Origin: Pleurocapsa sp. FMAR1
GTDB lineage: Bacteria > Cyanobacteriota > Cyanobacteriia > Cyanobacteriales > Xenococcaceae
Direction of reading: 5' to 3'
NCBI RefSeq assembly: GCF_963665995.1
Contig: NZ_OY762512.1
Span: forward strand, 4,898,001-4,962,000
Length of the DNA: 64,000 nucleotides
The notes beneath the pieces are model-generated. The model worked only from the letters and a program-made list of their open reading frames with translations, searched no databases and had not been told where the DNA came from. How positions within the stretch are numbered: position 1 is the stretch's first letter; each line of letters begins with the position of its first letter. Below, piece by piece: positions 1-64,000 of this stretch. Position numbers and translations under genes: made by a program.

Positions 1-1
1 T

Positions 2-154
2 GAGCTTTATTTTGTAGGCATTGATGTAATTGGTGGATATTTAACGGAAGTTAACGTTACTAGTCCAACAGGAATCAGAGAAATAGATCGCCTTAATAAT
101 GTCAGCTTAGGTGAGAAAGTTATTAAATGGGTAGAAAACAAGCTATCTAGATAG
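2..154 (+). CDS. gshB: Glutathione synthetase, C-terminal end (partial)
   Basis: The last 50 codons of a gene that begins upstream of the window. The reading frame contains [20 protein letters not shown], the ATP-grasp C-terminal motif of prokaryotic glutathione synthetase, with the Glu and Asn that ligate Mg-ATP. The enzyme joins gamma-glutamylcysteine and glycine in the cytosol, the second step of glutathione synthesis. Only the tail is visible, so start, length and promoter cannot be judged. A 20-bp perfect palindrome follows 25 bases after the stop. Confidence 0.85.
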
Positions 155-179
155 TGCTATTAAATTAGTAATCAGTTAG

Positions 180-199
180 GGGCGAACGGCCGTTCGCCC
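180..199. repeat. 20-bp perfect palindrome GGGCGAACGG/CCGTTCGCCC
   Basis: A perfect dyad between gshB and the next start codon. It belongs to the GTAGGGGCGAA...TTCGCCCCTAC class of dispersed palindromes; relatives lie near 6755, at 6881-6908 and at 35465-35492. It may also act as a weak terminator for gshB, although no T-run follows. Confidence 0.6.
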
Positions 200-210
200 G
201 TACATCAGTA

Positions 211-552
211 ATGCACGCATTATCAATTCCAACCTGGATAGTTCATGTCTCTAGCGTCCTTGAATGGGCTGCTGCTATTTACTACATTTGGCAGTATGGA
301 GAGGTTACAGGCGATCGCTCTTGGTATAATTTATCATTTGCTATGTTGCCTGCCTTAGTTAGTGCTATGTGTGCCTGTACCTGGCACTTTTTTGATAATA
401 CTCAATCTCTTGACTGGCTGGTTATCTTGCAGGCATCAATGACTGTAGTAGGAAATACTACAGTCTGTATTGCTGCTTGGGGAATTTGGAAAGCTTCTCG
501 TCAGAACAGAATTAATACTCCTAATTCTCAATCAACGGTAAATCATGAATAA
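211..552 (+). CDS. ycf49: Ycf49-like DUF2499 membrane protein
   Basis: A 113-residue protein matching the DUF2499/Ycf49 family of cyanobacteria and algal plastids. Typical family features are the N-terminal SIPTWIVHVSSVLEW block, a WYNLSFAMLPAL segment, and CTWHFFDN followed by a hydrophobic stretch, giving about three predicted membrane segments. No biochemical role is established that I know of. It overlaps the next gene by 8 bases, so the two are almost certainly co-transcribed and translationally coupled. The ATG at 211 gives the expected family length. Confidence 0.8.
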   Translation: MHALSIPTWIVHVSSVLEWAAAIYYIWQYGEVTGDRSWYNLSFAMLPALVSAMCACTWHFFDNTQSLDWLVILQASMTVVGNTTVCIAAWGIWKASRQNRINTPNSQSTVNHE

Positions 553-835
553 AGAAAGTTTATTTGCCATCTCTTTGTTTCCCTATCTTGGTTTTTTGTG
601 GTTTATGACTCGCTCAGGAAAAACACCACGCTTGGCTTTAATTGGCTTTTATGTTCTATTAATTTTTGTGATAGTTACAATTCCTGCGGGCATCTATGCT
701 CAAGCCCATTACGGAAAAGAATTAGCTAATGTCGATTGGCTTCATGGCAGCGCAGAATTGTTTTTAACTCTTTCCAATATTTTAGTGGTTTTGGGTTTTC
801 GTCAGGCAATTATCAAACTGAAAAAGACTGAATAA
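545..835 (+). CDS. DUF3593 small membrane protein
   Basis: A 96-residue protein with three hydrophobic segments (about 6-22, 30-52 and 72-88), resembling the cyanobacterial/plant DUF3593 family that is commonly paired with DUF2499. Here its ATG lies inside the 3' end of the DUF2499 gene, which supports a two-gene unit. The pairing suggests the two products act together in a membrane, possibly thylakoid or plasma membrane. Function is unknown. Confidence 0.75.
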   Translation: MNKESLFAISLFPYLGFLWFMTRSGKTPRLALIGFYVLLIFVIVTIPAGIYAQAHYGKELANVDWLHGSAELFLTLSNILVVLGFRQAIIKLKKTE

Positions 836-840
836 TACTG

Positions 841-870
841 AACCCAGACAAGTTTTACTTTATCTGGGTT
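841..870 (+). terminator. Hairpin terminator after the DUF3593 gene
   Basis: AACCCAGA (841-848) and TCTGGGTT (863-870) form an 8-bp perfect stem five bases after the DUF3593 stop. No strong T-run follows, so it may be a processing or weak termination hairpin. Confidence 0.5.
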
Positions 871-969
871 CGATTGCTATATGCTGACCTTTTATATTGG
901 TTGGTCAGCGTTATTTATAGCCTATAGTCTAAGCTGCTTACCTGGCTTAACACTGTGATCCGAATCACG

Positions 970-983
970 AAGTTCGCGAACTT
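970..983. other. Perfect 14-bp palindrome AAGTTCGCGAACTT
   Basis: An isolated perfect dyad in the 235-bp gap between two converging genes. It has operator-like symmetry but lies near no obvious promoter. I see nothing else in this gap apart from the upstream hairpin. Confidence 0.35.
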
Positions 984-1070
984 AACAAAAGCCTGGTTAT
1001 TTGTCGATGCGATCGCCAAATAAAAATTAGATTTAATTAATCACCTAAATTAAGCTTGCTCTAACCTCAT

Positions 1071-1835
1071 TTAATTATTAGAAGTCAGAGGAATGGAAAT
1101 AGATGCTGCTGCGGGCTGTTCGATTTCCGTAGGTGCGTCGTCTTTGACCAAAGAACGAGAATTATCGCCAGCCGTAAACATATTGCCAACCATGGCAAAC
1201 ATGGCATCAATTTTGCGTTTGCGCCATTCGGCAACTAAAGCATCTACCTGTGTATTCGATAATCTCCGCTGCATTGCTTCATAGAGGTAGGCTGCGTGTC
1301 TGGTTTCGTCTTCGGCGACGCTGAGGATACTCTGCTGTAGATTACGGCTTTTAGGTTCGTGTTCGGGTAAGGCTCTTGCCATCCGTGCAAAATCTTTACT
1401 GGCATCTAGCTCTAGGATATAAGTGCTAGCCATAAACACCTGCCAATCTATTTTGTCAGCTTTGAGTGATGCTGGATCATAATCACGATAATACTTACCA
1501 AAGAAAGGACTAGGCTTTTCTGTTTTTTTGCTCTGCTGTTTTCTTTCCTCAAAAGTCATTACCTGTTTTCCTAGCTGCTTGAGTCCATGAGCAAAGATTT
1601 GACCATGGCGTTTTTCATCGGCAGCATGGATCGTTAGCTTCTCGGCTAGCCAGGTATCTCCTTCTGTAGAGGCTCTTGCTGCTAGATTACTCAAAAAAGG
1701 TACTGCTCCAGATTCGGCTAGTTGAAAACCTGCTAGGGTGTTAGGACGAGTTTGCGGATCTCGTAATCTGTTCGCCAAAATGTAGGCTGTAGCACCTGAA
1801 CCAATAGCGTTGAGAATGTTGGTAAAAAAGTCCAT
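1071..1835 (-). CDS. Ferritin-like di-iron carboxylate protein
   Basis: A 254-residue, mainly helical protein with a complete ferritin-like di-iron ligand set: Glu41, Glu74-x2-His77, Glu142 and Glu177-x2-His180. The two ExxH motifs (DEKRH and EDETRH) are diagnostic of the rubrerythrin/ferritin-like superfamily. Between the pairs is a Lys-rich, probably exposed loop (about 92-110), and the C-terminus is low complexity. There is no signal peptide. The family includes oxygenases, desaturase-like enzymes and iron-storage proteins; the sequence does not tell which. It is monocistronic or at the end of a unit read from about 1.85 kb. Confidence 0.7.
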   Translation of the reverse strand: MDFFTNILNAIGSGATAYILANRLRDPQTRPNTLAGFQLAESGAVPFLSNLAARASTEGDTWLAEKLTIHAADEKRHGQIFAHGLKQLGKQVMTFEERKQQSKKTEKPSPFFGKYYRDYDPASLKADKIDWQVFMASTYILELDASKDFARMARALPEHEPKSRNLQQSILSVAEDETRHAAYLYEAMQRRLSNTQVDALVAEWRKRKIDAMFAMVGNMFTAGDNSRSLVKDDAPTEIEQPAAASISIPLTSNN

Positions 1836-1926
1836 TGCGATTTAATTATTTATGTGGGGCTAGTTCTATTGTATTCAAGATAATTATTTAAATCTAAATT
1901 TCGGTGATGGATTCAACCTAAATCGA

Positions 1927-2577
1927 TTAAGCTTGCTGTTGCTCCCACAGTCTCAGTCTGATTAGAAACTGCTGCCAGTATTCGCTGAGAGCTTCGGCAT
2001 TGAGGCGAAAGATTTGCGCGGGCTGATCTTGTAGGGCGATCGCAATAATTGCTCGATCTATTTGCACCTTGTAAAGATGGTTAATTGCTGCGGTATAAGC
2101 AGTTAATTGTAGACAATAATCAGCGACCCATTCATTTTTTTTGGGTTTAGAGGCTGTTTTCCAATCAAAAACACAAAGTTCTCTCTCCCATGACCCCAAA
2201 CAGTCAAAACGTCCTGCATACTTGTATTCTGTATGATATACTGCCGATTCAATTAAATGAACCTCGCCAACCGATTCTAAAACTGGTTCAATAGAATGCC
2301 AGTAAGGATTGTTTGGCACATCATCAGGTAAATCTTGACCAGCCAAAAAATAATTGATTGCTGTATGAATAGAAGTACCTCGACGGCAAGCATCGGTACT
2401 AATTTTTTGTGCTTGTTTAACTCCAACTCGCTTACGCCATCTTTGTAAAGCCAGACGGTCTTTTTCGGGTTTAGTGGCAGCTAAAATTGTGCTAACAGAA
2501 GGATAAGCCTGTCCGTTAAAACTTAATCTGCGTTTGCGATCGACAGTTACGTACTTGACTGGAATGTAAGTGAACAT
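1927..2577 (-). CDS. PD-(D/E)XK nuclease family protein
   Basis: A 216-residue protein with the conserved order of a RecB/MGME1-like PD-(D/E)XK nuclease: RRGTSIH with His71, Glu110, YAGRFD with Asp125, FDWKTA with Asp138 and Lys140, and QLTAY with Gln157. This arrangement predicts Mg-dependent single-strand DNA exonuclease activity. No helicase domain is fused, and no recB or addAB neighbour is present. The short stand-alone length fits the MGME1-like group found in cyanobacteria and phages. The exact cellular role (repair or phage-derived function) is not inferable from context. Confidence 0.75.
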   Translation of the reverse strand: MFTYIPVKYVTVDRKRRLSFNGQAYPSVSTILAATKPEKDRLALQRWRKRVGVKQAQKISTDACRRGTSIHTAINYFLAGQDLPDDVPNNPYWHSIEPVLESVGEVHLIESAVYHTEYKYAGRFDCLGSWERELCVFDWKTASKPKKNEWVADYCLQLTAYTAAINHLYKVQIDRAIIAIALQDQPAQIFRLNAEALSEYWQQFLIRLRLWEQQQA

Positions 2578-3003
2578 TAAGTATTGCTGACTAAAAATAT
2601 GTTTATCTTAATTGGAAAGTATGATTTTATACATTTACTTTGGGCAATATTCAGCTAATTGTTTCTATGGGGGATTTAATTTTGCACAGCTATTTACAAT
2701 AGTTGTTTCTGTCTACGTGCTTAGATTATATACTTCTGCTCTAAAATTTTACTATCTTATTAGAAAAAAACTATCCTTCAATCTCATTGAGAAGAAGACT
2801 TCTTACGCTTTTTACTTCGTAAAAACAGAGTAACAAAATAACTCAAAATTTATTTTATTTTGTAATATTTAACTCACAAAAGCATCTTTGTAATAAACTA
2901 ATTTTTAAGTGTTCAAACATATCGACAATATTCCTCAAGAATGATTTGAAAAAATTCTTTAGGGAATAATACTACTATTATAAAAGCTTAATTTGAATAT
3001 ACA
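2578..3003. other. AT-rich intergenic region
   Basis: 426 bases between divergent genes. A 73-codon open frame at 2612-2833 has no family resemblance, no plausible ribosome site and a composition like non-coding DNA. The region probably carries the promoter(s) for the response regulator at 3004 and for the nuclease gene. No clear operator was seen. Confidence 0.4.
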
Positions 3004-4203
3004 ATGATCCGTATTTTATTGGTAGATGATCAAAACCTAGTCCAACAGGGAATAAAATCGCTGTTGGATCAAGATCGAGAATTAAAAGTGATTGGAACAG
3101 TCAAAGATGGTCAAAGTGCAATTAAGCAAATCAATCTCTTGCGTCCTGATATTGTATTGCTTGATATTGAAATGCCAGGCATGAATGGTATTTCTGTCAC
3201 AAAATATATTACTCATTTCTTTCCCCAAACAAAAGTTATTATTCTTAGTAGTCACGAAGAAAAAAAATATTTAGTTCAAGCATTGGTAGCTGGAGCAAAT
3301 GCATACATATTAAAAAACAGTCTGATGAAGGATTTGAAACAGGCTATTTTGGCTGTTGATAATGGATACTTTCAAATAGAGTCTAGACTACTTGCAAAGG
3401 TGCTTTATTCTAGTAAGATAAAGCCTCCTCTTGCTAAACACAGTTCTTCTAGATCACAGAGCGTTAGTAATTACAATATAAATGATCATAAATCTTTAGA
3501 CACTAAAAAAACTAATCAAATAAAGTTAGAAAATAAGAATAGCTTGCAAAATACTTCCACAAAACTTGAGAATACAGATTCTAGTGATTCGGTAGTGCTA
3601 GAACAAAAGTTTTCTCAAACTAATATCCTGAATTCAGTTGAGGTAAATCAAGAAAACTCCTCTTCCCAAACATCTGATTATGCAAAATCAGAACAAATAA
3701 ATAAAATTCAAGTTGCTAACATAGAAGAAAAAGCTAAAATAGCTGAAGCTAATTTAGCCGAATCGGTGGTTTCTGCCAATAAAACTACCCAAAGTAAATC
3801 TGCTTCAAATCAATTCGATCATTCTCAGCCATTAAGCGATCGCGGTTATAGCCCTATAAACGTAACCTCTGTGAGCCAAAATGCTTTGCTCCGAGTTTCA
3901 AAACCATCTTTGACTCAACAGCAAATACTGCTCAATTCTCACCAAAATAGGAGAGAGTTGGGCAGACACTCTGGAATTAAAAATTACTGGCGGCAATTAG
4001 GCAATCGATCGCAAATACGTCCATACAAATCCAAAATTTTGGCATATTCTCGACCGATAGTAGCTAAATATAAGCCCGTATTTGAGAAACATAAATCACA
4101 ATTATTGTTGTTGATTAATCATAAAAAAACGCGAAAATGCTTGTGTAACATAGGACTAATATTTTTGGGAGCAGCTATAGTTTTGATTTTGCATAGCTTA
4201 TAA
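3004..4203 (+). CDS. Response regulator with C-terminal membrane anchor
   Basis: A 399-residue protein. Residues 1-122 are a NarL-type receiver with acidic pocket Asp8/Asp9, phosphoacceptor Asp54 (VLLDIEMPG), Ser82 and Lys104, so it should be phosphorylatable. No LuxR-type helix-turn-helix follows. Instead there is a 250-residue Ser/Gln/Asn-rich, probably disordered linker, a basic region, and one hydrophobic helix at the extreme C-terminus (about 379-399). It therefore looks like a tail-anchored response regulator that does not bind DNA. A relative with a coiled-coil linker is at 29869-30912. It lies 78 bases upstream of an ECF sigma gene in the same direction, so a shared stress-signalling role is plausible. 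Confidence 0.75.
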   Translation: MIRILLVDDQNLVQQGIKSLLDQDRELKVIGTVKDGQSAIKQINLLRPDIVLLDIEMPGMNGISVTKYITHFFPQTKVIILSSHEEKKYLVQALVAGANAYILKNSLMKDLKQAILAVDNGYFQIESRLLAKVLYSSKIKPPLAKHSSSRSQSVSNYNINDHKSLDTKKTNQIKLENKNSLQNTSTKLENTDSSDSVVLEQKFSQTNILNSVEVNQENSSSQTSDYAKSEQINKIQVANIEEKAKIAEANLAESVVSANKTTQSKSASNQFDHSQPLSDRGYSPINVTSVSQNALLRVSKPSLTQQQILLNSHQNRRELGRHSGIKNYWRQLGNRSQIRPYKSKILAYSRPIVAKYKPVFEKHKSQLLLLINHKKTRKCLCNIGLIFLGAAIVLILHSL

Positions 4204-4281
4204 TTAAAGAATTGATTTTAAATTGAACCAACATTAGCTATATTCAGTCTAAAAAAAAGTACTGAAAACTATTTCTGGAAA

Positions 4282-4947
4282 ATGAGCGAAATATTTGCTA
4301 GTCAGAGAATAATATTTGCTCTGAGTAACGACGGTGAAGAAGCAAGTACAGCAGATGCAAAATCAGAGAACCGAGTGCAGACAGAACAAGAATTGATATG
4401 GCTGTGTCAAAAAGGCGATCGCCAGAGTTTTCGACTGCTTTACCAACGCTACCAGCAGCGAGTGCGCTCAACTCTTTATCAGCTTTGTGGAACTCCTCTA
4501 TTAGATGATTTGGTACAAGAAGTTTTTTTAAAAGCCTGGAAAGGATTACCCAAGTTAAAAACAGCAAAACATTTTTCTACCTGGCTGTATCGCATTAGCT
4601 GGAACGTGGCAACGGATCAAAGACGAAAATTAGCCAAAGGTCGCGAAAAAATAGATTCCCATGAGAAATCTTGGGAAAAGGAACAGCTAAACTATGGTAA
4701 AGATCTTTCTAGCCTTCAGGATACGCCAGATTTAATGCACCTGCACTATCAAGATCTAGTACAAAGAGGTTTAGATAGCCTAAGCTACGAACATCGTACA
4801 GTCTTGGTTCTCCATGACTTAGAAGACCTACCTCAAAAACAAGTAGCTGAAATTCTAGATATACCAGTAGGAACGGTAAAATCTCGTCTATTTCATGCCA
4901 GAAATTCATTAAAAAACTTTTTAGATCAACAAGGAATATCTTTTTAA
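4282..4947 (+). CDS. ECF-type RNA polymerase sigma factor (SigG-like)
   Basis: A 221-residue sigma-70 family protein. Region 2 (about residues 35-105) contains LLDDLVQEVFLKAWKGLPKL and FSTWLYRISWNVATDQRR. Region 4 (about 165-215) contains LSYEHRTVLVLHDLEDLPQK and a helix-turn-helix ending GTVKSRLFHAR. Regions 1.2 and 3 are absent, as in group 4/ECF factors, and its organisation resembles cyanobacterial SigG. It is followed after 16 bases by a small single-pass membrane protein, the usual place for a cognate anti-sigma factor, then by a periplasmic Spy/CpxP-like gene. This suggests an envelope-stress regulon. The assignment as SigG rather than another ECF group is tentative. Confidence 0.85.
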   Translation: MSEIFASQRIIFALSNDGEEASTADAKSENRVQTEQELIWLCQKGDRQSFRLLYQRYQQRVRSTLYQLCGTPLLDDLVQEVFLKAWKGLPKLKTAKHFSTWLYRISWNVATDQRRKLAKGREKIDSHEKSWEKEQLNYGKDLSSLQDTPDLMHLHYQDLVQRGLDSLSYEHRTVLVLHDLEDLPQKQVAEILDIPVGTVKSRLFHARNSLKNFLDQQGISF

Positions 4948-4963
4948 TTTAAGATTACTCATC

Positions 4964-5350
4964 ATGAATAAGTTTCATAACGATAACCGAAATAATCTCG
5001 TCAGTTTTTTACGGCACAATAAGTCAACTCCTTCAAACGCACATTCTGATTTAGAACAAAGAATCATTGATTCTCTTGAGCCGCGAGTCAAAGAACGAAA
5101 ACGACATCTAAAAGCTACCTGGACTATTCCTAGTGCTATTGCTACAGGCTTTTTATTCACCTCTGTCAGTTTTGGTCTAAAAACTGCTCGTATTGCTATT
5201 GAACCAAAAGATTTAGAGAACTTTATGGTTAAAAATTGGCAAGACACTCTTAATTCTGCTGATTATGCCGTTGCTGAAGAAACTGAGGCATATTGGTTAT
5301 TGCCAGATATTATTGAACCTCAGCCAGCTTTATCAGTCTCGGCTCAATAA
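4964..5350 (+). CDS. Probable membrane anti-sigma factor
   Basis: A 128-residue protein with a hydrophilic, basic N-terminal half, one predicted transmembrane helix at about 51-71, and a short acidic extracytoplasmic tail. The topology (cytoplasmic N-terminus, single span) and its position 16 bases after an ECF sigma gene are those of anti-sigma factors, including the SapG-type partner of cyanobacterial SigG. There is no recognisable zinc-binding anti-sigma motif (HxxxCxxC), so the call rests on topology and context. Inference, not homology. Confidence 0.55.
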   Translation: MNKFHNDNRNNLVSFLRHNKSTPSNAHSDLEQRIIDSLEPRVKERKRHLKATWTIPSAIATGFLFTSVSFGLKTARIAIEPKDLENFMVKNWQDTLNSADYAVAEETEAYWLLPDIIEPQPALSVSAQ

Positions 5351-5411
5351 TAGATAATAGTTTTAGCATCACAACCTAATTTATTTTTTGATTTTATTAC
5401 TGATTTTTGAT

Positions 5412-5897
5412 ATGCCAATAATTCAGTGGCAATGCTTATTATTTTTGGCTGCCATATCAATTTTTATAGCCAATAGTCGTTTTGGATTAGCCGTTTCGCC
5501 ATTATCTTTTTCACCTAATAATCAACATTCTTCTACAGCGAAAAGTATCATTGTCAATAATGATGTGACTAAAGCCAAACAACAGCCCCAAAGTCTTATA
5601 CAGCAATTAAATTTGACTGATGAACAAAGACAAAAAATCAAACAGATACATTATCGATATAAGCAGCAAATACTCAAGAAAAAAAACAATCTTGCAGTGT
5701 TACAGCAACAATTATCCGACATGATGATTGGCACAGAATCAGTTGAATTAATTAGAACTAAAAACCAAGAGCTAGTAATTTTGCGTCAGGAAATAGGAGC
5801 ATTACGTTTTGAAAGTATGTTAGCCACCAGAGAAATACTTACTCCCCAACAGCGTCAGAAATTCAAAAAAATATTAGAATCTCGACTTTCTCGGTAA
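5412..5897 (+). CDS. Spy/CpxP-like periplasmic protein
   Basis: A 161-residue protein starting at ATG 5412; an upstream TTG at 5388 is in frame but would precede the signal sequence. The N-terminus is a hydrophobic export signal. The mature part is helical and carries two LTxxQ motifs (LTDEQ and LTPQQ), the signature of Spy/CpxP/ZraP-type periplasmic chaperones and metal/stress sensors. Its place behind an ECF sigma and a putative anti-sigma gene parallels RpoE-CpxP and CnrYXH arrangements. It may sense periplasmic stress or metal, or be a target of the sigma factor. Confidence 0.65.
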   Translation: MPIIQWQCLLFLAAISIFIANSRFGLAVSPLSFSPNNQHSSTAKSIIVNNDVTKAKQQPQSLIQQLNLTDEQRQKIKQIHYRYKQQILKKKNNLAVLQQQLSDMMIGTESVELIRTKNQELVILRQEIGALRFESMLATREILTPQQRQKFKKILESRLSR

Positions 5898-5948
5898 CTT
5901 GAAAAACAATTTAGTTGAATATATGGTAGATTAGTTATTGCTTATTAT

Positions 5949-6030
5949 GCGGATGTGGTGGAATTGGTAGACACGCACGCTTGAGGGGCGTGTGGCTAAC
6001 GCCTTGCGAGTTCGAGTCTCGCCATCCGCA
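5949..6030 (+). tRNA. trnL-GAG: tRNA-Leu (anticodon GAG)
   Basis: A cloverleaf is visible: acceptor GCGGATG pairs with CATCCGC followed by discriminator A; D-arm with TGGTAGAC; anticodon stem CACGC/GCGTG around loop TTGAGGG (anticodon GAG); long variable arm as expected for class II tRNA; and T-loop TTCGAGT. It decodes CUC/CUU leucine codons. CCA is not encoded. A strong hairpin terminator begins 20 bases downstream. Confidence 0.95.
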
Positions 6031-6049
6031 TCGCTTGCTCTTTTAAAAG

Positions 6050-6098
6050 CAGGTGTGCAACTTTCACTTGAAAGGCGTAAGTTACACACCTGTTTTTT
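6050..6098 (+). terminator. Rho-independent terminator of tRNA-Leu
   Basis: CAGGTGTGCAACTT (from 6050) pairs with AAGTTACACACCTG (ending 6092) with one mismatch, followed by six T. It is well placed to end the tRNA transcript. Confidence 0.85.
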
Positions 6099-6266
6099 AC
6101 CCAAAATGTAGCCAAAAGTAACTATAGCGATCGCTTTTGTTGTTTCTACTTGACTACTTTTCAGCCAGTATAATGTCTGTACTCTTTCTTTAACCTCTTT
6201 AGTCTCAGTTGATTAGAGCAGTTGTCTTAATTCATCAACTATTTCTAAAATTTCTATTTTGATTAC
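6099..6266 (-). pseudogene. IS630-type transposase, N-terminal remnant
   Basis: On the minus strand a 56-codon stretch reads VIKIEILEIVDELRQLL, a stop, then VKERVQTLYWLKSSQVETT, which resembles the N-terminal helix-turn-helix of cyanobacterial IS630-family transposases. The start codon position reads GTA, there is an internal stop at about 6213-6215, and the rest of the transposase is missing where the tRNA terminator begins. It is therefore a dead fragment of about one sixth of the gene. No terminal inverted repeats were recognised. Confidence 0.5.
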
Positions 6267-6288
6267 ACCACTCACGACTGTTCTCAAT

Positions 6289-6503
6289 TTATTTTTTCCT
6301 CTCCTTTATTTCTAACGTTCTTTTGGATTTCATATTAATATAAGCAGCTAAAAAAGAGTCTGGCATTACATCACTGCTTAAGCATTCTTTCAAATATCCG
6401 TTTTACGCTGACTACTGAGCTAGTTCATCAGCTTTTCTCATCTTGTTCAACCCTTCAGTCCATCTCACCCTCTGTGACTGATTTTGTTTCTTAGGAGAGG
6501 GCT
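6289..6503 (-). pseudogene. Decayed reading frame, unrecognised
   Basis: The minus strand keeps one frame for about 70 codons interrupted by two stops near the middle: RVRWTEGLNKMRKADELAQ before, then GYLKECLSSDVMPDSFLAAY and a lysine-rich end. The amino-acid composition is protein-like on both sides of the stops, suggesting a former small gene, possibly antitoxin-like. I do not recognise the family. Confidence 0.3.
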
Positions 6504-6880
6504 ATATATGGACTGGTAATAATCGGTATTGCGTAAAGTTGCCATGCCGTTAGGCTTATCACCATTATCTCTACTAATGTCTTTTCTTTACGTGTTGAAG
6601 GAAGAGAATCTTCATAACCAAGATAATGAATTAGCAAGTGACCAAAAAAGGTGGTCAAGGGCTTGCGCTTGACTTTTATTGCCGACGGCGGAGATACAGT
6701 CAGAAGTCAGGAAGTTGATAACTACCTTTGTCAATCGGATTTAGTATGAGTAATCAGTTAGGGGCATTCGCCCGTACAGTTAGGATAGTTGATACATCCC
6801 AATTTTAGTTTTTCTGGTTTTACAGTTATTTACGCCTACCTACTTAGCAATAAGTTTTTAGGTTATAACATCAGATTTGT
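6504..6880. other. Non-coding debris between tRNA-Leu and ilvB
   Basis: No supported gene. The stretch contains a partial copy of the GTAGGGGC-type palindrome near 6755-6778 and otherwise looks like degraded DNA. Confidence 0.4.
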
Positions 6881-6908
6881 GTAGGGGCGAATCGCAATTA
6901 GCCCCTAC
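6881..6908. repeat. GTAGGGGC palindromic repeat
   Basis: GTAGGGGC (6881-6888) and GCCCCTAC (6901-6908) form an 8-bp inverted repeat. It belongs to the same family as the copies at 180-199 and 35465-35492. Confidence 0.6.
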
Positions 6909-6921
6909 AGTCGATCAACGC

Positions 6922-7103
6922 TCAGAGACTACTCCGTCCGTTTAGAGCGGGTGGAAACGGCTTCGTTTAGAAGCCTGTCTTGAGACAGTTGTTCATGGGG
7001 GAAACCCCCAAGACCACACTGTCTCGCTGTTCCACACCCGCTAGTCCCCGTGCTGTTCCGTTTAGGAACAGCTTCATGCGGGACGTGGCAGAGTAGTCTC
7101 TGA
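6922..7103. repeat. 182-bp hairpin-rich element with 13-bp terminal inverted repeats
   Basis: TCAGAGACTACTC (6922-6934) is perfectly repeated in inverse as GAGTAGTCTCTGA (7091-7103). Inside are AGCGGGTGGAA (6946-6956) pairing with TTCCACACCCGCT with a 2-base bulge, and local hairpins GGCTTC/GAAGCC, CTGTCT/AGACAG, GGGGG/CCCCC and CTGTTCC/GGAACAG. The whole unit folds as a multi-branched structure on either strand. It carries no reading frame. It looks like a MITE or a structured RNA, and also sits where an ilvB terminator would be. Confidence 0.65.
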
Positions 7104-7127
7104 CATTTTCGCGATCGCCATATTTTT

Positions 7128-8975
7128 TTAAAGTTGGCTGCCGCATTCAGGGCAAAAATTATTGGCAGCAGGATTAGTTACGCCACAGTTGCTACAGTTT
7201 TTGTGTTCAGTAGCTTTAATTTCCTTCTGAGGTAAACCCAACATTTGAGCGTTACTTTTACCAGGAGCGATCATCGGGTAGCAGTTCTCATCCTTAGTTA
7301 CTCGTACATCCATTAGTACTGGGCCATTGTGTGCCAGCATCTCGGCAACTGCATCTGCTAATTTAGAGCGATCGCGCACAATCATCCCTTTGATACCATA
7401 AGCTTGAGCCAGAATTTTAAAGTCTGGCGCACCTATTTCCATATTAGAGGAAGAATATCTTTCTCCAAAAAAGTTTTGCTGCCATTGACGCACCATTCCC
7501 TGCCAGCCGTTATTGATAATTACGGTTTTAACGTTAATATCAAATTGCGCTAGCGTTCCTAATTCTTGAGGATTCATTTGGAAACTAGCATCACCACTAA
7601 TACAGATTGTTTCTTCATGGGGTACAGCTACTTTCGCGCCCATGGCAGCCGCTAAACCATAGCCCATTGTGCCTAAACCTGCACTAGAAATCCAGCGACG
7701 GGGACCGTTTTTAAGAAATTGAGCAGCCCACATTTGATGTTGACCAACATCAGTGGTATAAAAGGCTAGAGGAGCTTGCTTGTTCAATTCGACAATTACT
7801 TCTTGAGGAGACAAACCCTCTTCTGGATGGGGGACAGGTAGAGGATATTCTGCGCGCCAGTGATTGATTTTATCCAGCCAAGGCTTAGTTGTAACAGAAT
7901 CATAATCAGCCTCTTTTGCCCTGTCTAAGATCTGCTCTAATACTTTACGCACATCGCCGACAATTGGCACTTCAGGCAAGCGATTTTTACCTACTTCAGC
8001 AGGATCGATATCGATGTGAATTACCTTGGCACGGTTGGCAAACTCGTCTAGCTTACCCGTAACGCGATCGTCGAACCTGGCGCCAACAGCAATTAGCAGA
8101 TCGCATTCGCTAACGGCAAAATTAGCATAAGCTGTACCGTGCATTCCCAACATTCCTACCGCCAGAGGATTATGTTCATTAAAAGAACCCAGTCCCATTA
8201 AAGTAGTAGTTACTGGTATTTGAAATTTCTCTGCCAGTTCTTTAATTTGAGCATGGGCATCGGCAGCCACAGCACCACCACCCACATACATTAGAGGCTT
8301 TTCTGCTTGTGCAATTAGCTTCAAGGCAGCATTAATTTGACGAATATTTCCCCTAACCGTAGGTTTATATCCTCTGAGGTTTACTTTGCCTGGCTGCACA
8401 GGTACATAGTCAAACTCTTCGTTACCAACATCTTTGGGTATATCAATTAAAACTGGTCCTGGACGACCCGTACTGGCTATGTGAAAAGCCTCGGCAACAA
8501 TTCTTGCCATATCTTTGGCATGGCGCACCACATAAGAATTTTTGACGATAGGAGTGGTGATCCCAAAAATGTCTATTTCTTGGAAAGCATCAGTACCAAT
8601 TGCTGCACGAGATACTTGTCCTGTAATTGCCACCATCGGAATCGAATCGAGATGTGCCGTAGCAATACCTGTAACTAGGTTGGTTGCCCCTGGTCCAGAA
8701 GTTGCCAAGCAAACTCCTACTTTACCTGTGGCACGAGCATAACCATCTGCTGCATGAGAGGCTGCTTGCTCATGGCGTACTAAAATGTGCTGAACTTCTC
8801 CTCTGGCTTCGGCACGATATAGTTCATCATAGATTGGCAGTATTGCCCCTCCAGGATAGCCAAATATGTGCTTTACGCCATGACGACGCAAACTGTCCAT
8901 TAGGGCAAATGCGCCTGTCTGACGTTGGGAGGTTTGAATTGATTGTGAGCTTTTAGGAATACTTGTAGATACCAC
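7128..8975 (-). CDS. ilvB: Acetolactate synthase, large (catalytic) subunit
   Basis: A 615-residue thiamine-diphosphate enzyme that condenses two pyruvates to acetolactate (or pyruvate with 2-oxobutyrate), the first common step of valine, leucine and isoleucine synthesis. Visible are the N-terminal ThDP-binding region with [15 protein letters not shown] and catalytic Glu in [18 protein letters not shown], the central FAD-fold domain, and the C-terminal ThDP/Mg site [14 protein letters not shown] ending [14 protein letters not shown]. Length is slightly above the usual 560-600 because of a C-terminal CxxC...CxxC zinc-ribbon (NCSNCG...FCPECG) in the last 25 residues. The regulatory small subunit gene (ilvN) is not in this window. 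Confidence 0.95.
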
Positions 8976-9083
8976 GCTTGCTATCCGTTATTTAACTTGC
9001 TTATTATTTTATTGTAAAATCTATTGTCTGCTATGTAACAAAAATCAGCTTAATTTATACCTTTATATCTATAAACATTAAGT

Positions 9084-9207
9084 TATAGTCATTCCAATTA
9101 ATTTTAGAGATAGTAATTTTGTATTTAAAGAAGTTTAATACAACTCCCTACTCCCTACTCCCTACTTCTTTACTAAAGATCGCGATTGCTATAGGGACAT
9201 GACTATA
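9084..9207. repeat. MITE-like element, copy 1 (TATAGTCAT ends, heptamer core)
   Basis: TATAGTCAT (9084-9092) and ATGACTATA (9199-9207) are inverted ends. The left end continues TCCAATTAATT, identical to the element at 54252. The centre holds three tandem ACTCCCT heptamers (9143-9163). The element lies between ilvB and the next gene and contains no coding sequence. Confidence 0.55.
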
Positions 9208-9236
9208 GTTTGTCCTCCAAGTCGAGAAATAGCTAA

Positions 9237-9788
9237 TTAAAAAATGTAAATGTTCGGAGGTTGGAAATTTAAAATGCTTTCTAAATATCTTGTTAAAGAG
9301 CAATAAGTTTTGCAACCTGGACTAATTATTTGCCATCCATAACAGTTATCAGGCGATCGCCATAAGTCTAAATGCTCCACTTGAGGATCGGCATAAAAGC
9401 CTTTATTTCCTCCACCTAGAATAGCAGAACTCCAGTGAGTAAAGTAATCGTGACTAAAACGATAAATAGGAAAACTAGCAACTAAAGGCATTCCCCAACC
9501 ATCCCCAGCGACAAAGCTTTTAACTTTGCCTCCTTGCAACTGCCAAGCCAAAGCTGCGCCAAACCCTCCTACTACTCCTGCACTAAAAGCAATAAAAGTT
9601 AATGGTTGAGTTTCTAAAGGAGATAACTGTTGCTTTAACCATCGATACACATCTACGGCAGAGTAGGGCAGGTATTTATTGGTAGGTAAAATCAAGCACT
9701 GATGTTGCTCCATAAGCCTTTTGGTTGCTTGAATAAACTGCTCGCTTAACTGAGAAGAATGAATACCTGGGCAAATAATGATCGGCAT
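9237..9788 (-). CDS. Alpha/beta-hydrolase-like protein, uncharacterised
   Basis: A 183-residue protein taken from ATG 9788; an ATG three codons earlier at 9797 is also possible. The N-terminal MPIIICPGIHSSQL and the central FIAFSAGVVGG, resembling a G-x-S-x-G nucleophile elbow, suggest an alpha/beta-hydrolase-type fold, but no catalytic acid or His can be assigned with certainty. Length is short for the family. It lies 30 bases downstream of the tetR gene on the same strand, so the two may be co-transcribed. Function unknown. Confidence 0.55.
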   Translation of the reverse strand: MPIIICPGIHSSQLSEQFIQATKRLMEQHQCLILPTNKYLPYSAVDVYRWLKQQLSPLETQPLTFIAFSAGVVGGFGAALAWQLQGGKVKSFVAGDGWGMPLVASFPIYRFSHDYFTHWSSAILGGGNKGFYADPQVEHLDLWRSPDNCYGWQIISPGCKTYCSLTRYLESILNFQPPNIYIF

Positions 9789-9817
9789 ATAGCACAAGTC
9801 TATGAAATAGTACTTTA

Positions 9818-10444
9818 TTAATCTTGGTTTCTAGTAATAAGATCGGTCAAGGTTTTAATTACGCGATCGCCTTCTAATGGCACAATATCCTTACCGTGCA
9901 TCATTTCTTGGAGCATCACAAAATAAACCATTGTTCCCATCATTACTCTAACCGTGGCTTCTGGATCTGCTAATTCTAGTGCGGGATGAGATTTTAAATA
10001 CTTGGTCAGGATTTCAATAGTAGGTTTAGCCACGCCATTGACATAAGCCTTAGCTAATTCTGGGAAACGCCCTGATTCGCCAACAATGATTCGCATAAAA
10101 TCTTGGAAAGAGCGATTGTTTTGGAAATTGGCAAGCATTTTAGTTGTCATTGCTGACAACACTATTTTCGGATCTTGTTCTAAAGATTGAGGTTTCTCCA
10201 AACCCATAAACTGTTGAAATTCATCTTTAACCAAATCTTGTATCACTACATTAAATAGATTTTCTTTATCTCCAAAATGACTATACACCGTCGCTTTGGA
10301 AACTCCTGCTGACTTAGCTACTTTATCCATACTGGTGCCAGCGTAGCCATTTTGCAGAAACTCTTTCATAGCCCCTTTTAATACAGCTGCCGTCTTGGCT
10401 TCTGATTTTGTCCGTTCGGAAATTCTTTGCTTAATTTCAGTCAT
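9818..10444 (-). CDS. TetR/AcrR-family transcriptional repressor
   Basis: A 208-residue regulator with an N-terminal TetR helix-turn-helix (about residues 18-64; GYAGTSMDKVAKSAGVSKAT then VYSHFGDKENLF) and a helical ligand-binding C-terminal domain of the AcrR_C type. It is divergent from devB and an inverted repeat lies in the 109-bp gap, so it very likely represses the devBCA exporter and itself, with release by an unknown ligand. In other organisms TetR proteins commonly regulate the exporter next door. The specific inducer cannot be deduced. Confidence 0.9.
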   Translation of the reverse strand: MTEIKQRISERTKSEAKTAAVLKGAMKEFLQNGYAGTSMDKVAKSAGVSKATVYSHFGDKENLFNVVIQDLVKDEFQQFMGLEKPQSLEQDPKIVLSAMTTKMLANFQNNRSFQDFMRIIVGESGRFPELAKAYVNGVAKPTIEILTKYLKSHPALELADPEATVRVMMGTMVYFVMLQEMMHGKDIVPLEGDRVIKTLTDLITRNQD

Positions 10445-10470
10445 TTTTTTTAGGAATAAAAAAGCGTTGC

Positions 10471-10523
10471 AAAACTATTTAGTTTAGTTTGGCATAGGGG
10501 AAATAAAGCTAAACTAAACAGTT
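10471..10523. promoter_or_regulatory. Inverted-repeat operator between tetR and devB
   Basis: AACTATTTAGTTTAGTTT on the left arm (from 10473) is mirrored by AAACTAAACAGTT on the right (10511-10523), with one mismatch in the shared 13-base core. It sits between the divergent start codons and is the likely TetR binding site. Its overlap with the in-frame TTG codon at 10527 argues that devB starts at ATG 10554. Confidence 0.6.
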
Positions 10524-10553
10524 CGGTTGGATAATAAAAATGCCCTAACAACT

Positions 10554-11759
10554 ATGGAATATACAGTAGACAATAAAACAAAATCTGGCAAACCGCTAGT
10601 AAAAAAAATACCCGCGTTAATTATTGGCTTGGCTTTACTAGTCGGTGGTGTAACAGTTTATCGCTTGAGCCTAGCAAATACTTCTGAGTCGGAAATACCA
10701 GTCCAGACAATGCCAGAAATCAAAACCGTAACCGCATTAGGCAGACTAGAACCTAGTGGGGAAATAATTCAAATCTCAGTTTCTTCGGCTGCGTCAGGAA
10801 ATCGCATTAATGAATTATTGGTCAACGAAGGAGATGAAATTAAAAAGGGTCAGGTAATTGCTGTATTAGATAGTCGCGATCGCTCTTTAGCAGCCTTAAA
10901 TCAGTTCCAAGAACAGGTAAGAGTGGCACAGGCAAATCTAGATTTAGTTAAGGCGGGGGCAAAAACTGGAGAAATTCAGGCACAAGAAGCTGCGATCGCT
11001 CGTATCGAGGCAGAAAGAAGTAACAATATTATGGCGCAAACTGCTACTGTATCGCGGGTAAAAGCAGAATTAAATAATGCCCAGGTGGAGTACCAACGTT
11101 ACGAACAACTATATAAAGATGGAGCAATTTCCGCTTCCGAACGAGATAGTAAGTATTTGACATTGGCTACGGCAAAAGAGCAGGTAGCAGAAGCTCAAGC
11201 CAACCTAAACCGCATTCAATCTTCTCAACAGCAACAGTTAGCCGAAGCCAAAGCTACTTTAAACAAAATCGCTGAAGTTCGTCCTGTAGATATGGCGGTA
11301 GCAGAGGCAGAAGTTAGACAGGCTCAAGCAGCAGTCAAAACTGCTCAAGCCGAATTAGATCGCGCCTACATTAAATCACCCCAAGCAGGAACGGTAATCA
11401 AAACTATGATTCGTCCAGGAGAGATAGTAAAGAGCGATGAAGGTATCGCCAGGATTGGACAAACCAAAGAAATGTATGCAGTAGCCGAAGTATACGAAAG
11501 CGACGTTAACAAGGTCAAGCTAGGACAACCAGTGACAGTTACTAGTAGTGCTATAGACGGAAAACTACAGGGAACAGTAGAAAGAATTGGCTTGGAAATT
11601 GAAAGACAAAACGTAGTCAACACCGACCCCACTAGCAATATAGATGCCAGAGTTGTGGAGGTCAAAGTCAAGCTAGACCAAGCATCCAGTCAGAAAGTAG
11701 CAGGACTGACTAATTTACAGGTGAACGTGAGAATTGAAGTAGGAAGTAGGAAGTTTTGA
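10554..11759 (+). CDS. devB: DevB/HlyD-type membrane fusion protein of an ABC exporter
   Basis: A 401-residue protein from ATG 10554 (410 residues from the in-frame TTG 10527). It has one N-terminal transmembrane helix (LIIGLALLVGGVTVYRLSL), a lipoyl half (ISVSSAASGNRINELLVNEG), a long coiled-coil hairpin (about residues 110-260, rich in Ala/Gln/Glu), the second lipoyl half AYIKSPQAGTVIKTMIRPGE and a beta-barrel. This is the periplasmic adaptor linking DevC/DevA to TolC. In heterocystous species DevBCA exports envelope glycolipids; the substrate in this organism is unknown. The last codons are formed by two AGTAGGA heptamers. Confidence 0.9.
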   Translation: MEYTVDNKTKSGKPLVKKIPALIIGLALLVGGVTVYRLSLANTSESEIPVQTMPEIKTVTALGRLEPSGEIIQISVSSAASGNRINELLVNEGDEIKKGQVIAVLDSRDRSLAALNQFQEQVRVAQANLDLVKAGAKTGEIQAQEAAIARIEAERSNNIMAQTATVSRVKAELNNAQVEYQRYEQLYKDGAISASERDSKYLTLATAKEQVAEAQANLNRIQSSQQQQLAEAKATLNKIAEVRPVDMAVAEAEVRQAQAAVKTAQAELDRAYIKSPQAGTVIKTMIRPGEIVKSDEGIARIGQTKEMYAVAEVYESDVNKVKLGQPVTVTSSAIDGKLQGTVERIGLEIERQNVVNTDPTSNIDARVVEVKVKLDQASSQKVAGLTNLQVNVRIEVGSRKF

Positions 11760-11831
11760 GAACTGAGGATCGACAAACAGCTATTAATTGCCCGTTGTTA
11801 ATTATCAATTGTCCTGATCAATTTAAAAATC

Positions 11832-12998
11832 ATGTTCAAATCATTAAAAAATCGTACCCCACTAGGTTTGTTACAGCTTAAGCACAACAAGATAAAAATG
11901 TTTACAGCATTAGCGGGAATTGCCTTTGCAGATATCTTAATGTTTATGCAGTTGGGATTTAAAGATGCTTTGTTTACCAGTAATACCCAATATTCCAGGA
12001 TGCTTAATGGGGACATTGTTTTACTCAGTACCCAAGCAACTAATTTCAACGAGCTATATACCTTTCCGCGACGGCGACTTTATCAAGCGATGGATGTGCC
12101 TGGGGTAGAATCAGCCGAACCTGTTTATATTGGTTCTCTTGCTTGGCGTAATCCCCAGACCAAAGAAAAGACCTCGATGATGGTAATTGGTTTCGATCCA
12201 GAACGTCCCGCATTTGATTTACCCGATGTTAATAGTCAGCTAGATAAAGTCAAAATTCCCGACACAGTACTATTCGATCGCGCCTCCAGAGGAAAATATG
12301 ACGAGGTAATTGCTCAAGTAGAACAGGGACAAACTGTAGCTACCGAAAGCGATCGCACTACCGTAACCATTACTGGTCTATTCGAATTAGGTGCTTCTTT
12401 TGCTGATGATGGGGCATTAATGACAAGCGACCAAAACTTTCTGCGTTTATTTCCGAGAAAGGAACAGGGAACACCTAGTTTGGGTCTTATTGACCTTGAG
12501 CCAGGACAAGATCCAGTAGCAGTAAGACAGGCTTTAAATATTCATCTGACTGAAGATGTTCGGGCATATACCCATGAGGAGTATGTTGAGAAAGAAGTAG
12601 CTTACGTTCAAAAACGTACTCCTATTGGTTTTATATTTACCTTGGGGACAACAATGGGCTTTATTGTCGGTATTGTCATTGTTTATCAGGTTCTCTCCAC
12701 CGATGTCAACGACCACATCGCAGAATACGCCACTTTCAAAGCAATGGGCTATAAAAATTCTTATCTTCTATTTGTGGTGCTTGAGGAGGCTCTAATTTTA
12801 TCTTTTGCAGGTTTTCTTCCCAGTGTGGGACTGGCGATAGGATTATATCAATTAACAGCAGCAGCAACTGCTTTACCCATTTTCATGCCTGTATCTAGAG
12901 CAATTACAGTTTTGATTATGACGCTCGTTATGTGCGGTATTTCAGGAGCGATCGCCACTCGTAAGCTTCAATCAGCCGATCCTGCCGATATATTCTGA
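11832..12998 (+). CDS. devC: DevC-type ABC exporter permease
   Basis: A 388-residue MacB/FtsX-type permease of the DevC family. It has an N-terminal membrane helix after FKSLKNRTPLGLLQLKHNK, a large extracytoplasmic domain (about residues 60-255), and three C-terminal membrane segments ending AIATRKLQSADPADIF, the conserved DevC tail. It pairs with DevA (ATPase) and DevB (adaptor). A PIN/RHH toxin-antitoxin pair separates it from devA, and a second, diverged copy of its last 17 codons (including the stop) is found just before devA at 13795-13845. Confidence 0.92.
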   Translation: MFKSLKNRTPLGLLQLKHNKIKMFTALAGIAFADILMFMQLGFKDALFTSNTQYSRMLNGDIVLLSTQATNFNELYTFPRRRLYQAMDVPGVESAEPVYIGSLAWRNPQTKEKTSMMVIGFDPERPAFDLPDVNSQLDKVKIPDTVLFDRASRGKYDEVIAQVEQGQTVATESDRTTVTITGLFELGASFADDGALMTSDQNFLRLFPRKEQGTPSLGLIDLEPGQDPVAVRQALNIHLTEDVRAYTHEEYVEKEVAYVQKRTPIGFIFTLGTTMGFIVGIVIVYQVLSTDVNDHIAEYATFKAMGYKNSYLLFVVLEEALILSFAGFLPSVGLAIGLYQLTAAATALPIFMPVSRAITVLIMTLVMCGISGAIATRKLQSADPADIF

Positions 12999-13047
12999 GT
13001 GACACTATATACGGTGCTATATTGATGTCGCAGCTATAATTATTTTA

Positions 13048-13455
13048 ATGCGAATTGTCGTAGATACAAACGTTGTTTTTGAAGGTTTGACTAAACAAGG
13101 AGGTGCATCGGGTTTATTAATTGATATTTGGCTTGCGGGTTTATTAGAGGTACATATTTCTAACGCTTTAGCTTATGAATATGTAGATGTCTTATTCCGT
13201 AAGCTTTCTCAATCCCGTTGGCTAAAATTGCAGCCAGTTTTAACAACATTAATTAGCAAAGCTAAGTTTGCTCCTATTTACTATTCTTGGAGACCTACTT
13301 CACCAGATCCAGGAGACGATTTAGTAATTGATTGTGGAATGAATGCAGCAGCAATAGTAGTGACATTAAATATCAAAGATTTTCGTAGAGCGCAAGAATC
13401 ATTAGATTTACAGATAATGACTCCCACAGAATTAATCATTGAGTTAGCAAAGTAA
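13048..13455 (+). CDS. PIN-domain toxin (putative RNase, COG1569 type)
   Basis: A 135-residue PIN-fold protein beginning MRIVVDTNVVFEGL, where the DTN motif supplies the first catalytic Asp. Further acidic residues are in EYVDVL, DPGDDLVID and the C-terminal NIKDF. PIN toxins cleave RNA in a Mg-dependent way. It is followed 12 bases later by a ribbon-helix-helix protein, forming a toxin-first TA pair. The pair interrupts the devBCA operon, with 49 bases between the devC stop and this start, and probably arrived by insertion. Confidence 0.85.
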   Translation: MRIVVDTNVVFEGLTKQGGASGLLIDIWLAGLLEVHISNALAYEYVDVLFRKLSQSRWLKLQPVLTTLISKAKFAPIYYSWRPTSPDPGDDLVIDCGMNAAAIVVTLNIKDFRRAQESLDLQIMTPTELIIELAK

Positions 13456-13466
13456 ATAAGGAAGAT

Positions 13467-13793
13467 ATGAGTAGATTGACATTGAGATTACCAGAAACAT
13501 TACATAAACAGTTGTCAAATTTGGCAGAAGGAGAAGGAATTTCTTTAAATCAGTATATTGTTTACGCATTAACCCGCCAAGTAAGTTCTGCTTACACAGT
13601 GAAAACTATCTCAAAAGAAAATATAGAGAAACAGCAAGAGAATTTTAATAAACTATTAACACAGCTAAAAGAAGTCGATGCAGAAGAGATTGAAAAGGTA
13701 TTATCTCAAAGAGAGGTTGTTAATCCTGAACCAGAATTGACTTTAGATACAATTCATAGACTCAAGGCAAAAATTCAAAATAAAGGACTATAA
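13467..13793 (+). CDS. Ribbon-helix-helix antitoxin partner of the PIN toxin
   Basis: A 108-residue protein with an N-terminal Arc/CopG-like ribbon-helix-helix: beta-strand SRLTLRLPETLHKQLSNLAE, then helix GISLNQYIVYALTRQV, as in HicB-C and CopG DNA-binding domains. The C-terminal half is charged and helical and would wrap the toxin. It should autorepress its operon. It ends one base before a duplicated fragment of the devC 3' end. Confidence 0.8.
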   Translation: MSRLTLRLPETLHKQLSNLAEGEGISLNQYIVYALTRQVSSAYTVKTISKENIEKQQENFNKLLTQLKEVDAEEIEKVLSQREVVNPEPELTLDTIHRLKAKIQNKGL

Positions 13794-13794
13794 A

Positions 13795-13845
13795 GCGATC
13801 GCCACGAGAAAGCTGCAATCAGCCGATTCCGCAGACATCATTTGA
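13795..13845 (+). pseudogene. Duplicated 3' terminus of devC (17 codons)
   Basis: This stretch encodes AIATRKLQSADSADII and a stop, matching the end of devC (12948-12998, AIATRKLQSADPADIF) with 14 of 16 residues identical but about 11 nucleotide differences, mostly synonymous. It has no start and is a remnant. It implies that the TA pair lies between two devC-derived ends, either from insertion with a donor devC tail or from recombination of two devC paralogues. Confidence 0.75.
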
Positions 13846-13850
13846 TAAAA

Positions 13851-13878
13851 GCTCTTAGCTCTTAGCTTTTAGCCATCA
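13851..13878. repeat. STRR-type tandem heptamers
   Basis: GCTCTTA, GCTCTTA, GCTTTTA and GCCATCA follow each other exactly, then a partial unit. These are short tandemly repeated heptamers of the kind described in cyanobacteria. Confidence 0.5.
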
Positions 13879-13910
13879 GCTTTAAGATACTTACCATCCA
13901 ACAACCAATC

Positions 13911-14660
13911 ATGAACAATCAGCAAGTAACAAATAAAGCAGTAATAGACATCCATAATTTAGATTACTATTTTGGTAAGGGTGAACTCCGCAAACAGGTA
14001 TTATTTGACATTAATTTAGAAATAGATCGCGGTGAAATAGTTTTAATGACTGGCCCTTCGGGTTCGGGTAAAACTACTTTATTGACCTTAGTTAGTGGAT
14101 TGCGATCCGCAGGCTGCGCGACAGCGCAATCGCCCCAGTCGGGAAGCTGCAAAATTCTCGGCAAAGAACTTTGTGGCGCGAGTTCAATTGAATTGGTACA
14201 AGCTAGACGCAATAACGGTTATATCTTTCAGGCGCATAACTTACACAACAGCTTAACCGCTAGCCAAAATGTGCAGATGGGTCTAGAGGTACACGGTAAG
14301 TATTCTAAAGTGGAAATGCGCGATCGCGCATCAGCCATGCTAGAAGAGGTGGGTTTGGGCGAGCGAATAGATTACTACCCCGATGAATTATCTGGGGGTC
14401 AAAAACAACGTGTGGCGATCGCACGGGCTTTGGTTGCTCGTCCTGCGATCGTTCTGGCTGATGAACCTACAGCAGCATTAGATAGTAAATCGGGTCGAGA
14501 TGTAGTGAATATCATGCAAAAGCTGGCAAGAGAACAGGGCAGCACAATCCTTTTAGTTACCCACGACGATCGCATCCTTGATGTTGCCGATCGCATTGTT
14601 CACATGGAAGACGGCAAATTAATCAACAATTTGGTCAAAGAAGTAGTAAGTAGAAAGTAG
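13911..14660 (+). CDS. devA: DevA-type ABC exporter ATPase
   Basis: A 249-residue ABC ATPase of the MacB/LolD/DevA class. Walker A is GPSGSGKTT (residues 48-56), followed by a Q-loop in the YIFQAHNL region, signature LSGGQKQR, Walker B IVLADEPTAALDS and the H-loop VTHDDR. It energises the DevC permease. Between Walker A and the Q-loop, residues about 64-76 (SAGCATAQSPQSG) are an in-frame insertion of a HIP1-like repeat (14102-14134), where family members have a short turn. The last codons are made by AGTAGTA-type heptamers. The intervening TA pair may reduce coupling to devB-devC. Confidence 0.92.
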   Translation: MNNQQVTNKAVIDIHNLDYYFGKGELRKQVLFDINLEIDRGEIVLMTGPSGSGKTTLLTLVSGLRSAGCATAQSPQSGSCKILGKELCGASSIELVQARRNNGYIFQAHNLHNSLTASQNVQMGLEVHGKYSKVEMRDRASAMLEEVGLGERIDYYPDELSGGQKQRVAIARALVARPAIVLADEPTAALDSKSGRDVVNIMQKLAREQGSTILLVTHDDRILDVADRIVHMEDGKLINNLVKEVVSRK

Positions 14661-14676
14661 TAAGTGGCAAGTAAAA
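14642..14676. repeat. STRR-type tandem heptamers overlapping the devA stop
   Basis: Five consecutive units AGTAGTA, AGTAGAA, AGTAGTA, AGTGGCA and AGTAAAA run through the devA stop codon. The end of devB (11738-11751) has two AGTAGGA units in the same position. Confidence 0.5.
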
Positions 14677-14705
14677 AGTTATTTTCGCTAAAAAAGGAGT
14701 GAAGA

Positions 14706-14930
14706 GTGATACAAGAAAAGCAGCTTATCCAAGCTTTTTGTATGGGTATAGCTATTGCAATAGGCGCAACCATAGCCCAGGCATTAAATTCGACAAGGGA
14801 CATTATAAACCCTCTCAAAAATCAATCCCTGACACAACCAATCTCAATCCCAGTCCAAATTACTTATTGTTGCCAACACAAGCTAAGGAAGTTGAGGTCA
14901 ATATTCAAGAGCCAATTAAATGCTCAGTAA
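14706..14930 (+). CDS. Possible small secreted/membrane protein
   Basis: A 74-codon frame from GTG 14706, preceded by AAGGAG with a 6-base spacing. The N-terminus is a hydrophobic segment (IQAFCMGIAIAIGATIAQA) resembling a signal peptide or anchor. The rest is polar and ends in a Cys-Cys and a basic stretch. No family recognised. The +1-shifted frame in the second half also looks protein-like, so the gene may be frameshifted. It lies 45 bases after devA and could be co-transcribed with the exporter. Confidence 0.3.
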   Translation: MIQEKQLIQAFCMGIAIAIGATIAQALNSTRDIINPLKNQSLTQPISIPVQITYCCQHKLRKLRSIFKSQLNAQ

Positions 14931-14983
14931 GCATTAGCTATAAAGTTTATAGTTTATCCATTGCAATTAATTCTCACTCATTG

Positions 14984-16924
14984 TTAAAAGTAAATCAAAA
15001 GATTCAAGCCAGGAATTGTTCGAGAAAGAGTCCACAGCAGCAGAATAATATATAAAACTCCCAAACACCATTGATACCAGACTAAGGTAGAGATTAGTCC
15101 AGGAAGATGTCGATCTCGTAGACGAATATCATAAAATCCTAGCTTGAAAATATTATTTAAACTAAAGTTGTAATAGATTAGCCAACTCCAACGTCTACAC
15201 CATAAGATAGGCTGGTAGCGATCGCGAAAAAAGGGAAATCGAGGCATAATTGGTAAACGCCCTAACAAGAGCCTAAATTCTCTAAACGAGCCATCTTCGA
15301 CAAAATATGTAGTATTTAACAGATTATGATATCTCCCCTGTTTATAAATCAAACTTGTAATCAATGCTGGTATTGGTAAGAAGATAATGCCAATACATAG
15401 TAAAGTTAGCCAAGGTCGTTCCGTCATGATAAAAATGTTAACTATACTCAGACAAGTCAAGCTGAGATAGCTGATAGCCATAACTATAATTTCGTAGCGA
15501 TTGGGTATAATTGGCTGGGAAATATGAGGACGATAGCGATCGATAAACCAGAATAAAACGCTAAAAAAAGCGATCGCCATCATGCCAAGACTGAATAGCA
15601 AATTTATATTTGTGCCGTAGTCTCCTAAGAGCAATAATAAATTTAAGCCCAACCACTGTGGAATTAAACTAAGCCAACTCCAGGTTAATATTTTTTGCCA
15701 CGATGTTTTAGTTATTAGCTCACTTAATTGTTTGGCTCGCAGTTTTTCTCTTTTATATTCAAGCCGATTAGCATCAGTTATTTGTTCTAAACTACGAAAG
15801 TTACGAATTAAGTTTCGCAAGACAGTTTCATTACCTTCTAAACGATTTACATTGATATATTTGCCAATAATGTTGGTTTCGCCAATCAATTTGGCTTCTG
15901 CACTGTCAAAGGCTAGTCCAGAGGTATTAATAGTCGCTCTCGGTGTAAAAAAAGCGTTACTAAAGTCTATACGCTCAAGTAAATGAGCATCTTGTAGGTC
16001 GATCAGAAAATTGGCGTAACTATTACGAAAGGTAATATTTTTTTCAAAAGTCGTATTAATAAAAAGTAGTGAATCTAAAAATTTGCTTTTAGCAAAAATT
16101 AGGCGATCGCGATAAATGTTATTGCTAAAGTTAGCTGTTTTAATAAACACACTACGGGTAAAATCAGTAAGCTGATTAAACAGTGAATCGTTAAATTCAA
16201 TTAGTTCTTCAAATTGACTATTACTAAAATCAGTAATTCCCTGAAACTCTACTTGTTGAAATTTGGCGACCGCAAAAAAATGACAAAGATTAAAATTAAT
16301 ATTTTGACTAAAAACAACTTGGCTAAAGTTTACCTCTTTACCAAAAAATGAATGATTGTATTTGACTATGTTTTGAAACTTTGCACCAGTGGCTATTACC
16401 TGTTGTAAGAATAAACTATTAGAGGCATCTACTTCTCCTGTAAAAATAGCGTCATTAAACTTGAGACTGCCACGAAATATATTGATTCTCGGCACCTGCT
16501 GGTTTAGATTATTTTGGACAGGATAATATCGATTAATTTTTGCTTTTTCTAATATAGTTAAAACAGAGGATAAGGCACTGCCTATATAGCTATTGATTCC
16601 TAGCTGATTAAGTTGAAAATTACCCTGAATAATTGAATTACTAAAATTTAGACTAAGAGGATTACCAGCACGGCTAATAATATTATTTATTTTTTGATAG
16701 AATTGCAGATTAAAATCGCTATCAGGATTCGCTAGATCGATGATGTAATTGCTTAAATCGATAGTATCTCTGCCTTCTTGCTGAACCAGATGATCTATTC
16801 GATCTTGCAGTATCTCTAATGTTAAATAGCTGCGCTGTTCTGTTTGGGCATTGGCTGGTAATGGCAATAAAGTAAACATATATAAGTAAAAGCAAACAAG
16901 CAAAACTCTGAGAACTTTAGCCAT
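14984..16924 (-). CDS. Pentapeptide-repeat membrane protein
   Basis: A 646-residue protein. A signal peptide ends near LPANA (about residue 26). Residues about 90-360 are made of degenerate pentapeptide-type repeats A(N/D)FxN, e.g. FSNSQF, FTRSVF, FNDSLF and FRNSYA, predicted to form a right-handed quadrilateral beta-helix. A short coiled segment follows (about 380-415), then five or six transmembrane helices to the C-terminus. An extracytoplasmic beta-helix fused to a membrane domain is seen in cyanobacterial proteins of unknown function. It is convergent with the devA unit and alone on its strand. Confidence 0.75.
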   Translation of the reverse strand: MAKVLRVLLVCFYLYMFTLLPLPANAQTEQRSYLTLEILQDRIDHLVQQEGRDTIDLSNYIIDLANPDSDFNLQFYQKINNIISRAGNPLSLNFSNSIIQGNFQLNQLGINSYIGSALSSVLTILEKAKINRYYPVQNNLNQQVPRINIFRGSLKFNDAIFTGEVDASNSLFLQQVIATGAKFQNIVKYNHSFFGKEVNFSQVVFSQNINFNLCHFFAVAKFQQVEFQGITDFSNSQFEELIEFNDSLFNQLTDFTRSVFIKTANFSNNIYRDRLIFAKSKFLDSLLFINTTFEKNITFRNSYANFLIDLQDAHLLERIDFSNAFFTPRATINTSGLAFDSAEAKLIGETNIIGKYINVNRLEGNETVLRNLIRNFRSLEQITDANRLEYKREKLRAKQLSELITKTSWQKILTWSWLSLIPQWLGLNLLLLLGDYGTNINLLFSLGMMAIAFFSVLFWFIDRYRPHISQPIIPNRYEIIVMAISYLSLTCLSIVNIFIMTERPWLTLLCIGIIFLPIPALITSLIYKQGRYHNLLNTTYFVEDGSFREFRLLLGRLPIMPRFPFFRDRYQPILWCRRWSWLIYYNFSLNNIFKLGFYDIRLRDRHLPGLISTLVWYQWCLGVLYIILLLWTLSRTIPGLNLLIYF

Positions 16925-16998
16925 AACATCTACAATTATTTCTTCTAGATGATGTTTTTTTTGCTCAGAATCTTCATCGACAGTTATAAGCCTATAAT

Positions 16999-17760
16999 TT
17001 ACAAAAAATCAAAATGCTTTAAGCCTTCTAAAATGCCTCCAGCACAAGCAGATTGTGCTAAATACAGGCTGTCATTTTTATTCGCTTCATACCACTGAAG
17101 TAGTTCATCTTTAGCATTACTGACAATTAAACCTTTTTCTTGTCCTTTAAACATAGAAATATCATTACCAGAATCTCCGCAAACTATAGTTGTCGAGGCA
17201 GAAAAATCCCATTTTTGACGTAAAAACTGTACCGCTAAACCTTTATCACCGTTTTTGGGTAACAAGTCCAAATCTTGACCAGCACTGTAAATCAATTTTA
17301 TGTCGTAACCTTTCTCGCTTAAAGCAGATGTTAAACTGGCAATAGTTTGTTTTGCCACCGCCTGAGCTAAATAATAGCTTATTTTAAAAGGATTTTGCTC
17401 TGATTTAGGCTGAGACTGTAACTCGCTGAACTGACTAGCGATCGCCGTTATTTCTTGCCGATTCCAGCCTTGAGACAGAATATTTGCCCACTCAGGATCG
17501 TGTTGTTTATGATCTCGATCAAAATACATTTCCGTCCCCACAGAGGTAATCAAGGCATCTGGAGGAATGAGAGACTTTGCTTCTGCCAGAAGACGGTATA
17601 AATAAAGCGATCGCCCTGTAGCATAGACAATTTTACTGCTGTATTGCTGGCGATGACTAGCTAATTGCTGATTGAGTTTAAGCAGTGCAGCATCGTCACC
17701 AACTAAAGTATTGTCTAAATCAGTGACAAATAAAAAAGGACGCATAATTGGGACTCTCAT
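16999..17760 (-). CDS. Sucrose-phosphate phosphatase
   Basis: A 253-residue HAD-superfamily hydrolase of the SPP type. Motif I is FVTDLDNTLVGDD (nucleophile and acid Asp), motif II ATGRSLY, motif III around the Lys in LPKNGDKGLAVQFL, and motif IV CGDSGNDISMF. It dephosphorylates sucrose-6-phosphate in the cytosol, the last step of sucrose synthesis, used in salt acclimation by cyanobacteria. The ATG at 17745 (MRPFLFVTD) may be the true start. No sucrose-phosphate synthase gene is in the window. A CPA1 antiporter at 31 kb is another possible salt-stress gene. Confidence 0.88.
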   Translation of the reverse strand: MRVPIMRPFLFVTDLDNTLVGDDAALLKLNQQLASHRQQYSSKIVYATGRSLYLYRLLAEAKSLIPPDALITSVGTEMYFDRDHKQHDPEWANILSQGWNRQEITAIASQFSELQSQPKSEQNPFKISYYLAQAVAKQTIASLTSALSEKGYDIKLIYSAGQDLDLLPKNGDKGLAVQFLRQKWDFSASTTIVCGDSGNDISMFKGQEKGLIVSNAKDELLQWYEANKNDSLYLAQSACAGGILEGLKHFDFL

Positions 17761-17902
17761 AAAAAATATTTAAACTGAAAAATAGCAATATGTTATTTCA
17801 TTTACACATAATTACATAAACATTCAGGTAAGTAAATTTGGGTGAGAATTTGCTAAATATTAGAGAATATTTTTGGTTCAGTTTAAACCAAACTGACGTT
17901 AT

Positions 17903-18688
17903 TTAGATGTTTCTCAATAAGTCCATGATCTCGTCTACTTGTTGATGAAAAATCGGCTGGCGTTTTATTTGATAATTGCGTAGCGTTGCCGAGGGCGTGT
18001 CGCCTGTAGGTTTATCGCTGGGGAAGTTAATCTTAAACTCTTGTTTAACTGTTCCTGGTCTGGCAGAGAGAACATAAATCCTTTGAGACAAAAATACTGC
18101 CTCTCTTACATCATGAGTAATCATTAAAATAGTGCAGCCTGTTTTGCGCCAAATTTCTAAGAGAAACTGCTGCATACTTTCTTTAGTTTGTATATCTAAC
18201 GCCCCAAAAGGTTCGTCCATCAAGAGAATTTTAGGCTTAGTTGCTAAAGCTCGTGCGATCGCCACCCGCTGCTTCATTCCTCCTGAAAGCTCTTTAGGCA
18301 ATGATTGGGCAAATTTTGCCAAACCTACTATATCTAAATAATAAGAAGCCAACTCTCGTCTTTTACGAGGGGTCATTCCCAGAAGTTTTAGACCAAACTC
18401 GACGTTTTTTTGAACGGACATCCAGGGGTAAAGGGTATATTTTTGAAACACCATGCCTCGATCGGCCCCTGGTCCAATAACAGGCTCATTATCTACCGTA
18501 ATTGTTCCCGAAGTAGGAAGATCCAAACCAGCAATTAGCCTCAAAAGGGTAGACTTTCCCGAACCTGATGCTCCAACTACGCATACAAATTCTCCTGTCT
18601 CAACGTGCATATTAATATCTTTGAGAGCAACAAGAGGTTCTTTCTTAACCAGAAATTGTTTATATAACTGAGATATTTCTAAGTGCAT
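17903..18688 (-). CDS. SsuB/TauB-type ABC importer ATPase
   Basis: A 261-residue ATPase with Walker A GASGSGKST, Q-loop FQKYTLYPW, signature LSGGMKQRV, Walker B KILLMDEPFGALD and H-loop THDVREAVF. These sequences place it with nitrate/sulfonate/taurine importer ATPases. It is the last gene of a three-gene unit read right to left: substrate-binding protein, permease, ATPase. Near the C-terminus, DKPTGDTPSATLRNYQ is encoded by DNA that resembles the dispersed CGGCAACGCTACGCA-type repeat, possibly an in-frame insertion. Confidence 0.88.
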   Translation of the reverse strand: MHLEISQLYKQFLVKKEPLVALKDINMHVETGEFVCVVGASGSGKSTLLRLIAGLDLPTSGTITVDNEPVIGPGADRGMVFQKYTLYPWMSVQKNVEFGLKLLGMTPRKRRELASYYLDIVGLAKFAQSLPKELSGGMKQRVAIARALATKPKILLMDEPFGALDIQTKESMQQFLLEIWRKTGCTILMITHDVREAVFLSQRIYVLSARPGTVKQEFKINFPSDKPTGDTPSATLRNYQIKRQPIFHQQVDEIMDLLRNI

Positions 18689-18723
18689 TGCTATTTACTA
18701 ATTTCTAATTACTGATTACTGAT

Positions 18724-19563
18724 TTAGAACGCCCATTTGCAGGTGAATCTAAGCAATAAACGAAAAAACAAATCGATCGCAAAACCAATTAAGCCTAAGA
18801 TAATTAAACAGGCAAAAATTTCATCTGTTCTCAAAAACTTTTGAGCTAATAAAATCCTTTTACCTAAACCTTCATTTGCTGCTAGAAGTTCAGCTACTAC
18901 TACCAAATTCCAGGAAGCAGCCATATTTACCCGAAATGTATCAATAATACGCGGAATAATATAAGGAGTGATTACTTGTGATAATACTTGCCAGCGTTTG
19001 CCGCCTAAAGTGTAGGTTGTTTCGATTAAGTCTTGTGGGACAAATTTCACGCTGTCCATAATCATTAAAATATTAAAAAACACCGTACCAATAAATATTA
19101 AAGCAATTTTTGGAGATTCACCAATACCAAGATAAATAATCAAAAGGGGAATAAAAGCAGGTGCTGGCATATAGCGAACAATGCCAATAATTGGTTCAAA
19201 TAAAGCTCGAATGCTAGGAAAGGTTCCCATCAAAATACCTAAAGGAACCGCAACTACAGCCGACAAAAGAAAGCCGATGCTTACCCTAGCAAAGCTGCTG
19301 AAAGAATCAGTAGCTAAATATCCTTTTGACCAAAGTTCGTCTACAGCTTCAATTACATCTTTTGGAGATGGTAAAAAGATTGATTCTATTCCCGAATATT
19401 TAGATATTAATAACCAAACTAACAAAGGAATTGCAATTGATAAACTAGTTAAAACCCAAAATAATGACTGAGGAATATTTTCAGCTATACGCCAAATAAT
19501 AGTTGGTTTCAAGCTAGATTTTACGACTTTGGCTGAATCGCTTTCAGACACTACATTAGACAT
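18724..19563 (-). CDS. SsuC/TauC-type ABC importer permease
   Basis: A 279-residue BPD-transp-1 family permease. About six membrane segments are visible and the EAA-type cytoplasmic loop is LIETTYTLGGKRWQVLSQVI. Spacing to the ATPase gene is 35 bases. The permease family transports oxyanions, sulfonates, taurine or small heterocycles, and the sequence alone does not choose among them. Confidence 0.88.
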   Translation of the reverse strand: MSNVVSESDSAKVVKSSLKPTIIWRIAENIPQSLFWVLTSLSIAIPLLVWLLISKYSGIESIFLPSPKDVIEAVDELWSKGYLATDSFSSFARVSIGFLLSAVVAVPLGILMGTFPSIRALFEPIIGIVRYMPAPAFIPLLIIYLGIGESPKIALIFIGTVFFNILMIMDSVKFVPQDLIETTYTLGGKRWQVLSQVITPYIIPRIIDTFRVNMAASWNLVVVAELLAANEGLGKRILLAQKFLRTDEIFACLIILGLIGFAIDLFFRLLLRFTCKWAF

Positions 19564-19755
19564 TGTATATGCGGTATATATGTGTTTTAATTTTAGTTGC
19601 TCTAATTAATATTCATAGAATTAGATATCAATGATTTTCGCCTTTTTAGACTATTTAAGATAGCATAAGCAGCTAAAGTTTCAATTAGAATGCTTTAGCT
19701 ACTTATCGCTGAAATTGTACTTAAAAAAAAACACAACAGTTAACTTTAAAAATAT

Positions 19756-20793
19756 CTATTTAGCAGCTTTATAAGACTGAACAAACTGGTTATCTAATAT
19801 CTTAGTTAAATCTGGTGCTTCAGGAATAAAATCAACATCTACCATAAATTTAGACATTTTCTTGGCAGCAAAAGGCATATGTTTCATATCTTCTCCATCA
19901 CTAAAGGCTTCTAAATTTTCTTCAATGGTAAATATTTTTGTTCCTTTTTTAAACATCTGAAGTTCTTCTACTGTGACATCTGCCCTGGCTGCCAGAATTT
20001 CATCAGCTTTTTGGGGATTTTGGGCTATAAAGTCTAGGATATCAAACCAAGTATTGACTAGTGCTTGTGCCTGATCTGGTTTTTCATCAATCAGCTTTTG
20101 AGTAACTACTAACAAATCGGGAATTGCTCCAGGAAACGCTTTAGAGGAAATTAATTCTTTAGAACCTTCCCGCTTGAGTGCAGTCAGCCAAAATGGCGGA
20201 AAAGCACCCACTGCATCAGTTTTTCCCGAAGCAAAAGCAGCAGCAGCAGCCCCAGTTTCTAAAGGCACAATTTCTACATCACTTCGTTTCATGCCTTTAG
20301 ATTCTAAAGCTAAAGTTAATAAGAAATCGTCTACCACCCCTTCTTCAACGGCAACTTTTTTACCTTTTAAATCTTCGATTTTATTAATATCTTTGGTAAC
20401 GATAATTTTGTCATTACCTGCTGAATTATCATTAACCAAAATTGCCACCTCTCCATTGACTGCATCCGCAGCAAAAGAAATTGTATCGTTGAGAGTCTGA
20501 CAATTACCATCTAATTGACCAGCAGCAAGAGCCTCCATTGATTCTATGTAGCCGTCAAACCACTTCATTTGGACGTTCGCATTATTTTTAGCAAACAACC
20601 CTTCTTGTTCGGCGATCGCCCAGGGCCACCAGCCAGCCCAGTTACTATAGCCGATAACAATAGCATCCCCTTTAGGTGTACTCGGGACAGTAGTACCCGA
20701 ATCAGAAGATTTAGGAGCTTGAGAGCAGCTAATAGTTAAAACTAAACTGAGAATAAATACGCTCAGTGTTGATAATAATTTTCTTCTATTCAT
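19756..20793 (-). CDS. ABC importer substrate-binding lipoprotein (SsuA/TauA/ThiY-like)
   Basis: A 345-residue lipoprotein. The signal sequence ends in a lipobox LTISC with Cys23. The mature part starts IVIGYSNWAGWWPWAIAEQ, followed by GLFAKNN, the start of a periplasmic-binding type II fold of the NMT1/SsuA class, and includes KGKKVAVEEGVVDDFLL and the GAFPPFWL hinge region. It delivers the substrate to the permease encoded downstream (192-bp gap). Aromatic residues near the N-terminus (WAGWWPW) are likely ligand contacts. Possible substrates are sulfonate, taurine or a nitrogenous ring compound; none can be fixed. Confidence 0.85.
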   Translation of the reverse strand: MNRRKLLSTLSVFILSLVLTISCSQAPKSSDSGTTVPSTPKGDAIVIGYSNWAGWWPWAIAEQEGLFAKNNANVQMKWFDGYIESMEALAAGQLDGNCQTLNDTISFAADAVNGEVAILVNDNSAGNDKIIVTKDINKIEDLKGKKVAVEEGVVDDFLLTLALESKGMKRSDVEIVPLETGAAAAAFASGKTDAVGAFPPFWLTALKREGSKELISSKAFPGAIPDLLVVTQKLIDEKPDQAQALVNTWFDILDFIAQNPQKADEILAARADVTVEELQMFKKGTKIFTIEENLEAFSDGEDMKHMPFAAKKMSKFMVDVDFIPEAPDLTKILDNQFVQSYKAAK

Positions 20794-20970
20794 CTAGGTT
20801 AATAATTATTTAGAAAATACCAGCATAAGTTAGGAACTACAAAATTACTATAGCCTGAAAGATAAATATTTCATCTGTATATTAGGCTGAAATAACCTTA
20901 CCTCGATATGTAACTTTTAAAATTATTGTTTTGGTGAAGAATGTCGTCTAAAAAATCAAGTAGAGATGTT

Positions 20971-21579
20971 CTAGCAAATGTCTGTAATCAAGATATGTTT
21001 TGGATGCGCTTCGATACGTTTGAACCAAGCCAGGATGGCTGGATATTTATTTAAGTCAAATCCTCCTTCATCAGCAACATGAGTATAGGCATATAAACCA
21101 ATATCAGCAATGGTATAAGTGTCGCCGACAAAAAAATTATGCAGCACTAAATATTGTTCCATGACATTTAGTGCTGCATAACCTAGTTTTTGTTTATGCT
21201 TTAGTTGCTCTTGATATTTCTCTGATTGCTTGAGAATACTAATCCAATAACGAGCAGTGGCAATATTAGGTTCATGGCTGTATTGCTCGAAAAAAAGCCA
21301 TTGCATTATCTGGGCTTGAGCATAATTATTTTGTGGGAAATATTTTGTCTCCTGGCTGAGATAGTACAAAATTGCATTCGATTCTGCCAGAAATTTATCT
21401 GAGTCAATTTCCAGCAGAGGTATCTTGCCATTAGTATTTTTTGCTAAAAATTCAGGTGTTCTGGTTTCTCCATTCAGAATATTGACATCAATTCTTTCAA
21501 AAGGAATTTCCAATAAACTCAATAGTAAACGAATTTTATAGCTATTGCCTGATGGCAGAAAATCATACAGTTTGTACAT
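20971..21579 (-). CDS. Glutathione S-transferase family protein
   Basis: A 202-residue GST. The N-terminal thioredoxin-like domain has YDFLPSGNSYKIRLLLSLLE, with Ser or Tyr near the N-terminus as the candidate catalytic residue, the cis-Pro motif NTNGKIPLLEI, and the glutathione-anchoring FLAESNAILYYLS (Glu-Ser). The C-terminal domain is all-helical with the conserved TIADIGLYAYTHVADEGG N-capping box. It is cytosolic and likely acts in detoxification of electrophiles. Its start is 18 bases downstream of the sppA stop on the same strand. Confidence 0.88.
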   Translation of the reverse strand: MYKLYDFLPSGNSYKIRLLLSLLEIPFERIDVNILNGETRTPEFLAKNTNGKIPLLEIDSDKFLAESNAILYYLSQETKYFPQNNYAQAQIMQWLFFEQYSHEPNIATARYWISILKQSEKYQEQLKHKQKLGYAALNVMEQYLVLHNFFVGDTYTIADIGLYAYTHVADEGGFDLNKYPAILAWFKRIEAHPKHILITDIC

Positions 21580-21597
21580 TATTTGGCACTGATATTT

Positions 21598-23412
21598 TTA
21601 ATCAATCTCAAAATTAAAAGGCAGGCGGGCATAAACGCCACTGGGATCGTTAAATCCTTGCAAGAGGGATAATTCCTGTTTGATTTTTAAAAACTCGGCA
21701 GTCAGTGGGTCAATTGTTGCTTGGGATTCGAGATATTTTACAGCAAACAAACGTTGGAGTATTTCAGTTTCAAAGCGATTTTGCTGAGGATATTCTTCTA
21801 GCTGCCAATTGGTGCCTAGTTCAGCCTTTTTCGCAGCATAGGCGATCGCACTTTCTAAGCCGCCAATCTGATCTACTAAGCCAATTTTTACTGCTTCTTT
21901 GCCTGACCATACTCTACCTTGAGCGATCTGGTTAACTTTTTTTTCGGGAAGATTACGGTAGCTGGCTACTTTGTTCACAAAGAGTTGATAGGTTCTATTG
22001 ACAGATTTTTGATAAATAGCAAGCTCTGCCTTAGTTTTGGGTCGCACATTTGAATCAATATCGGCAAATTTGCCTGTTTTAACCACGTCCCAGGTGACAC
22101 CATTTTTGTTCGCAATTTCTTGAATATTTGACAGTAAACCAAAAACCCCAATTGACCCTGTAATGGTATTTTCTTCAGCAAATATCTCATTTGCGCCCGA
22201 AGCAATCCAGTAGCCTCCAGAAGCAGCCACATTACCCATAGAGACGATGATGGGCTTTTTCTCTTTGGTTAGCAGTATTTCTCGTAAAATTACATCTGAA
22301 GCTGTCGCCCCACCACCAGGACTATTTACCCGCAACACGATCGCCTTGACGCTATTATCTTGCCTTAGTTGACGCAAATCCTCTGCAAAGCGATCGCCGC
22401 CAATGGTTTCAATGCTACCTTCCCCATCGACAATTGTTCCTTCTGCATAAATTACGGCAATTTTTTGCCCAGCATTGGAAGTGGCTTCATTCGGGCGAAT
22501 AGTGCGATCGGCATACTCACTAAGCTCAACCTGCCTAAAGCTTTCTTCTTTCTCAGTCGCTTCAGTCTCGCCTGTAAATTCTCGCAGCTTGGAGGCTACA
22601 TTGTCGTAATAACCTACCCGATCGATCAAGCCAATTTTTTTAGCTTCTTCAGGCTCAAGATATCCTTGCTGGTTGACAACTTTTTGTAGTTTATCTGCGT
22701 TTAAACCTCTACTGTCAGCTATGGTATTTAAGAACTTACCCCATAAATCTGTTAATAAGGCTTTAGTTTGTTCTCGATTTGCTTCACTAAGATTGGTACG
22801 AATATAAGGTTCAACCGCAGATTTATAATCACCAACTCGAATTACCTGCACGCCTACGCCATATTTGTCTAGCGCGCCTTTGAAAAACATTTGCTGGGAA
22901 CTTAGACCATTTAGTTCTATCATGCCCATGGGATTGACAATCACTTCATCAGCCAGAGAAGATAAATAATATTCTTGCTCGCTTAAGGTTACATCGTAAG
23001 CAATAATTTTTTTACCCGCAGCCTTAAACTTATTTAAAGCTGCTCTCACTTCTTCGATGGTGGCATAACCGCTAAGACTACTACCCTTTCTACCATCCAA
23101 TAATAAAGCTACAATGCGATCGTCCTTAGTTGCCTGGTCTATTGATTGCAGCACTCGACGCAGAGTAATAGTATCTTGCTCCTTGCTAGAAAAAGCCTGA
23201 GCTATGTTGATAGGAGGTTTTGAATCTCTTAATTGGGTTGATAGATCGAAAACTAATACTGACTTATCTTTAATTCCTGGGGAATCTTCATCTCTAGCAA
23301 CTACGGTCAAGAAAATAAAAACTAATCCGCCTGCACCCAGAGTAATAAAAAGAAATAAGCCAATCATGCTACCAAGAGTGCTAGCGAAAGTCTGTTTAAT
23401 AAATTGACGCAT
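21598..23412 (-). CDS. sppA: Signal peptide peptidase SppA (protease IV, long form)
   Basis: A 604-residue membrane-anchored serine protease of the 67K type, with an N-terminal transmembrane segment (about 14-36). Two tandem S49 domains are present. The catalytic Lys lies in RVGDYKSAVEPYIR of the first domain and the nucleophile Ser in GNVAASGGYWIASG of the second. It degrades cleaved signal peptides in the membrane; a cyanobacterial homologue is linked to phycobilisome turnover under high light. Length matches the family. It is followed closely by the GST gene. Confidence 0.93.
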   Translation of the reverse strand: MRQFIKQTFASTLGSMIGLFLFITLGAGGLVFIFLTVVARDEDSPGIKDKSVLVFDLSTQLRDSKPPINIAQAFSSKEQDTITLRRVLQSIDQATKDDRIVALLLDGRKGSSLSGYATIEEVRAALNKFKAAGKKIIAYDVTLSEQEYYLSSLADEVIVNPMGMIELNGLSSQQMFFKGALDKYGVGVQVIRVGDYKSAVEPYIRTNLSEANREQTKALLTDLWGKFLNTIADSRGLNADKLQKVVNQQGYLEPEEAKKIGLIDRVGYYDNVASKLREFTGETEATEKEESFRQVELSEYADRTIRPNEATSNAGQKIAVIYAEGTIVDGEGSIETIGGDRFAEDLRQLRQDNSVKAIVLRVNSPGGGATASDVILREILLTKEKKPIIVSMGNVAASGGYWIASGANEIFAEENTITGSIGVFGLLSNIQEIANKNGVTWDVVKTGKFADIDSNVRPKTKAELAIYQKSVNRTYQLFVNKVASYRNLPEKKVNQIAQGRVWSGKEAVKIGLVDQIGGLESAIAYAAKKAELGTNWQLEEYPQQNRFETEILQRLFAVKYLESQATIDPLTAEFLKIKQELSLLQGFNDPSGVYARLPFNFEID

Positions 23413-23645
23413 TGTAGTGATTTGATTTATATATGTTGATATTTGTCAGATAAATTGCAGCAAATTTTGCTCTATTCCTATACTGCCCTCAAACTTCTCG
23501 ATCTTTACTATTAATAAATAATAATCTGATTCAGATTGTCAAACTGTACCAATCTCTACGCATATAGATTATAAAAATCAGACTGTCATTAAAAATTCAT
23601 TTCTTTGTCACAGGAAAGCCATGACCCTTAGATAAGTTATACATT

Positions 23646-23699
23646 GTCAGTCCTACATATGATTTCACTCATAAGCTCCTTCAGGCTTTTAGGACTGAC
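23646..23699. repeat. 54-bp hairpin element with 10-bp perfect arms
   Basis: GTCAGTCCTA (23646-23655) and TAGGACTGAC (23690-23699) are a perfect inverted repeat around a 34-base loop, which itself holds an imperfect AAGC/GCTT pairing. It lies in the 377-bp gap between divergent/tandem minus-strand genes. No T-run follows. It could be the terminator region of the oxygenase-to-sppA spacing or a short RNA hairpin. Nothing else is seen in this gap. Confidence 0.45.
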
Positions 23700-23789
23700 T
23701 TTACTATTTTATTTAGTTTATGATGTGGATTTTCTAAGCGCGCACCAGAAATGAATGTACCCTACAGATCGCTAATAGCTCGATAACGC

Positions 23790-25097
23790 TTATCTTTCTG
23801 CATGAACATAGTTCACAAAGTAAAACTTAGGTTGCAGCCAATACCTCAACCAACTCCAGATACCTAAACCTGATAGAGCAACGATCGTTAACGGTAAACC
23901 AAAGCTACTCCTAAGATCGTTGTTCATTACTGCCACCGAAGAAATAGTCAGAATAAAATTAACAATTAGAATTACTTTCAGGCGTTGAATATTTTTTACA
24001 GCTTGGCGACAGCTACTACAGTGTTGAGTATGCTGGCTGTAACGATCTAATAATTTATGGCGATCGATATTGATAGGCGCAAAAGTTGTTTCTAATTCTA
24101 GCTGCTGCCAAGGCAAATTCCCCTGGCAATAGCGATCAAACCAACGACGAAACTCAATTACTAAACGATCTGCGCTGGTGGGTAGTTTATATGCTTCTTG
24201 CCAACTACCACGCTGTTGTAATAAATGCTCCTGTAAACTTAAGAGGATCATATCCCCATCTAAGACCCGATTGCGTACCTTGATATGTTCCCACCAGCGG
24301 GGTGTGAAACGCTGAAGATTTTGAGCAAAATTGCGGCTAAATTGGGCAACGATTCGAGATTTGCCAGGAGCAACAGGGATAGAGTAAGTAATTAAACCTA
24401 TCTGTTTTTCTTCTCCAAAGGATATGGCATATTCCAAGCGACAGGGTGGTTGAAAAGTAATAGTAGTTTTAAAAGGTGTGCCTGTAGTTGCTTCAATTAA
24501 ATCTGCTCTAGACTGGGTAATTGTGAGAGGCAAGGGTTTAGCATTTTCTCTTTTTCCCTGCACTCCATGATGAGCAAACGGTACATGACTAGGATCGGCA
24601 ACGTTTTCAACTAAAGTTTGCCAGTCGTATGCTAAATCGCGCACAAAAGAAGACCAAACAAAGCCTTTCTCGGCATCGATTTGAGGAGATAGGGGTAATG
24701 GAGTCTTAGCTGCAATATCTGGCGATTCGGCATCCATCCAGACCCACAATAAATCATTAGCTTGGCGCGCAGGAAAGACAGTGGCGCATAGCTGTTGATT
24801 GTCAACCAACTGATTATCCGCTTGAGGTATGCGAGTACAGTTTCCCTGACTGTCAAATTGCCAACCATGATAACTACACATGATATTCCCCGTAGCTTCG
24901 TCTATCTTGCCTTCGCTTAAAGGTGCTAACCGATGAGGACAGCGATCTAAAAATACTTGATAACTATCAGCATTTTGAGGTTTCCAGATAACTAATTGAA
25001 TTCCTAATACAGTTACCGTTGTCGGTAGTTGGGGATTTAAATCTTCAACAGGAGAAAGGGGATACCATTGTTGCCAAAAATTAAACTCTGTTTTCAT
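23790..25097 (-). CDS. Rieske oxygenase, pheophorbide a oxygenase (PaO/Lls1)-like
   Basis: A 435-residue protein. The Rieske [2Fe-2S] site is Cys53-x-His55 and Cys74-x2-His77 (CPHR and CSYHGW). The mononuclear iron site ENVADPSHVPFAHHG supplies Asp/His ligands. The C-terminal half has a CxxC (HCSSC) followed by two membrane helices, the typical PaO/TIC55/CAO-like architecture. Such oxygenases act on chlorophyll derivatives or tetrapyrrole-like substrates at membranes. Substrate here is unknown. It is 28 bases downstream of polA on the same strand. Confidence 0.87.
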   Translation of the reverse strand: MKTEFNFWQQWYPLSPVEDLNPQLPTTVTVLGIQLVIWKPQNADSYQVFLDRCPHRLAPLSEGKIDEATGNIMCSYHGWQFDSQGNCTRIPQADNQLVDNQQLCATVFPARQANDLLWVWMDAESPDIAAKTPLPLSPQIDAEKGFVWSSFVRDLAYDWQTLVENVADPSHVPFAHHGVQGKRENAKPLPLTITQSRADLIEATTGTPFKTTITFQPPCRLEYAISFGEEKQIGLITYSIPVAPGKSRIVAQFSRNFAQNLQRFTPRWWEHIKVRNRVLDGDMILLSLQEHLLQQRGSWQEAYKLPTSADRLVIEFRRWFDRYCQGNLPWQQLELETTFAPINIDRHKLLDRYSQHTQHCSSCRQAVKNIQRLKVILIVNFILTISSVAVMNNDLRSSFGLPLTIVALSGLGIWSWLRYWLQPKFYFVNYVHAER

Positions 25098-25125
25098 TTA
25101 TCAATTACCATTTACCATTGAACAA

Positions 25126-28080
25126 TTACTTTGCTTCCATCCAGTTTTTGCCTGCACTGATATCGACTGCCAGAGGAATACTTAACTTCACCGCATCTTC
25201 CATCGTTGACTTAATAATCGGCTGTAATTCTGACCATTCTTCGGGGGGTACTTCTAAGACTAGTTCGTCATGTACCTGAAGCAATAACCGCGCCTGATAA
25301 TTTTGTAGAATGCGATCGAGTTCGATCATAGCAATTTTGATGATATCTGCACTTGAACCTTGAATTGGGGAATTAGCTGCTGCACGTAAAGTTTGCACAT
25401 CGATATAGCTCATGTTAAGGCTGTCTAAAGCGATCGCCTCTGGTGCAATTCCTTTTAGTTCTTTAAGGCGATCGCTAATTAAATTAATATAGCGTCTTCT
25501 ACCCAGGATAGTATTAACATAGCCCAAAGCGATCGCCTGTTTTTTTACTTCTTCTAGGTATTTAAAAACCTGGGCATACTCTTGACGGTATTTATCGATA
25601 AACTGTTTACCTATTTCAGCCTTAAAACCTAACTCTCTAGAGAATCTTTGCGCTCCCATGCCATAGATAACGCCAAAGTTAATTATCTTACCTAAACGTC
25701 TTTCTTCTGAGGTGATATTATCTTTTTCAAATAAAAGTTTAGCGGTGACGCTATGAACATCTCGATTATGACGATAGGCATCAATTAGTACTGGCTCTTG
25801 ACTAAGATGAGCCAGAATTCTTAACTCTATTTGTGAATAATCTGCTGCTACTAAAAGCCAACCTTCTTGAGGAATAAAAGCCTGGCGAATTTGACGCGAA
25901 AATTCAGTCCGAATGGGAATATTTTGCAGGTTAGGATTAGAAGAAGATAATCTGCCAGTAGCAACTACGGTCTGGTTGAAGTCACTGTGTAACCTTTTGG
26001 TAGACTTTCTAACTAAAGCAGGTAAAGCATCAACGTAAGTAGATTTTAGCTTGGCTAAGGTACGATATTCCAGCATATTGTCAATTACAGGATGATCTCC
26101 CTTTAGCTTTTCTAATACTGCTTGATTTGTCGAATAACCTGTTTTAGTTTTGCGCGATTTTTTGCGATCTAGCTCAAGTTTGTCAAACAAAATTACGCTT
26201 AACTGTTTGGGAGAGCTTAAGTTAAATTCTTCTCCTGCTGCTTGATAAGTTTCTTGTTCAAGTTTTAATAGATCTCGGTCTAGTTTTTGAGCAAATTTGT
26301 GCAAATATTTAGTATCTAAATTTATTCCCGTATTTTCCATCTTTGCTAATACAGGCTCCAATGGTTGCTCTACTTCTAACAGCAATTTACTTAGCTCAGG
26401 AAACTTAGTTAATTCTGTCTTCAGCTTACCCACCAAATAATAAGTAGCGTAGCAATCTAGTCCGCAATAATCTGCTACAACTTCAATATTTAAATCAGCA
26501 ATAGTTTTTCCTTTTGGTATTCCCAAGTCTTTATAACTTTTAGCATTAATTTCTAATCCGTAACGCTCAGATAAATCTCCCAGGTTATGAGTCATTTCGG
26601 GATTGATTACATAGCTAGCAAGCATAGTATCAAAAACTACTCCTGCCAAGTTAATTCCTTGATGATGTAAAACTTGGCGGTCGAACTTGGCATTTTGTAG
26701 AGCTTTAGGATATTTATCACTTTCGAGTATTGGCTTTAAGGTAGACAGAACTAATTCTTTATCTAACTGGCTTCCCTCAGTATGAGTCAAAGGAATATAG
26801 GCAATATCTGTATCTTTATCTCCCCAACAACAGCCAATTCCAGCTAACTTAGCAAGATGGGTTTCTAAAGATGTAGTTTCTGTATCCCAAGCAACAGGTT
26901 TCTCAGAATTGGTATGTTTTTTGAGAATTTCAACTAATTGTTTTAATTTTACTTCTGTATCAATAATTTGTGTATTAAGCTGAGGCTTAAAAAGCTCTAC
27001 GGGTTCTATCTCTGGCTCATTTTCAACCTCAGAGCGATCAGCAAACAAAGATAGTTGACCATTATTATCTGAAGTTTGTTTCTTTATTTGAGGCTGAACC
27101 TCAATAGCTTCTATTTCTGTTTCACCACCAAGTTTTAGCTGTAATTTATTTAAGTTGCTAATAACTTTTTTTAACTCCAATTCTTTGAGCTTTGGTAAGA
27201 CAAGATCTTGATTGAAACCAACTAACTTACAGTCATTTAATTCTACTTCAACAGGTGAACCTAAATGAATTTGTGCCATAAATTGAGAGTGAATTGCATC
27301 TTCTTTTCCCGTTTCTAATTTATTTTTGGTTGCTCCTTTGATGTTTTCTATATTGTCATAAATTTCTTCCAAAGTTGAATAGTCACTTAAGAGTTTGACT
27401 GCCGTTTTCTCTCCAATCCCCTTGACCCCAGGAATACAGTCAGACTTATCACCACAAAGAGCTTTAAAATCTACAATTTGTTCGGGTGTAACTCCCATTT
27501 TCTCAACTACCATCGCCCGATCAAACTCAGTGTAACTGTGAGCCGTTTTCTTAAAGGTTTGATTGTGCAAATATAAAACGCTAATTGCGCGTTCATCATC
27601 TACTAGCTGAAACAAATCGCGATCGCCACTAACAATTTTGACCCGATAACCTTCATCACTGGCTTTAGTAGCAATAGTCCCTAATACATCATCTGCCTCG
27701 TATCCTGGTGCTGTGGTGATGGACAGATTAAACGCAGTTAATAACTCCTGCAAATTTAAGATATCAGGGATAAAGTCTGCTGGAGTTTCTGTGCGATCGC
27801 TTTTATAGTTTAGATCAGCTTCATGGCGGAAAGTGGGCTGCGCTAAGTCAAATGCGATCGCCATAAATTGAGGATTTTCTGTTTCTAATACCTGCAATAA
27901 AGAATTAATAAATCCAAAACAGATACTGGTGGGAATTCCTGTCGAAGTCATCAAAGGACCTCGACGAGAATTACTAAGAGCATAATAGGCACGAAAGGCT
28001 AAAGAGTGACCATCGACTAAAATTAACAAGGGTTTTGTATTATTTGAAGTGGCAAAATTAGTTACGGCAGCAGAGGACAT
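25126..28080 (-). CDS. polA: DNA polymerase I
   Basis: A 984-residue enzyme taken from ATG 28080; an upstream in-frame start at 28167 would add 29 residues without family support. Domains in order: 5'-3' exonuclease (LILVDGHSLAFRAYYAL, then VSGDRDLFQLV and GVKGIGEKTA, about 15-310); 3'-5' proofreading exonuclease with intact first acidic pair (AWDTETTSLET, about 420-600); and family A polymerase (about 610-984) with motif A DYSQIELRILAHLS, motif B RRLGKIINFGVIYGM and motif C QVHDELVLEVP. It fills gaps in repair and removes RNA primers. All three activities appear intact. Confidence 0.96.
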   Translation of the reverse strand: MSSAAVTNFATSNNTKPLLILVDGHSLAFRAYYALSNSRRGPLMTSTGIPTSICFGFINSLLQVLETENPQFMAIAFDLAQPTFRHEADLNYKSDRTETPADFIPDILNLQELLTAFNLSITTAPGYEADDVLGTIATKASDEGYRVKIVSGDRDLFQLVDDERAISVLYLHNQTFKKTAHSYTEFDRAMVVEKMGVTPEQIVDFKALCGDKSDCIPGVKGIGEKTAVKLLSDYSTLEEIYDNIENIKGATKNKLETGKEDAIHSQFMAQIHLGSPVEVELNDCKLVGFNQDLVLPKLKELELKKVISNLNKLQLKLGGETEIEAIEVQPQIKKQTSDNNGQLSLFADRSEVENEPEIEPVELFKPQLNTQIIDTEVKLKQLVEILKKHTNSEKPVAWDTETTSLETHLAKLAGIGCCWGDKDTDIAYIPLTHTEGSQLDKELVLSTLKPILESDKYPKALQNAKFDRQVLHHQGINLAGVVFDTMLASYVINPEMTHNLGDLSERYGLEINAKSYKDLGIPKGKTIADLNIEVVADYCGLDCYATYYLVGKLKTELTKFPELSKLLLEVEQPLEPVLAKMENTGINLDTKYLHKFAQKLDRDLLKLEQETYQAAGEEFNLSSPKQLSVILFDKLELDRKKSRKTKTGYSTNQAVLEKLKGDHPVIDNMLEYRTLAKLKSTYVDALPALVRKSTKRLHSDFNQTVVATGRLSSSNPNLQNIPIRTEFSRQIRQAFIPQEGWLLVAADYSQIELRILAHLSQEPVLIDAYRHNRDVHSVTAKLLFEKDNITSEERRLGKIINFGVIYGMGAQRFSRELGFKAEIGKQFIDKYRQEYAQVFKYLEEVKKQAIALGYVNTILGRRRYINLISDRLKELKGIAPEAIALDSLNMSYIDVQTLRAAANSPIQGSSADIIKIAMIELDRILQNYQARLLLQVHDELVLEVPPEEWSELQPIIKSTMEDAVKLSIPLAVDISAGKNWMEAK

Positions 28081-28529
28081 AATGTTTGTTTTATTTAGAG
28101 CAAAAAGTAAATCAAAATTAAAACAATGTTGCAGTATTTTGAATACTGTAAACATTGGTGAACACATCTTGTTTTTGACAATTGATGATGTTAGGTTATG
28201 GACAGGTACTAAAGAAGCACACCAATCTTCTTTTTAAGGCAGATTCTAGCAAGTACCCCCCGCTAAGAATCTACACAGTAACTTTCAATTAGATCTTAGG
28301 TAAATTATAGGTGAATTATTTATAGTTATTATGCCGTTCTATATGGGCAAGTAGCACAGTAAAAATTCGCAATCTTAACCAGAATTGGTTTTTATCAAGT
28401 CTAAGCATTAACATTAGTTATTGTGCAATATCGTATAACTCTAGTTAAAATTTTTGTACACTACACTATTAAATTTAACTCGACAAAATACTTCATTGGG
28501 AAGTCTGACTAAGTTTGCTAAAAAACACG

Positions 28530-28802
28530 AGAGAGGATATTTTTAAAGGCTAGTTCATTATGTAATTAAGGTCTTTAAAGTTAAACGTAAGGAGGTTTGT
28601 CCGACGCTAGCTATATCCTCTCTATCCATCAATTTATAACAGATAAAACTAATAGCTGCGATCGGGTTTTATCAATTTAATAGATAAATTGAAAACCTTA
28701 TGCTTAAAACAACCTTTACTTTTTAGAAAGGTAGCTCTTGAGTATTTTATTATTTATCAATAATTTTGTTAACCACAGTTAGTTATTTAACTGTGGTTTT
28801 TT
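28530..28802 (+). ncRNA. Candidate structured non-coding RNA or leader
   Basis: In a 1.1-kb gene-free stretch, AGAGAGGATAT (28530-28540) and ATATCCTCTCT (28613-28623) are perfect inverted arms enclosing 72 bases that include an AAGGAGG element. Next, GATAAAAC (from about 28643) can pair with GTTTTATC (about 28664-28671), but the same GGTTTTATCAATTTA can instead pair with TAAATTG...AAAACC downstream. These two hairpins are mutually exclusive. A strong plus-strand terminator follows at 28771-28802. No open frame over 60 codons occupies the interval. The arrangement is that of a free-standing sRNA or attenuator. No known RNA family was recognised. Confidence 0.4.
28771..28802 (+). terminator. 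Strong rho-independent terminator with no upstream protein gene
   Basis: AACCACAGTTA and TAACTGTGGTT make an 11-bp perfect stem with a 6-base loop, followed by a T-rich tail. The nearest plus-strand protein gene upstream is far away, so it probably ends a non-coding transcript. Confidence 0.8.
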
Positions 28803-28843
28803 AATTAATTACTTGAGTTCGAGATAATTTAGATGGGCTTATA

Positions 28844-28921
28844 ATGAACAAAAAAACAGAAATACCTTTGGCAAACCTTAATAAAGCTGAATATCTTCGA
28901 TATTCGCGATCGCTGGAGTGA
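28844..28921 (+). pseudogene. Possible moeB/thiF N-terminal remnant
   Basis: A 25-codon frame reads MNKKTEIPLANLNKAEYLRY and ends SRSLE then stop. The LNKAEYLRYSRSL part resembles the LxxxEYxRYSRHL start of MoeB/ThiF/HesA-type E1-like enzymes. The rest of the gene is absent. This is a weak, short match. Confidence 0.25.
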
Positions 28922-29023
28922 TTTTTTTGAGATTCGGCAAATTGTCACCAAAGGAGTTGCTAACTTTCAAGATTTAGTTATCTGTTCTAATAAGTAAACA
29001 ATACTCCCCTGAACGCCAAAATA

Positions 29024-29062
29024 AAACCAGAGCAAGACAAATAATTTCTTTTGCTCTGGTTT
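29024..29062 (-). terminator. Terminator of the RRM protein gene
   Basis: AAACCAGAGCAA (29024-29035) and TTGCTCTGGTTT (29051-29062) form a 12-bp perfect stem. On the minus strand the stem is followed by TATTTT, and it lies about 140 bases beyond the stop codon of the RNA-binding protein gene. Confidence 0.75.
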
Positions 29063-29200
29063 ATAAAGCGAATGCTTTAAATTTTAATTTTCAACACTTT
29101 GCTATTACTGATTTAAAAACAAATTGTCTCCAAATAAAGTAACTTAGAACTAATTTGCTTAATTCCTAAAAGTGTTGGTTTCTTAATTTAGCAAATATGC

Positions 29201-29485
29201 TTAGAAACGGTTGTTACGACGACCACCGCTATTTCTATTATCTTCACGGGGTCTAGCTTTATTGACTTTAAGCTGACGATCCATCCATTCTGCTCCGTCT
29301 AAAGCTTCGATAGCTTTATCTTCATTAGCTTCTGACTCCATTTCTACAAAAGCAAATCCTCTAGGACGATCTGTTTCGCGGTCGGTAGGAATATGAACCC
29401 GTTTAACAGTTCCATATTCTGTAAAGACTTCGCTTAAATCTTCTTGATTTACTTCGTAAGATAGGTTGCCTACGTAAATTGACAT
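29201..29485 (-). CDS. Short RRM-type RNA-binding protein (Rbp family)
   Basis: A 94-residue protein with one RNA recognition motif: RNP2 IYVGNL (residues 3-8) and RNP1 RGFAFVEM, with the usual beta-alpha-beta spacing. A short C-terminal tail is rich in Arg, Asn and Gly (GGRRNNRF). Cyanobacterial Rbp proteins of this size are known for cold induction and mRNA localisation near thylakoids. There is a nearly 400-base upstream gap that could hold a long 5' leader, common for cold-regulated rbp genes. It ends in a clear terminator. Confidence 0.93.
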   Translation of the reverse strand: MSIYVGNLSYEVNQEDLSEVFTEYGTVKRVHIPTDRETDRPRGFAFVEMESEANEDKAIEALDGAEWMDRQLKVNKARPREDNRNSGGRRNNRF

Positions 29486-29868
29486 ACTTTTAATTGTCTA
29501 CTCAATGAGTGTTGTGTGTTAGAGAGACAAGATTATAGGAAAAGAAATAGCGCAATACTCTACGGAAAAGACCTTTAGATACTGGATACAAACTTAATCG
29601 TTAATCTCTTGATTCTCAGTCTAAATTTTAACACTAATATCTCAAATAAGAGTAAAATTGCTCTGTTTCTTTTTTTATGGGCGATCGCCTTTTTAATACT
29701 TCTAACTTCCAAACCTACTTCTACACTGGTTTACATCCATTTTGACCCTGTGCGCCAATCTGATTAATTATTTTCAAGACCGCGGTGAAATCATAAAATT
29801 CATCACGATGCTCAAACAAATTTATTCATTATGTTTATTGCTAAATACATTGCACTAATTGCACTGGT

Positions 29869-30912
29869 TTATTTAAGAATCTTGTCAATAGAAGAAACTC
29901 CTGAGTTATTAAATATAGTTTGAGAGAATAAAAGATAGCCAGAAAGACCTAAAGCAATAACCGCGGCTAATCCGCTGATAATTGCCCAACGTCTAGCGGT
30001 TGTTATCTGTTTCTCTACATCCCTCAAAGAAGATCTTATCGGATTAACAGCAGACATTAGCTCGTGGCGATTTTTGGCTTCATATTCTTCCATTGAAGGG
30101 CGCATTTCATCTCGTTGTACTGCCCATTCTTGTAAGGCTGCTCTTTGACGAGACCAATCATCTAGTGCGCTAGACAGCTTATTATCTAAATCTTGCTTAA
30201 GGTTGTTAATTTGTTGATTAAACTGCGCACTCAAATTATGATTTGCTTGATTAAATTGACCGTTAACATTAATAAGCTCTTTGCGTACCGATTGCCAGCT
30301 AGATTGATTTTTATGTTCTAGTTCGCCAATTTTGTTAGTTTGGTTAGTATTAAACTTGTCTTCAAGTTCAGCAATACGTTGTTCAAACTTTTGTTCTAGC
30401 TGTTGTAAAAAATTAGTATTATCTAAAGACTGTTCATGTTCTTGAATTTGATTTTGAAGTTTACGACGATAAGTTTCTAACAATTCATCTAGCTGAACTT
30501 GTAAAAAATCTAAATCAACATTCTCAGCAACAGGTTCAAGTAAATTAATATTATTATAAACTGAGCGAATTTTAAGAACTAGTTCTTCGGCTGTAGTGCT
30601 TTTTAGTAAATAACTCTTTGCTCCCGCTTGCATGGATTTTCCTAGATAAGCAGCATCATCATGACCACTTAAAACAATTATTTTGGTATTGGGAAAACGC
30701 TGGCGAATAATGCTGGTTGCGTTTAGGCCGTCCATTTTAGGCATATCAATATCCATCAAGACGATATTAGGTCGCAACTCCTCTACTTGAGCGATCGCTT
30801 CTTGACCATTATGAGCAACTCCTATCACGTGAAGGTCTTGCTCAACGTCAAGCCAAGTTTTTAAAACTTCACATAAAAGAGCCTGGTCGTCTACTAATAA
30901 AATACTAATCAT
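29869..30912 (-). CDS. Response regulator with coiled coil and C-terminal membrane anchor
   Basis: A 347-residue protein. Residues 1-120 are a receiver with Asp8/Asp9, phosphoacceptor Asp54 (VLMDIDMPKM), Ser82 in VLSGHDD, and Lys104. No DNA-binding output follows; instead there is a long Gln/Glu/Asn-rich coiled coil (about 135-305), one transmembrane helix (about 309-329), and a short tail. It is the second protein with this design in the window (see 3004-4203); the receivers are clearly related. It could convey phosphorylation state to a membrane partner through its coiled coil. No kinase gene is adjacent. Confidence 0.78.
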   Translation of the reverse strand: MISILLVDDQALLCEVLKTWLDVEQDLHVIGVAHNGQEAIAQVEELRPNIVLMDIDMPKMDGLNATSIIRQRFPNTKIIVLSGHDDAAYLGKSMQAGAKSYLLKSTTAEELVLKIRSVYNNINLLEPVAENVDLDFLQVQLDELLETYRRKLQNQIQEHEQSLDNTNFLQQLEQKFEQRIAELEDKFNTNQTNKIGELEHKNQSSWQSVRKELINVNGQFNQANHNLSAQFNQQINNLKQDLDNKLSSALDDWSRQRAALQEWAVQRDEMRPSMEEYEAKNRHELMSAVNPIRSSLRDVEKQITTARRWAIISGLAAVIALGLSGYLLFSQTIFNNSGVSSIDKILK

Positions 30913-31376
30913 TAAATATACCTATGTAACTTAAATTACTGCAAAAACACAATTTAAATTTAGATTTCAAATTATATTAATTGATAACTTGATCAAAAAA
31001 TTAATGTATATTTTTTAATCGATTGTAAAAATTAGTTGATTAAAATGTAATTAAACTATTTTATATTGCTGATGTAGGCAAATTAAATTTCAGTATCGAT
31101 TGCTAAAGTTACTAATTTATGCTGTTTTTAAACGATGAGAAAATATTTAGTTATCCGATTGCTCAAAAGATAGTCTACATTACGTTGCTAATTGAATCAA
31201 TTAAGACTCAACCTATAAGTATGTAACTCAAGTCATGATTTGGAAGTATGCAAGAAGATAGGGAAGATACAATTCAAAATATAAACTGAGATAGTTTGGG
31301 TATTCCGCCTTTGTCATATTATATAAATCTACGACAATGATGTGGAACATATTTAGAACCGTATTTTGCTGAGTTT
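30913..31376. other. AT-rich intergenic region
   Basis: 464 bases between divergent genes (response regulator and antiporter). It presumably holds both promoters. No inverted repeat, RNA gene or reading frame was recognised. Confidence 0.4.
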
Positions 31377-32960
31377 ATGGAAACAATTTTTTTATCTGTA
31401 GAACCGAGCGTAGCTGAAATTTCCATCAAAGGAAATTTGGAGCAATTTTTAATAGTTTTGTCTGTATCCTTGAGCGTAGCAACGATTTCCAGAATTTTTA
31501 GCTGGTTTCGACAAATACCCTATACGTTGCTTCTAGTAATTGTCGGACTAGGTTTAGCTTTTGTGGATATTCGCTTAGTAACTCTTTCTCCAGAGCTAAT
31601 TCTAGAGATTTTCTTACCCCCTCTGCTATTTGAAGCAGCTTGGAATATCCGTTGGCGAAGTTTAAAAGATAGTTTATTTCCAGTTAGTTTGTTTGCCATT
31701 GTCGGAGTAGTTATCTCTGTGGTTGGGGTAGCCTTCCCTTTGAGCTATTTTACAGATATGTCTTTGGCTACAGCACTTTTGGTTGGTGCAAGCTTGTCTG
31801 CTACCGATCCTGTCTCAGTGGTGGCATTGTTTCGAGAATTGGGAGCAAGCAAACGCCTAACTATCATTATGGAAGGAGAAAGTCTTTTTAATGATGGCGT
31901 AGCGGTAGTTGCCTTTTTGCTCTTGGTTGATATTCCTTTGGGCAATGGCGAGTTTGGTATCTCAACTATTATGATTCGCTTCTTAACCTTTGTGGGTATT
32001 GGCTTGGGAATTGGCAGCCTAATTGGTTTTGGAATTTCTTATCTAACTCAAAGATTCGATTTGCCCTTGGTAGAGCAGTCTTTAACCTTAGTTTCAGCTT
32101 ATGGTACATATTTAATTACCGAAGAACTAGGCGGTTCTGGAGTAATTGGGGTTGTTACAGTGGGAATTATCCTGGGTAATTTTGGCTCACGAATTGGCAT
32201 GAATCCTCGTACAAGGCTTTTGGTTTCCGAGTTTTGGGATTTTCTGGCATTTTTTGTTAATTCTATTGTTTTCTTGCTGATTGGCGATCAAATAAACTTT
32301 GCCAGCCTGCGTAATAATTTTGATCTAATTATCGTGGCGATCGCCTCAGTATTAATTACCAGAGCGATCGTTATTTTTGGCTTGGGCAATCTTAGTAATT
32401 TAGTCAGCAAAACTAAAACCAATCTACGAGAACAAACTGTCCTTTGGTGGGGTGGCTTAAGGGGTTCGGTTTCTATTGCCGTGGCTTTAAGTGTCCCTGT
32501 AGTCCTTACGGGAAGACAAGAAATTATTACTACAGTTTTTGGAGTGGTTTTATTTACGCTGTTGGTACAAGGGTTGAGTACTAAGTGGTTGTTAAGCACC
32601 CTAAATCTCATTGGCGATCAGCCTTTGCGTCAGGAATACTCAGAATTACTGGCTAGAAAAGTAGCCATGAATCGCGTTCTTGACTATTTAAACAATAATG
32701 AACTCGCCTCAGAAATCGATCCTGAATACTATCGTTATCAACAGGGACTAGTAAAAGGACAACTGCAAAATATTGAAGACAAAATTGATAAAATGCAGCA
32801 AGTAAATGACGACCTCCGCGCTTTAACTATGGAACAGCTAAACGAACAGCTTTTAGATATTGAAGCTGATACCTACGCTGAGTTTATTCGTGCAGGAAAA
32901 TTAAACGAAAATCTCTCTCCTGTTTTGCAAGAAATTATTGCCAAAGCTGGAGATACATAG
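31377..32960 (+). CDS. CPA1-type Na+/H+ antiporter (NhaP/NhaS1-like)
   Basis: A 527-residue membrane protein with about 12 hydrophobic segments. Diagnostic motifs are LLFEAAWNI, GASLSATDPVSVVALFRELG (the TDP/ND-type core), EGESLFNDGVAVVAF with the ion-binding Asp, and WGGLRGSVSIAVALS near the eleventh segment. It exchanges Na+ (or K+) for H+ across the plasma or thylakoid membrane. The C-terminal ~110 residues are cytosolic and helical, a regulatory tail typical of SynNhaP-type proteins. ATG 31377 fits the expected N-terminus. Confidence 0.92.
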   Translation: METIFLSVEPSVAEISIKGNLEQFLIVLSVSLSVATISRIFSWFRQIPYTLLLVIVGLGLAFVDIRLVTLSPELILEIFLPPLLFEAAWNIRWRSLKDSLFPVSLFAIVGVVISVVGVAFPLSYFTDMSLATALLVGASLSATDPVSVVALFRELGASKRLTIIMEGESLFNDGVAVVAFLLLVDIPLGNGEFGISTIMIRFLTFVGIGLGIGSLIGFGISYLTQRFDLPLVEQSLTLVSAYGTYLITEELGGSGVIGVVTVGIILGNFGSRIGMNPRTRLLVSEFWDFLAFFVNSIVFLLIGDQINFASLRNNFDLIIVAIASVLITRAIVIFGLGNLSNLVSKTKTNLREQTVLWWGGLRGSVSIAVALSVPVVLTGRQEIITTVFGVVLFTLLVQGLSTKWLLSTLNLIGDQPLRQEYSELLARKVAMNRVLDYLNNNELASEIDPEYYRYQQGLVKGQLQNIEDKIDKMQQVNDDLRALTMEQLNEQLLDIEADTYAEFIRAGKLNENLSPVLQEIIAKAGDT

Positions 32961-32997
32961 TCAGGACTTACTCACCAATTCTTGATCTACAAAAAAA

Positions 32998-33029
32998 GGC
33001 GATGCCTACGGCGCGGCTCGCGCAATCGC
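32998..33029. repeat. HIP1-related dispersed repeat (GCGATGCC...GCAATCGC)
   Basis: A 32-base imperfect palindrome of the GCGATGCCTACGGC...CGCAATCGC type. Variants occur at 33673-33706, about 34717-34748, and inside devA at 14102-14134. Confidence 0.55.
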
Positions 33030-33070
33030 TTTACATTGCATCACACACATCATGTAGGGGCAACAGATTC

Positions 33071-33225
33071 GTAGGGTGGGCAGAGAACAACCGTGATGAA
33101 GACAATAAATAATATTCATGCTTATGCCCACCAAAACCAAACTATTGATTGTCTGGTTTTTAAATTTGGTGGGCAAGCTTTTTTCCCAAAACGCTTTTGT
33201 ATCTTCTAGCTTTTGCCCACCCTAC
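33071..33225. repeat. 155-bp element with nested inverted repeats
   Basis: Outer arms GTAGGGTGGGCA (33071-33082) and TGCCCACCCTAC (33214-33225) are perfect. An inner hairpin pairs GCCCACCAAA (33126-33135) with TTTGGTGGGC (33165-33174). A 72-codon frame starting at 33118 runs through it and is not considered a gene. It looks like a non-autonomous mobile repeat. Confidence 0.55.
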
Positions 33226-33256
33226 AGGGCTTCGCGATCGCAAAAACTATACTTAA

Positions 33257-33364
33257 CTAACTCTGTTTTTTTTTACTTTGAAATAACTTTGTACATCCCA
33301 AGCCAACACTCAAACCCCACCAACCTAAATGGCTAAATTGACCTGATTCATACCAAGTAAAGTG
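33257..33364 (-). pseudogene. Detached C-terminal fragment of an O-antigen ligase gene
   Basis: The minus strand encodes TWYESGQFSHLGWWGLSVGL and continues GCTKLF, then a lysine-rich end and stop: a near copy of the C-terminus of the intact ligase at 35489-36931 (TWYESGQFSHLGWWGLSVGL then GCTRLF). Only about 35 codons remain and HIP1-containing DNA interrupts it upstream. It is a relic of a paralogue or of a duplication/rearrangement about 2.2 kb away. Confidence 0.75.
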
Positions 33365-33419
33365 CGATCGCACCTCCCCAATTCTCTACATAACCAAGGC
33401 GATCGCAAATTATAGTACT

Positions 33420-33659
33420 AGAGATGTAATCTCATTTGATGGCAGAACAGTAGATGAGTTGAAACAGTCTTTTGAAGCTGTGATTGATGAATATTTAGAA
33501 GACTGTAAAAAAGAAGGCAAAGAGCCAGACAAGCCATTCTCTGGTCAATTCAACTTACGTATTACACCTGAATTGCATCGTCAAATAACTCTCAAAGCAA
33601 AAAAACAAAATGTCAGCCTCAACACTTTTGTTGAGCAAGCATTAGAAAGAATAGTTTAA
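33420..33659 (+). pseudogene. HicB-type antitoxin, N-terminally truncated
   Basis: From 33420 the frame reads RDVISFDGRTVDELKQSFEA, then DDYLE-like and EGKEPDKPFSGQFNLRITPE, ending in an Arc-like ribbon-helix-helix (HRQITLKAKKQ, SLNTFVEQALERIV). This is the HicB antitoxin layout minus its first 25-30 residues; the DNA before it is repeat-like and lacks a start in a good position. An internal TTG at 33459 could still initiate a 66-residue DNA-binding fragment. No hicA toxin gene is adjacent. Confidence 0.6.
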
Positions 33660-33996
33660 TATTATGCCAGAGGCGCGATAAGCCCAAGGCTTCGCTACGC
33701 ATCTTGCTTAATTTTTCTAAAAACAGCAGCGCGAAAATTTTCTAAAATTAAAGTTTCTTTGGCGAGCGCACTTTATGGTAAAATTATTTTTATGATGGGA
33801 GTGGTGACTTAAATAGATAGGTGCAAATCTTCCCATTATGAAAGCTTCAATTTCAATTAAATCACGTTTGGCGATCTCTAGTCAAGACTTTTGGCGTTTT
33901 TTTTAAGAAGTGCGATCGCACTTTACTCAATTTCTTTAAACAACAACAGCGCGAAATTCTCTAAAATACTGCTTGATACTTAGCTAAAATTCTGGA
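33660..33996. other. Repeat-rich gap before the MNT/HEPN pair
   Basis: It contains a GCGATAAGCC...CTACGCAT dispersed repeat (about 33673-33706), and the phrase AACAGCAGCGCGAAA appears twice in related form (about 33722 and 33943). No gene is supported. Confidence 0.4.
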
Positions 33997-34350
33997 ATGA
34001 AGATAATCGATCTCAATCAGCGTTTTGAAATTCAACCAATTCAATTGCAGAAAATTTGTCAGCAATGGCAAATTACCGAACTTGCTCTATTTGGATCGGT
34101 GTTGAGAGATGATTTTAAGCCTCAAAGCGATATAGACCTTTTGGTAAGCTTTGCCGAAGATGCGAAGATTACTTTTTTCGATCTCGACACGATTGAAGCG
34201 CAATTTAGCAGGCTGTTTAATCGACAGGTCGATCTTGTTACTAAGCGATCGATAGAACAAAGTCACAATTGGATACGTAAACAAAACATTCTCAATCACG
34301 CCAAGATTATCTATGAACAAAGATCGAGAAATACTTCTAGATCTTATTAG
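33997..34350 (+). CDS. mntA: MntA-type minimal nucleotidyltransferase antitoxin
   Basis: A 117-residue protein with the polymerase-beta nucleotidyltransferase signature Gly33-Ser34-x10-Asp45-x-Asp47 (FGSVLRDDF...SDIDLLV). In MNT/HEPN systems this antitoxin adds AMP to a tyrosine of the HEPN RNase. The motif here is intact. The gene overlaps the following HEPN gene by 38 bases, supporting a coupled pair. Confidence 0.85.
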   Translation: MKIIDLNQRFEIQPIQLQKICQQWQITELALFGSVLRDDFKPQSDIDLLVSFAEDAKITFFDLDTIEAQFSRLFNRQVDLVTKRSIEQSHNWIRKQNILNHAKIIYEQRSRNTSRSY

Positions 34351-34639
34351 AGCTTGTCAACTAAGTATTCAATTTTGTGCAGATTTAGATTGGCAAGCTT
34401 TTGCACAAGATCTTAAGACTCAATCATCAGTACTGTATCAAATTGTGATTATTGGTGAAGCGGTAAATAGACTATCTTCAGGCTTTATTGCTAACAATCC
34501 ACAGATTCCTATTCGGCAAATTAAAGGAATGCGTAATCGGATTGTTCATAAATATAAAGAAGTAGATTTAAAAGTTCTTTGGGAAGCTATGCAGACAAGT
34601 ATTCCTGAATTACTCAAAGAACTAGAAAGAATAAATTAG
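34313..34639 (+). CDS. hepT: HepT-type HEPN ribonuclease toxin (DUF86)
   Basis: A 108-residue helical HEPN protein with the catalytic R-x4-H-x-Y motif at Arg74, His79 and Tyr81 (RNRIVHKY). HEPN toxins cleave RNA, and the motif Tyr is the AMPylation target of MntA. Both components appear intact, so this TA system may be active. Confidence 0.87.
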   Translation: MNKDREILLDLIRACQLSIQFCADLDWQAFAQDLKTQSSVLYQIVIIGEAVNRLSSGFIANNPQIPIRQIKGMRNRIVHKYKEVDLKVLWEAMQTSIPELLKELERIN

Positions 34640-34790
34640 TATTGGCGATCGCACCTCCCCAATTCTCTAAATGACAAAGGCGATCGCATCTTTCCAATTC
34701 TCGATATACAAAAAAGGCGATAAGCTTACGGCATGGCTTCGCTATGCACTTTCCATTAACACAGAGTAATTTGGATGTACAATCAAAAAT
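34640..34790. other. HIP1-repeat gap
   Basis: Holds CGATCGCACCTCCCCAATTC-like sequence also seen at about 33365-33384, and a GCGATAAGC...CTATGCAC dispersed repeat at about 34717-34748. No gene. Confidence 0.4.
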
Positions 34791-35123
34791 ATAAAACTTC
34801 CCAATCCTGAACGGGCGGTTGTCAGCGAACAAAAACTAGCAGGATACTGTCTTAATTTCAATCATTCTGATGGGCAGCATAAAGCTCGTGTATTTAAATC
34901 TGCATTAGGCTTAGATCTTGACGATCTAGAAGAACTTAAGACTGCTTTACTAAATGCCGTTAAAGACTATGAAGCAACTGCCGATCGCCAAAATCAATAT
35001 GGTCAAAAATATATTATTGATTTTCCTTTAAATCGTGAGAACAAAACTGCAACAATTCATAGCGTTTGGATAGTTAAAAATGGCGAAGACTTTTCTCGTT
35101 TAGTTACTTGTTATGTACTTTAA
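34791..35123 (+). CDS. DUF6883-type protein with non-standard or lost start codon
   Basis: A 110-codon frame reading (ATA)KLPNPERAVVSEQKLAGY, then LNFNHSDGQHKARVFKSALG and ending FSRLVTCYVL. This is the DUF6883 pattern, which normally begins M-K-x-PNPERA. Here the expected ATG reads ATA (34791-34793), and an in-frame stop lies just upstream (at about 34769), with no ATG, GTG or TTG between. It is either a mutated, silent gene or uses ATA poorly. The next gene begins 13 bases after the stop and encodes DUF4926, a frequent partner in a suspected toxin-antitoxin pair. Confidence 0.6.
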   Translation: MKLPNPERAVVSEQKLAGYCLNFNHSDGQHKARVFKSALGLDLDDLEELKTALLNAVKDYEATADRQNQYGQKYIIDFPLNRENKTATIHSVWIVKNGEDFSRLVTCYVL

Positions 35124-35136
35124 TCCAGAACACAGT

Positions 35137-35358
35137 ATGAAATTACTTGATACAGTTGCCTTGCTCGAAGATTTACCACAATTAAAATTGTATCGTGGTC
35201 AAGTAGGAACAATTGTGGAACAATACGAACCTGAAGTTTTTGAAGTTGAGTTTAGCAATACTACAGGATGCGCTTATGCTTTAGAAACTTTAAAAGCAGA
35301 TCAATTGATGTTATTGCATCATCATCCTTTACAAGCGAGTAATTTAACTTCAGTATAG
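35137..35358 (+). CDS. DUF4926 small protein
   Basis: A 73-residue protein from ATG 35137 (MKLLDTVALLEDLPQ); an upstream in-frame start at 35113 would add eight residues overlapping the DUF6883 stop. The sequence YRGQVGTIVEQY...FEVEFSNTTG is the SH3-like DUF4926 core. Such small proteins are often beside DUF6883 and are suspected antitoxin-like partners; activity has not been established to my knowledge. Confidence 0.75.
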   Translation: MKLLDTVALLEDLPQLKLYRGQVGTIVEQYEPEVFEVEFSNTTGCAYALETLKADQLMLLHHHPLQASNLTSV

Positions 35359-35464
35359 AGTTTATTAAGATAAAAGAGCGATCGCCTTATCTAAAATACA
35401 TACAAATGCGATCGCACCATTTCAAATCCTATACATACATCAACATCGCATCACCACACATCTT

Positions 35465-35492
35465 GTAGGGGCGAACGGCGATTCGCCCCTAC
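35465..35492. repeat. GTAGGGGCGAA palindromic repeat
   Basis: GTAGGGGCGAA (35465-35475) and TTCGCCCCTAC (35482-35492) form an 11-bp perfect stem at the stop codon of the ligase gene, so it may also terminate that minus-strand transcript. Confidence 0.65.
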
Positions 35493-36931
35493 TCCTTCTT
35501 GCCTTTAAATAATCTCGTACAGCCTAAACCGACGCTTAACCCCCACCAACCAAGGTGACTAAACTGACCTGATTCATACCAGGTAAGAGTATAAACTAGA
35601 TAAGTTATGGCTACTGCCTCAATACCCAATAACGTTGATTTGAAAGCGCAAATAAGAAAGAACATCAACAGGGAAATATAAGATATAAGACCAAAAATTC
35701 CGACGGAGATAGCAGTATCTATAATTAAGTTATGGGCTTTCTGAACCATGATCACTCCTACATGAACCATGCCATCGACCCCTAAATATGTGAAGAGAAA
35801 CTCTTTTAAACTTAAAATCTCAGCTACGTCCACCTTATCGAACAAATAACCTTGATGTTGTCCCGTCCAATCAGCAATGAAGGGAAAGGCAATACCAAGA
35901 CCATCAAAGCCCCAGCCAAATAAAGGTCGTTTGGCGATGCCTTGTAATGATAGTTTCCATAAATCCATGCGAATGCCGAAGGAAGTAAAATCATTAAGCT
36001 TGATGCCATGCTTGACAGATTCGGACGAAGCAGATGATGTTAATTCTGGCGTAAGCAACGTTGCTGAAGTTTTAAATATTAGATAACTAACTAAAAATAA
36101 ACCTACTCCGTAGCAAATTACTATTTTCCGCTTTTTCGAGTCAGAACGAAAGCGTACAAGTAAACAGGTCAACGCTACAAGTAGAGCTAATAATGCAGTT
36201 CGGCACTTGGTATGGAAGAGAGCAGTACATACAAGCAAATAAACTACTCCTGCAAGAGGGGGATAGATCCAGCCCCAAAGTAATCCCAACAGAGTTAATA
36301 CTACTTCTATAGCTAAAGGAAAAGCAACTTCCCCACGATTGGTATAAAAGCCAATAGGCATTTGTCCCTTCCAGATCTTGCTTTTGAGCATTTCTGGATT
36401 TATCTTGCTAATTTGTCCAGAGGTAGTAGTATAGTCGATGCGCCAATCATAAACTTGAATAAAAATACTAAGAGCTAAAATTACTCCTCCCATCAGAAGA
36501 CCGTAAACTTGATAACGAATAAGTTTGGGCTTTAAATGCAGCAACAAAGCGTTACTAACCACAAAAGCTGCTACAAAAAACCAGTAAAATAAACCGTCAC
36601 CTAGCGATGGTAGACCCCAAAAGGAACGTAAGGGAAAGGGACTTAAGAAAGTTGAAGTTACTCCAAAACCTAGAAATAATAACCAAAGACCAAATCCTAT
36701 CTTCCAGGCGGAGGGTATCACTAAGGCATAACGACTTACATGATGTAAGACTACTAATAAGTTCAGGATAATAAGTAGTTGAATAACCAATAATTTAGGT
36801 TCAATCCAAATTTTTCCCCAATCCTCTCCACCCCAAGGATTAATTAATATAATGCTTAGGGCAAAGAGAAAGCCGTACAGATAAGGTATGACTGTTTTAT
36901 TCTTATAAAAGTTAAAGTTACTAATTTCCAT
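35489..36931 (-). CDS. O-antigen ligase/polymerase family protein (Wzy/WaaL)
   Basis: A 480-residue integral membrane protein from ATG 36931 (TTG 36955 is an alternative). About 11-12 hydrophobic segments are visible with a large loop between late segments (about 300-375), containing the RxDLWKLSLQGIAKRPLFGW motif of the Wzy_C domain. Such proteins polymerise or ligate polysaccharide repeat units at the outer face of the inner membrane. It is separate from the main polysaccharide cluster at 45.5-54 kb, and a C-terminal fragment of a near-identical gene lies at 33257-33364. Confidence 0.85.
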   Translation of the reverse strand: MEISNFNFYKNKTVIPYLYGFLFALSIILINPWGGEDWGKIWIEPKLLVIQLLIILNLLVVLHHVSRYALVIPSAWKIGFGLWLLFLGFGVTSTFLSPFPLRSFWGLPSLGDGLFYWFFVAAFVVSNALLLHLKPKLIRYQVYGLLMGGVILALSIFIQVYDWRIDYTTTSGQISKINPEMLKSKIWKGQMPIGFYTNRGEVAFPLAIEVVLTLLGLLWGWIYPPLAGVVYLLVCTALFHTKCRTALLALLVALTCLLVRFRSDSKKRKIVICYGVGLFLVSYLIFKTSATLLTPELTSSASSESVKHGIKLNDFTSFGIRMDLWKLSLQGIAKRPLFGWGFDGLGIAFPFIADWTGQHQGYLFDKVDVAEILSLKEFLFTYLGVDGMVHVGVIMVQKAHNLIIDTAISVGIFGLISYISLLMFFLICAFKSTLLGIEAVAITYLVYTLTWYESGQFSHLGWWGLSVGLGCTRLFKGKKE

Positions 36932-37065
36932 AGTTTGAAATGCTATCAATCCCAAAAAGATAACAGCAATTTTTTATTATGGCTTGAGTATTATTAAGCT
37001 AAGTTAGCAATACCAACCGAAATTGACTTTTCCATTTATCAACACCAAATACCATTCAATAAGTT

Positions 37066-37491
37066 CCCCCCAAGTGGGGGGCTAGGGGGGCGAAATAATC
37101 GCCTTAATCTGTTCCAAAACCCAAGGCAAATCATTCAATACTTGTTTATTACTGAATCTCAATACTTTATAACCGTGTTCTTCTAATTTATCGGTTCTAG
37201 CGCGATCGCGATCTGTTTGTTGATTGTGAATTTCTCCGTCAACTTCCACAACCAATTTACAAGAAGCGCAATAAAAATCTAAGATAAAATTTCCTACAGG
37301 ATGCTGGCGACGAAACCGTAACCCTTCTAGCTGTTTGTTTTTCAAGGCTGACCATAAATGTGTCTCTGCGGTCGTTAAGTTCTTTCTTAATCTCCGCGCA
37401 GCCTCTTCTATTTCGGGAGTTGTCCCACGAATTCTTGGTTTGTAGTTCATAAATAAATAGCCCCCTAAATCCCCCAAGCATGGGGGACTTT
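37066..37491. repeat. C/G-rich inverted arms enclosing the DUF559 gene
   Basis: The left arm (37066-37093) runs CCCCCCAAGTGGGGGG then CTAGGGGGGCG, preceded by ACCATTCAAT. The right arm (37459-37491) runs AGCCCCCTAAATCCCCC then AAGCATGGGGGACTT. These are the two half-sites that, with a 9-24 bp spacer in place of the gene, make up each unit of the array at 37461-39500. The gene's stop codon TAG lies in the left arm and an alternative start ATG at 37477 lies in the right arm. Confidence 0.7.
37082..37450 (-). CDS. DUF559 (VSR-like) endonuclease-domain protein
   Basis: A 122-residue protein from ATG 37450 (MNYKPRIRGTTPEIEEAARR); ATG 37477 inside the repeat arm would add nine residues. Features of DUF559 are present: LTTAETHLWSALKNKQLEGL, the FRRQHPVGNFILDFYC block, LVVEVDGEIH with the probable catalytic Asp/Glu, and YKVLRFSNKQVL. 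It resembles very-short-patch-repair and PD-(D/E)XK-type nucleases. The last codons (SPP-stop) are supplied by the repeat. It has no operon partner. Its biochemical role is not known; the enclosing repeats suggest involvement in repeat mobility. Confidence 0.85.
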   Translation of the reverse strand: MNYKPRIRGTTPEIEEAARRLRKNLTTAETHLWSALKNKQLEGLRFRRQHPVGNFILDFYCASCKLVVEVDGEIHNQQTDRDRARTDKLEEHGYKVLRFSNKQVLNDLPWVLEQIKAIISPP

Positions 37492-39500
37492 TAGTTTAAC
37501 TTCTGACTCGATAATTAAGGCGATCGCATCACCCATCAACTAACATCAAGCACCATTCAACCTATTCCCCCCAAACTTGGGGGGCTAGGGGGGCGAAATA
37601 CCGATGTGTATATTTAACCGCCCCCTAAATCCCCCACGCTTGGGGGACTTTCAGTTTAACTTCTGACTCGATAATTAAGGCGATCGCATCACCCATCAAC
37701 TAACATCAAGCACCATTCAACCTATTCCCCCCAAACTTGGGGGGCTAGGGGGGCGAAATACCGATGTGTATATTTAACCGCCCCCTAAATCCCCCACGCT
37801 TGGGGGACTTTCAGTTTAACTTCTGACTCGATAATTAAGGCGATCGCACCACCCATCAATTAACATCAAACACCATTCAACCTATTCCCCCCATACTAGG
37901 GGGGCTTGGGGGGCAAAATGATTTAACCGCCCCCTAAATCCCCCACGCTTGGGGGACTTTTAGTTTAACTTCTGACTCGATAATTAAGGCGATCGCATTA
38001 CCCATCAATTAACATCAAACACCATTCAATCGTTCCCCCCAAACTTGGGGGGCTAGGGGGGCGAAATGCCGATGTGCATATTTAACCGCCCCCTAAATCC
38101 CCCACGCTTGGGGGACTTTCAGTTTAACTTCTGACTCGATAATTAAGGCGATCGCACCATCCATTCATCAACATCAAACATCATTCAATCGTTCCCCCCA
38201 TACTTGGGGGGCTAGGGGGGCGGAATGCCGATGTGCATATTTAACCGCCCCCTAAATCCCCCACGCTTGGGGGACTTTTAATTTAACTTCTTTCTCTGAG
38301 AATTAAGGCGATCGCATCACCCATCAACTAACATCAAGCACCATTCAACCTATTCCCCCCATACTTGGGGGCTTGGGGGGCGAAATGCCGATGTGCATAT
38401 TTAACCGCCCCCTAAATCCCCCACGCTTGGGGGACTTTTAATTTAACTGTTGACCCGAAAATGACCAAACGCGATCGCACCATCCATTCATCAACATCAA
38501 ACACCATTCAATCGTTCCCCCCATACTTGGGGGGCTAGGGGGGCGGAATGCCGATGTGCATATTTAACCGCCCCCTAAATCCCCCAAGCCTGGGGGACTT
38601 TTAATTTAACTTCTGACTTGATAATTAAAGCGATCGCACCACCCATCAATTAACATCAAACACCATTCAATCGTTCCCCCCATACTTGGGGGGCTTGGGG
38701 GGCAAAATGATTTAACTGCCCCCTAAATCCCCCAAGCATGGGGGACTTTCAGTTTAACTGTTGACCCGAAAATGACCAAACGCGATCGCACCACCCATCA
38801 ATTAACATCAAACACCATTCAATCGTTCCCCCCAAACTTGGGGGGCTAGGGGGGCGGAATGCCGATGTGCATATTTAACCGCCCCCTAAATCCCCCAAAC
38901 CTGGGGGACTTTTAATTTAACTGTTGACCCGAAAACCATCAAGCGCGATCGCACCACCCATCAATTAACATCAAACACCATTCAATCGTTCCCCCCAAAC
39001 TTGGGGGGCTAGGGGGGCGGAATGCCGATGTGCATATTTAACCGCCCCCTAAATCCCCCAAACCTGGGGGACTTTTAATTTAACTGTTGACCCGAAAACC
39101 ATCAAGCGCGATCGCACCATCCATTCATCAACATCAAACACCATTCAATCGTTCCCCCCATACTTGGGGGGCTTGGGGGGCAAAATGATTTAACTGCCCC
39201 CTAAATCCCCCAAACCTGGGGGACTTTTAATTTAACTATTGACCCGAAAATGACCAAACGCGATCGCACCACCCATCAATTAACATCAAACACCATTCAA
39301 TCGTTCCCCCCAAACTTGGGGGGCTAGGGGGGCGGAATGCCGATGTGCATATTTAACTGCCCCCTAAATCCCCCAAACCTGGGGGACTTTTAATTTAACT
39401 ATTGACCCGAAAACCATCAAGCGCGATCGCACCACCCATCAATCAACATCAAACACCATTCAATCTGTTCCCCCCATACTTGGGGGGCTAGGGGGGCAAA
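37461..39500. repeat. Tandem array of 13 units of 148-163 bp
   Basis: CCCCCTAAATCCCCC occurs at 37461, 37621, 37781, 37930, 38089, 38248, 38408, 38571, 38719, 38882, 39045, 39197 and 39360. Each unit contains a CCCCCA/TGGGGG hairpin, a variable linker with one HIP1 site, CACCATTCAAT-like sequence, a CCCCCCAA/TTGGGGGG hairpin and CTAGGGGGGC. Units come in two lengths: about 160 bp with a CGATGTGCATAT spacer and about 150 bp with CAAAATGATT. Two linker forms exist (CTGACTCGATAATTAAG and TTGACCCGAAAATGACC). The forms are mixed along the array. No CRISPR-like unique spacers exist. Confidence 0.92.
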
Positions 39501-39711
39501 CAAAACCATTAATTTAATCTTCTTCAAAGATACATAATAAATGTGATTTAGATCGCTGTTAATACTATTAGTTATTACTAGCAAACATTCCTAAAAAAAC
39601 TTTTTTAATGATGATATGTTTTGTTGATCGCCTGGGTAATTTCTAAGTAGGAAAGAAAAACCTAAAACAAACACACAAAACACAAACTCTTATTAATTGA
39701 AGGATATAACC
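39501..39711. other. Probable promoter region of the pilin cluster
   Basis: A 211-base AT-rich gap between the end of the array and the first pilin start. A ribosome-binding GAAGGA lies about 12 bases before ATG 39712. No clear -10/-35 was fixed. Confidence 0.4.
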
Positions 39712-40290
39712 ATGAATAACGTATTTACTGCTAAATTATTACAAAACCTACGTAACAAAAAAGGCAAAAAGGTTTTACATTAATCGAACTATTAGTTGTT
39801 GTAATCATTATCGGTGTATTGGCTGCTGTTGCTCTACCTAACCTACTAGGTCAAGTTGCTAAAGGAAGACAAGCTGAAGCGAAAAACAACCTCGGTGCAA
39901 TTAACCGCGCTCAACAAGCTCATCGTTTAGAAACTGGAAATTTTGGAGTGATTCAACTTGTTAACGTGGCTGCTGCTGTTGCTCCTATTGGTACTCCCCC
40001 TACTGGTGGATCTCCTGCTAGGTACTTATGGGTATTACTGGTAGTAACTATACTTACACCGATTTAGGCTACTTCAACTTCAGTCCAAGCTTAGCTCAAG
40101 GAGCAACCGCTAAGCCACTTATGAAAACGACATCTTAGACTACACTGCTGCTGTAGGTCAACAAAGCGATGGTACATTTCGGTCAATTGTTGTGAATCAA
40201 ACGCAGTCAACGGTGCTACTGACCTATTGCAGCAAGCCAGGTACTGCTACTGCTGCTCCTGCCTGTCTTGGTGCCTCCACTGCACTATAA
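39712..40290 (+). pseudogene. Type IV pilin (PilA-like), broken by indels
   Basis: The prepilin start MNNVFTAKLLQNLRNKK is in one frame and the class III signal region G-FTLIELLVVVIIIGVLAAV in another; the break is at AAAAAGGTTTT (about 39771), where an extra G would restore GKKGFTLIE. The later frame order (YTYTDLGYFNFSPSLAQGA, DYTAAVGQQSDGTFRSIV and a C-terminal Cys-containing end) needs at least four further single-base corrections, most being one base missing in a short homopolymer. Restored, it would be a pilin of about 190 residues with the usual N-terminal hydrophobic helix. It is followed by a strong terminator. It may be a pseudogene or a sequence error. Confidence 0.75.
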
Positions 40291-40318
40291 TTAGCTTGAT
40301 ACTAAATAGTTTAATAAA

Positions 40319-40354
40319 AGAGCATTTTATATAAATAAAATGCTCTTTTTTTTT
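40319..40354 (+). terminator. Rho-independent terminator after the first pilin
   Basis: AGAGCATTTTAT (40319-40330) and ATAAAATGCTCT (40335-40346) form a 12-bp perfect stem with a 4-base loop, followed by eight T. Confidence 0.9.
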
Positions 40355-40400
40355 ACTTAAAAACTTTATATAAAATACAATTAAAATATAAGATGAACTT

Positions 40401-40906
40401 ATGTTCAAATTATTAAAAAACTATTTGATAACTCCAGACTTAAAAAAACCAGGGTTTACTTTAATTGAATTATTAGTTGTAGTAATTATTATTGGTGTTT
40501 TGGTGCTATTGCCTTACCAAATCTTCTCGACAAGTAGAAAAAAGTAGGCAAGCCGAAGCAAAAATAAATTTCGGTGCTATTAATAGAGTTCAACAAGGTT
40601 ATCGTTTTGAAAATGGAACTTTTACTACTTTAAACTAATTTGCCAGCTCGTCTTTACAGGTAAATATTACACTTATGCTGATATCGGAACTCCAAATGCT
40701 CAAGGAGCAGTTAATATAGCAACAGTCATAGGTTCTTTGAAAATGAGATCAAAGATTATTCTTCTGCTGTAGGTCAAACTACATCTGGTGCTTATATAGG
40801 AATAGTCTGCGAACAAAATACTGTTGATGGTGCAATCGCACCAATTCCTGCTACTGTTACTGCTGGTGTTCCTGCTTGCACTTCTGGCACTACTCAAATT
40901 TTTTAA
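40401..40906 (+). pseudogene. Second type IV pilin-like gene, broken by indels
   Basis: It begins MFKLLKNYLITPDLKKPGFT and continues LIELLVVVIIIGVL, an intact prepilin signal with the conserved Glu5. It then breaks at TTTTGGTGC, where one more G would give GVLGAIALPNLL. Further shifts are needed near 40530 (CTCGACAAG), 40635-40660, and 40737 (TCTTTGAAA). The downstream frames read QAEAKINFGAINRVQQGYRF, YTYADIGTPNAQGAVNIATV and a Cys-containing C-terminus, so it was a full-length pilin paralogue of the upstream gene. Confidence 0.72.
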
Positions 40907-40968
40907 CTAAAATTAAATTATTTAACTTTTTTTTTATTGTTTATTCAAATTTGTTTTTATCAAAACCA

Positions 40969-41754
40969 ATGATTAAAAAGCTCTAAATTTCGATTAACTA
41001 ACCAAGTTGTATTATTAGGAGCAATACTATTTATTATCTATAATCGCAATTTACAATTTGCTCAGATTGATAAAATATCAAAAAAAACCTTAACAAAGAA
41101 ACCTATTTAAAACAGAAAATCGGCAGAATTTAAAACTATCTTTTCTGAAAAAAATGCCAACCTTTGGCTTAGATAATCTAATTGCAGATTGGACAATGCT
41201 GCAGTTCATCCAATATTTTGGCGATGGCGAAGCTAGAAACGCAACTGGTTATTCATTAAGTGCTGATTATCTTAGAAGTAATTGCCCAAAACGATCCTTC
41301 TTTAGTCGTGCCTATATAATTATTTCTCCTGCCTCTTCTATGTTTGCGGGTACGCCAGAACGTACTGTGGCAATAATGAATAAAGGTTTAGCTCAAATGT
41401 CAGCTAGTACTCCTGATGCTTATTATGTTTGGCTATATAAAGGTGTAGATGAAATTCTATTTTTAGGAGATCTGCAAGCAGCTAAAAATTCTTATCAAAT
41501 GTCAGCAGAGTGGGCTAATCAAGCTGGAAATCAAAAAATTGCCAAAGTCTGCTAAAAATACAGCCGAATTTTTAGCAAGTAACCCTGATACAAAACAAGC
41601 ACAAGTAGGTGTCTGGTTTATGGTTTGGAATAATGCAAAAGACGAACGCATCCGTCAGATAGCAGAAGCAAAAATTGAGAGTATTGGTGGTGAATTAAAA
41701 GTTTATCCTGATGGCAGAGTTGAAGCTATCCCGCCCAAGACAAGCAAATCTTAA
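40969..41754 (+). pseudogene. Pilin-cluster protein of unknown function, broken by indels
   Basis: The first part encodes MIKKL, a hydrophobic anchor (VVLLGAILFIIYN) and a polar stretch. Then 41154-41555 reads MPTFGLDNLIADWTMLQFIQ and, after a short shifted part, FAGTPERTVAIMNKGLAQ; a further shift near 41540 leads to 41560-41754 (NTAEFLASNPDTKQAQVGVW, then GGELKVYPDGRVEAIPPK). Joined, they give one protein of roughly 250 residues with TPR-like helices. I do not recognise the family. Position after two pilins suggests a pilus or secretion role. Confidence 0.55.
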
Positions 41755-41936
41755 ATTGAAATAATTAAATAATTAATCGCAATTACCGATCGTGTTCACA
41801 TCATTACGATGAATGGCGATCGCTCTTGTACGAAGACCGCCAAACCCTGTAGGGGCGATCGCGCGATTATTTTTGCTAGATTAAATCTACACACCAATAA
41901 TGTGTATTAAAAATACTTATTGAAACAAGATAGAGA

Positions 41937-42182
41937 ATGAATCGTCGCATTAATATCACTTTGCCAAACGAAACTATTGAATTACTCAATCACATAGTTC
42001 CCAAAGGCGATCGCAGTCGTTTTATCAACGATGCAGTCAAATATTATATTACTGAAGTTGAAAAGAAAAAACTAAGAGAACAGTTAAGACAGGGAGCTAT
42101 TGAAAGATCGCAAAGAGACTTAAATCTTGCTGAAACTTGGTTCGATCTCGAAGAAGAGGTATGGCTCGAAAACCAAAAATAA
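41937..42182 (+). CDS. Ribbon-helix-helix antitoxin (CopG/MazE-like)
   Basis: An 81-residue protein with an N-terminal RHH motif: INITLPNETIELLNHIVP, then DRSRFINDAVKYYI. The C-terminal half is basic then acidic, probably binding the toxin. It overlaps the following MazF gene by 22 bases. It should bind the promoter upstream and neutralise the toxin. Confidence 0.87.
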   Translation: MNRRINITLPNETIELLNHIVPKGDRSRFINDAVKYYITEVEKKKLREQLRQGAIERSQRDLNLAETWFDLEEEVWLENQK

Positions 42183-42532
42183 TGTTACCGAAACGTAGTG
42201 AAGTGTATTTAGTCAATTTCGACCCTACTATTGGTTCAGAAATCAGAAAAACTCGTCCTGCTTTAATTCTCCAAAACGACATCGGCAATGAATTTAGCCC
42301 TATTACAATTGTTGCAGCTATTACTTCTCAGTATGATGACAATCTCTATCCTACTGAAGTTTTCATTGAACCTCCCGAAGGCGGACTTAGTAATAATTCT
42401 GTAGTATTGCTCAATCAAATTCGCTCTATAGATAAAAAACGACTTATTAAACGGTTAGGTAAACTTACTTTGACATCAATGAAACAAGTCGAACGAGCAA
42501 TTCAAATTAGTTTTGAATTAATAAAATTATAA
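42161..42532 (+). CDS. mazF: MazF/PemK-type mRNA interferase toxin
   Basis: A 123-residue toxin from ATG 42161 inside the antitoxin gene; ATG 42182 (MLPKRSEVYLVNFDP) would give the more common family length. Motifs: RSEVYLVNFDPTIGSEIRKT with RPALILQND, the SQYDDNLYPTEVFI strand, and LLNQIRSIDKKRLIKRLG. This SH3-like fold cleaves mRNA at short sequences. All conserved blocks are present, so the toxin is likely functional. Confidence 0.9.
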   Translation: MARKPKIMLPKRSEVYLVNFDPTIGSEIRKTRPALILQNDIGNEFSPITIVAAITSQYDDNLYPTEVFIEPPEGGLSNNSVVLLNQIRSIDKKRLIKRLGKLTLTSMKQVERAIQISFELIKL

Positions 42533-42626
42533 GAGCGAAGCGATAAAGTATTAGTGTCAAATTGCCAGAGTCAAGTTGATTTTTCTAAATTGATTTGCAG
42601 CGATGAATTGTCATATTGATGTGGAT
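42533..42626. other. Gap after mazF
   Basis: No gene or repeat of note. A minus-strand stub (MTIHRCKSI then stop) follows the small gene at 42627 but is not supported. Confidence 0.3.
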
Positions 42627-42755
42627 CTATTTTTTGCGATCGCTTTTGTCTCTCTGTTCTATAGTTAGATTAACTGTCTGCTCTGATGATAATCCCAGCT
42701 TAGATATTAAATTAGGAATTTCTTTTACCTTCACGTCTTTAAAAATCTCTTTCAT
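42627..42755 (-). CDS. 42-residue antitoxin-like small protein
   Basis: A short frame from ATG 42755 reads MKEIFKDVKVKEIPNLISKL, then GLSSEQTVNLTIEQ and a charged end. The composition and layout resemble small antitoxins that sit upstream of PIN toxins in cyanobacteria. No toxin follows on this strand, so it may be an orphan or remnant. The HIP1 sequence near the end alters the last residues. Confidence 0.4.
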   Translation of the reverse strand: MKEIFKDVKVKEIPNLISKLGLSSEQTVNLTIEQRDKSDRKK

Positions 42756-42973
42756 TCGTTATTCTTTAGCTTAAAGCGATCGCATTACAATTTCTTAAAT
42801 TATAATGTTTAACTTTCATCGAAGGTTATCCGTATCTGCATCTGGAATAATTAGTACCTGCATCCTAATCGATCGCCATTACCGATCGATCGCCTCGTAT
42901 GAACACCGTCAAACCCCGTAACGGCGCTCGCGCGATCGCCGAATAAAAGCAAAACAAAAAAAGCGATCGCTCT
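42756..42973. other. HIP1-rich gap with a dispersed repeat
   Basis: The stretch at about 42892-42942 (CGTATGAACACCGTCAAACC, then CTCGCGCGATCGCC) is a relative of 41826-41868 (GTACGAAGACCGCCAAACCC, then GGCGATCGCGCGAT), giving two copies of one repeat on either side of the RHH/MazF pair. No gene. Confidence 0.45.
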
Positions 42974-43555
42974 TTATTCAGCAATAAAAATTTGTTTGGG
43001 AGTTAACTTAATTTCTGTAAAAGTAGGTGAAACCAATTCCTGCTCAAATGTAAAAATAGTTTCCTCATATAAACCTTCATCTAATACTAAAATTGTGACC
43101 TGTTGTTCTATGGGATCGACAATCCAGTATTCATCGATTTCTATCGCTGCATATTCAGATCGCTTATAGCGATAATCTCTTTTGATCGATTCAGGACTAA
43201 CTACTTCTACAACTAATAAAGGGGAAGTTTTTAATACTCCAGATTCATCTAACAAATCCATGACTTGCTCTTTTTGAACCACATACACATCGGCAATGCG
43301 TGATTTACGCCATCCTGTCCTAATTCCCCCTTCTCTAATTGCCAACCACGGGAGTTTAAGGCGATTTATTTCTGCTTTAAAAGCATCCTGAATAAAGTCG
43401 CTAATCAGAATATGGCGAAAAGTTGGAGGGTTCATTAATTCTAGTTTGCCGTCTACCAGTTCGTAACGACTATCAGGATCTTGGTCGTACTGTAAATATT
43501 CCTCAAAGGAGAATATTTTTGTTGTAGTTGTGGCAGTCATTGAAGTTAACAGCAA
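42974..43555 (-). CDS. Uma2-family (DUF820) endonuclease-like protein
   Basis: A 193-residue protein, or 188 from ATG 43540. Typical Uma2 features are FSFEEYLQYDQDPDSRYELV with DGKLELMNPPT, a central RKSRIADVYVV, LLVVEVVSPESIKRDYRYKR with the PD-(D/E)XK-type Glu and Lys, and the Tyr-Trp-Ile-Val-Asp pattern (DEYWIVDP). These proteins are greatly expanded in cyanobacteria; their substrate is unknown. Monocistronic. Confidence 0.9.
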   Translation of the reverse strand: MLLTSMTATTTTKIFSFEEYLQYDQDPDSRYELVDGKLELMNPPTFRHILISDFIQDAFKAEINRLKLPWLAIREGGIRTGWRKSRIADVYVVQKEQVMDLLDESGVLKTSPLLVVEVVSPESIKRDYRYKRSEYAAIEIDEYWIVDPIEQQVTILVLDEGLYEETIFTFEQELVSPTFTEIKLTPKQIFIAE

Positions 43556-43696
43556 GAATACTGTAATTTGAGTGTATTGATATTATAACTAAACTAGTTT
43601 TCGCGATTATTGATTGAATTGACTGCATCGGTTGTAATGCCTAATTATCCCTGCAAAGTATAATTGAACTATAAATATTCCTATTAGAGTATCAAC

Positions 43697-44167
43697 ATGG
43701 CTACTCAACTGTCCTCAATTACAGATACGAAGAATCTTTATAACCGTGATTATTATCTTTGGTTATCCTATACTGCTCAATTAATCAAAGATGGGAATTT
43801 TTCTGAAATTGATGCAGCTAACTTGATTGAAGAAATCGAAGATATGGGCAGAAGTGAAAAACGGGCAGTAAAAAGTAATTTAATTATTTTGCTGTTACAT
43901 CTGCTCAAATATAAATATCAACCAGCAAAGAAAACTAATAGTTGGAAAGCTAGCATCAGAGAACATCGACGTAGATTAAGAGATGATTTTAAAGTTAGTC
44001 CTAGCTTAAAACGCTATTTCCAGGAAGTATTTGAAGAATCTTATCAAGATAGCAGAGAACAGGTTGCTGATGAGACTGGATTACCTATCGATACTTTTCC
44101 AACTCTTTGTCCTTTTACGATCGCTGAAGTCCTCGATTCTAATTACTTACCGCCAGAAACCATTTAA
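43697..44167 (+). CDS. DUF29 family protein
   Basis: A 156-residue helical protein with the DUF29 pattern: LYNRDYYLWLSYTAQLIKDG, then IDAANLIEEIEDMGRSEKRA, LLLHLLKYKYQPAK, SWKASIREHRRRLRDDF and a C-terminal PTLCPFTIAEVLD. It is another family multiplied in cyanobacteria with unknown function; some members neighbour toxin genes. No partner is visible here. Confidence 0.92.
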   Translation: MATQLSSITDTKNLYNRDYYLWLSYTAQLIKDGNFSEIDAANLIEEIEDMGRSEKRAVKSNLIILLLHLLKYKYQPAKKTNSWKASIREHRRRLRDDFKVSPSLKRYFQEVFEESYQDSREQVADETGLPIDTFPTLCPFTIAEVLDSNYLPPETI

Positions 44168-44236
44168 TTACGGTAATTAAATGAAATATAGCCCCAATAA
44201 AAACTATGGCGATCGCTCAAAAATGAATTAGAGAAT

Positions 44237-45055
44237 TCAATCTACACTATTTACTCGGTCGATAAAATTGGCGATCGCTTGATTCACCACTTGCGGATAT
44301 TCGGCAATCAATAGATGTCCCGCTTCTGGTAAATGTAAATGTTGTCCTAGCTGAAAACTATTTGCCAACTCTTGTCCCATCTGTTTTGTAAACATTGAGT
44401 CTTGACCAGCACTAATTACTAAGATAGGTATTTTCTTTTTCATCGGGGTTTGGCGACGTTGCCAAAAATTGTAGCCCCAAAAAATTTCTAACGCTTCGTA
44501 AGGATGGGGTTCGAGAGGAACAGGGCTTTCTGCCAAAAACTGTTCTATTTTTTTGCCTTGATGATTGCTAGATAAACGGTTTGTCAAAGACTGCACTTTG
44601 GGAAAGCGATAAAGGTGTCTGCCTCCCCAAGCTAAAAACTTGATTAGGGGAATTTCCCACCAAGGTGCAAGATCGTGAGTGCCACCTGCGATCAAAACTA
44701 GGGCTGTAGCTGAATTATATCTTGCCCACTCTAAACCCAAAGGGACACCATAACTATGACAACAAAGAATTGGTGATTTTATCTGATAGCGTTGGAGTAA
44801 GCGAGTTAAATCACGGCAATGTCTGCCCACAGAATAGCGATCGTAAGCACTAGACTGTCCGTGTCCCGCCAAATCATAAGCCAATACTTGTCTATGGCGA
44901 TCGCTAAAAAATTCATATTGCGATCGCCAGTTAAATCGATTTCCCAATCCTCCATGCAAAAAAACTAATCCTGGCTTAGTTCCAGCATGATAGCTAACCT
45001 GTAAATCTACTTTACGGCGCAGGTTGATTAATTCACCCTTGAGATAGTCTGTCAA
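44237..45055 (-). CDS. Alpha/beta-fold hydrolase
   Basis: A 272-residue hydrolase. The oxyanion region is LVFLHGGLGNRFNW, the nucleophile elbow ILCCHSYGVPLGLEWAR (C-H-S-Y-G in the G-x-S-x-G position, the first Gly being Cys), the Asp is likely in ISAGQDSMF, and the His in LPEAGHLLIAEYP. The triad Ser-Asp-His is present. The substrate is not predictable. The C-terminal end is at 44237. Confidence 0.85.
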   Translation of the reverse strand: MTDYLKGELINLRRKVDLQVSYHAGTKPGLVFLHGGLGNRFNWRSQYEFFSDRHRQVLAYDLAGHGQSSAYDRYSVGRHCRDLTRLLQRYQIKSPILCCHSYGVPLGLEWARYNSATALVLIAGGTHDLAPWWEIPLIKFLAWGGRHLYRFPKVQSLTNRLSSNHQGKKIEQFLAESPVPLEPHPYEALEIFWGYNFWQRRQTPMKKKIPILVISAGQDSMFTKQMGQELANSFQLGQHLHLPEAGHLLIAEYPQVVNQAIANFIDRVNSVD

Positions 45056-45581
45056 GACTCAATTGTTATTTATTTGGAATTTATACTTACATTATTAACT
45101 AAAGCCAGACAATAAAACATTTAATTGCTTATGTGCCAAAGGGTAAAAATGCGATCGCCAACGGGATTATTTAAAACCAGAAGCTTAAATAATTATTGTA
45201 GCTACTTAAATTTTAAGAAAATTAATACCAACTAAAGTGTTTAGTCTTAATTCACCAACATAAATAAATCCAATTGTTTCACAGTTGAACACTTAAACAG
45301 CTATCAAACATAGTCATGTCATTATTAATGCCAAAATCCTGTCAGCGCAGGATATGTTTGATATGATTGAAATCAAGTCACCGCTACCATAAACGCAAGT
45401 TAGTTAGCGATACACATAACCTTTTAAACGACTTAAGAATTTATTTTATGAGTAAAAAATTAATCTTGATTGCTTAAGCATTTTAGTTGGCAAGGTGTGC
45501 CAATTCAAACTTTAGGATTTATTATATTATCTATCTTTATATCGAAACTTTTTATCAGTAAATTAAGCTAAATGAACAGCT
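45056..45581. other. AT-rich gap ahead of the polysaccharide cluster
   Basis: 526 bases, no gene recognised. A hairpin ATCCTG/CAGGAT lies near 45348 and a short TTGGC/GCCAA dyad near 45488. It probably contains the promoter of the polysaccharide genes. Confidence 0.4.
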
Positions 45582-46856
45582 ATGATGACGAATAATACTA
45601 GCAAAACGTTTAGAATTTTTGAATTTGTTTTTTCAATAGCCGCTTTATTTCATCTATCCGAAGCTATTACTCCCCTATTTTTGACCAAAGGAGCAAATGA
45701 AGGTGACGGTATAGCACTAAGTGCTTACGATTTGTCTCTTAACGCCAAAATGTCTTTGCTGGTTTACTTTGTGACTTTTGTTCTTTTGGCAATGAGATGG
45801 AAAAGAGTTCTCCCTGTACTTTCTAGCAATAAGTTGCTCTTTATCTTAATGGCAATTGTTTGTTTTTCCTATTTCTGGTCTATTAACCCACCCCAAACTT
45901 TTAGATTTGCTGTTTACGCCCTCGGTACTACTGCTTTTGGACTTTATCTGGCAACCCGTTATACTTTGTCCGAACAGATGAATTTGCTGACTTGGACTTA
46001 TGGATTGTTATTGATCTTAAGTATTTTGTTTGTAGTGGCAATACCTAAATATGGTCTGATGGGTGGAGTGCATGAAGGGGCTGTTCGCGGTGTATTTACT
46101 CATAAAAATCAGTTTGGTGCATTTATGGCTCCTTCTGGGGTAATTTTCTTTTTAAGTGCCTTGAGTAATCAAAAAAATAGCTGGATTTATTGGTTTTTGC
46201 TGGTTCTTAGCTGCGGTACGATGGTAATGTCGCGGTCTACAACAGCTTTAGGGACATTTCTAGTCATGTTGATGCTGTGCATAGTTTATCGTATCTTTCG
46301 CTGGCGATATGAGGTAATGGTTTCGGCAATTTTAGCTGTAATTATTGTCGGTGTCGGTGTTCTGGTTTATTTGGCTGGATACGTAGGCGAGGATGCACTC
46401 ACTAGTTCTGTAGGTAAAGATACAACATTATCGGGCAGAACCCTAATCTGGAAATATGTTTGGGATCAAATTCAGCTACATCCCTGGTTGGGTTATGGAC
46501 TCTCAGCATTTTGGAATGGTTTTGAGGGCCCTTCTGGCTATATACAATTAGCAACGGGGATAGGCGTAATTTATGCTCACAATGGATTTTTAGATATTTG
46601 GTTGTCTATAGGGATTATCGGCTTGGGTGTTTTTTTAATCGGCTTTGTGATTACAATATCCCAATCTTTAGCTTTATTAAGAAGAACTAACAGCCCAGAA
46701 GGGTTTTGGCCTCTTTTGTTTTTAAGCTACGTTCTGTTGTCTAATTTGACTGAGGGAACAATAAATAGTATGAGTAGTTCTTTTTGGGCGCTCTATGCAG
46801 CAATATCTTATTCCCTAATCATAGCTAAGAACAACAATTACAAAATTTACGATTAA
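45582..46856 (+). CDS. O-antigen ligase/Wzy-type polymerase family protein
   Basis: A 424-residue polytopic membrane protein with about 10-12 hydrophobic segments. The Wzy_C-type loop contains VRGVFTHKNQFGAFMAPSG and SGRTLIWKYVWDQIQLHPWL with GYG and an NGFLDIWLSIG block. The two conserved Arg/His loops on the outer side are typical of EPS polymerases. It is the first gene of the polysaccharide cluster and lies 27 bases before the next gene. It is distant from, not a duplicate of, the ligase at 35489-36931. Confidence 0.87.
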   Translation: MMTNNTSKTFRIFEFVFSIAALFHLSEAITPLFLTKGANEGDGIALSAYDLSLNAKMSLLVYFVTFVLLAMRWKRVLPVLSSNKLLFILMAIVCFSYFWSINPPQTFRFAVYALGTTAFGLYLATRYTLSEQMNLLTWTYGLLLILSILFVVAIPKYGLMGGVHEGAVRGVFTHKNQFGAFMAPSGVIFFLSALSNQKNSWIYWFLLVLSCGTMVMSRSTTALGTFLVMLMLCIVYRIFRWRYEVMVSAILAVIIVGVGVLVYLAGYVGEDALTSSVGKDTTLSGRTLIWKYVWDQIQLHPWLGYGLSAFWNGFEGPSGYIQLATGIGVIYAHNGFLDIWLSIGIIGLGVFLIGFVITISQSLALLRRTNSPEGFWPLLFLSYVLLSNLTEGTINSMSSSFWALYAAISYSLIIAKNNNYKIYD

Positions 46857-46883
46857 TCTAACAGTAGAGACAGTTGGAGTTGA

Positions 46884-48992
46884 ATGAATGAATTTTTTTC
46901 TGATAATTTTCCAGATGATCTTGCCAGTGGTAAGACTATTGGGAGTAAAACTGCTGCTGGTATTGAAAGAAAAGGAATAGATCGAGAAAAGGCGATCGCC
47001 ATTGACAATCATGCTCTGCGTTTCAAGCCTTTGATTCAACCTGGTTGGGGTAGACAGGGTATTGCCTACGGCAAATATCAGCGAGCCAACGGATTGACTA
47101 TGGCGGTATTGCTGCTTAATGGTCATAATACTTCTCAGGCTGAGACGATTGAATGGCTTTATAAAAGGATTCCTCGCTGGTTAAAAGGTAGCGAAACTGA
47201 ATCAATATTGAAACGGGTTACTACCTGGTTAGGAAGCCAGCACAAATCAGCAACACCAAGACGTTTACTTAGTTGGTTTCGCATGGCAGCAGAGGTAACT
47301 AAGTTTTTTCCCCTACCTAAAATTAACGATAATTTGGCAGTGGGTTGGTTTACTGATGCCGTACCTAGTAACCTACCTGAAAACGCCAATAATTTTGTTA
47401 TTCGCGCCACGGGAGCAGAAAACGGCGAGTTACTAGCTAAAGTAGGTACAAAACTACTCTCGATTTTACGGGGACTACAGAATGTGCCTGTATGTTATGT
47501 GGTGATTTTAAGAGAGCAGGGGGCAGCTTACTATGCAGCCTCTATACCGCAGGTTTATGGCTTACCGAGTTTTCCGCAGCTTCGTCCAGTAGCCATTGAT
47601 ACTGTTAATCTTGAACCAACTCTTTATGCAGGTGTTTATCAAAGCGTCCTCGGTCAAATTGGCTTTCGTGCCGATACTAGAGTGTATGGGGTAAAGGTAG
47701 AAACCATTTCGGCACTAGCTACTTGGTACGGTACGGCTCATGGTGCAGATGCCTTAATAGGAACAGGAAATCTTGCCTCTGTTCCTGCCGAAGCAGGAGG
47801 AGCTTGGCAGATTATTATTGGTAGTTTTGAGCGCACCAAACAAGGTTTGATAGCCACGCAAAGTGATAGTCTGGCGATTTTAAAGCCTCAGACCACTTCT
47901 GGACTATTACACGCTAAAATTTGCTTTAGCAATAAGGAGAGTGCGATCGCCCCAGAAGATAAATCAGCTACCATTGGCATAGTCTGGAGATTTCAAGATC
48001 GCCATAATTACTGGTGTTGTGAGATCGACAATCATAGAATATGTCTTCAGTTGATTGAGGCTGGACAAAAAGAAGTATTGGTCTGTGCTGAAGACTTTTT
48101 AATTGCCGATGGAGTGGGTCATCTACAAATATTAGATGATGGACAAGAAGTAAAAATCTATTTTGATGGTCAGTTAATTGGCAATTATACCGACGAACGA
48201 TTAGCAACTGCTACAGGTGTAGGCATAGCTATATCTAACGAAAATTCTGATTTGTATTTACAGAATTTTGAAGCTCATCCCCGTACTGTAACTCTTCCCA
48301 CTCTCGATTTTGATTTGCCCTGGTGGCAAGAAGGCAAAGATATTGTCATTGAAGATGATTTTAACAACTGGGAGGGAGATCTAAGCGGCAAGACTACCTT
48401 GTTGGGCAACCAAGTCTGGCAAAAAACTATCGGCAAAGGTGTCTTTGAAATTTTACAATCTGGCATTGCCAAAGTAAAAGCCGACGTTGCTAATCCTAAT
48501 CCAGATCGCACTGCCTATACTGTGGCGGTAGATAATTCTAGCTTTGCTGATGTGTCAGTAACCATTGTTCCTCCTGGAAAAGAACGAGGTCAAGGAGAAA
48601 AAGGGCGAGGCGGTCTAATTTTTTGGCAGGATAAAGATAATTACATCATTATCAATACCTGGCTGGATGACTTTTATGAAGGAGAGTCAATTTCCTGTTT
48701 TTTCCGTATTGCTGGCTTTGAAGAAATTTATGATGCGGTGTGGTCAAATATTGGTCGGGCGATCGCTTTTGGGCAACCTTATACTCTTAGGATAGTCTTT
48801 GATGGTAATCATTATTCGGTACGAGTAAACAATCAAACCGTTTTATATCGCGCTCTTACTGATGTTTATCCCTGGGCTAATGCTTTAAAGATCAATCGCG
48901 TTGGCATCGTAGCTAATTGGGAATGGGGAAATGATACTGGCAGTGGCTTTAGTAATTTTATCGTCAGAAAATCTGACCAGCATAACCAATAA
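46884..48992 (+). CDS. 702-residue protein with two beta-sandwich-like domains
   Basis: I do not recognise the whole protein. Residues 1-300 are a mixed region without signal peptide. At about 320-465 and again at 490-700 are LamG/concanavalin-like beta-sandwich domains: the first has IGIVWRFQDRHNYWCCEID with EVKIYFDGQLIGNY, the second GGLIFWQDKDNYIIINTW with YTLRIVFDGNHYSVRVNNQT. The two are an internal duplication. Such folds often bind glycans. Transcription with the Wzy gene suggests a role in the same exopolysaccharide pathway, e.g. carbohydrate recognition. Inference from context. Confidence 0.55.
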   Translation: MNEFFSDNFPDDLASGKTIGSKTAAGIERKGIDREKAIAIDNHALRFKPLIQPGWGRQGIAYGKYQRANGLTMAVLLLNGHNTSQAETIEWLYKRIPRWLKGSETESILKRVTTWLGSQHKSATPRRLLSWFRMAAEVTKFFPLPKINDNLAVGWFTDAVPSNLPENANNFVIRATGAENGELLAKVGTKLLSILRGLQNVPVCYVVILREQGAAYYAASIPQVYGLPSFPQLRPVAIDTVNLEPTLYAGVYQSVLGQIGFRADTRVYGVKVETISALATWYGTAHGADALIGTGNLASVPAEAGGAWQIIIGSFERTKQGLIATQSDSLAILKPQTTSGLLHAKICFSNKESAIAPEDKSATIGIVWRFQDRHNYWCCEIDNHRICLQLIEAGQKEVLVCAEDFLIADGVGHLQILDDGQEVKIYFDGQLIGNYTDERLATATGVGIAISNENSDLYLQNFEAHPRTVTLPTLDFDLPWWQEGKDIVIEDDFNNWEGDLSGKTTLLGNQVWQKTIGKGVFEILQSGIAKVKADVANPNPDRTAYTVAVDNSSFADVSVTIVPPGKERGQGEKGRGGLIFWQDKDNYIIINTWLDDFYEGESISCFFRIAGFEEIYDAVWSNIGRAIAFGQPYTLRIVFDGNHYSVRVNNQTVLYRALTDVYPWANALKINRVGIVANWEWGNDTGSGFSNFIVRKSDQHNQ

Positions 48993-49113
48993 ATTTACAG
49001 TTAACAACTAAGGTAAACTCAAAATTTAATCTGGCAATAATGTAAAAAAAGTGCCAGATTTAGAGTAATAATAACAGTTATTATCGGCGTAAATACATTA
49101 CACTTATTTCCCC

Positions 49114-49467
49114 ATGAATACTCACACACCTACAGCACTTACTTTAGAAAAAATTCAACTACTTTTATCCTTTAAACAAGATATTTATGATTGGTTTCAC
49201 AGACAAGACTATTTTTTAGATGCTGCTCAACTCCGCTCTCGAATCAAACAAAATACTCAGCAGGTTCGTAGTATAGCCATGGAAAATAACTGTCTTAAGC
49301 TTGTGTCAACTGCTCCTCCGACTCAAAATGGATTAACAATCAGAGATTACGATCCTTTTAATAGTGTTTTAGATACTCCTTATTATGGAGTTTCTTTTAT
49401 TCCCACAATTATCGAGATGATTGATGAAGCTATTGGCGTTTTAGAGAGTCCTAGATATTCTAAATAA
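49114..49467 (+). CDS. Hypothetical protein, cyanobacterial-type
   Basis: A 117-residue soluble protein with no recognised family. An N-terminal helix (TLEKIQLLLSFKQDIYDWFH) is followed by basic and hydrophobic segments and a C-terminal acidic helix. It sits 121 bases after the 702-residue protein on the same strand and converges with the flippase gene. No function is proposed. Confidence 0.6.
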   Translation: MNTHTPTALTLEKIQLLLSFKQDIYDWFHRQDYFLDAAQLRSRIKQNTQQVRSIAMENNCLKLVSTAPPTQNGLTIRDYDPFNSVLDTPYYGVSFIPTIIEMIDEAIGVLESPRYSK

Positions 49468-49489
49468 TGCCAAAGAAGATCGAGCTTTT

Positions 49490-50779
49490 CTAAGCTGCTT
49501 TTTGTTTCTGATAAAACCAAGCTACAGCGATCGCCAAACAAACAACTCGAAAACTATCAGAACTTAATGTTGCCCAGGCTGCTCCTTTCCAAGAATACAG
49601 GGGAATTAACCAGAAGTTCAAACCCACGTTGGCTAAAGCCGTTGTGACTTGAATAGCACTGCGGGTTTTTTGAAATCCAGCCCCCGTGAGGGTGTCAGCT
49701 AATAGTAACTGGATTGAACCAATAATCGGGATAGGTGCCAACCAGCGAACTGTGGCGATCGCATTGTGGTATTCATCTCCTAAAATATAGGTTATCCAGG
49801 GAGCAAACAACAAAAATCCAGTTAGGGAAATAACGCTATATATTGCCACAAAAGGTAATAAACGTTTTGCTAAACTTAAACAGCCTTTAATTCCTTTGGC
49901 ACCCTCCAGGAAAAATCTAGGATAAGAGGCTCCCAGCACGGCATAAATAGGAATACTACCAACTTCGATCAGCCGATACGCTGCACCATAGATTCCTGTT
50001 GCTTCTAAAGTTGCCATACTTGCCAACATTGTCTTGTCTATATTGGAGTTGATATTGTATGCCGATTCACCAATCGAAAAGTACAATCCTTGGTGAGCCA
50101 TAGTAGGTAGGATTTTAGGGGCTAATTTGGGTTTGGCTAAAGTTTTGTTGATCCAGATAATGCCGATTAATGCCGTAGTTAATGAACTCAATAAGTATAA
50201 ATATGACCACTGCAACAAGCTTGGTTGACTAAAGCAGGTTGCTAACACTATAGCCGCTAAAAACTTAGTGATTGTACCGATAATTTGTAGCAGAGAAGAA
50301 TTTTTAAGCAAATCATAAGACATAAATGCCTTGGCACTGACAACAAAGATAGCTAAACCGCCTAAATCTGCTAACAAAATTGCCAGGATCGCGGGTAAAT
50401 TATCTATGTTAGAAAAAACGGTTGGCGAGATAAAGTAAGCAACAAGGGTCAAAGATAGACTAGCCAAAAAAACAATTAGTAAAGCATTCCCCCAATAAGT
50501 AGGAAACACTTTTTTGTCTTTCGATACCTGTTGAATTAAAACGTCTCCGCTGCCTAAATTAGCAAAAGGAAAAATCAAAGCAGCAAAGGCAGTAATTCCC
50601 ACAAAAGCACCATAATTCTCTGTACCCAGGACACGGACAATCAGGGTGAAGTATGCTGCTTGGCAACCTAAATTAATCGCTTTTGCTAATAGTTCCCAAA
50701 GACTGTTTTTAACTAAAGGTTTTTGCGATATATTCTTTATTTTTCGGCTTAAATTCTTCAACACTAAGTAGGTGGGCAA
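49490..50779 (-). CDS. Wzx-type oligosaccharide flippase
   Basis: A 429-residue protein with about 12 hydrophobic segments and the MATE/MVF-like polysaccharide synthesis pattern: LIVRVLGTENYGAFVGITAF, a DVLIQQVSKDKK loop and YNINSNIDKTMLASMATLEA. It would move lipid-linked repeat units across the plasma membrane for assembly with the Wzy-type protein. It is on the opposite strand to the rest of the cluster. Confidence 0.87.
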   Translation of the reverse strand: MPTYLVLKNLSRKIKNISQKPLVKNSLWELLAKAINLGCQAAYFTLIVRVLGTENYGAFVGITAFAALIFPFANLGSGDVLIQQVSKDKKVFPTYWGNALLIVFLASLSLTLVAYFISPTVFSNIDNLPAILAILLADLGGLAIFVVSAKAFMSYDLLKNSSLLQIIGTITKFLAAIVLATCFSQPSLLQWSYLYLLSSLTTALIGIIWINKTLAKPKLAPKILPTMAHQGLYFSIGESAYNINSNIDKTMLASMATLEATGIYGAAYRLIEVGSIPIYAVLGASYPRFFLEGAKGIKGCLSLAKRLLPFVAIYSVISLTGFLLFAPWITYILGDEYHNAIATVRWLAPIPIIGSIQLLLADTLTGAGFQKTRSAIQVTTALANVGLNFWLIPLYSWKGAAWATLSSDSFRVVCLAIAVAWFYQKQKAA

Positions 50780-51089
50780 ATTATAACGGCTCAGACCTTA
50801 TATAATTATACTATTGATTTTTTAGAGTTTATTATTAATTTCAAAGTTGGTTTTATTTCCTGTAAATTGCTTTATTTGGTAATATATTTTATATATAAAT
50901 ATATTACATAGATATAAGATTCTAAATATAAAGCTTGTATAAAGAGACTCTCAAAATTTCAGCAAGTAAAAAAATTAAATATAAAGTTTGAGTAAATATA
51001 AAGACAATCAAAGAGATTACGGTTAAACTTGTAAATAAGCTATTTGTCTCGGTCAATAGCTAATAAAAAACATTGGCTTATTAATATTT
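50780..51089. other. Very AT-rich divergent promoter region
   Basis: The region between wzx and the glycosyltransferase operon. It has long A/T runs (e.g. TATTTTATATATAAATATAT near 50886), no gene, and probably the promoter of wzx. Confidence 0.4.
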
Positions 51090-51155
51090 TTTAGATACTT
51101 CCAAAGACATATTTAGACACTTCTAAAAACATATTTAGATACTTCTAAAGACATA
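51090..51155 (+). promoter_or_regulatory. Three 22-bp direct repeats upstream of a glycosyltransferase operon
   Basis: TTTAGATACTTCCAAAGACA begins at 51090, with close copies at 51112 and 51134 and a partial fourth at 51156. The period of 22 is two helical turns, so the sites face the same side of the DNA, as activator or two-component regulator boxes often do. It lies about 86-150 bases upstream of the start codon at 51242. Confidence 0.5.
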
Positions 51156-51241
51156 TTTACAATTCCAAAAAAAACGGGATATTCTTAGTTTAATTTATTT
51201 ATTAACTTTAATTTATTACTTAGATAGGGGATAGAATTAGT

Positions 51242-52558
51242 TTGAAATTATCTCTAGTAAATCAACCTTGGACAATAGCTGCTCCCCCTGAAGGTAGCGA
51301 CTCAACAGGAATATGGAGTTATCAGGTTAGTCGTCGTCTAGTAAAGTATTGCCAGATAACTTATTACGGCTGCAAAAGTAAGTTAAATCCTTCTCAAGAA
51401 TCAGATTCAAACTTATCTTCCGATAAAATAGAATACAGAGGAATTTCTCATCGGCTAGATAGTTTACTGAAAATACCCAGAGCGATCGCAAAAAGGCTTA
51501 ATACCAGCTCTCTGCTGCCTTATTTTGCCTCTACTTGGTTTCATTACGGTTATGGTAGGCAGGTTGCACGGGATGCTGCTCAAAGAGGTAGTGACATTAT
51601 TCATATTCACAATCATTCTCAGTTTGTGCCGATAGTTCGCAAGTATAACCCCAATGCCAAAATAGTTTTACATCTTCATTGCGAATGGGTAAATCGTCTG
51701 AGCCAAGAAGCGATCGCCAAAAGGCTGGCAAAGCTAGACTTAATTATTAGCTGTAGCGACTACATAACTAACAAAATTGCAACTCGCTTTCCTGAATACG
51801 CGGGAATTTGTCGCACGGTCAATAATGGAGTTGATGCCGATTATTTTGTTCCAGCCGCTACTCGTCCACAAAATAGCCAAGATGCGCCACAAATGCTTTT
51901 TGTTGGTCGTATTTCACCAGAAAAGGGAGTTCACGATCTAATAGATGCTTTCATCGAAGTAACAGCTACATACCCTGATGCTGTCTTAACTATTATCGGA
52001 CCTCATATTATAGTTGCTAAAGAAATGCTGTTCGATCTACAGCATGAACCAGAGGTGCAGGCTCTAGAACCTTATTATGGAGTTAATTACCTGGAATATA
52101 TTAAGAGTAAAATTCCTCCTCACCTGTCTGACCAAATAATTTTTGCCGGTTCCCTACCTCAAGAACAAGTATTACCTTACTACCAACAAGCAGATGTAGT
52201 AATCAATCCATCTTTAAGCGAAGCCTTTGGCATGAGCTTGGTAGAGGCGATGGCGACTCAAACACCAGTAGTGGCGACCAAAATTGGTGGCATGACAGAA
52301 ATTGTTAATGACGGTGTGACTGGTTTGTTGAGCGATCCAGGAGATATCCAGGCTTTAGCTAATGCCATTACAGCCATAATTTCTGAACCAGAGACAGCCA
52401 GAAAAATGGGAGAAGCTGGCAGAGAAAGGGTTTTGCAGTATTATACTTGGGAACAGATCGCTAAAAGCTTAGTCTTTAATTACGCAACTATGGGGGTAAA
52501 TATCAAAGCAGATGACTCTAAGAAAGAAGTTGCGCGATCGCTATCTCCAGCAAATTGA
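51242..52558 (+). CDS. Glycosyltransferase family 4 (GT-B)
   Basis: A 438-residue enzyme; the start is taken as TTG 51242, preceded by GATAGGGGATAG, as no ATG gives the conserved N-terminus MKLSLVNQPWTIAAPPEG. The GT-B features are an N-terminal acceptor domain, MLFVGRISPEKGVHDLIDAF as the nucleotide-sugar domain strand and loop, and the E-x7-E motif in PSLSEAFGMSLVEAMATQTP. It transfers a sugar to an intermediate of the exopolysaccharide. The end overlaps the next gene by 47 bases. Confidence 0.87.
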   Translation: MKLSLVNQPWTIAAPPEGSDSTGIWSYQVSRRLVKYCQITYYGCKSKLNPSQESDSNLSSDKIEYRGISHRLDSLLKIPRAIAKRLNTSSLLPYFASTWFHYGYGRQVARDAAQRGSDIIHIHNHSQFVPIVRKYNPNAKIVLHLHCEWVNRLSQEAIAKRLAKLDLIISCSDYITNKIATRFPEYAGICRTVNNGVDADYFVPAATRPQNSQDAPQMLFVGRISPEKGVHDLIDAFIEVTATYPDAVLTIIGPHIIVAKEMLFDLQHEPEVQALEPYYGVNYLEYIKSKIPPHLSDQIIFAGSLPQEQVLPYYQQADVVINPSLSEAFGMSLVEAMATQTPVVATKIGGMTEIVNDGVTGLLSDPGDIQALANAITAIISEPETARKMGEAGRERVLQYYTWEQIAKSLVFNYATMGVNIKADDSKKEVARSLSPAN

Positions 52559-53318
52559 CCAAATAAAACCCCTGCCTGCCAAAGAGTTGTCAGCCTCGGC
52601 GATCGTTTTTTCTCCCCATCAGGATGATGAGACTTTAGGCTGTGGTGGCACAATCATTCGTAAACGGGAGGCGGGGGCAGAGGTCAAGGTAGTTTTTATG
52701 ACTGATGGCAGTCGTTCTCATAATCATCTTATACCTGAAGACAAGTTGATTACGCTGCGTCAACAGGAGGCAATTAAAGCTGCTGAATGCTTAGGATTAT
52801 CCTCAGATGATGTGGAGTTTTTTGGCTTTCGTGATGGAGAACTAGAGCCGAAAACGGCAATTGCAGTCGAACGGGTTGAGCAACTACTTTTACAAGACCA
52901 ACCTCAACAGATATTTATCCCTTATGCTCGCGAAACCCATCCAGACCATAAAGCTACCACGAACATAGTCTTAGCAGCGTTGGCAAACCATCCTCAAATT
53001 ATTGTTTATGAATATCCCGTTTGGTACTGGCATCATTTTCCCTGGACAAATAGATCGGGCGATCGCACTTCTCAAATAGGATATTTTAAGGCTAGTATTA
53101 AGGCTGGCTTAGGTCGGCAGCTACTACAAGAATTTAATTATCGCGTGGAAATTGAGTCAGTCAAAGCCCAAAAACAGCTTGCTTTAGCTCAACACCAAAC
53201 CCAAATGGAGCGTTTAGTTGATGATCCAAATTGGGGACTGCTTGAAGATGTTTCCAATGGAGAGTGGCTAGAATGTTTCTTTCAAACTCAAGAAATCTTT
53301 CGTCGTACTATTATTTAA
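52512..53318 (+). CDS. PIG-L family deacetylase
   Basis: A 268-residue protein with the Zn-dependent PIG-L motif SPHQDDETLGCGG (His-x-x-Asp-Asp) and a second His in THPDHKATTN, which supplies further zinc ligands. It removes an N-acetyl group from a GlcNAc-containing intermediate. It starts inside the glycosyltransferase gene and is followed 12 bases later by the methyltransferase, so the three make an operon. Confidence 0.9.
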   Translation: MTLRKKLRDRYLQQIDQIKPLPAKELSASAIVFSPHQDDETLGCGGTIIRKREAGAEVKVVFMTDGSRSHNHLIPEDKLITLRQQEAIKAAECLGLSSDDVEFFGFRDGELEPKTAIAVERVEQLLLQDQPQQIFIPYARETHPDHKATTNIVLAALANHPQIIVYEYPVWYWHHFPWTNRSGDRTSQIGYFKASIKAGLGRQLLQEFNYRVEIESVKAQKQLALAQHQTQMERLVDDPNWGLLEDVSNGEWLECFFQTQEIFRRTII

Positions 53319-53330
53319 CTTCTTAAAATC

Positions 53331-54161
53331 ATGATTAAACAAGCAATATTTCGCGTTTTACCGTTGTTTCCCGTCAACGTTCTCGAAAAGCTAGCAGCAT
53401 CTAATCCAGGTTCATTGGGCTATCGTCTGGCTACGGCTGGTTTGCGCCAGCGAGATGTAACCGTCAGAAACGGCATTGCCAAAGAATTAAAATTTAATAC
53501 AGGAGAATCTTGTCCAGAATTGGCATTAGGAACTTATGAAGTACCGATTCAAAATATTTTTGCCCAACATCTAAAGGATGGAGACGTTTTTTATGATATT
53601 GGCGCAAATGTCGGCTTTTTTACGGTTATTGCTGCCAAATTAGTTGGCAATACTGGCAAAGTCTATGCTTTTGAGCCAGGTAAAGGAAACGCTAAGAGCG
53701 TGCGTCATAATGCCCAACTAAATAATTTTAGTCAGGTTGAAGTCATCGAAAAAGCTGTTTCCCATACATCAGGGTCAGGGCAGCTACTATTAGCTCAATA
53801 TTCTGGAGGACACGCCCTAGCTACGGCAGATGCGCCACCCGATCTGGCAGGAGAAGTAACCGTAGATCTAGTGTCAATTGACGATCTGATTGCTCAAAAC
53901 CAGATTCAGCCACCCAATTTTGTCAAGGTGGATGTTGAGGGAGCAGAATTAGATGTGTTAAAAGGCATGACCGAAACCATGAAAACTCATAAACCCACTG
54001 TTATTTATGAAATTGATGATGGCGATCGCACTGCTTACGATCACAAGTATAAAGAATTAGAGTCGTTTCTTCAGGGTTTGGGCTATAAAGTTACCCCAAC
54101 TGAAAACTCTTACGACACAATTGATTGGTGTGTCGGTCATGCGATCGCTACTCCTGTATAA
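53331..54161 (+). CDS. FkbM family methyltransferase
   Basis: A 276-residue SAM-dependent methyltransferase. Motif I is VFYDIGANVGFFTVIAAKLV, then YAFEPGKGN with the acidic residue binding SAM, and FVKVDVEGAELDVLKGM, typical of FkbM. The enzyme probably O-methylates a sugar of the surface polysaccharide. Last gene of the operon, followed by a HIP1-formed hairpin. Confidence 0.9.
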   Translation: MIKQAIFRVLPLFPVNVLEKLAASNPGSLGYRLATAGLRQRDVTVRNGIAKELKFNTGESCPELALGTYEVPIQNIFAQHLKDGDVFYDIGANVGFFTVIAAKLVGNTGKVYAFEPGKGNAKSVRHNAQLNNFSQVEVIEKAVSHTSGSGQLLLAQYSGGHALATADAPPDLAGEVTVDLVSIDDLIAQNQIQPPNFVKVDVEGAELDVLKGMTETMKTHKPTVIYEIDDGDRTAYDHKYKELESFLQGLGYKVTPTENSYDTIDWCVGHAIATPV

Positions 54162-54193
54162 CGGGAATTCGGTTTAAACAAAAGCAGACAAAT

Positions 54194-54234
54194 CAAAGCG
54201 ATCGCCGCCAATTAAGACTCAGGCGATCGCTTTG
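54194..54234 (+). terminator. Hairpin terminator built from two HIP1 sites
   Basis: CAAAGCGATCGCC (54194-54206) and GGCGATCGCTTTG (54222-54234) form a 13-bp perfect stem 32 bases after the methyltransferase stop. The tail is only weakly T-rich. Confidence 0.6.
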
Positions 54235-54251
54235 CTTTAATAGATATTAGC

Positions 54252-54401
54252 TATAGTCATTCCAATTAATTTCCTCGTGATTGACTGGTTTTAAGTTAGA
54301 GGTCAGAGGTCAGAGGTCAGAGGTCAGAAGTCAGAAGTCAGAAGAATTTGAGGTACTTACAAAATTTTTCTTTCGTATGGTTTTTATCTGGAATGACTAT
54401 A
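54252..54401. repeat. MITE-like element, copy 2 (TATAGTCATTCCA ends, heptamer core)
   Basis: TATAGTCATTCCA (54252-54264) and TGGAATGACTATA (54389-54401) are perfect 13-bp inverted ends. Inside are four GGTCAGA and two AGTCAGA tandem heptamers (54301-54342). The first 20 bases equal those of the element at 9084. It ends three bases before the stop codon of the kinase gene on the other strand. Confidence 0.65.
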
Positions 54402-54404
54402 AAA

Positions 54405-56495
54405 TTAATCGCCGTTTTGACTCTGTTTGCGCCAAGTAAAGAAAAAAGTAGATCCCTCACCTAGTTTAGATTCAACTCTCACCATACCGCCTCGATCTTC
54501 GACAATTTTTTTGACAATAGATAAGCCAATGCCTGTACTTTCAAAGGTGTCTCTAGCCTGTAATGTCTGAAAAATAGTAAAGATTCGCTCATGATATTGG
54601 GGATCTATACCTTGTCCATCATCAGATACGGCAAATTCGTAAAAGTCATTTTTATTTTGGGCGGAGATAGTTATCTTGCCTGATTTTTGGGGATGATATT
54701 TAATGGCATTATCAATTAAATTAGCAAATACCTGTCGTAGTAATACTACTTCGGTCTTGATGGTGGGCAAATCAGCCGCGACAAATATGCTAAATTCTGG
54801 AGGTGGTGACAAAGAATCAATTACCTCTTTGACTAAATTACCCACGTCTATAGTTTTGACTAGGTTATTTTTTCGCCCCACACGAGAATACTCTAATAAT
54901 CCTTGAATCAATCCTTCTAAACGCTGAACACGAGACTGCATTAGCTGAAGTTGCTGTTGGTTTTCTTCAGGAATTTCTCCTGCTAAATCTTCCCCTAGCC
55001 AAGTAGCTAAATTGGCGATCGCCCGTAACGGTGCTTTGAGATCGTGAGAGGTAACGTAGGCAAAATGATCTAATTCTTGGTTACGTTTTTTTAATAGGGC
55101 GGTGGTTTTAAGCAGTTCTCGATTGACCCATTTAAGCTCCAGAACTCTTTCCTGTAAGGATTTTTCCGTCTGCTTCTGCTTAGTTAAGTCCCGCATTACC
55201 GTAGAAATATACTCAATGCCATCAGCAGATTTGTGAGCCAATATTAGCTGAGATACGGGTATTTCTTGCCCTTCTCGATCTAGAATTGCAGTCTCCCCTA
55301 GCCAACTACCTTGAGCAATAGCCGTAGGAATTCCTTCTTCCTGAATAATCTTATATGCCCAATCAGGATAGTAGTTGACAATAGATAGGTAGGCAGGTTT
55401 GTCATCAGTAATCCCTCTTATGTGCTTCATTTGCGGATTATTCCAGATAACTTTGCCTGCTGTATCGACCAATCCTATATAATCTTGAGAAGCTTCTAAT
55501 ACCTGAACCAGCCGTTCTAATTCTGTTTCTAGCTGCTTTATGGTTTTTAATTCACTTTGCAGATTATCAATCAACTCTGCCTGTTGAATAGCGATCGCTA
55601 GCTGTACCGACAATTTATCTAGTAGTTCAATTTCATCTTTTTGCCAATGACGACTATAGCTACACTGATGGGCAATTAATAAGCCCCAAATAGATCTATT
55701 TACTTGGGAAGGAGCAAGTAAAATCGGCACAATCACATTTGCCTTGACCTGAAATTCTTCTAGTAACTGAAGATGACACTGAGAAAATCCCGCTTTATAC
55801 ACATCATTTATGGCTAATATTTCTCCTCGTTCATATTTATCTAATCCTTTTTCTTGGAAGCAAGTATCAATTATGTTTGCTCCCAAAGACGGTTTCTGAC
55901 CTGATATAACCGACTCGGCAACAATATTACCAGTCAGATCTGGGGCAAAACGATAGACTACAACGCGATCGCAATTGAGCAATATTTGAACTTCTTTGAC
56001 TGCGGTATCGAGAATTGATGATATGTCTAAAGTTTGACGGATGCGTAAAGAAGTTTCGGCGATTAACTGTTGTTTCTCTATGTTCTTGGTCAACAAAGAT
56101 TGTAAATGATGCTGCTGTAAAACTCTTTGGACTGAAGTAGTTAAAATTTCAGGAGTTAATTTGTCTTTAACTAAGTAATCTTTTACACCGCTTTTCATCG
56201 CTTCTACGGCGACCATTTCATTCCCCCGTCCAGTAATCATAATAGTTGGGGGAATTACGTCCAATTGTCGTTTTAATCTGGTCAAAAATTCTAAACCATC
56301 AAAATCTGGCAGAAGATAACCGAGCAAAATCAAATCTGGCTGTATCGATTCTAGAAGCGACAAACCTTTTTCTCCAGATTCAGCTTCAACAAGCTGATAT
56401 ACAGACAATTTTTCTTGATTTAAGTAGCGACGATAAACTGCCCTCTCTTCAGTGGAGTCGTCAACTATTAAAATTGTGTATTGACCAGAAATCAT
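54405..56495 (-). CDS. Cyanobacteriochrome hybrid histidine kinase (degenerate receiver, DXCF GAF, PAS, HK)
   Basis: A 696-residue soluble sensor. Receiver (1-125): Asp12/Asp13 are present but the phosphoacceptor site reads LILLGYLLPD with Gly59 in place of Asp (GAT to GGT). GAF (about 150-310): DTCF with Cys212, and FSQCH with Cys240 followed by His, 28 residues apart as in DXCF cyanobacteriochromes. PAS (about 325-445). HisKA with His484 (TSHDLKAPLR). HATPase_c with N-box FANLIDNAIKYHP, DDGQGID and TGIGLSIV. It should bind phycocyanobilin/phycoviolobilin and respond to blue/green-range light. Target regulator not identified. Confidence 0.87.
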   Translation of the reverse strand: MISGQYTILIVDDSTEERAVYRRYLNQEKLSVYQLVEAESGEKGLSLLESIQPDLILLGYLLPDFDGLEFLTRLKRQLDVIPPTIMITGRGNEMVAVEAMKSGVKDYLVKDKLTPEILTTSVQRVLQQHHLQSLLTKNIEKQQLIAETSLRIRQTLDISSILDTAVKEVQILLNCDRVVVYRFAPDLTGNIVAESVISGQKPSLGANIIDTCFQEKGLDKYERGEILAINDVYKAGFSQCHLQLLEEFQVKANVIVPILLAPSQVNRSIWGLLIAHQCSYSRHWQKDEIELLDKLSVQLAIAIQQAELIDNLQSELKTIKQLETELERLVQVLEASQDYIGLVDTAGKVIWNNPQMKHIRGITDDKPAYLSIVNYYPDWAYKIIQEEGIPTAIAQGSWLGETAILDREGQEIPVSQLILAHKSADGIEYISTVMRDLTKQKQTEKSLQERVLELKWVNRELLKTTALLKKRNQELDHFAYVTSHDLKAPLRAIANLATWLGEDLAGEIPEENQQQLQLMQSRVQRLEGLIQGLLEYSRVGRKNNLVKTIDVGNLVKEVIDSLSPPPEFSIFVAADLPTIKTEVVLLRQVFANLIDNAIKYHPQKSGKITISAQNKNDFYEFAVSDDGQGIDPQYHERIFTIFQTLQARDTFESTGIGLSIVKKIVEDRGGMVRVESKLGEGSTFFFTWRKQSQNGD

Positions 56496-56539
56496 TTGAA
56501 CCTATATAGATTTTGGGCGTTTGATAAATTAACAACCTT

Positions 56540-57436
56540 TTAAAATGTTTCATTTAATTCTGCATGACTATCGGGGCGGATTTTTTGACCGTACTTGCGA
56601 GCATAAACCTGGGTAAATTCTGCTCCAAACAAAAGAATTTGAGCCGAGTAAAACACCCAAGCCAGAAAAACGATTAAAGAACCCGCAGCACCATAAGCCG
56701 AGCCTAAACTACCTTGACCTAAATATAGACCAATTAAATATTTACCGATAGTAAATAAGAAGGCAGTAATTGTTGCCCCTACCCAAACGTCTTTCCAGCG
56801 GATTTTGACATCAGGCAGATATTTATATATCAGGGCAAACAGTAAGGAGATGAAGCCAAAGGAAACTCCAAAATTGAGTAGTTGCCAGAAAAAAGTAAAG
56901 CCAGGCAGCAAATCAATTGGTAATTTACCAATGCCTGACAACATGGCACTAGTAATGAGAGACACTAAAAGTAAAAAGCCAATAGCCAACACCATTCCGA
57001 AAGACAGCAGACGTTTGCGAATAAATTCCCAGATGCTACCCTTCCCCTTTCTTGGTTTAGCTTTAACGTCCCATACGGTGTTTAATGCTTCTTGTAGCTG
57101 AGCAAACACCCCTGATGCGCCAACAAGCAAGACAATAACACTAATAATTGAAGCAATACTACTTATTTTTGGCTGATCGGCATTAGCCAAACCCGTTTCA
57201 ATTATCTGTGCGCCTTGTTTCCCAACTAGACTGTTAATTTGTTCAATGATTTCCCCTCTAGCGGCATCTTGACCAAAAACAGCACCAGCAATTGCGATCG
57301 CAATTACCAAAAGAGGAGTTATAGAAAACACCGTATAGTAAGCAAGAGCAGCAGCCAGAAGTGTAACCTTATCTTCTTGCCATTCTACAAACGCCTCTTT
57401 AAAAAGCTGGAATACCGTTTTAATTCGTATTTGCAT
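56540..57436 (-). CDS. YihY/BrkB-family membrane protein
   Basis: A 298-residue protein with about six hydrophobic segments. Diagnostic are AAALAYYTVFSITPLLVIAI, an amphipathic region with GASGVFAQLQEALNTVWDV and FGAEFTQVYARKYG near the end. Once misannotated as RNase BN; its real role is unsettled (possible transporter). Next to the photosensor kinase with a 45-base gap on the same strand. Confidence 0.88.
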   Translation of the reverse strand: MQIRIKTVFQLFKEAFVEWQEDKVTLLAAALAYYTVFSITPLLVIAIAIAGAVFGQDAARGEIIEQINSLVGKQGAQIIETGLANADQPKISSIASIISVIVLLVGASGVFAQLQEALNTVWDVKAKPRKGKGSIWEFIRKRLLSFGMVLAIGFLLLVSLITSAMLSGIGKLPIDLLPGFTFFWQLLNFGVSFGFISLLFALIYKYLPDVKIRWKDVWVGATITAFLFTIGKYLIGLYLGQGSLGSAYGAAGSLIVFLAWVFYSAQILLFGAEFTQVYARKYGQKIRPDSHAELNETF

Positions 57437-57552
57437 CTATAAAAATAAAAAACCACTGATCTTGCCATGATTTTGCTATTTTATAGTGGCGATCGCATCT
57501 AGCTAAAGAGAGATAATCTAAGGGATGAAGGATAAGGAAACAAAGATAACTG

Positions 57553-57774
57553 TTAATTGTTGTTCAACTCACTTCTAAGCTTTAAAACTTCTGTACCATC
57601 TTCTTGTTTAATCAAGTAAGCAGGGTTGTCATCAGTGCCGTGACGAGTAATCTTACTTCCCTTTATGTTCCTGGTTATATCTTGATGGTGAATCTCTTTT
57701 ACTTTTCCTTCTGCTGTGCCATTGCCCCAATTCCAAGAAACGCGAGAGCCTGTTCTAATTTGTTTTTGTCCCAT
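57553..57774 (-). CDS. DUF2945 TUDOR-like small protein
   Basis: A 73-residue protein with the pattern TGSRVSWNWGNGTAEGKVKE, then RHGTDDNPAYLIKQEDGTEV, typical of DUF2945 (hypervirulence-associated TUDOR domain). The gene starts 20 bases inside the end of the preceding DUF4385 gene, so translation is coupled. Biochemical role unknown. Confidence 0.85.
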   Translation of the reverse strand: MGQKQIRTGSRVSWNWGNGTAEGKVKEIHHQDITRNIKGSKITRHGTDDNPAYLIKQEDGTEVLKLRSELNNN

Positions 57775-58279
57775 TTTTAGCTTGGTTATTAGCGTATTTC
57801 TGCTGGTGTTGCTCTAATAGCTGTTGATATTTGCTATTTACTTTTGCTTCTTGCCACTTTGCCTTAAAAATTTCTGCTGACTTGGCTTTGACAGGATCTA
57901 TATCTAGGGGCAATATCTCTTGACGAGCTTCTTTTTCTGCTGCTTGAGAGCCTGCTTTTTGAGGATTGCTGCGATATTTCTTACCACTTTTGTGATTAGC
58001 GTAGCGTCTCGATCTAGTGTAGCCCATTTGCAAAAATTTACGCGCCATGTCTGCACCAACAAAATCATCTTGCTCTAAATATTCTAAGAACATCTGGTAG
58101 ATTTTTTCGCTGGAGTTGGTGGCTATTTCAGGGTTTTTAAATCGCCAACTGGGTAATATTTCTGATTTGTATGGCTCTACTAATAAAACTCCCTGCTCTC
58201 CCTTGCCTACCTGATAAAGATCGGGGCGATCGCGAAGGTTCAAATTAGCGTAGTCTAAAGAGTAATCGAATTTTGCCAT
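57755..58279 (-). CDS. DUF4385 protein
   Basis: A 174-residue protein that reads FDYSLDYANLNLRDRPDLYQ, VGKGEQGVLLVEPYKSEILP and DFVGADMARKFLQMGYTRSR, with a Lys-rich YANHKSGKKY. This is the DUF4385 family, found in bacteria and phages. The C-terminal part is helical and charged. Upstream of DUF2945 with overlap, suggesting a two-gene unit, possibly DNA-related or stress-related; function not known. Confidence 0.85.
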   Translation of the reverse strand: MAKFDYSLDYANLNLRDRPDLYQVGKGEQGVLLVEPYKSEILPSWRFKNPEIATNSSEKIYQMFLEYLEQDDFVGADMARKFLQMGYTRSRRYANHKSGKKYRSNPQKAGSQAAEKEARQEILPLDIDPVKAKSAEIFKAKWQEAKVNSKYQQLLEQHQQKYANNQAKNGTKTN

Positions 58280-58360
58280 AATTAAAGACGCGAATAAATC
58301 GCGCCTCGAAAGACTTACCAGTTTAGATCACATTTTTATCAAAATTATTTTTTATTTCTT

Positions 58361-58915
58361 TTAGTTGTTTTTAGGTAGCGCGACTCGATCATCTATTGCT
58401 TGTTTAGCAGTATTTCCAGCTTCATCTATGACTTTCTTAGTTTCACCAGGAAGTCTTTCAAGATTGCCTTTTAACTTGTCAGATTTGTCGTCAATGTACT
58501 CTAAAGCTTTATCTTTGTTGTTTTCCAATTTACGAGAAAACGCTTTTGTGGCTTTTTCGTTGACATCTTCATTAAGTACTGAGCGTTCTCCCACGTTATC
58601 TACAAATTCGCCCAAGTTGTCGGCTTGGCGACGTTTGGCAGTATCAACCAATTCTTTCGCTTTAGCTGCTGTTCCAGCATCATATCGGCGATCGTCATTG
58701 TAGCCATTCATGCCACCTTCAAATGATTGGTTATCGTTGCGTTCATCATAGGTATCAGCCGTAGGTTCTGCTGCCTGTGTATAGCCTTTGCCTTCTGATT
58801 GAGCAACATCGCCTTTGTTACAGGCAGTGCTAACAAATACAAGAGAACTTGCTAAAAATACTGTTAGTATCTGCTTGATTGGTAAGTTTTTAATAATTTG
58901 AATTAGTTTTTTCAT
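58361..58915 (-). CDS. Small lipoprotein, cyanobacterial, unknown function
   Basis: A 184-residue protein with a lipoprotein signal sequence ending VSTAC (Cys32). The mature part is polar and helical with predicted coiled-coil repeats (about 85-180) and many Lys, Glu and Asp. No enzyme motif. It may be an abundant envelope or stress protein; similar small lipoproteins are common in cyanobacteria. Confidence 0.75.
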   Translation of the reverse strand: MKKLIQIIKNLPIKQILTVFLASSLVFVSTACNKGDVAQSEGKGYTQAAEPTADTYDERNDNQSFEGGMNGYNDDRRYDAGTAAKAKELVDTAKRRQADNLGEFVDNVGERSVLNEDVNEKATKAFSRKLENNKDKALEYIDDKSDKLKGNLERLPGETKKVIDEAGNTAKQAIDDRVALPKNN

Positions 58916-59020
58916 TATCGTCTCCTTGCTTTTAGTATTATACGACTGTAGACAAGATTGAAAATTATCGCTTCTATCAAAAGTATAATTGTTTGACAGT
59001 GTATCAATAGTGATAGGTTG

Positions 59021-60658
59021 TTAATTATTAAGATTTTGTTGATTGCTAATTATCTTTTTCTTATCAAACAATATCTGCTGTTGAGGAATGGGTATGGGTA
59101 TTCCTGCTTGGTCAAAGGCAATTTTGATCCGACGGCGAAATTCTCTAGCTACATCCCACTGTTGTAATGGTTCAGTTTTGATCCAGACACGAATTAAAAT
59201 TCCGCGATCGCTAAATTGCTCTATGCCTAAAATATTAGGAAACTCCCAAATGCGCTCCTGCCAATCAGGATTTTGAGTCATAACTTTGGCTACCTGATCG
59301 ATTACATCGAGGGCGTGATCGATATCGGTTTGGTAAGCTACGGGGATAGTAATATCGGCTCTAGACCAGAGACTAGAACGATTTGCCACAATTTCGACGA
59401 CGCTATTAGGCACAGTAATTAACCTGCCTTCAGCATCCCTTAACTGAGTAATCCGCAGATTAATATTTTCGACTAAACCGCTGACTCCGCCGATATCCAC
59501 AATATCGCCTACGGCATAGCGATCGTCCCAAATGATAATAAAGCCGTTGATTGCATCCTTAATTAGATTTTGTGAGGCTAAAGATAGACCTAAACCCAAA
59601 ATACCCGCACCAGCTAAAATTGGCGCCAGGTTAACTCCATTAATCCAAAAGGCTGATAAGATGCCAATTACTGACCATAGAATGGTTATAGTACTGCGTA
59701 AAATTCTCGTCGTGGTATTGATGCGTAATTTACCTCGTTGATTGACCGTTACGGCAGCAGATTGGCTGGCGATCGCAACTGCACTTAGCTTGGCAATTAA
59801 GAAGTAGCTGAGGCGGATCAAAATATAGGTAGCTAAAACAATCAGACCAATACGCAAAGGAATTCTTAAAGCAGCAATTAGCAAAAAAGCAGCAATTCGC
59901 GTTTGGGGAAATAAATTCAAAACATATAAAGTCCCACCACCCCAAAGTGCCACTTGAACTAGTTGCAATAAGCGAAATTGAATTTCGGTTATATTCCATT
60001 TTTGACGGTGCGCTAGCTGAGTTGCCAGGGGTAAAGTTTTAGAAAAGGCTTTTGGTGCTAGCCTCCGCGCCAACTTACCTAGTTTTCTAATTTCTGAGGT
60101 CAAGGGAAAATTACCGACCCAGATAAAGGCAAGGATTAATAAGCCGATGATTAGTTTTTTGCGGAGATATTGAGGCGATCGCTCTTTTTTCGCTATCTCT
60201 AAACCCTGCTCAATTTCCGAACTAAGCTGTCGCGCTCTAATTGGTACGCTAACATCATTGGCTGTGGCATCAGAATTGGTTACGGTAAATAAACGCTCCT
60301 GTTGGTCGCCCAAAACCAGATAGATATCCTGCAAATTACCATTTGGCTTGACAATGACTTTGGGTTGATTGTCGTCATCAGCTAAATAGCTTGCCGTTGC
60401 TTCTGCAAAGCGTTTTTGAATCTCATCAATTCTGTCAGATAGAAGTTCAGAATCTATAGCAGATAGTTTAAATAAGCAGCGTCCATCTAAACGAATACAG
60501 GCAGAATTAAAAGATTTTTCCTGTACCTGGCGTAAAAACCTTGAATAAGCTGCTATATCTTGGATATAGGGTAATTGCGCTACGGCTGGGGGCGTAATGC
60601 CAACGATAATAACTGTAAATAGGGCGAATAAAGTTACTAAGAACTTCTTGCTAATCAT
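59021..60658 (-). CDS. MscS-family mechanosensitive channel
   Basis: A 545-residue protein from ATG 60658 (MISKKFLVTLFALFTVIIVG begins the signal peptide; 60727 is an in-frame alternative). An N-terminal periplasmic domain (about 30-160) is followed by about five membrane segments. The pore-lining helix and beta domain are recognised by AGAGILGLGLSLASQNLIKD and GFIIIWDDRYAVGDIVDIGG, then a C-terminal alpha/beta domain with GIEQFSDRGILIRVWIKTEP. It releases solutes under hypo-osmotic shock. Upstream of it is a 160-bp gap before argD. Confidence 0.9.
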   Translation of the reverse strand: MISKKFLVTLFALFTVIIVGITPPAVAQLPYIQDIAAYSRFLRQVQEKSFNSACIRLDGRCLFKLSAIDSELLSDRIDEIQKRFAEATASYLADDDNQPKVIVKPNGNLQDIYLVLGDQQERLFTVTNSDATANDVSVPIRARQLSSEIEQGLEIAKKERSPQYLRKKLIIGLLILAFIWVGNFPLTSEIRKLGKLARRLAPKAFSKTLPLATQLAHRQKWNITEIQFRLLQLVQVALWGGGTLYVLNLFPQTRIAAFLLIAALRIPLRIGLIVLATYILIRLSYFLIAKLSAVAIASQSAAVTVNQRGKLRINTTTRILRSTITILWSVIGILSAFWINGVNLAPILAGAGILGLGLSLASQNLIKDAINGFIIIWDDRYAVGDIVDIGGVSGLVENINLRITQLRDAEGRLITVPNSVVEIVANRSSLWSRADITIPVAYQTDIDHALDVIDQVAKVMTQNPDWQERIWEFPNILGIEQFSDRGILIRVWIKTEPLQQWDVAREFRRRIKIAFDQAGIPIPIPQQQILFDKKKIISNQQNLNN

Positions 60659-60887
60659 GAGATTGGGAGGAGCGTTCTTGTTGTTAGGCAAGTTTAGCTT
60701 AATCTGGGGTCTGTAAACTACCCGCATTACTTAACTGATGTTACGCGCGTTCTCGATCTGTAAGACCTTGGGACGTAGGGGCTTGGGGACGATTCAACTA
60801 GACTACGCTCCTCGTCACCCCGTCACCTCGTCGCCAACCACACTAGTTAGATTAAATGCGTAACACCAGTTAAACAAGGATAATTAC

Positions 60888-62156
60888 TCAAGCTACTTTG
60901 GCGATCGCTCTTTCTAAAATGTTGACAGCCTCGTCAACTTCGGCGGTTGAGACTATTAAAGGAGGTACAAAACGCAATACTTTTGTACCTGCGGGGGCAA
61001 GGAGTAAACCCTCTTCCATTGCTGCTTTGACTAAATTAATCGAGGTCAAATCAATATCGGCACGTAATTCAATGCCGTTGATCAAGCCCCAACCCCGCAC
61101 CTCGGTAAATAAGGAGGGATACTTTTTGGCGATCGCTCTTAGCCTAACTCTTAACTGTTCGCCTCTTGCCTGAACATTGTGCAAAATGCCTTCAGTTTCT
61201 ATAGTCTGCAATACGGCTAAAGCAGAAGCACAGACAAAAGGATTGCCCCCAAAGGTACTAGCGTGATTACCAGGTTCAAATGCTGCACAGGAATCCTTAC
61301 AGAGCATTGCACCGATGGGAATGCCTCCTGCTAAACCTTTGGCACTAGTCAAAATATCTGGCTCTACTCCTAACTTTTCGTAACCCCAAAGCTTGCCACT
61401 TCTGCCAACCCCTACTTGGACTTCATCAAAAACCAAGAGGATATTATTTTCGTCACAGATTTTGCGTAGCTTAAGGAAATATTCTAAATCTCCTGGACGC
61501 ACCCCGCCTTCACCCTGCAAAGGTTCGATCATAATCCCGACTACGCGACTTAAAGTACCTTCATCGAGATCGGCGATCGCATTTTCCACCGCCGTAATAT
61601 CGTTATAAGGAACATAGGCAAATCCAGTAGGTAATGGCGTAAAGCCCTTTTGATATTTTTCTTGTCCTGTGGCGGTAACGGTTGCTAAAGTACGTCCGTG
61701 AAAACTAGCTTTTGCCGTGAGGATAATTGGCTGTTCGACTTTATCTAAAACAGTGTGGGCATACTTTCTGACTAACTTAATTGCTGCCTCGTTAGCTTCT
61801 GCCCCAGAATTGCAGAAAAATACCTTATCCATACAGGAATTGTTAACTAACCATTCTGCAAGCTGTCCCTGTTCGGGGATATAATAAAGATTAGAAACGT
61901 GGTGCAGCTTTTTGATTTGCTCGCTGACCGCAGCAATCAAAGCAGGATGAGCATGACCCAAAGTACAGGTAGCAATCCCTGCCACAAAATCAAGATACTC
62001 TTTCCCTTCTGTATCCCAAAGACGACAGCCCTCTCCTCGCTCAATCGCAATGGGAAAACGACCATAGGTTGGCATCACGCTTTGATCGAAGCGATCGCGG
62101 TCGAATTCGGTCTTCTGGGAGATAGTTAGATTGTCTATAGGCGGGGATTGAACCAT
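60888..62156 (-). CDS. argD: Acetylornithine aminotransferase
   Basis: A 422-residue PLP enzyme of class III aminotransferases. Visible are the start PTYGRFPIAIERGEGCRLWD, the NSGAEANEAAIKLVRKYAH block that binds the cofactor phosphate, VFDEVQVGVGRSGKLWGYE with the PLP-nitrogen-binding Asp, and the Schiff-base Lys in TSAKGLAGGIPIGAM. It converts N-acetylglutamate semialdehyde to N-acetylornithine in arginine synthesis. Length matches the family. Confidence 0.95.
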   Translation of the reverse strand: MVQSPPIDNLTISQKTEFDRDRFDQSVMPTYGRFPIAIERGEGCRLWDTEGKEYLDFVAGIATCTLGHAHPALIAAVSEQIKKLHHVSNLYYIPEQGQLAEWLVNNSCMDKVFFCNSGAEANEAAIKLVRKYAHTVLDKVEQPIILTAKASFHGRTLATVTATGQEKYQKGFTPLPTGFAYVPYNDITAVENAIADLDEGTLSRVVGIMIEPLQGEGGVRPGDLEYFLKLRKICDENNILLVFDEVQVGVGRSGKLWGYEKLGVEPDILTSAKGLAGGIPIGAMLCKDSCAAFEPGNHASTFGGNPFVCASALAVLQTIETEGILHNVQARGEQLRVRLRAIAKKYPSLFTEVRGWGLINGIELRADIDLTSINLVKAAMEEGLLLAPAGTKVLRFVPPLIVSTAEVDEAVNILERAIAKVA

Positions 62157-62288
62157 TAGGTTGCTCCTGGATAAAGTTTATCTTTTCAGAAAAATACATT
62201 TAAAATGGCAGTTGTTATCTGATATCACGAGGATTTTGTTCAAATAATCAGACCTACATCTTAATGTAATCAATTTTAGGCACAACTG

Positions 62289-63386
62289 TTGTCAAAAAAC
62301 AGCAGCCAATTTTACATGTATAGTTATACATTTGAAGAAAAGTATGGTCGTTTACGAAAAGAGTTAATACGGGGAGGTGTCGTATTAGCGAGCATTATCT
62401 TAATTGGTACTCTTTGGTACTGGAAAGTCGAGAAGTGGACTTTTATTGAATCAGCCTATATGACCGTAATTACCCTATCCACGGTGGGGTATTCTGAGAC
62501 TCATCCATTAGGAGAAAGAGGGCAATTATTCACCATTACTTTAATCTTAATGGGGTTATTCACCATTGCTTACATTGTCAATCGTTTTACCGAAGCTCTA
62601 ATTCAGGGCTATTTTCAAGAAGGCATCAAACTAAGACAGGAGAAGAGTTTGATTGAATCTCTAGATCAACATTACATTGTTTGCGGTTTTGGGCGTACTG
62701 GTCGTCATGTCGCCCGTGAATTTTTCGCTGAAGGTATTCCCTTTATTATTATTGACGATAACCCAGAAGAAGTAGAAGAAATTAAACAGTTAGGATACAC
62801 GGTAATTTTAGGTGACGCTACTTTAGATGAATCTTTGGTACGTGCCAAAATTGAGCGAGCAACTTGTATGGTAACGGCACTGCCTTCAGATGCTGAAAAT
62901 CTCTATACAGTTTTGTCAGCCAAAACCCTTAATCCACGTATAAGAGCGATCGCTCGTGCCAGTAACGAAGAGGCGGTACAAAAGTTACAGAGGGCAGGGG
63001 CAGATGCGGTAGTTTCCCCTTATATTACAGGGGGAAGAAGACTGGCAGCAGCAGCATTAAGACCTCAGGTAATGGACTTTGTTGATGGTATTATTACAGG
63101 GTCTAATCGTTCTTACTATCTCGAAGAATTTTTAATTGATTCTGAAGCCTGTCCTTTTGTGGGTCAAAGTTTGCGAGAGGCTAAATTGCGATCGCAGACA
63201 GGGGCGTTAGTATTGGCAATTCGCCGTTTTGATGGCAACTTGATTGCAGGTCCTACGGGAGATTCTCTTATTTTAGAACGAGACGCATTAATCTGTATGG
63301 GAACAGCAGATCAGCTAAGGAATCTCAACAAAATTTTAGGTCCAATAAATTCAACCAATGCTCCCAGACTTCCTAAAAATCAATAA
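62289..63386 (+). CDS. SynK-like potassium channel with RCK domain
   Basis: A 365-residue protein from TTG 62289 (ATG 62316 is the alternative start). Two transmembrane segments (about 30-48 and 76-100) flank the pore loop with selectivity filter Thr65-Val-Gly-Tyr-Ser69. The cytosolic RCK_N Rossmann fold begins VCGFGRTGRHVAREF (GxGxxG at 133-138), followed by an RCK_C domain at about 270-350. It lets K+ cross the membrane under ligand control (NAD or divalent ions). It is similar to the SynK type of cyanobacterial thylakoid channels. Confidence 0.88.
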   Translation: MSKNSSQFYMYSYTFEEKYGRLRKELIRGGVVLASIILIGTLWYWKVEKWTFIESAYMTVITLSTVGYSETHPLGERGQLFTITLILMGLFTIAYIVNRFTEALIQGYFQEGIKLRQEKSLIESLDQHYIVCGFGRTGRHVAREFFAEGIPFIIIDDNPEEVEEIKQLGYTVILGDATLDESLVRAKIERATCMVTALPSDAENLYTVLSAKTLNPRIRAIARASNEEAVQKLQRAGADAVVSPYITGGRRLAAAALRPQVMDFVDGIITGSNRSYYLEEFLIDSEACPFVGQSLREAKLRSQTGALVLAIRRFDGNLIAGPTGDSLILERDALICMGTADQLRNLNKILGPINSTNAPRLPKNQ

Positions 63387-63402
63387 AACCAATTATTTAG
63401 TT

Positions 63403-64000
63403 ATGAAGGCGCATATTTTGGTGGTAGAAGATGAACCTAAGCTGGCTCAGTTTATTAAGATGGAATTGGAGTTTGAAGACTATCAGGTAACTCATGCAGC
63501 CGATGGCTTTGCAGGCCTGTCTGCTGCTAGGGAAATTCAGCCTGATTTGATTTTGCTTGATTGGATGTTACCTGGAATCTCAGGACCTGAAATTTGCCGT
63601 CGTCTACGCCAGACAGGAGACAAAGTAGCAATTATTATTCTTACTGCCAAAGATGAAGTAAGCGATCGCGTTTTGGGTTTGGACGCTGGGGCTGATGATT
63701 ATGTAGTTAAGCCTTTTAGCATTGAGGAGTTACTTGCCAGAGTTAGAGCTAATTTACGTCGTGAGCAAGAAGAGGAAACAGATTTAATCCAGTTTAGCAA
63801 TCTTACTCTCAATCGTTCTACTCGTGAAGTATTTCGCGATCGACGCTCTATCGAATTAACCGCTAAAGAGTTTGATTTATTAGAGTATTTGCTTTCCCAT
63901 CCTCGTCAAGTATTAACCCGCGATCAAATTTTAGAAAGAGTTTGGGGTTACGATTTTATGGGGGACTCTAACATCATTGAAGTTTATATTCGCTATCTGC
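63403..64000 (+). CDS. OmpR/PhoB-type response regulator (cut by window end)
   Basis: The first 199 codons of a regulator. The receiver (1-120) has Asp10-Glu11, phosphoacceptor Asp53 (LLDWMLPG), Thr81 and Lys103. The winged-helix trans_reg_C domain (from about 135) is recognised by LTLNRSTREVFR, IELTAKEFDLLEYLLSHPRQ and VLTRDQILERVWGYDF. ATG 63403 follows the K+ channel stop by 16 bases, suggesting co-transcription. A kinase gene may follow outside the window. Confidence 0.92.
   Translation, partial: MKAHILVVEDEPKLAQFIKMELEFEDYQVTHAADGFAGLSAAREIQPDLILLDWMLPGISGPEICRRLRQTGDKVAIIILTAKDEVSDRVLGLDAGADDYVVKPFSIEELLARVRANLRREQEEETDLIQFSNLTLNRSTREVFRDRRSIELTAKEFDLLEYLLSHPRQVLTRDQILERVWGYDFMGDSNIIEVYIRYL

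Follow-up and report, generated by a model that had tools for sequence, protein, structure and literature searches.

Results

A DUF559 gene and an array sharing its arms

The window, a stretch of 64,000 nucleotides, is a portion of the 5.43-Mb single-contig genome of Pleurocapsa sp. FMAR1 (G000). It holds a small DUF559 gene between two hairpin-bearing arms, followed by a tandem array of gene-less units and a pilin-like gene:

37064..37095, + strand: left arm, a hairpin and then a G-run tail towards the gene, with the stop codon inside (CCCCCC-loop-GGGGGG-CTA-GGGGGGC)
37082..37450, - strand: DUF559 gene (Vsr/EDxHD-like nuclease; PF04480, E 3.5e-39; 122 aa from the ATG at 37450)
37459..37493, + strand: right arm, a C-run tail towards the gene and then a hairpin (GCCCCC-TAAAT-CCCCC-loop-GGGGG-ACTTT)
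37487..37567, + strand: outer segment of the unit, with a HIP1 site (GCGATCGC)
37565..39497, + strand: tandem array of 12 gene-less units of about 150-163 bp with arms as at the gene, plus a final left-type arm
39560..40760, + strand: pilin-like right neighbour (named from our own reading of its sequence), used as the marker for filled and empty versions of the locus

In a profile search the gene (L001) scored 133.5 bits against PF04480, for which the curated cut-off is 20.6, and it also matched PF18741 below the cut-off; a Y1_Tnp match was absent from it, so that no HUH/Y1 transposase lies between the arms. Its stop codon (TAG at 37084-37082) is located within the left arm, as an earlier, sequence-only reading of this DNA had stated. 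The same reading placed an alternative ATG at 37477 in the right arm, but the codon at 37477 is a TTG start, from which the protein would be 131 aa long; the ATG of the right arm, at 37481, begins another frame (74 aa), and the in-frame ATG is that at 37450.

Pattern searches of the 64 kb recovered 13 right-type and 14 left-type arms, all at 37064-39497 and zero elsewhere (mean of 0.00 in 100 shuffles). The array has 12 complete units, each bounded by both arm types with a spacer of 25 bp (9 units) or 14 bp (3 units), and its last left-type arm lies at 39470-39497; the claim that the gene stands between the two arms that also bound every array unit held for 12 of 12 units, with 0 expected in shuffles. 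A whole unit folded into three stems, namely hairpin, tail-to-tail stem and hairpin (-25 kcal/mol, z -4.1; 0 of 200 shuffles equally stable), and the window gene occupies the loop position of the tail-to-tail stem. Single arms folded less convincingly, with z values of -3.0 and -1.1 for the gene arms and -1.9 and -0.8 for two array arms.

The array, found at one place only in its genome, is a local tandem amplification of the site minus the gene, about 12-fold, upstream of the pilin-like gene. Its outer 78-bp segment has partial matches (23-85 nt) near DUF559 in related genomes (L025, L026, L027, L030), and its spacers have only about 6 nt in common with the left inner edge of the gene. For these reasons the array need not consist of deletion derivatives, and of the earlier proposal of an autonomous element accompanied by internally deleted derivatives, the element with terminal arms was supported while the derivation of the array by deletion is the weaker part.

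Elsewhere in the window, a nucleotidyltransferase (PF01909) and a HepT-like (PF01934) gene form a pair at 33997-34639 that is likely a toxin-antitoxin module, and an ORF resembling HicB-family antitoxins (PF05534) lies at 33459-33659. A reading of the region as a defence island was set aside, PADLOC returning weak partial matches only (DpdF, E 3.7e-4 over 46 residues; mREase_II, E 0.0014).

The DUF559 protein family

A search of the PDB with the family profile returned 3hrl_A ('Endonuclease-Like Protein', E 2.5e-28) and 3r3p_A ('Mobile intron protein', E 4.4e-5), the latter being, as we take it, I-Bth0305I, an EDxHD homing endonuclease; PvuRts1I chains came next with a non-significant E of 0.05. 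Twelve columns were invariant in 53 sequences, including E38, D67, E78, D80, H84 and D91, and the conserved E/D/H/D residues presumably constitute the EDxHD motif and serve in catalysis.

Other copies in the same genome

The Pleurocapsa genome contains three DUF559 genes, which belong to three subfamilies, and by eye each has a different kind of arm: G/C runs with an A..T loop at the window gene, TT..AA loops with one side reduced at L003, and CCTCACCC...CTCTCC at L002. The last of these genes is in frame with a methyltransferase-type gene (open frame of 1139 aa; DUF1156 match). The window arm pattern gave 20 matches in the genome, 13 at the window locus and 7 elsewhere; by eye, L005, L019, L020 and L022 among the latter form complete units of two arms whose tails lie outside; the unit at L023 is compact, and L004 and L021 are single arms. 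Units at L019, L022 and L023 sit between MITE-type inverted repeats (by eye), and the gene-less units outside the window locus show the opposite order, with tails outside and hairpins inside.

Flanks of DUF559 genes across phyla

We compared flanks in a named set, the best 80 of 584 related stretches from one scan, which included Cyanobacteria, Bacteroidota, Chloroflexota, Pseudomonadota, Planctomycetota, Acidobacteriota, Myxococcota, Nitrospinae and Patescibacteria. The two flanks were alike at 44 of 77 DUF559 loci from this set versus 37 of 773 other ORFs at the same loci, in agreement with the expectation that arms lie at the ends of DUF559 genes above chance. Nor are unrelated genes flanked by DUF559 arms equally often: such arms stood at both ends of 2 of the 773 other ORFs, one of which was a second DUF559 gene, leaving 1 of 772. 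At one end or more, DUF559 arms of the same locus were found for 43 of 773 other ORFs versus 7 of 773 when arms of another locus were used, which indicates that gene-less arms are locally common. With a strict score for inverted-like flanks, the counts within the best 80 of 584 were 30 of 80 for DUF559 and 5 of 700 for control ORFs at those loci.

A mixed rule, which accepts a locus with like flanks or with a hairpin at each end, was applied to four sets, leaving out 3 of 80 rows of the named set, 5 of 50 of the cyanobacterial set and 3 of 29 of a further Bacteroidota set. It was satisfied by 48 of 77 DUF559 loci of the named set (from the best 80 of 584), versus 26 of 697 control ORFs, and, against the same controls, by 26 of 45 loci of the cyanobacterial set and 24 of 41 loci comprising all listed copies of 14 genomes; since these genomes were chosen from the 80 named loci, 14 of the 41 repeat the named set. 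In the further Bacteroidota set the count was 14 of 26, these being the best-scoring loci of the sample and not a random draw. The existence of DUF559 genes elsewhere lacking such arms, which the sequence-only reading had named as a refutation, did not refute the association, yet 38-46% of the genes in the four sets fail the arm rule, and at L049 and L201 arms were not visible by eye. The rule misses some arms that the eye can see, those of L001 included, and a simple Smith-Waterman comparison of flanks scores arms too low when an indel distinguishes their halves, L001 being a case that fails it. The overall pattern seen from the window alone is, with these figures, true and general.

One ORF (L150, 19705-20032) had two almost identical flanks (score 100), which belong to an unrelated repeat.

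Arm type and protein subfamily

Among 60 relatives, 37 contained DUF559 at E 1e-6 (profile search). The flanks of 50 domains were read by eye, and this reading suggests that arm sequence varies with DUF559 subfamily. Protein identity and cross-end arm similarity were correlated (Mantel rho 0.386, 0 of 2000 permutations) in the 45 domains that were long enough, 5 short ones of the 50 being left out. A matched comparison of same-genome with other-genome arms, made with a cruder score, gave 9 of 19 and no support.

Within nine genomes with at least three copies, arm similarity tracked protein identity (0 of 5000 stratified within-genome permutations, with gentler gap costs), and in 39 of 55 cases from 19 genomes the left arm of a copy was matched by its own right arm no worse than by the right arm of any other copy. 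These within-genome comparisons used at most 46 of the available multi-copy loci beside single ones, and left out partial or weak second or third matches of G011, G037, G043 and G057. The best case was G073 (named locus: Pontibacter fetidus), in which eight copies each have their own matching arms (own scores 29-51); arms were in common mainly between the closest sisters (81%, 74% and 63% identity, with scores of 37, 54 and 28), and the other copy pairs had arm scores of 10-26.

Insertions within genes, filled and empty sites

Among the best-scoring 150 rows listed from 198 Bacteroidota genomes (84 with DUF559), 25 were located in frames of at least 600 aa. In a survey for host domains, 30 open frames were scanned. 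Eighteen had host domains on both sides of DUF559: LeuRS (L163, L177, L299, L302), IleRS (L189), RecG (L182), MetH (L107, L319, L325), riboflavin synthase (ribE, L095), HsdR (L121, L303, L305), an MmeI-type protein (L039), an Eco57I-type protein (L045) and Type ISP (L037, L098, L297). In nine a host domain was found on one side only: DUF1156 (L002), MmeI-type (L029), Eco57I (L041), Type ISP (L096), HsdM (L120, L313), an epimerase (L128), an N6/N4 methylase (L298) and a RecF/SMC-like protein with DUF559 at the frame start (L146). No host family was found for the remaining three (L103, L138, L300). In-frame insertions thus occur in at least ten host gene families, many of them of restriction-modification. 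An intein domain was not found in the 30 frames, which run open through the insert, and none of 10 loci had an Rfam match, introns included, at the gathering score.

In a tree built from 78 chosen rows over 101 columns, in which many forks stayed unresolved, the free or intragenic label changed 14 times, at least three of these changes being forced by well-supported branches, against a shuffled mean of 22.6. One supported clade of nine rows (99/88) united insertions in LeuRS, MetH, RecG, IleRS and the epimerase. The MetH insertions had at least two origins in the tree, both between the two B12-binding domains; those in Type_ISP_C recur around profile position 180-183 in genomes of a cyanobacterium, a member of Chloroflexota and one of Bacteroidota (L037, L096, L297), and those in HsdR near position 16 of SWI2_SNF2 in different phyla (L121, L305). 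For LeuRS, 2 loci were filled and 6 were without DUF559 among 8 aligned (2 of 10 were missed by the motif).

The LeuRS loop that holds DUF559 in other genera is a hot spot for in-frame palindromes: two of the six DUF559-free LeuRS genes (leuS of G061 and G066; L243, L247) carry small palindromic inserts of the CACCCTGAGCG..GTCGAAGGG type at this loop.

Empty and filled sites, expected among related strains, were found in same-genus relatives at two places, the window locus and the methyltransferase copy L002. The latter site is filled in G000 and empty, without arms, in the same-genus genomes G010, G002 and G008, whose host proteins are 95%, 92% and 92% identical over 220 residues. Three of the eight other matched genomes thus gave a readable junction; G013, of another genus, had an insertion at the site with the host gene broken, and the other four had no readable junction. 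The junction is not clean, about 24-27 bp of host sequence being different, and no target-site duplication was seen at L002, the sole filled/empty set aligned at the DNA level and a diverged one. Since the three empty sites of the same genus are without arms, arms and gene came to L002 together, or in two steps.

The window locus was tracked in relatives by its pilin-like neighbour. DUF559 lies within about 0.9 kb in G004, G008, G012 and G016; G005 has arms, with DUF559 1.8 kb away, and in G009 DUF559 is 2.5 kb away on the same contig, an arm being absent in 1.5 kb. Neither arm nor DUF559 was found upstream in G002, G006, G007 and G010 (about 1.5 kb searched) or in G011 (0.8 kb). These filled and empty versions show the element to be present in some members of the genus and absent from others, through gain, loss or both. 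DUF559 and its arms might have been mobile only in the past, with copies that are now mostly fossils at safe sites and a window array that reflects only slippage or recombination between repeats; the occurrence of the locus in common in G004, G008, G012 and G016, the copies with stops or truncations (L060, L062, L064, L065) and the confinement of the array to one place would fit this account, which we nevertheless consider most improbable, because genomes hold up to eight copies at separate places and of several subfamilies, and the similar-armed sisters in G073 suggest more recent activity.

The spot upstream of the pilin-like gene seems to attract such elements. In L282 (G015) and L284 (G014) a gene-less type-B arm pair is located upstream of this gene, where G000 has type-A arms and the array. 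At the same locus in G008 (L268), two copies of a different hairpin (CCCCCTGAATTGCGAGATTGGGGG) lie beside a DUF559 frame broken in two.

Gene-less arms, MITE-like repeats and Y1 genes

Arms also occur in genomes lacking DUF559 of the matching type, in 12 of 50 for type A and 12 of 47 for type B. Type-A arms were present in 9 of 10 A-type genomes versus these 12 of 50 others (p 1.6e-4), and type-B arms in 8 of 13 B-type genomes versus 12 of 47 others (p 0.02), both comparisons being confounded by kinship. Two genomes were rich in arms without DUF559 at E 1e-6, namely G027 (36 type-B arms) and G045 (12 type-A arms), and dispersed gene-less inverted arm pairs were found in G059 and G060 as well.

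In G004, 15 of 20 sampled arm sites were enclosed by the two ends of one MITE-like inverted repeat, and a further site had one end only; in G059, TACAGC/GCTGTA repeats were near 12 of 20 sampled sites and absent at 8. By eye, arm units are nested in about five MITE-like repeats in three genomes (L019, L022 and L023 of Pleurocapsa; L202-L241), the nesting inverted repeats being of the TAGGACTTACGCA, CCGTTCGGTTA, TACTAAATCC, AGAGGTTGTCTGAAAAGT and TACAGC..GCTGTA types. As many gene-less copies are nested inside such repeats, arms can travel as passengers, and the nesting itself suggests that arms insert, but can also be carried. The count of type-A arms per genome was dropped as main evidence for DUF559 activity on account of the MITE passengers in G004.

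Y1_Tnp genes were present in 54 of the 60 relatives. No Y1_Tnp match was found at E 1e-6 in G009 (91% complete) and G011 (99%), both of which have DUF559 and arms of the matching type. RAYT as the sole mobiliser, with which the presence of Y1 genes in 54 of 60 is compatible, was rejected in view of these two genomes.

The main rival to an element driven by DUF559 is that REP-like dimers were there first and are invaded by DUF559 as an endonuclease gene of homing type, with the arms serving as targets and flanking homology and being spread by Y1/RAYT transposases or MITEs. This would account for the two arrangements seen by eye, tails turned towards the gene at some loci and away from it at others, as if it had entered either kind of dimer, for the recurrent host sites (the MetH linker at least two independent times, Type_ISP_C in three phyla), for the mobile intron protein that is the next solved relative after 3hrl, and for the frequency of Y1_Tnp genes. 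We regard it as unlikely, because the empty L002 sites of three same-genus genomes have no arms, because G009 and G011 possess DUF559 and matching arms in spite of lacking a Y1_Tnp match, and because arm sequence follows DUF559 subfamily.

Discussion

Comparison of loci showed subfamily-matched arms at both ends of DUF559 in more than half of the loci tested, filled and empty sites, in-frame hosts and dispersed arms. Judged from sequences, the mobility of the DUF559 cassette together with its cognate arms is well supported and very probable, and DUF559 with two hairpin-tail arms probably represents a minimal mobile element of many phyla that is driven by the action of DUF559 on the arms. The DUF559 protein is a small nuclease with a single domain, of the Vsr/EDxHD type; it would recognise the hairpin arms of its own element and nick or break DNA there, and host repair may then copy arms and gene, or arms alone, to new places. 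Spread would be copying by break repair, in a homing-like manner, and not strand transfer by a classical transposase; arm sites without the gene would be non-autonomous partners, as REPINs are to RAYTs.

According to the accessible part of a study of Caulobacter (PMC12907096), the DUF559 protein VsrA is needed for the SOS/DNA-damage response of cells without the methyltransferase ScmA, which points to DNA damage in vivo, and its authors propose that VsrA is likely a mismatch-repair enzyme. That proposal would suit a different account, which treats the arms as nothing more than hairpins of MITEs or terminators and DUF559 as a Vsr-like accessory gene of mismatch repair or restriction that is there by chance; the many gene-less arms inside MITE-like repeats and the many intragenic copies in restriction-modification genes would suit it too. 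Such an account is very unlikely in the face of like flanks at 44 of 77 DUF559 loci versus 37 of 773 other ORFs and of a single ORF among 772 others that has DUF559 arms on both sides (loci from the best 80 of 584), of subfamily-specific arms within single genomes, and of insertions in leuS, ileS, recG, metH and ribE, which are not methylation genes.

The mobile element proposed here resembles several known systems. The earlier comparison with RAYT-REP pairs fits as logic: RAYT with its REPs or REPINs ('REPtron') is likewise a single small gene bracketed by hairpin-plus-tail repeats, with inverted repeat pairs dispersed gene-less and a repeat type that goes with the protein subtype. However, DUF559 is a Vsr/EDxHD-like nuclease whereas RAYT is an HUH/Y1 enzyme, the GTAG tag was not seen at DUF559 arms, whose tails are G/C runs or CGTC-like (by eye), and nuclease-bearing DUF559 insertions are found in frame within essential genes. 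EDxHD homing endonucleases (I-Bth0305I) have in common with DUF559 a related catalytic domain (E 4.4e-5), insertion in conserved genes and recurrent host sites, but DUF559 came without an intein (30 frames) or Rfam intron (10 loci), the in-frame insert stays in the protein, and the element carries hairpin arms that are also dispersed gene-less. Cyanobacterial MITEs are, like the arms, short, dispersed, hairpin-forming and gene-less; in contrast, each DUF559 arm adds a repeated tail to its hairpin and the arms go with a nuclease gene, and some are nested in MITE-like repeats. Literature mentioning DUF559 was covered by titles and abstract openings, with subscription papers and bioRxiv preprints mostly outside, and gave no treatment of DUF559 as part of a mobile element.

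The chances seem evenly balanced for a wider proposal, namely that a large class of mobile elements has gone unrecognised whose enzymes are the DUF559 proteins and whose spread depends on a Vsr/EDxHD nuclease acting on cognate hairpin arms and on no known transposase, that these elements generate much of the palindromic repeat load (orphan CGTC REPs, 'PPSPxGEG'-type in-frame insertions), and that they survive by residing, in frame and without being trimmed, in loops of essential enzymes. Among bacteria REP-like repeats are widespread, and in 2013, as the available part of a survey has it, no enzyme was assigned to one of their two large classes (PMC3733652). DUF559 would be a testable enzyme candidate for the enzyme-less REP class, and a role of this kind would explain a family of unknown function present in many phyla; a nuclease cassette that continues the reading frame of leuS, ileS, metH or recG and shows no sign of being spliced out would be an uncommonly described mode of life, and if the nuclease reads hairpin arms specifically, it could be a small and potentially retargetable DNA tool.

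In the part of the survey available, most REPs belong to the GTAG or the CGTC class, and the CGTC class is apparently without a dedicated transposase (Di Nocera 2013, PMC3733652). Some DUF559 arms have a CGTC unit, and in-frame intragenic copies occur both among DUF559 elements and among the CGTC REPs and Rickettsia palindromic elements of that source, but a dedicated enzyme is, in the same part, reported as not found there, whereas here DUF559 adjoins some CGTC arms (PMC3733652). Under the strict rule the unit is missing from most DUF559 arms, those of the window included. CGTC with a 6-11 bp stem and CCA, a looser unit than CGTC, 8-9 bp stem, 4-5 nt loop and CCA, was found in the arms of 9 of 150 fetched loci, corresponding to 6 of 136 distinct places since three of the nine are repeats from overlapping sets, versus 2 of 697 control ORFs; the positive arms were from Bacteroidota and one Acidobacteriota record. 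It is suggestive that DUF559 might perhaps be the missing enzyme of 'CGTC' REPs. In a search of genomes, a reversed control pattern gave two matches, both in G063, and the CGTC arm pattern occurred once each in G061 and G068, both times beside DUF559, 0 times in the other 11 genomes, and 11 times in Gelidibacter (G060), where one copy is beside DUF559 and the stems, by eye, vary but mostly stay paired.
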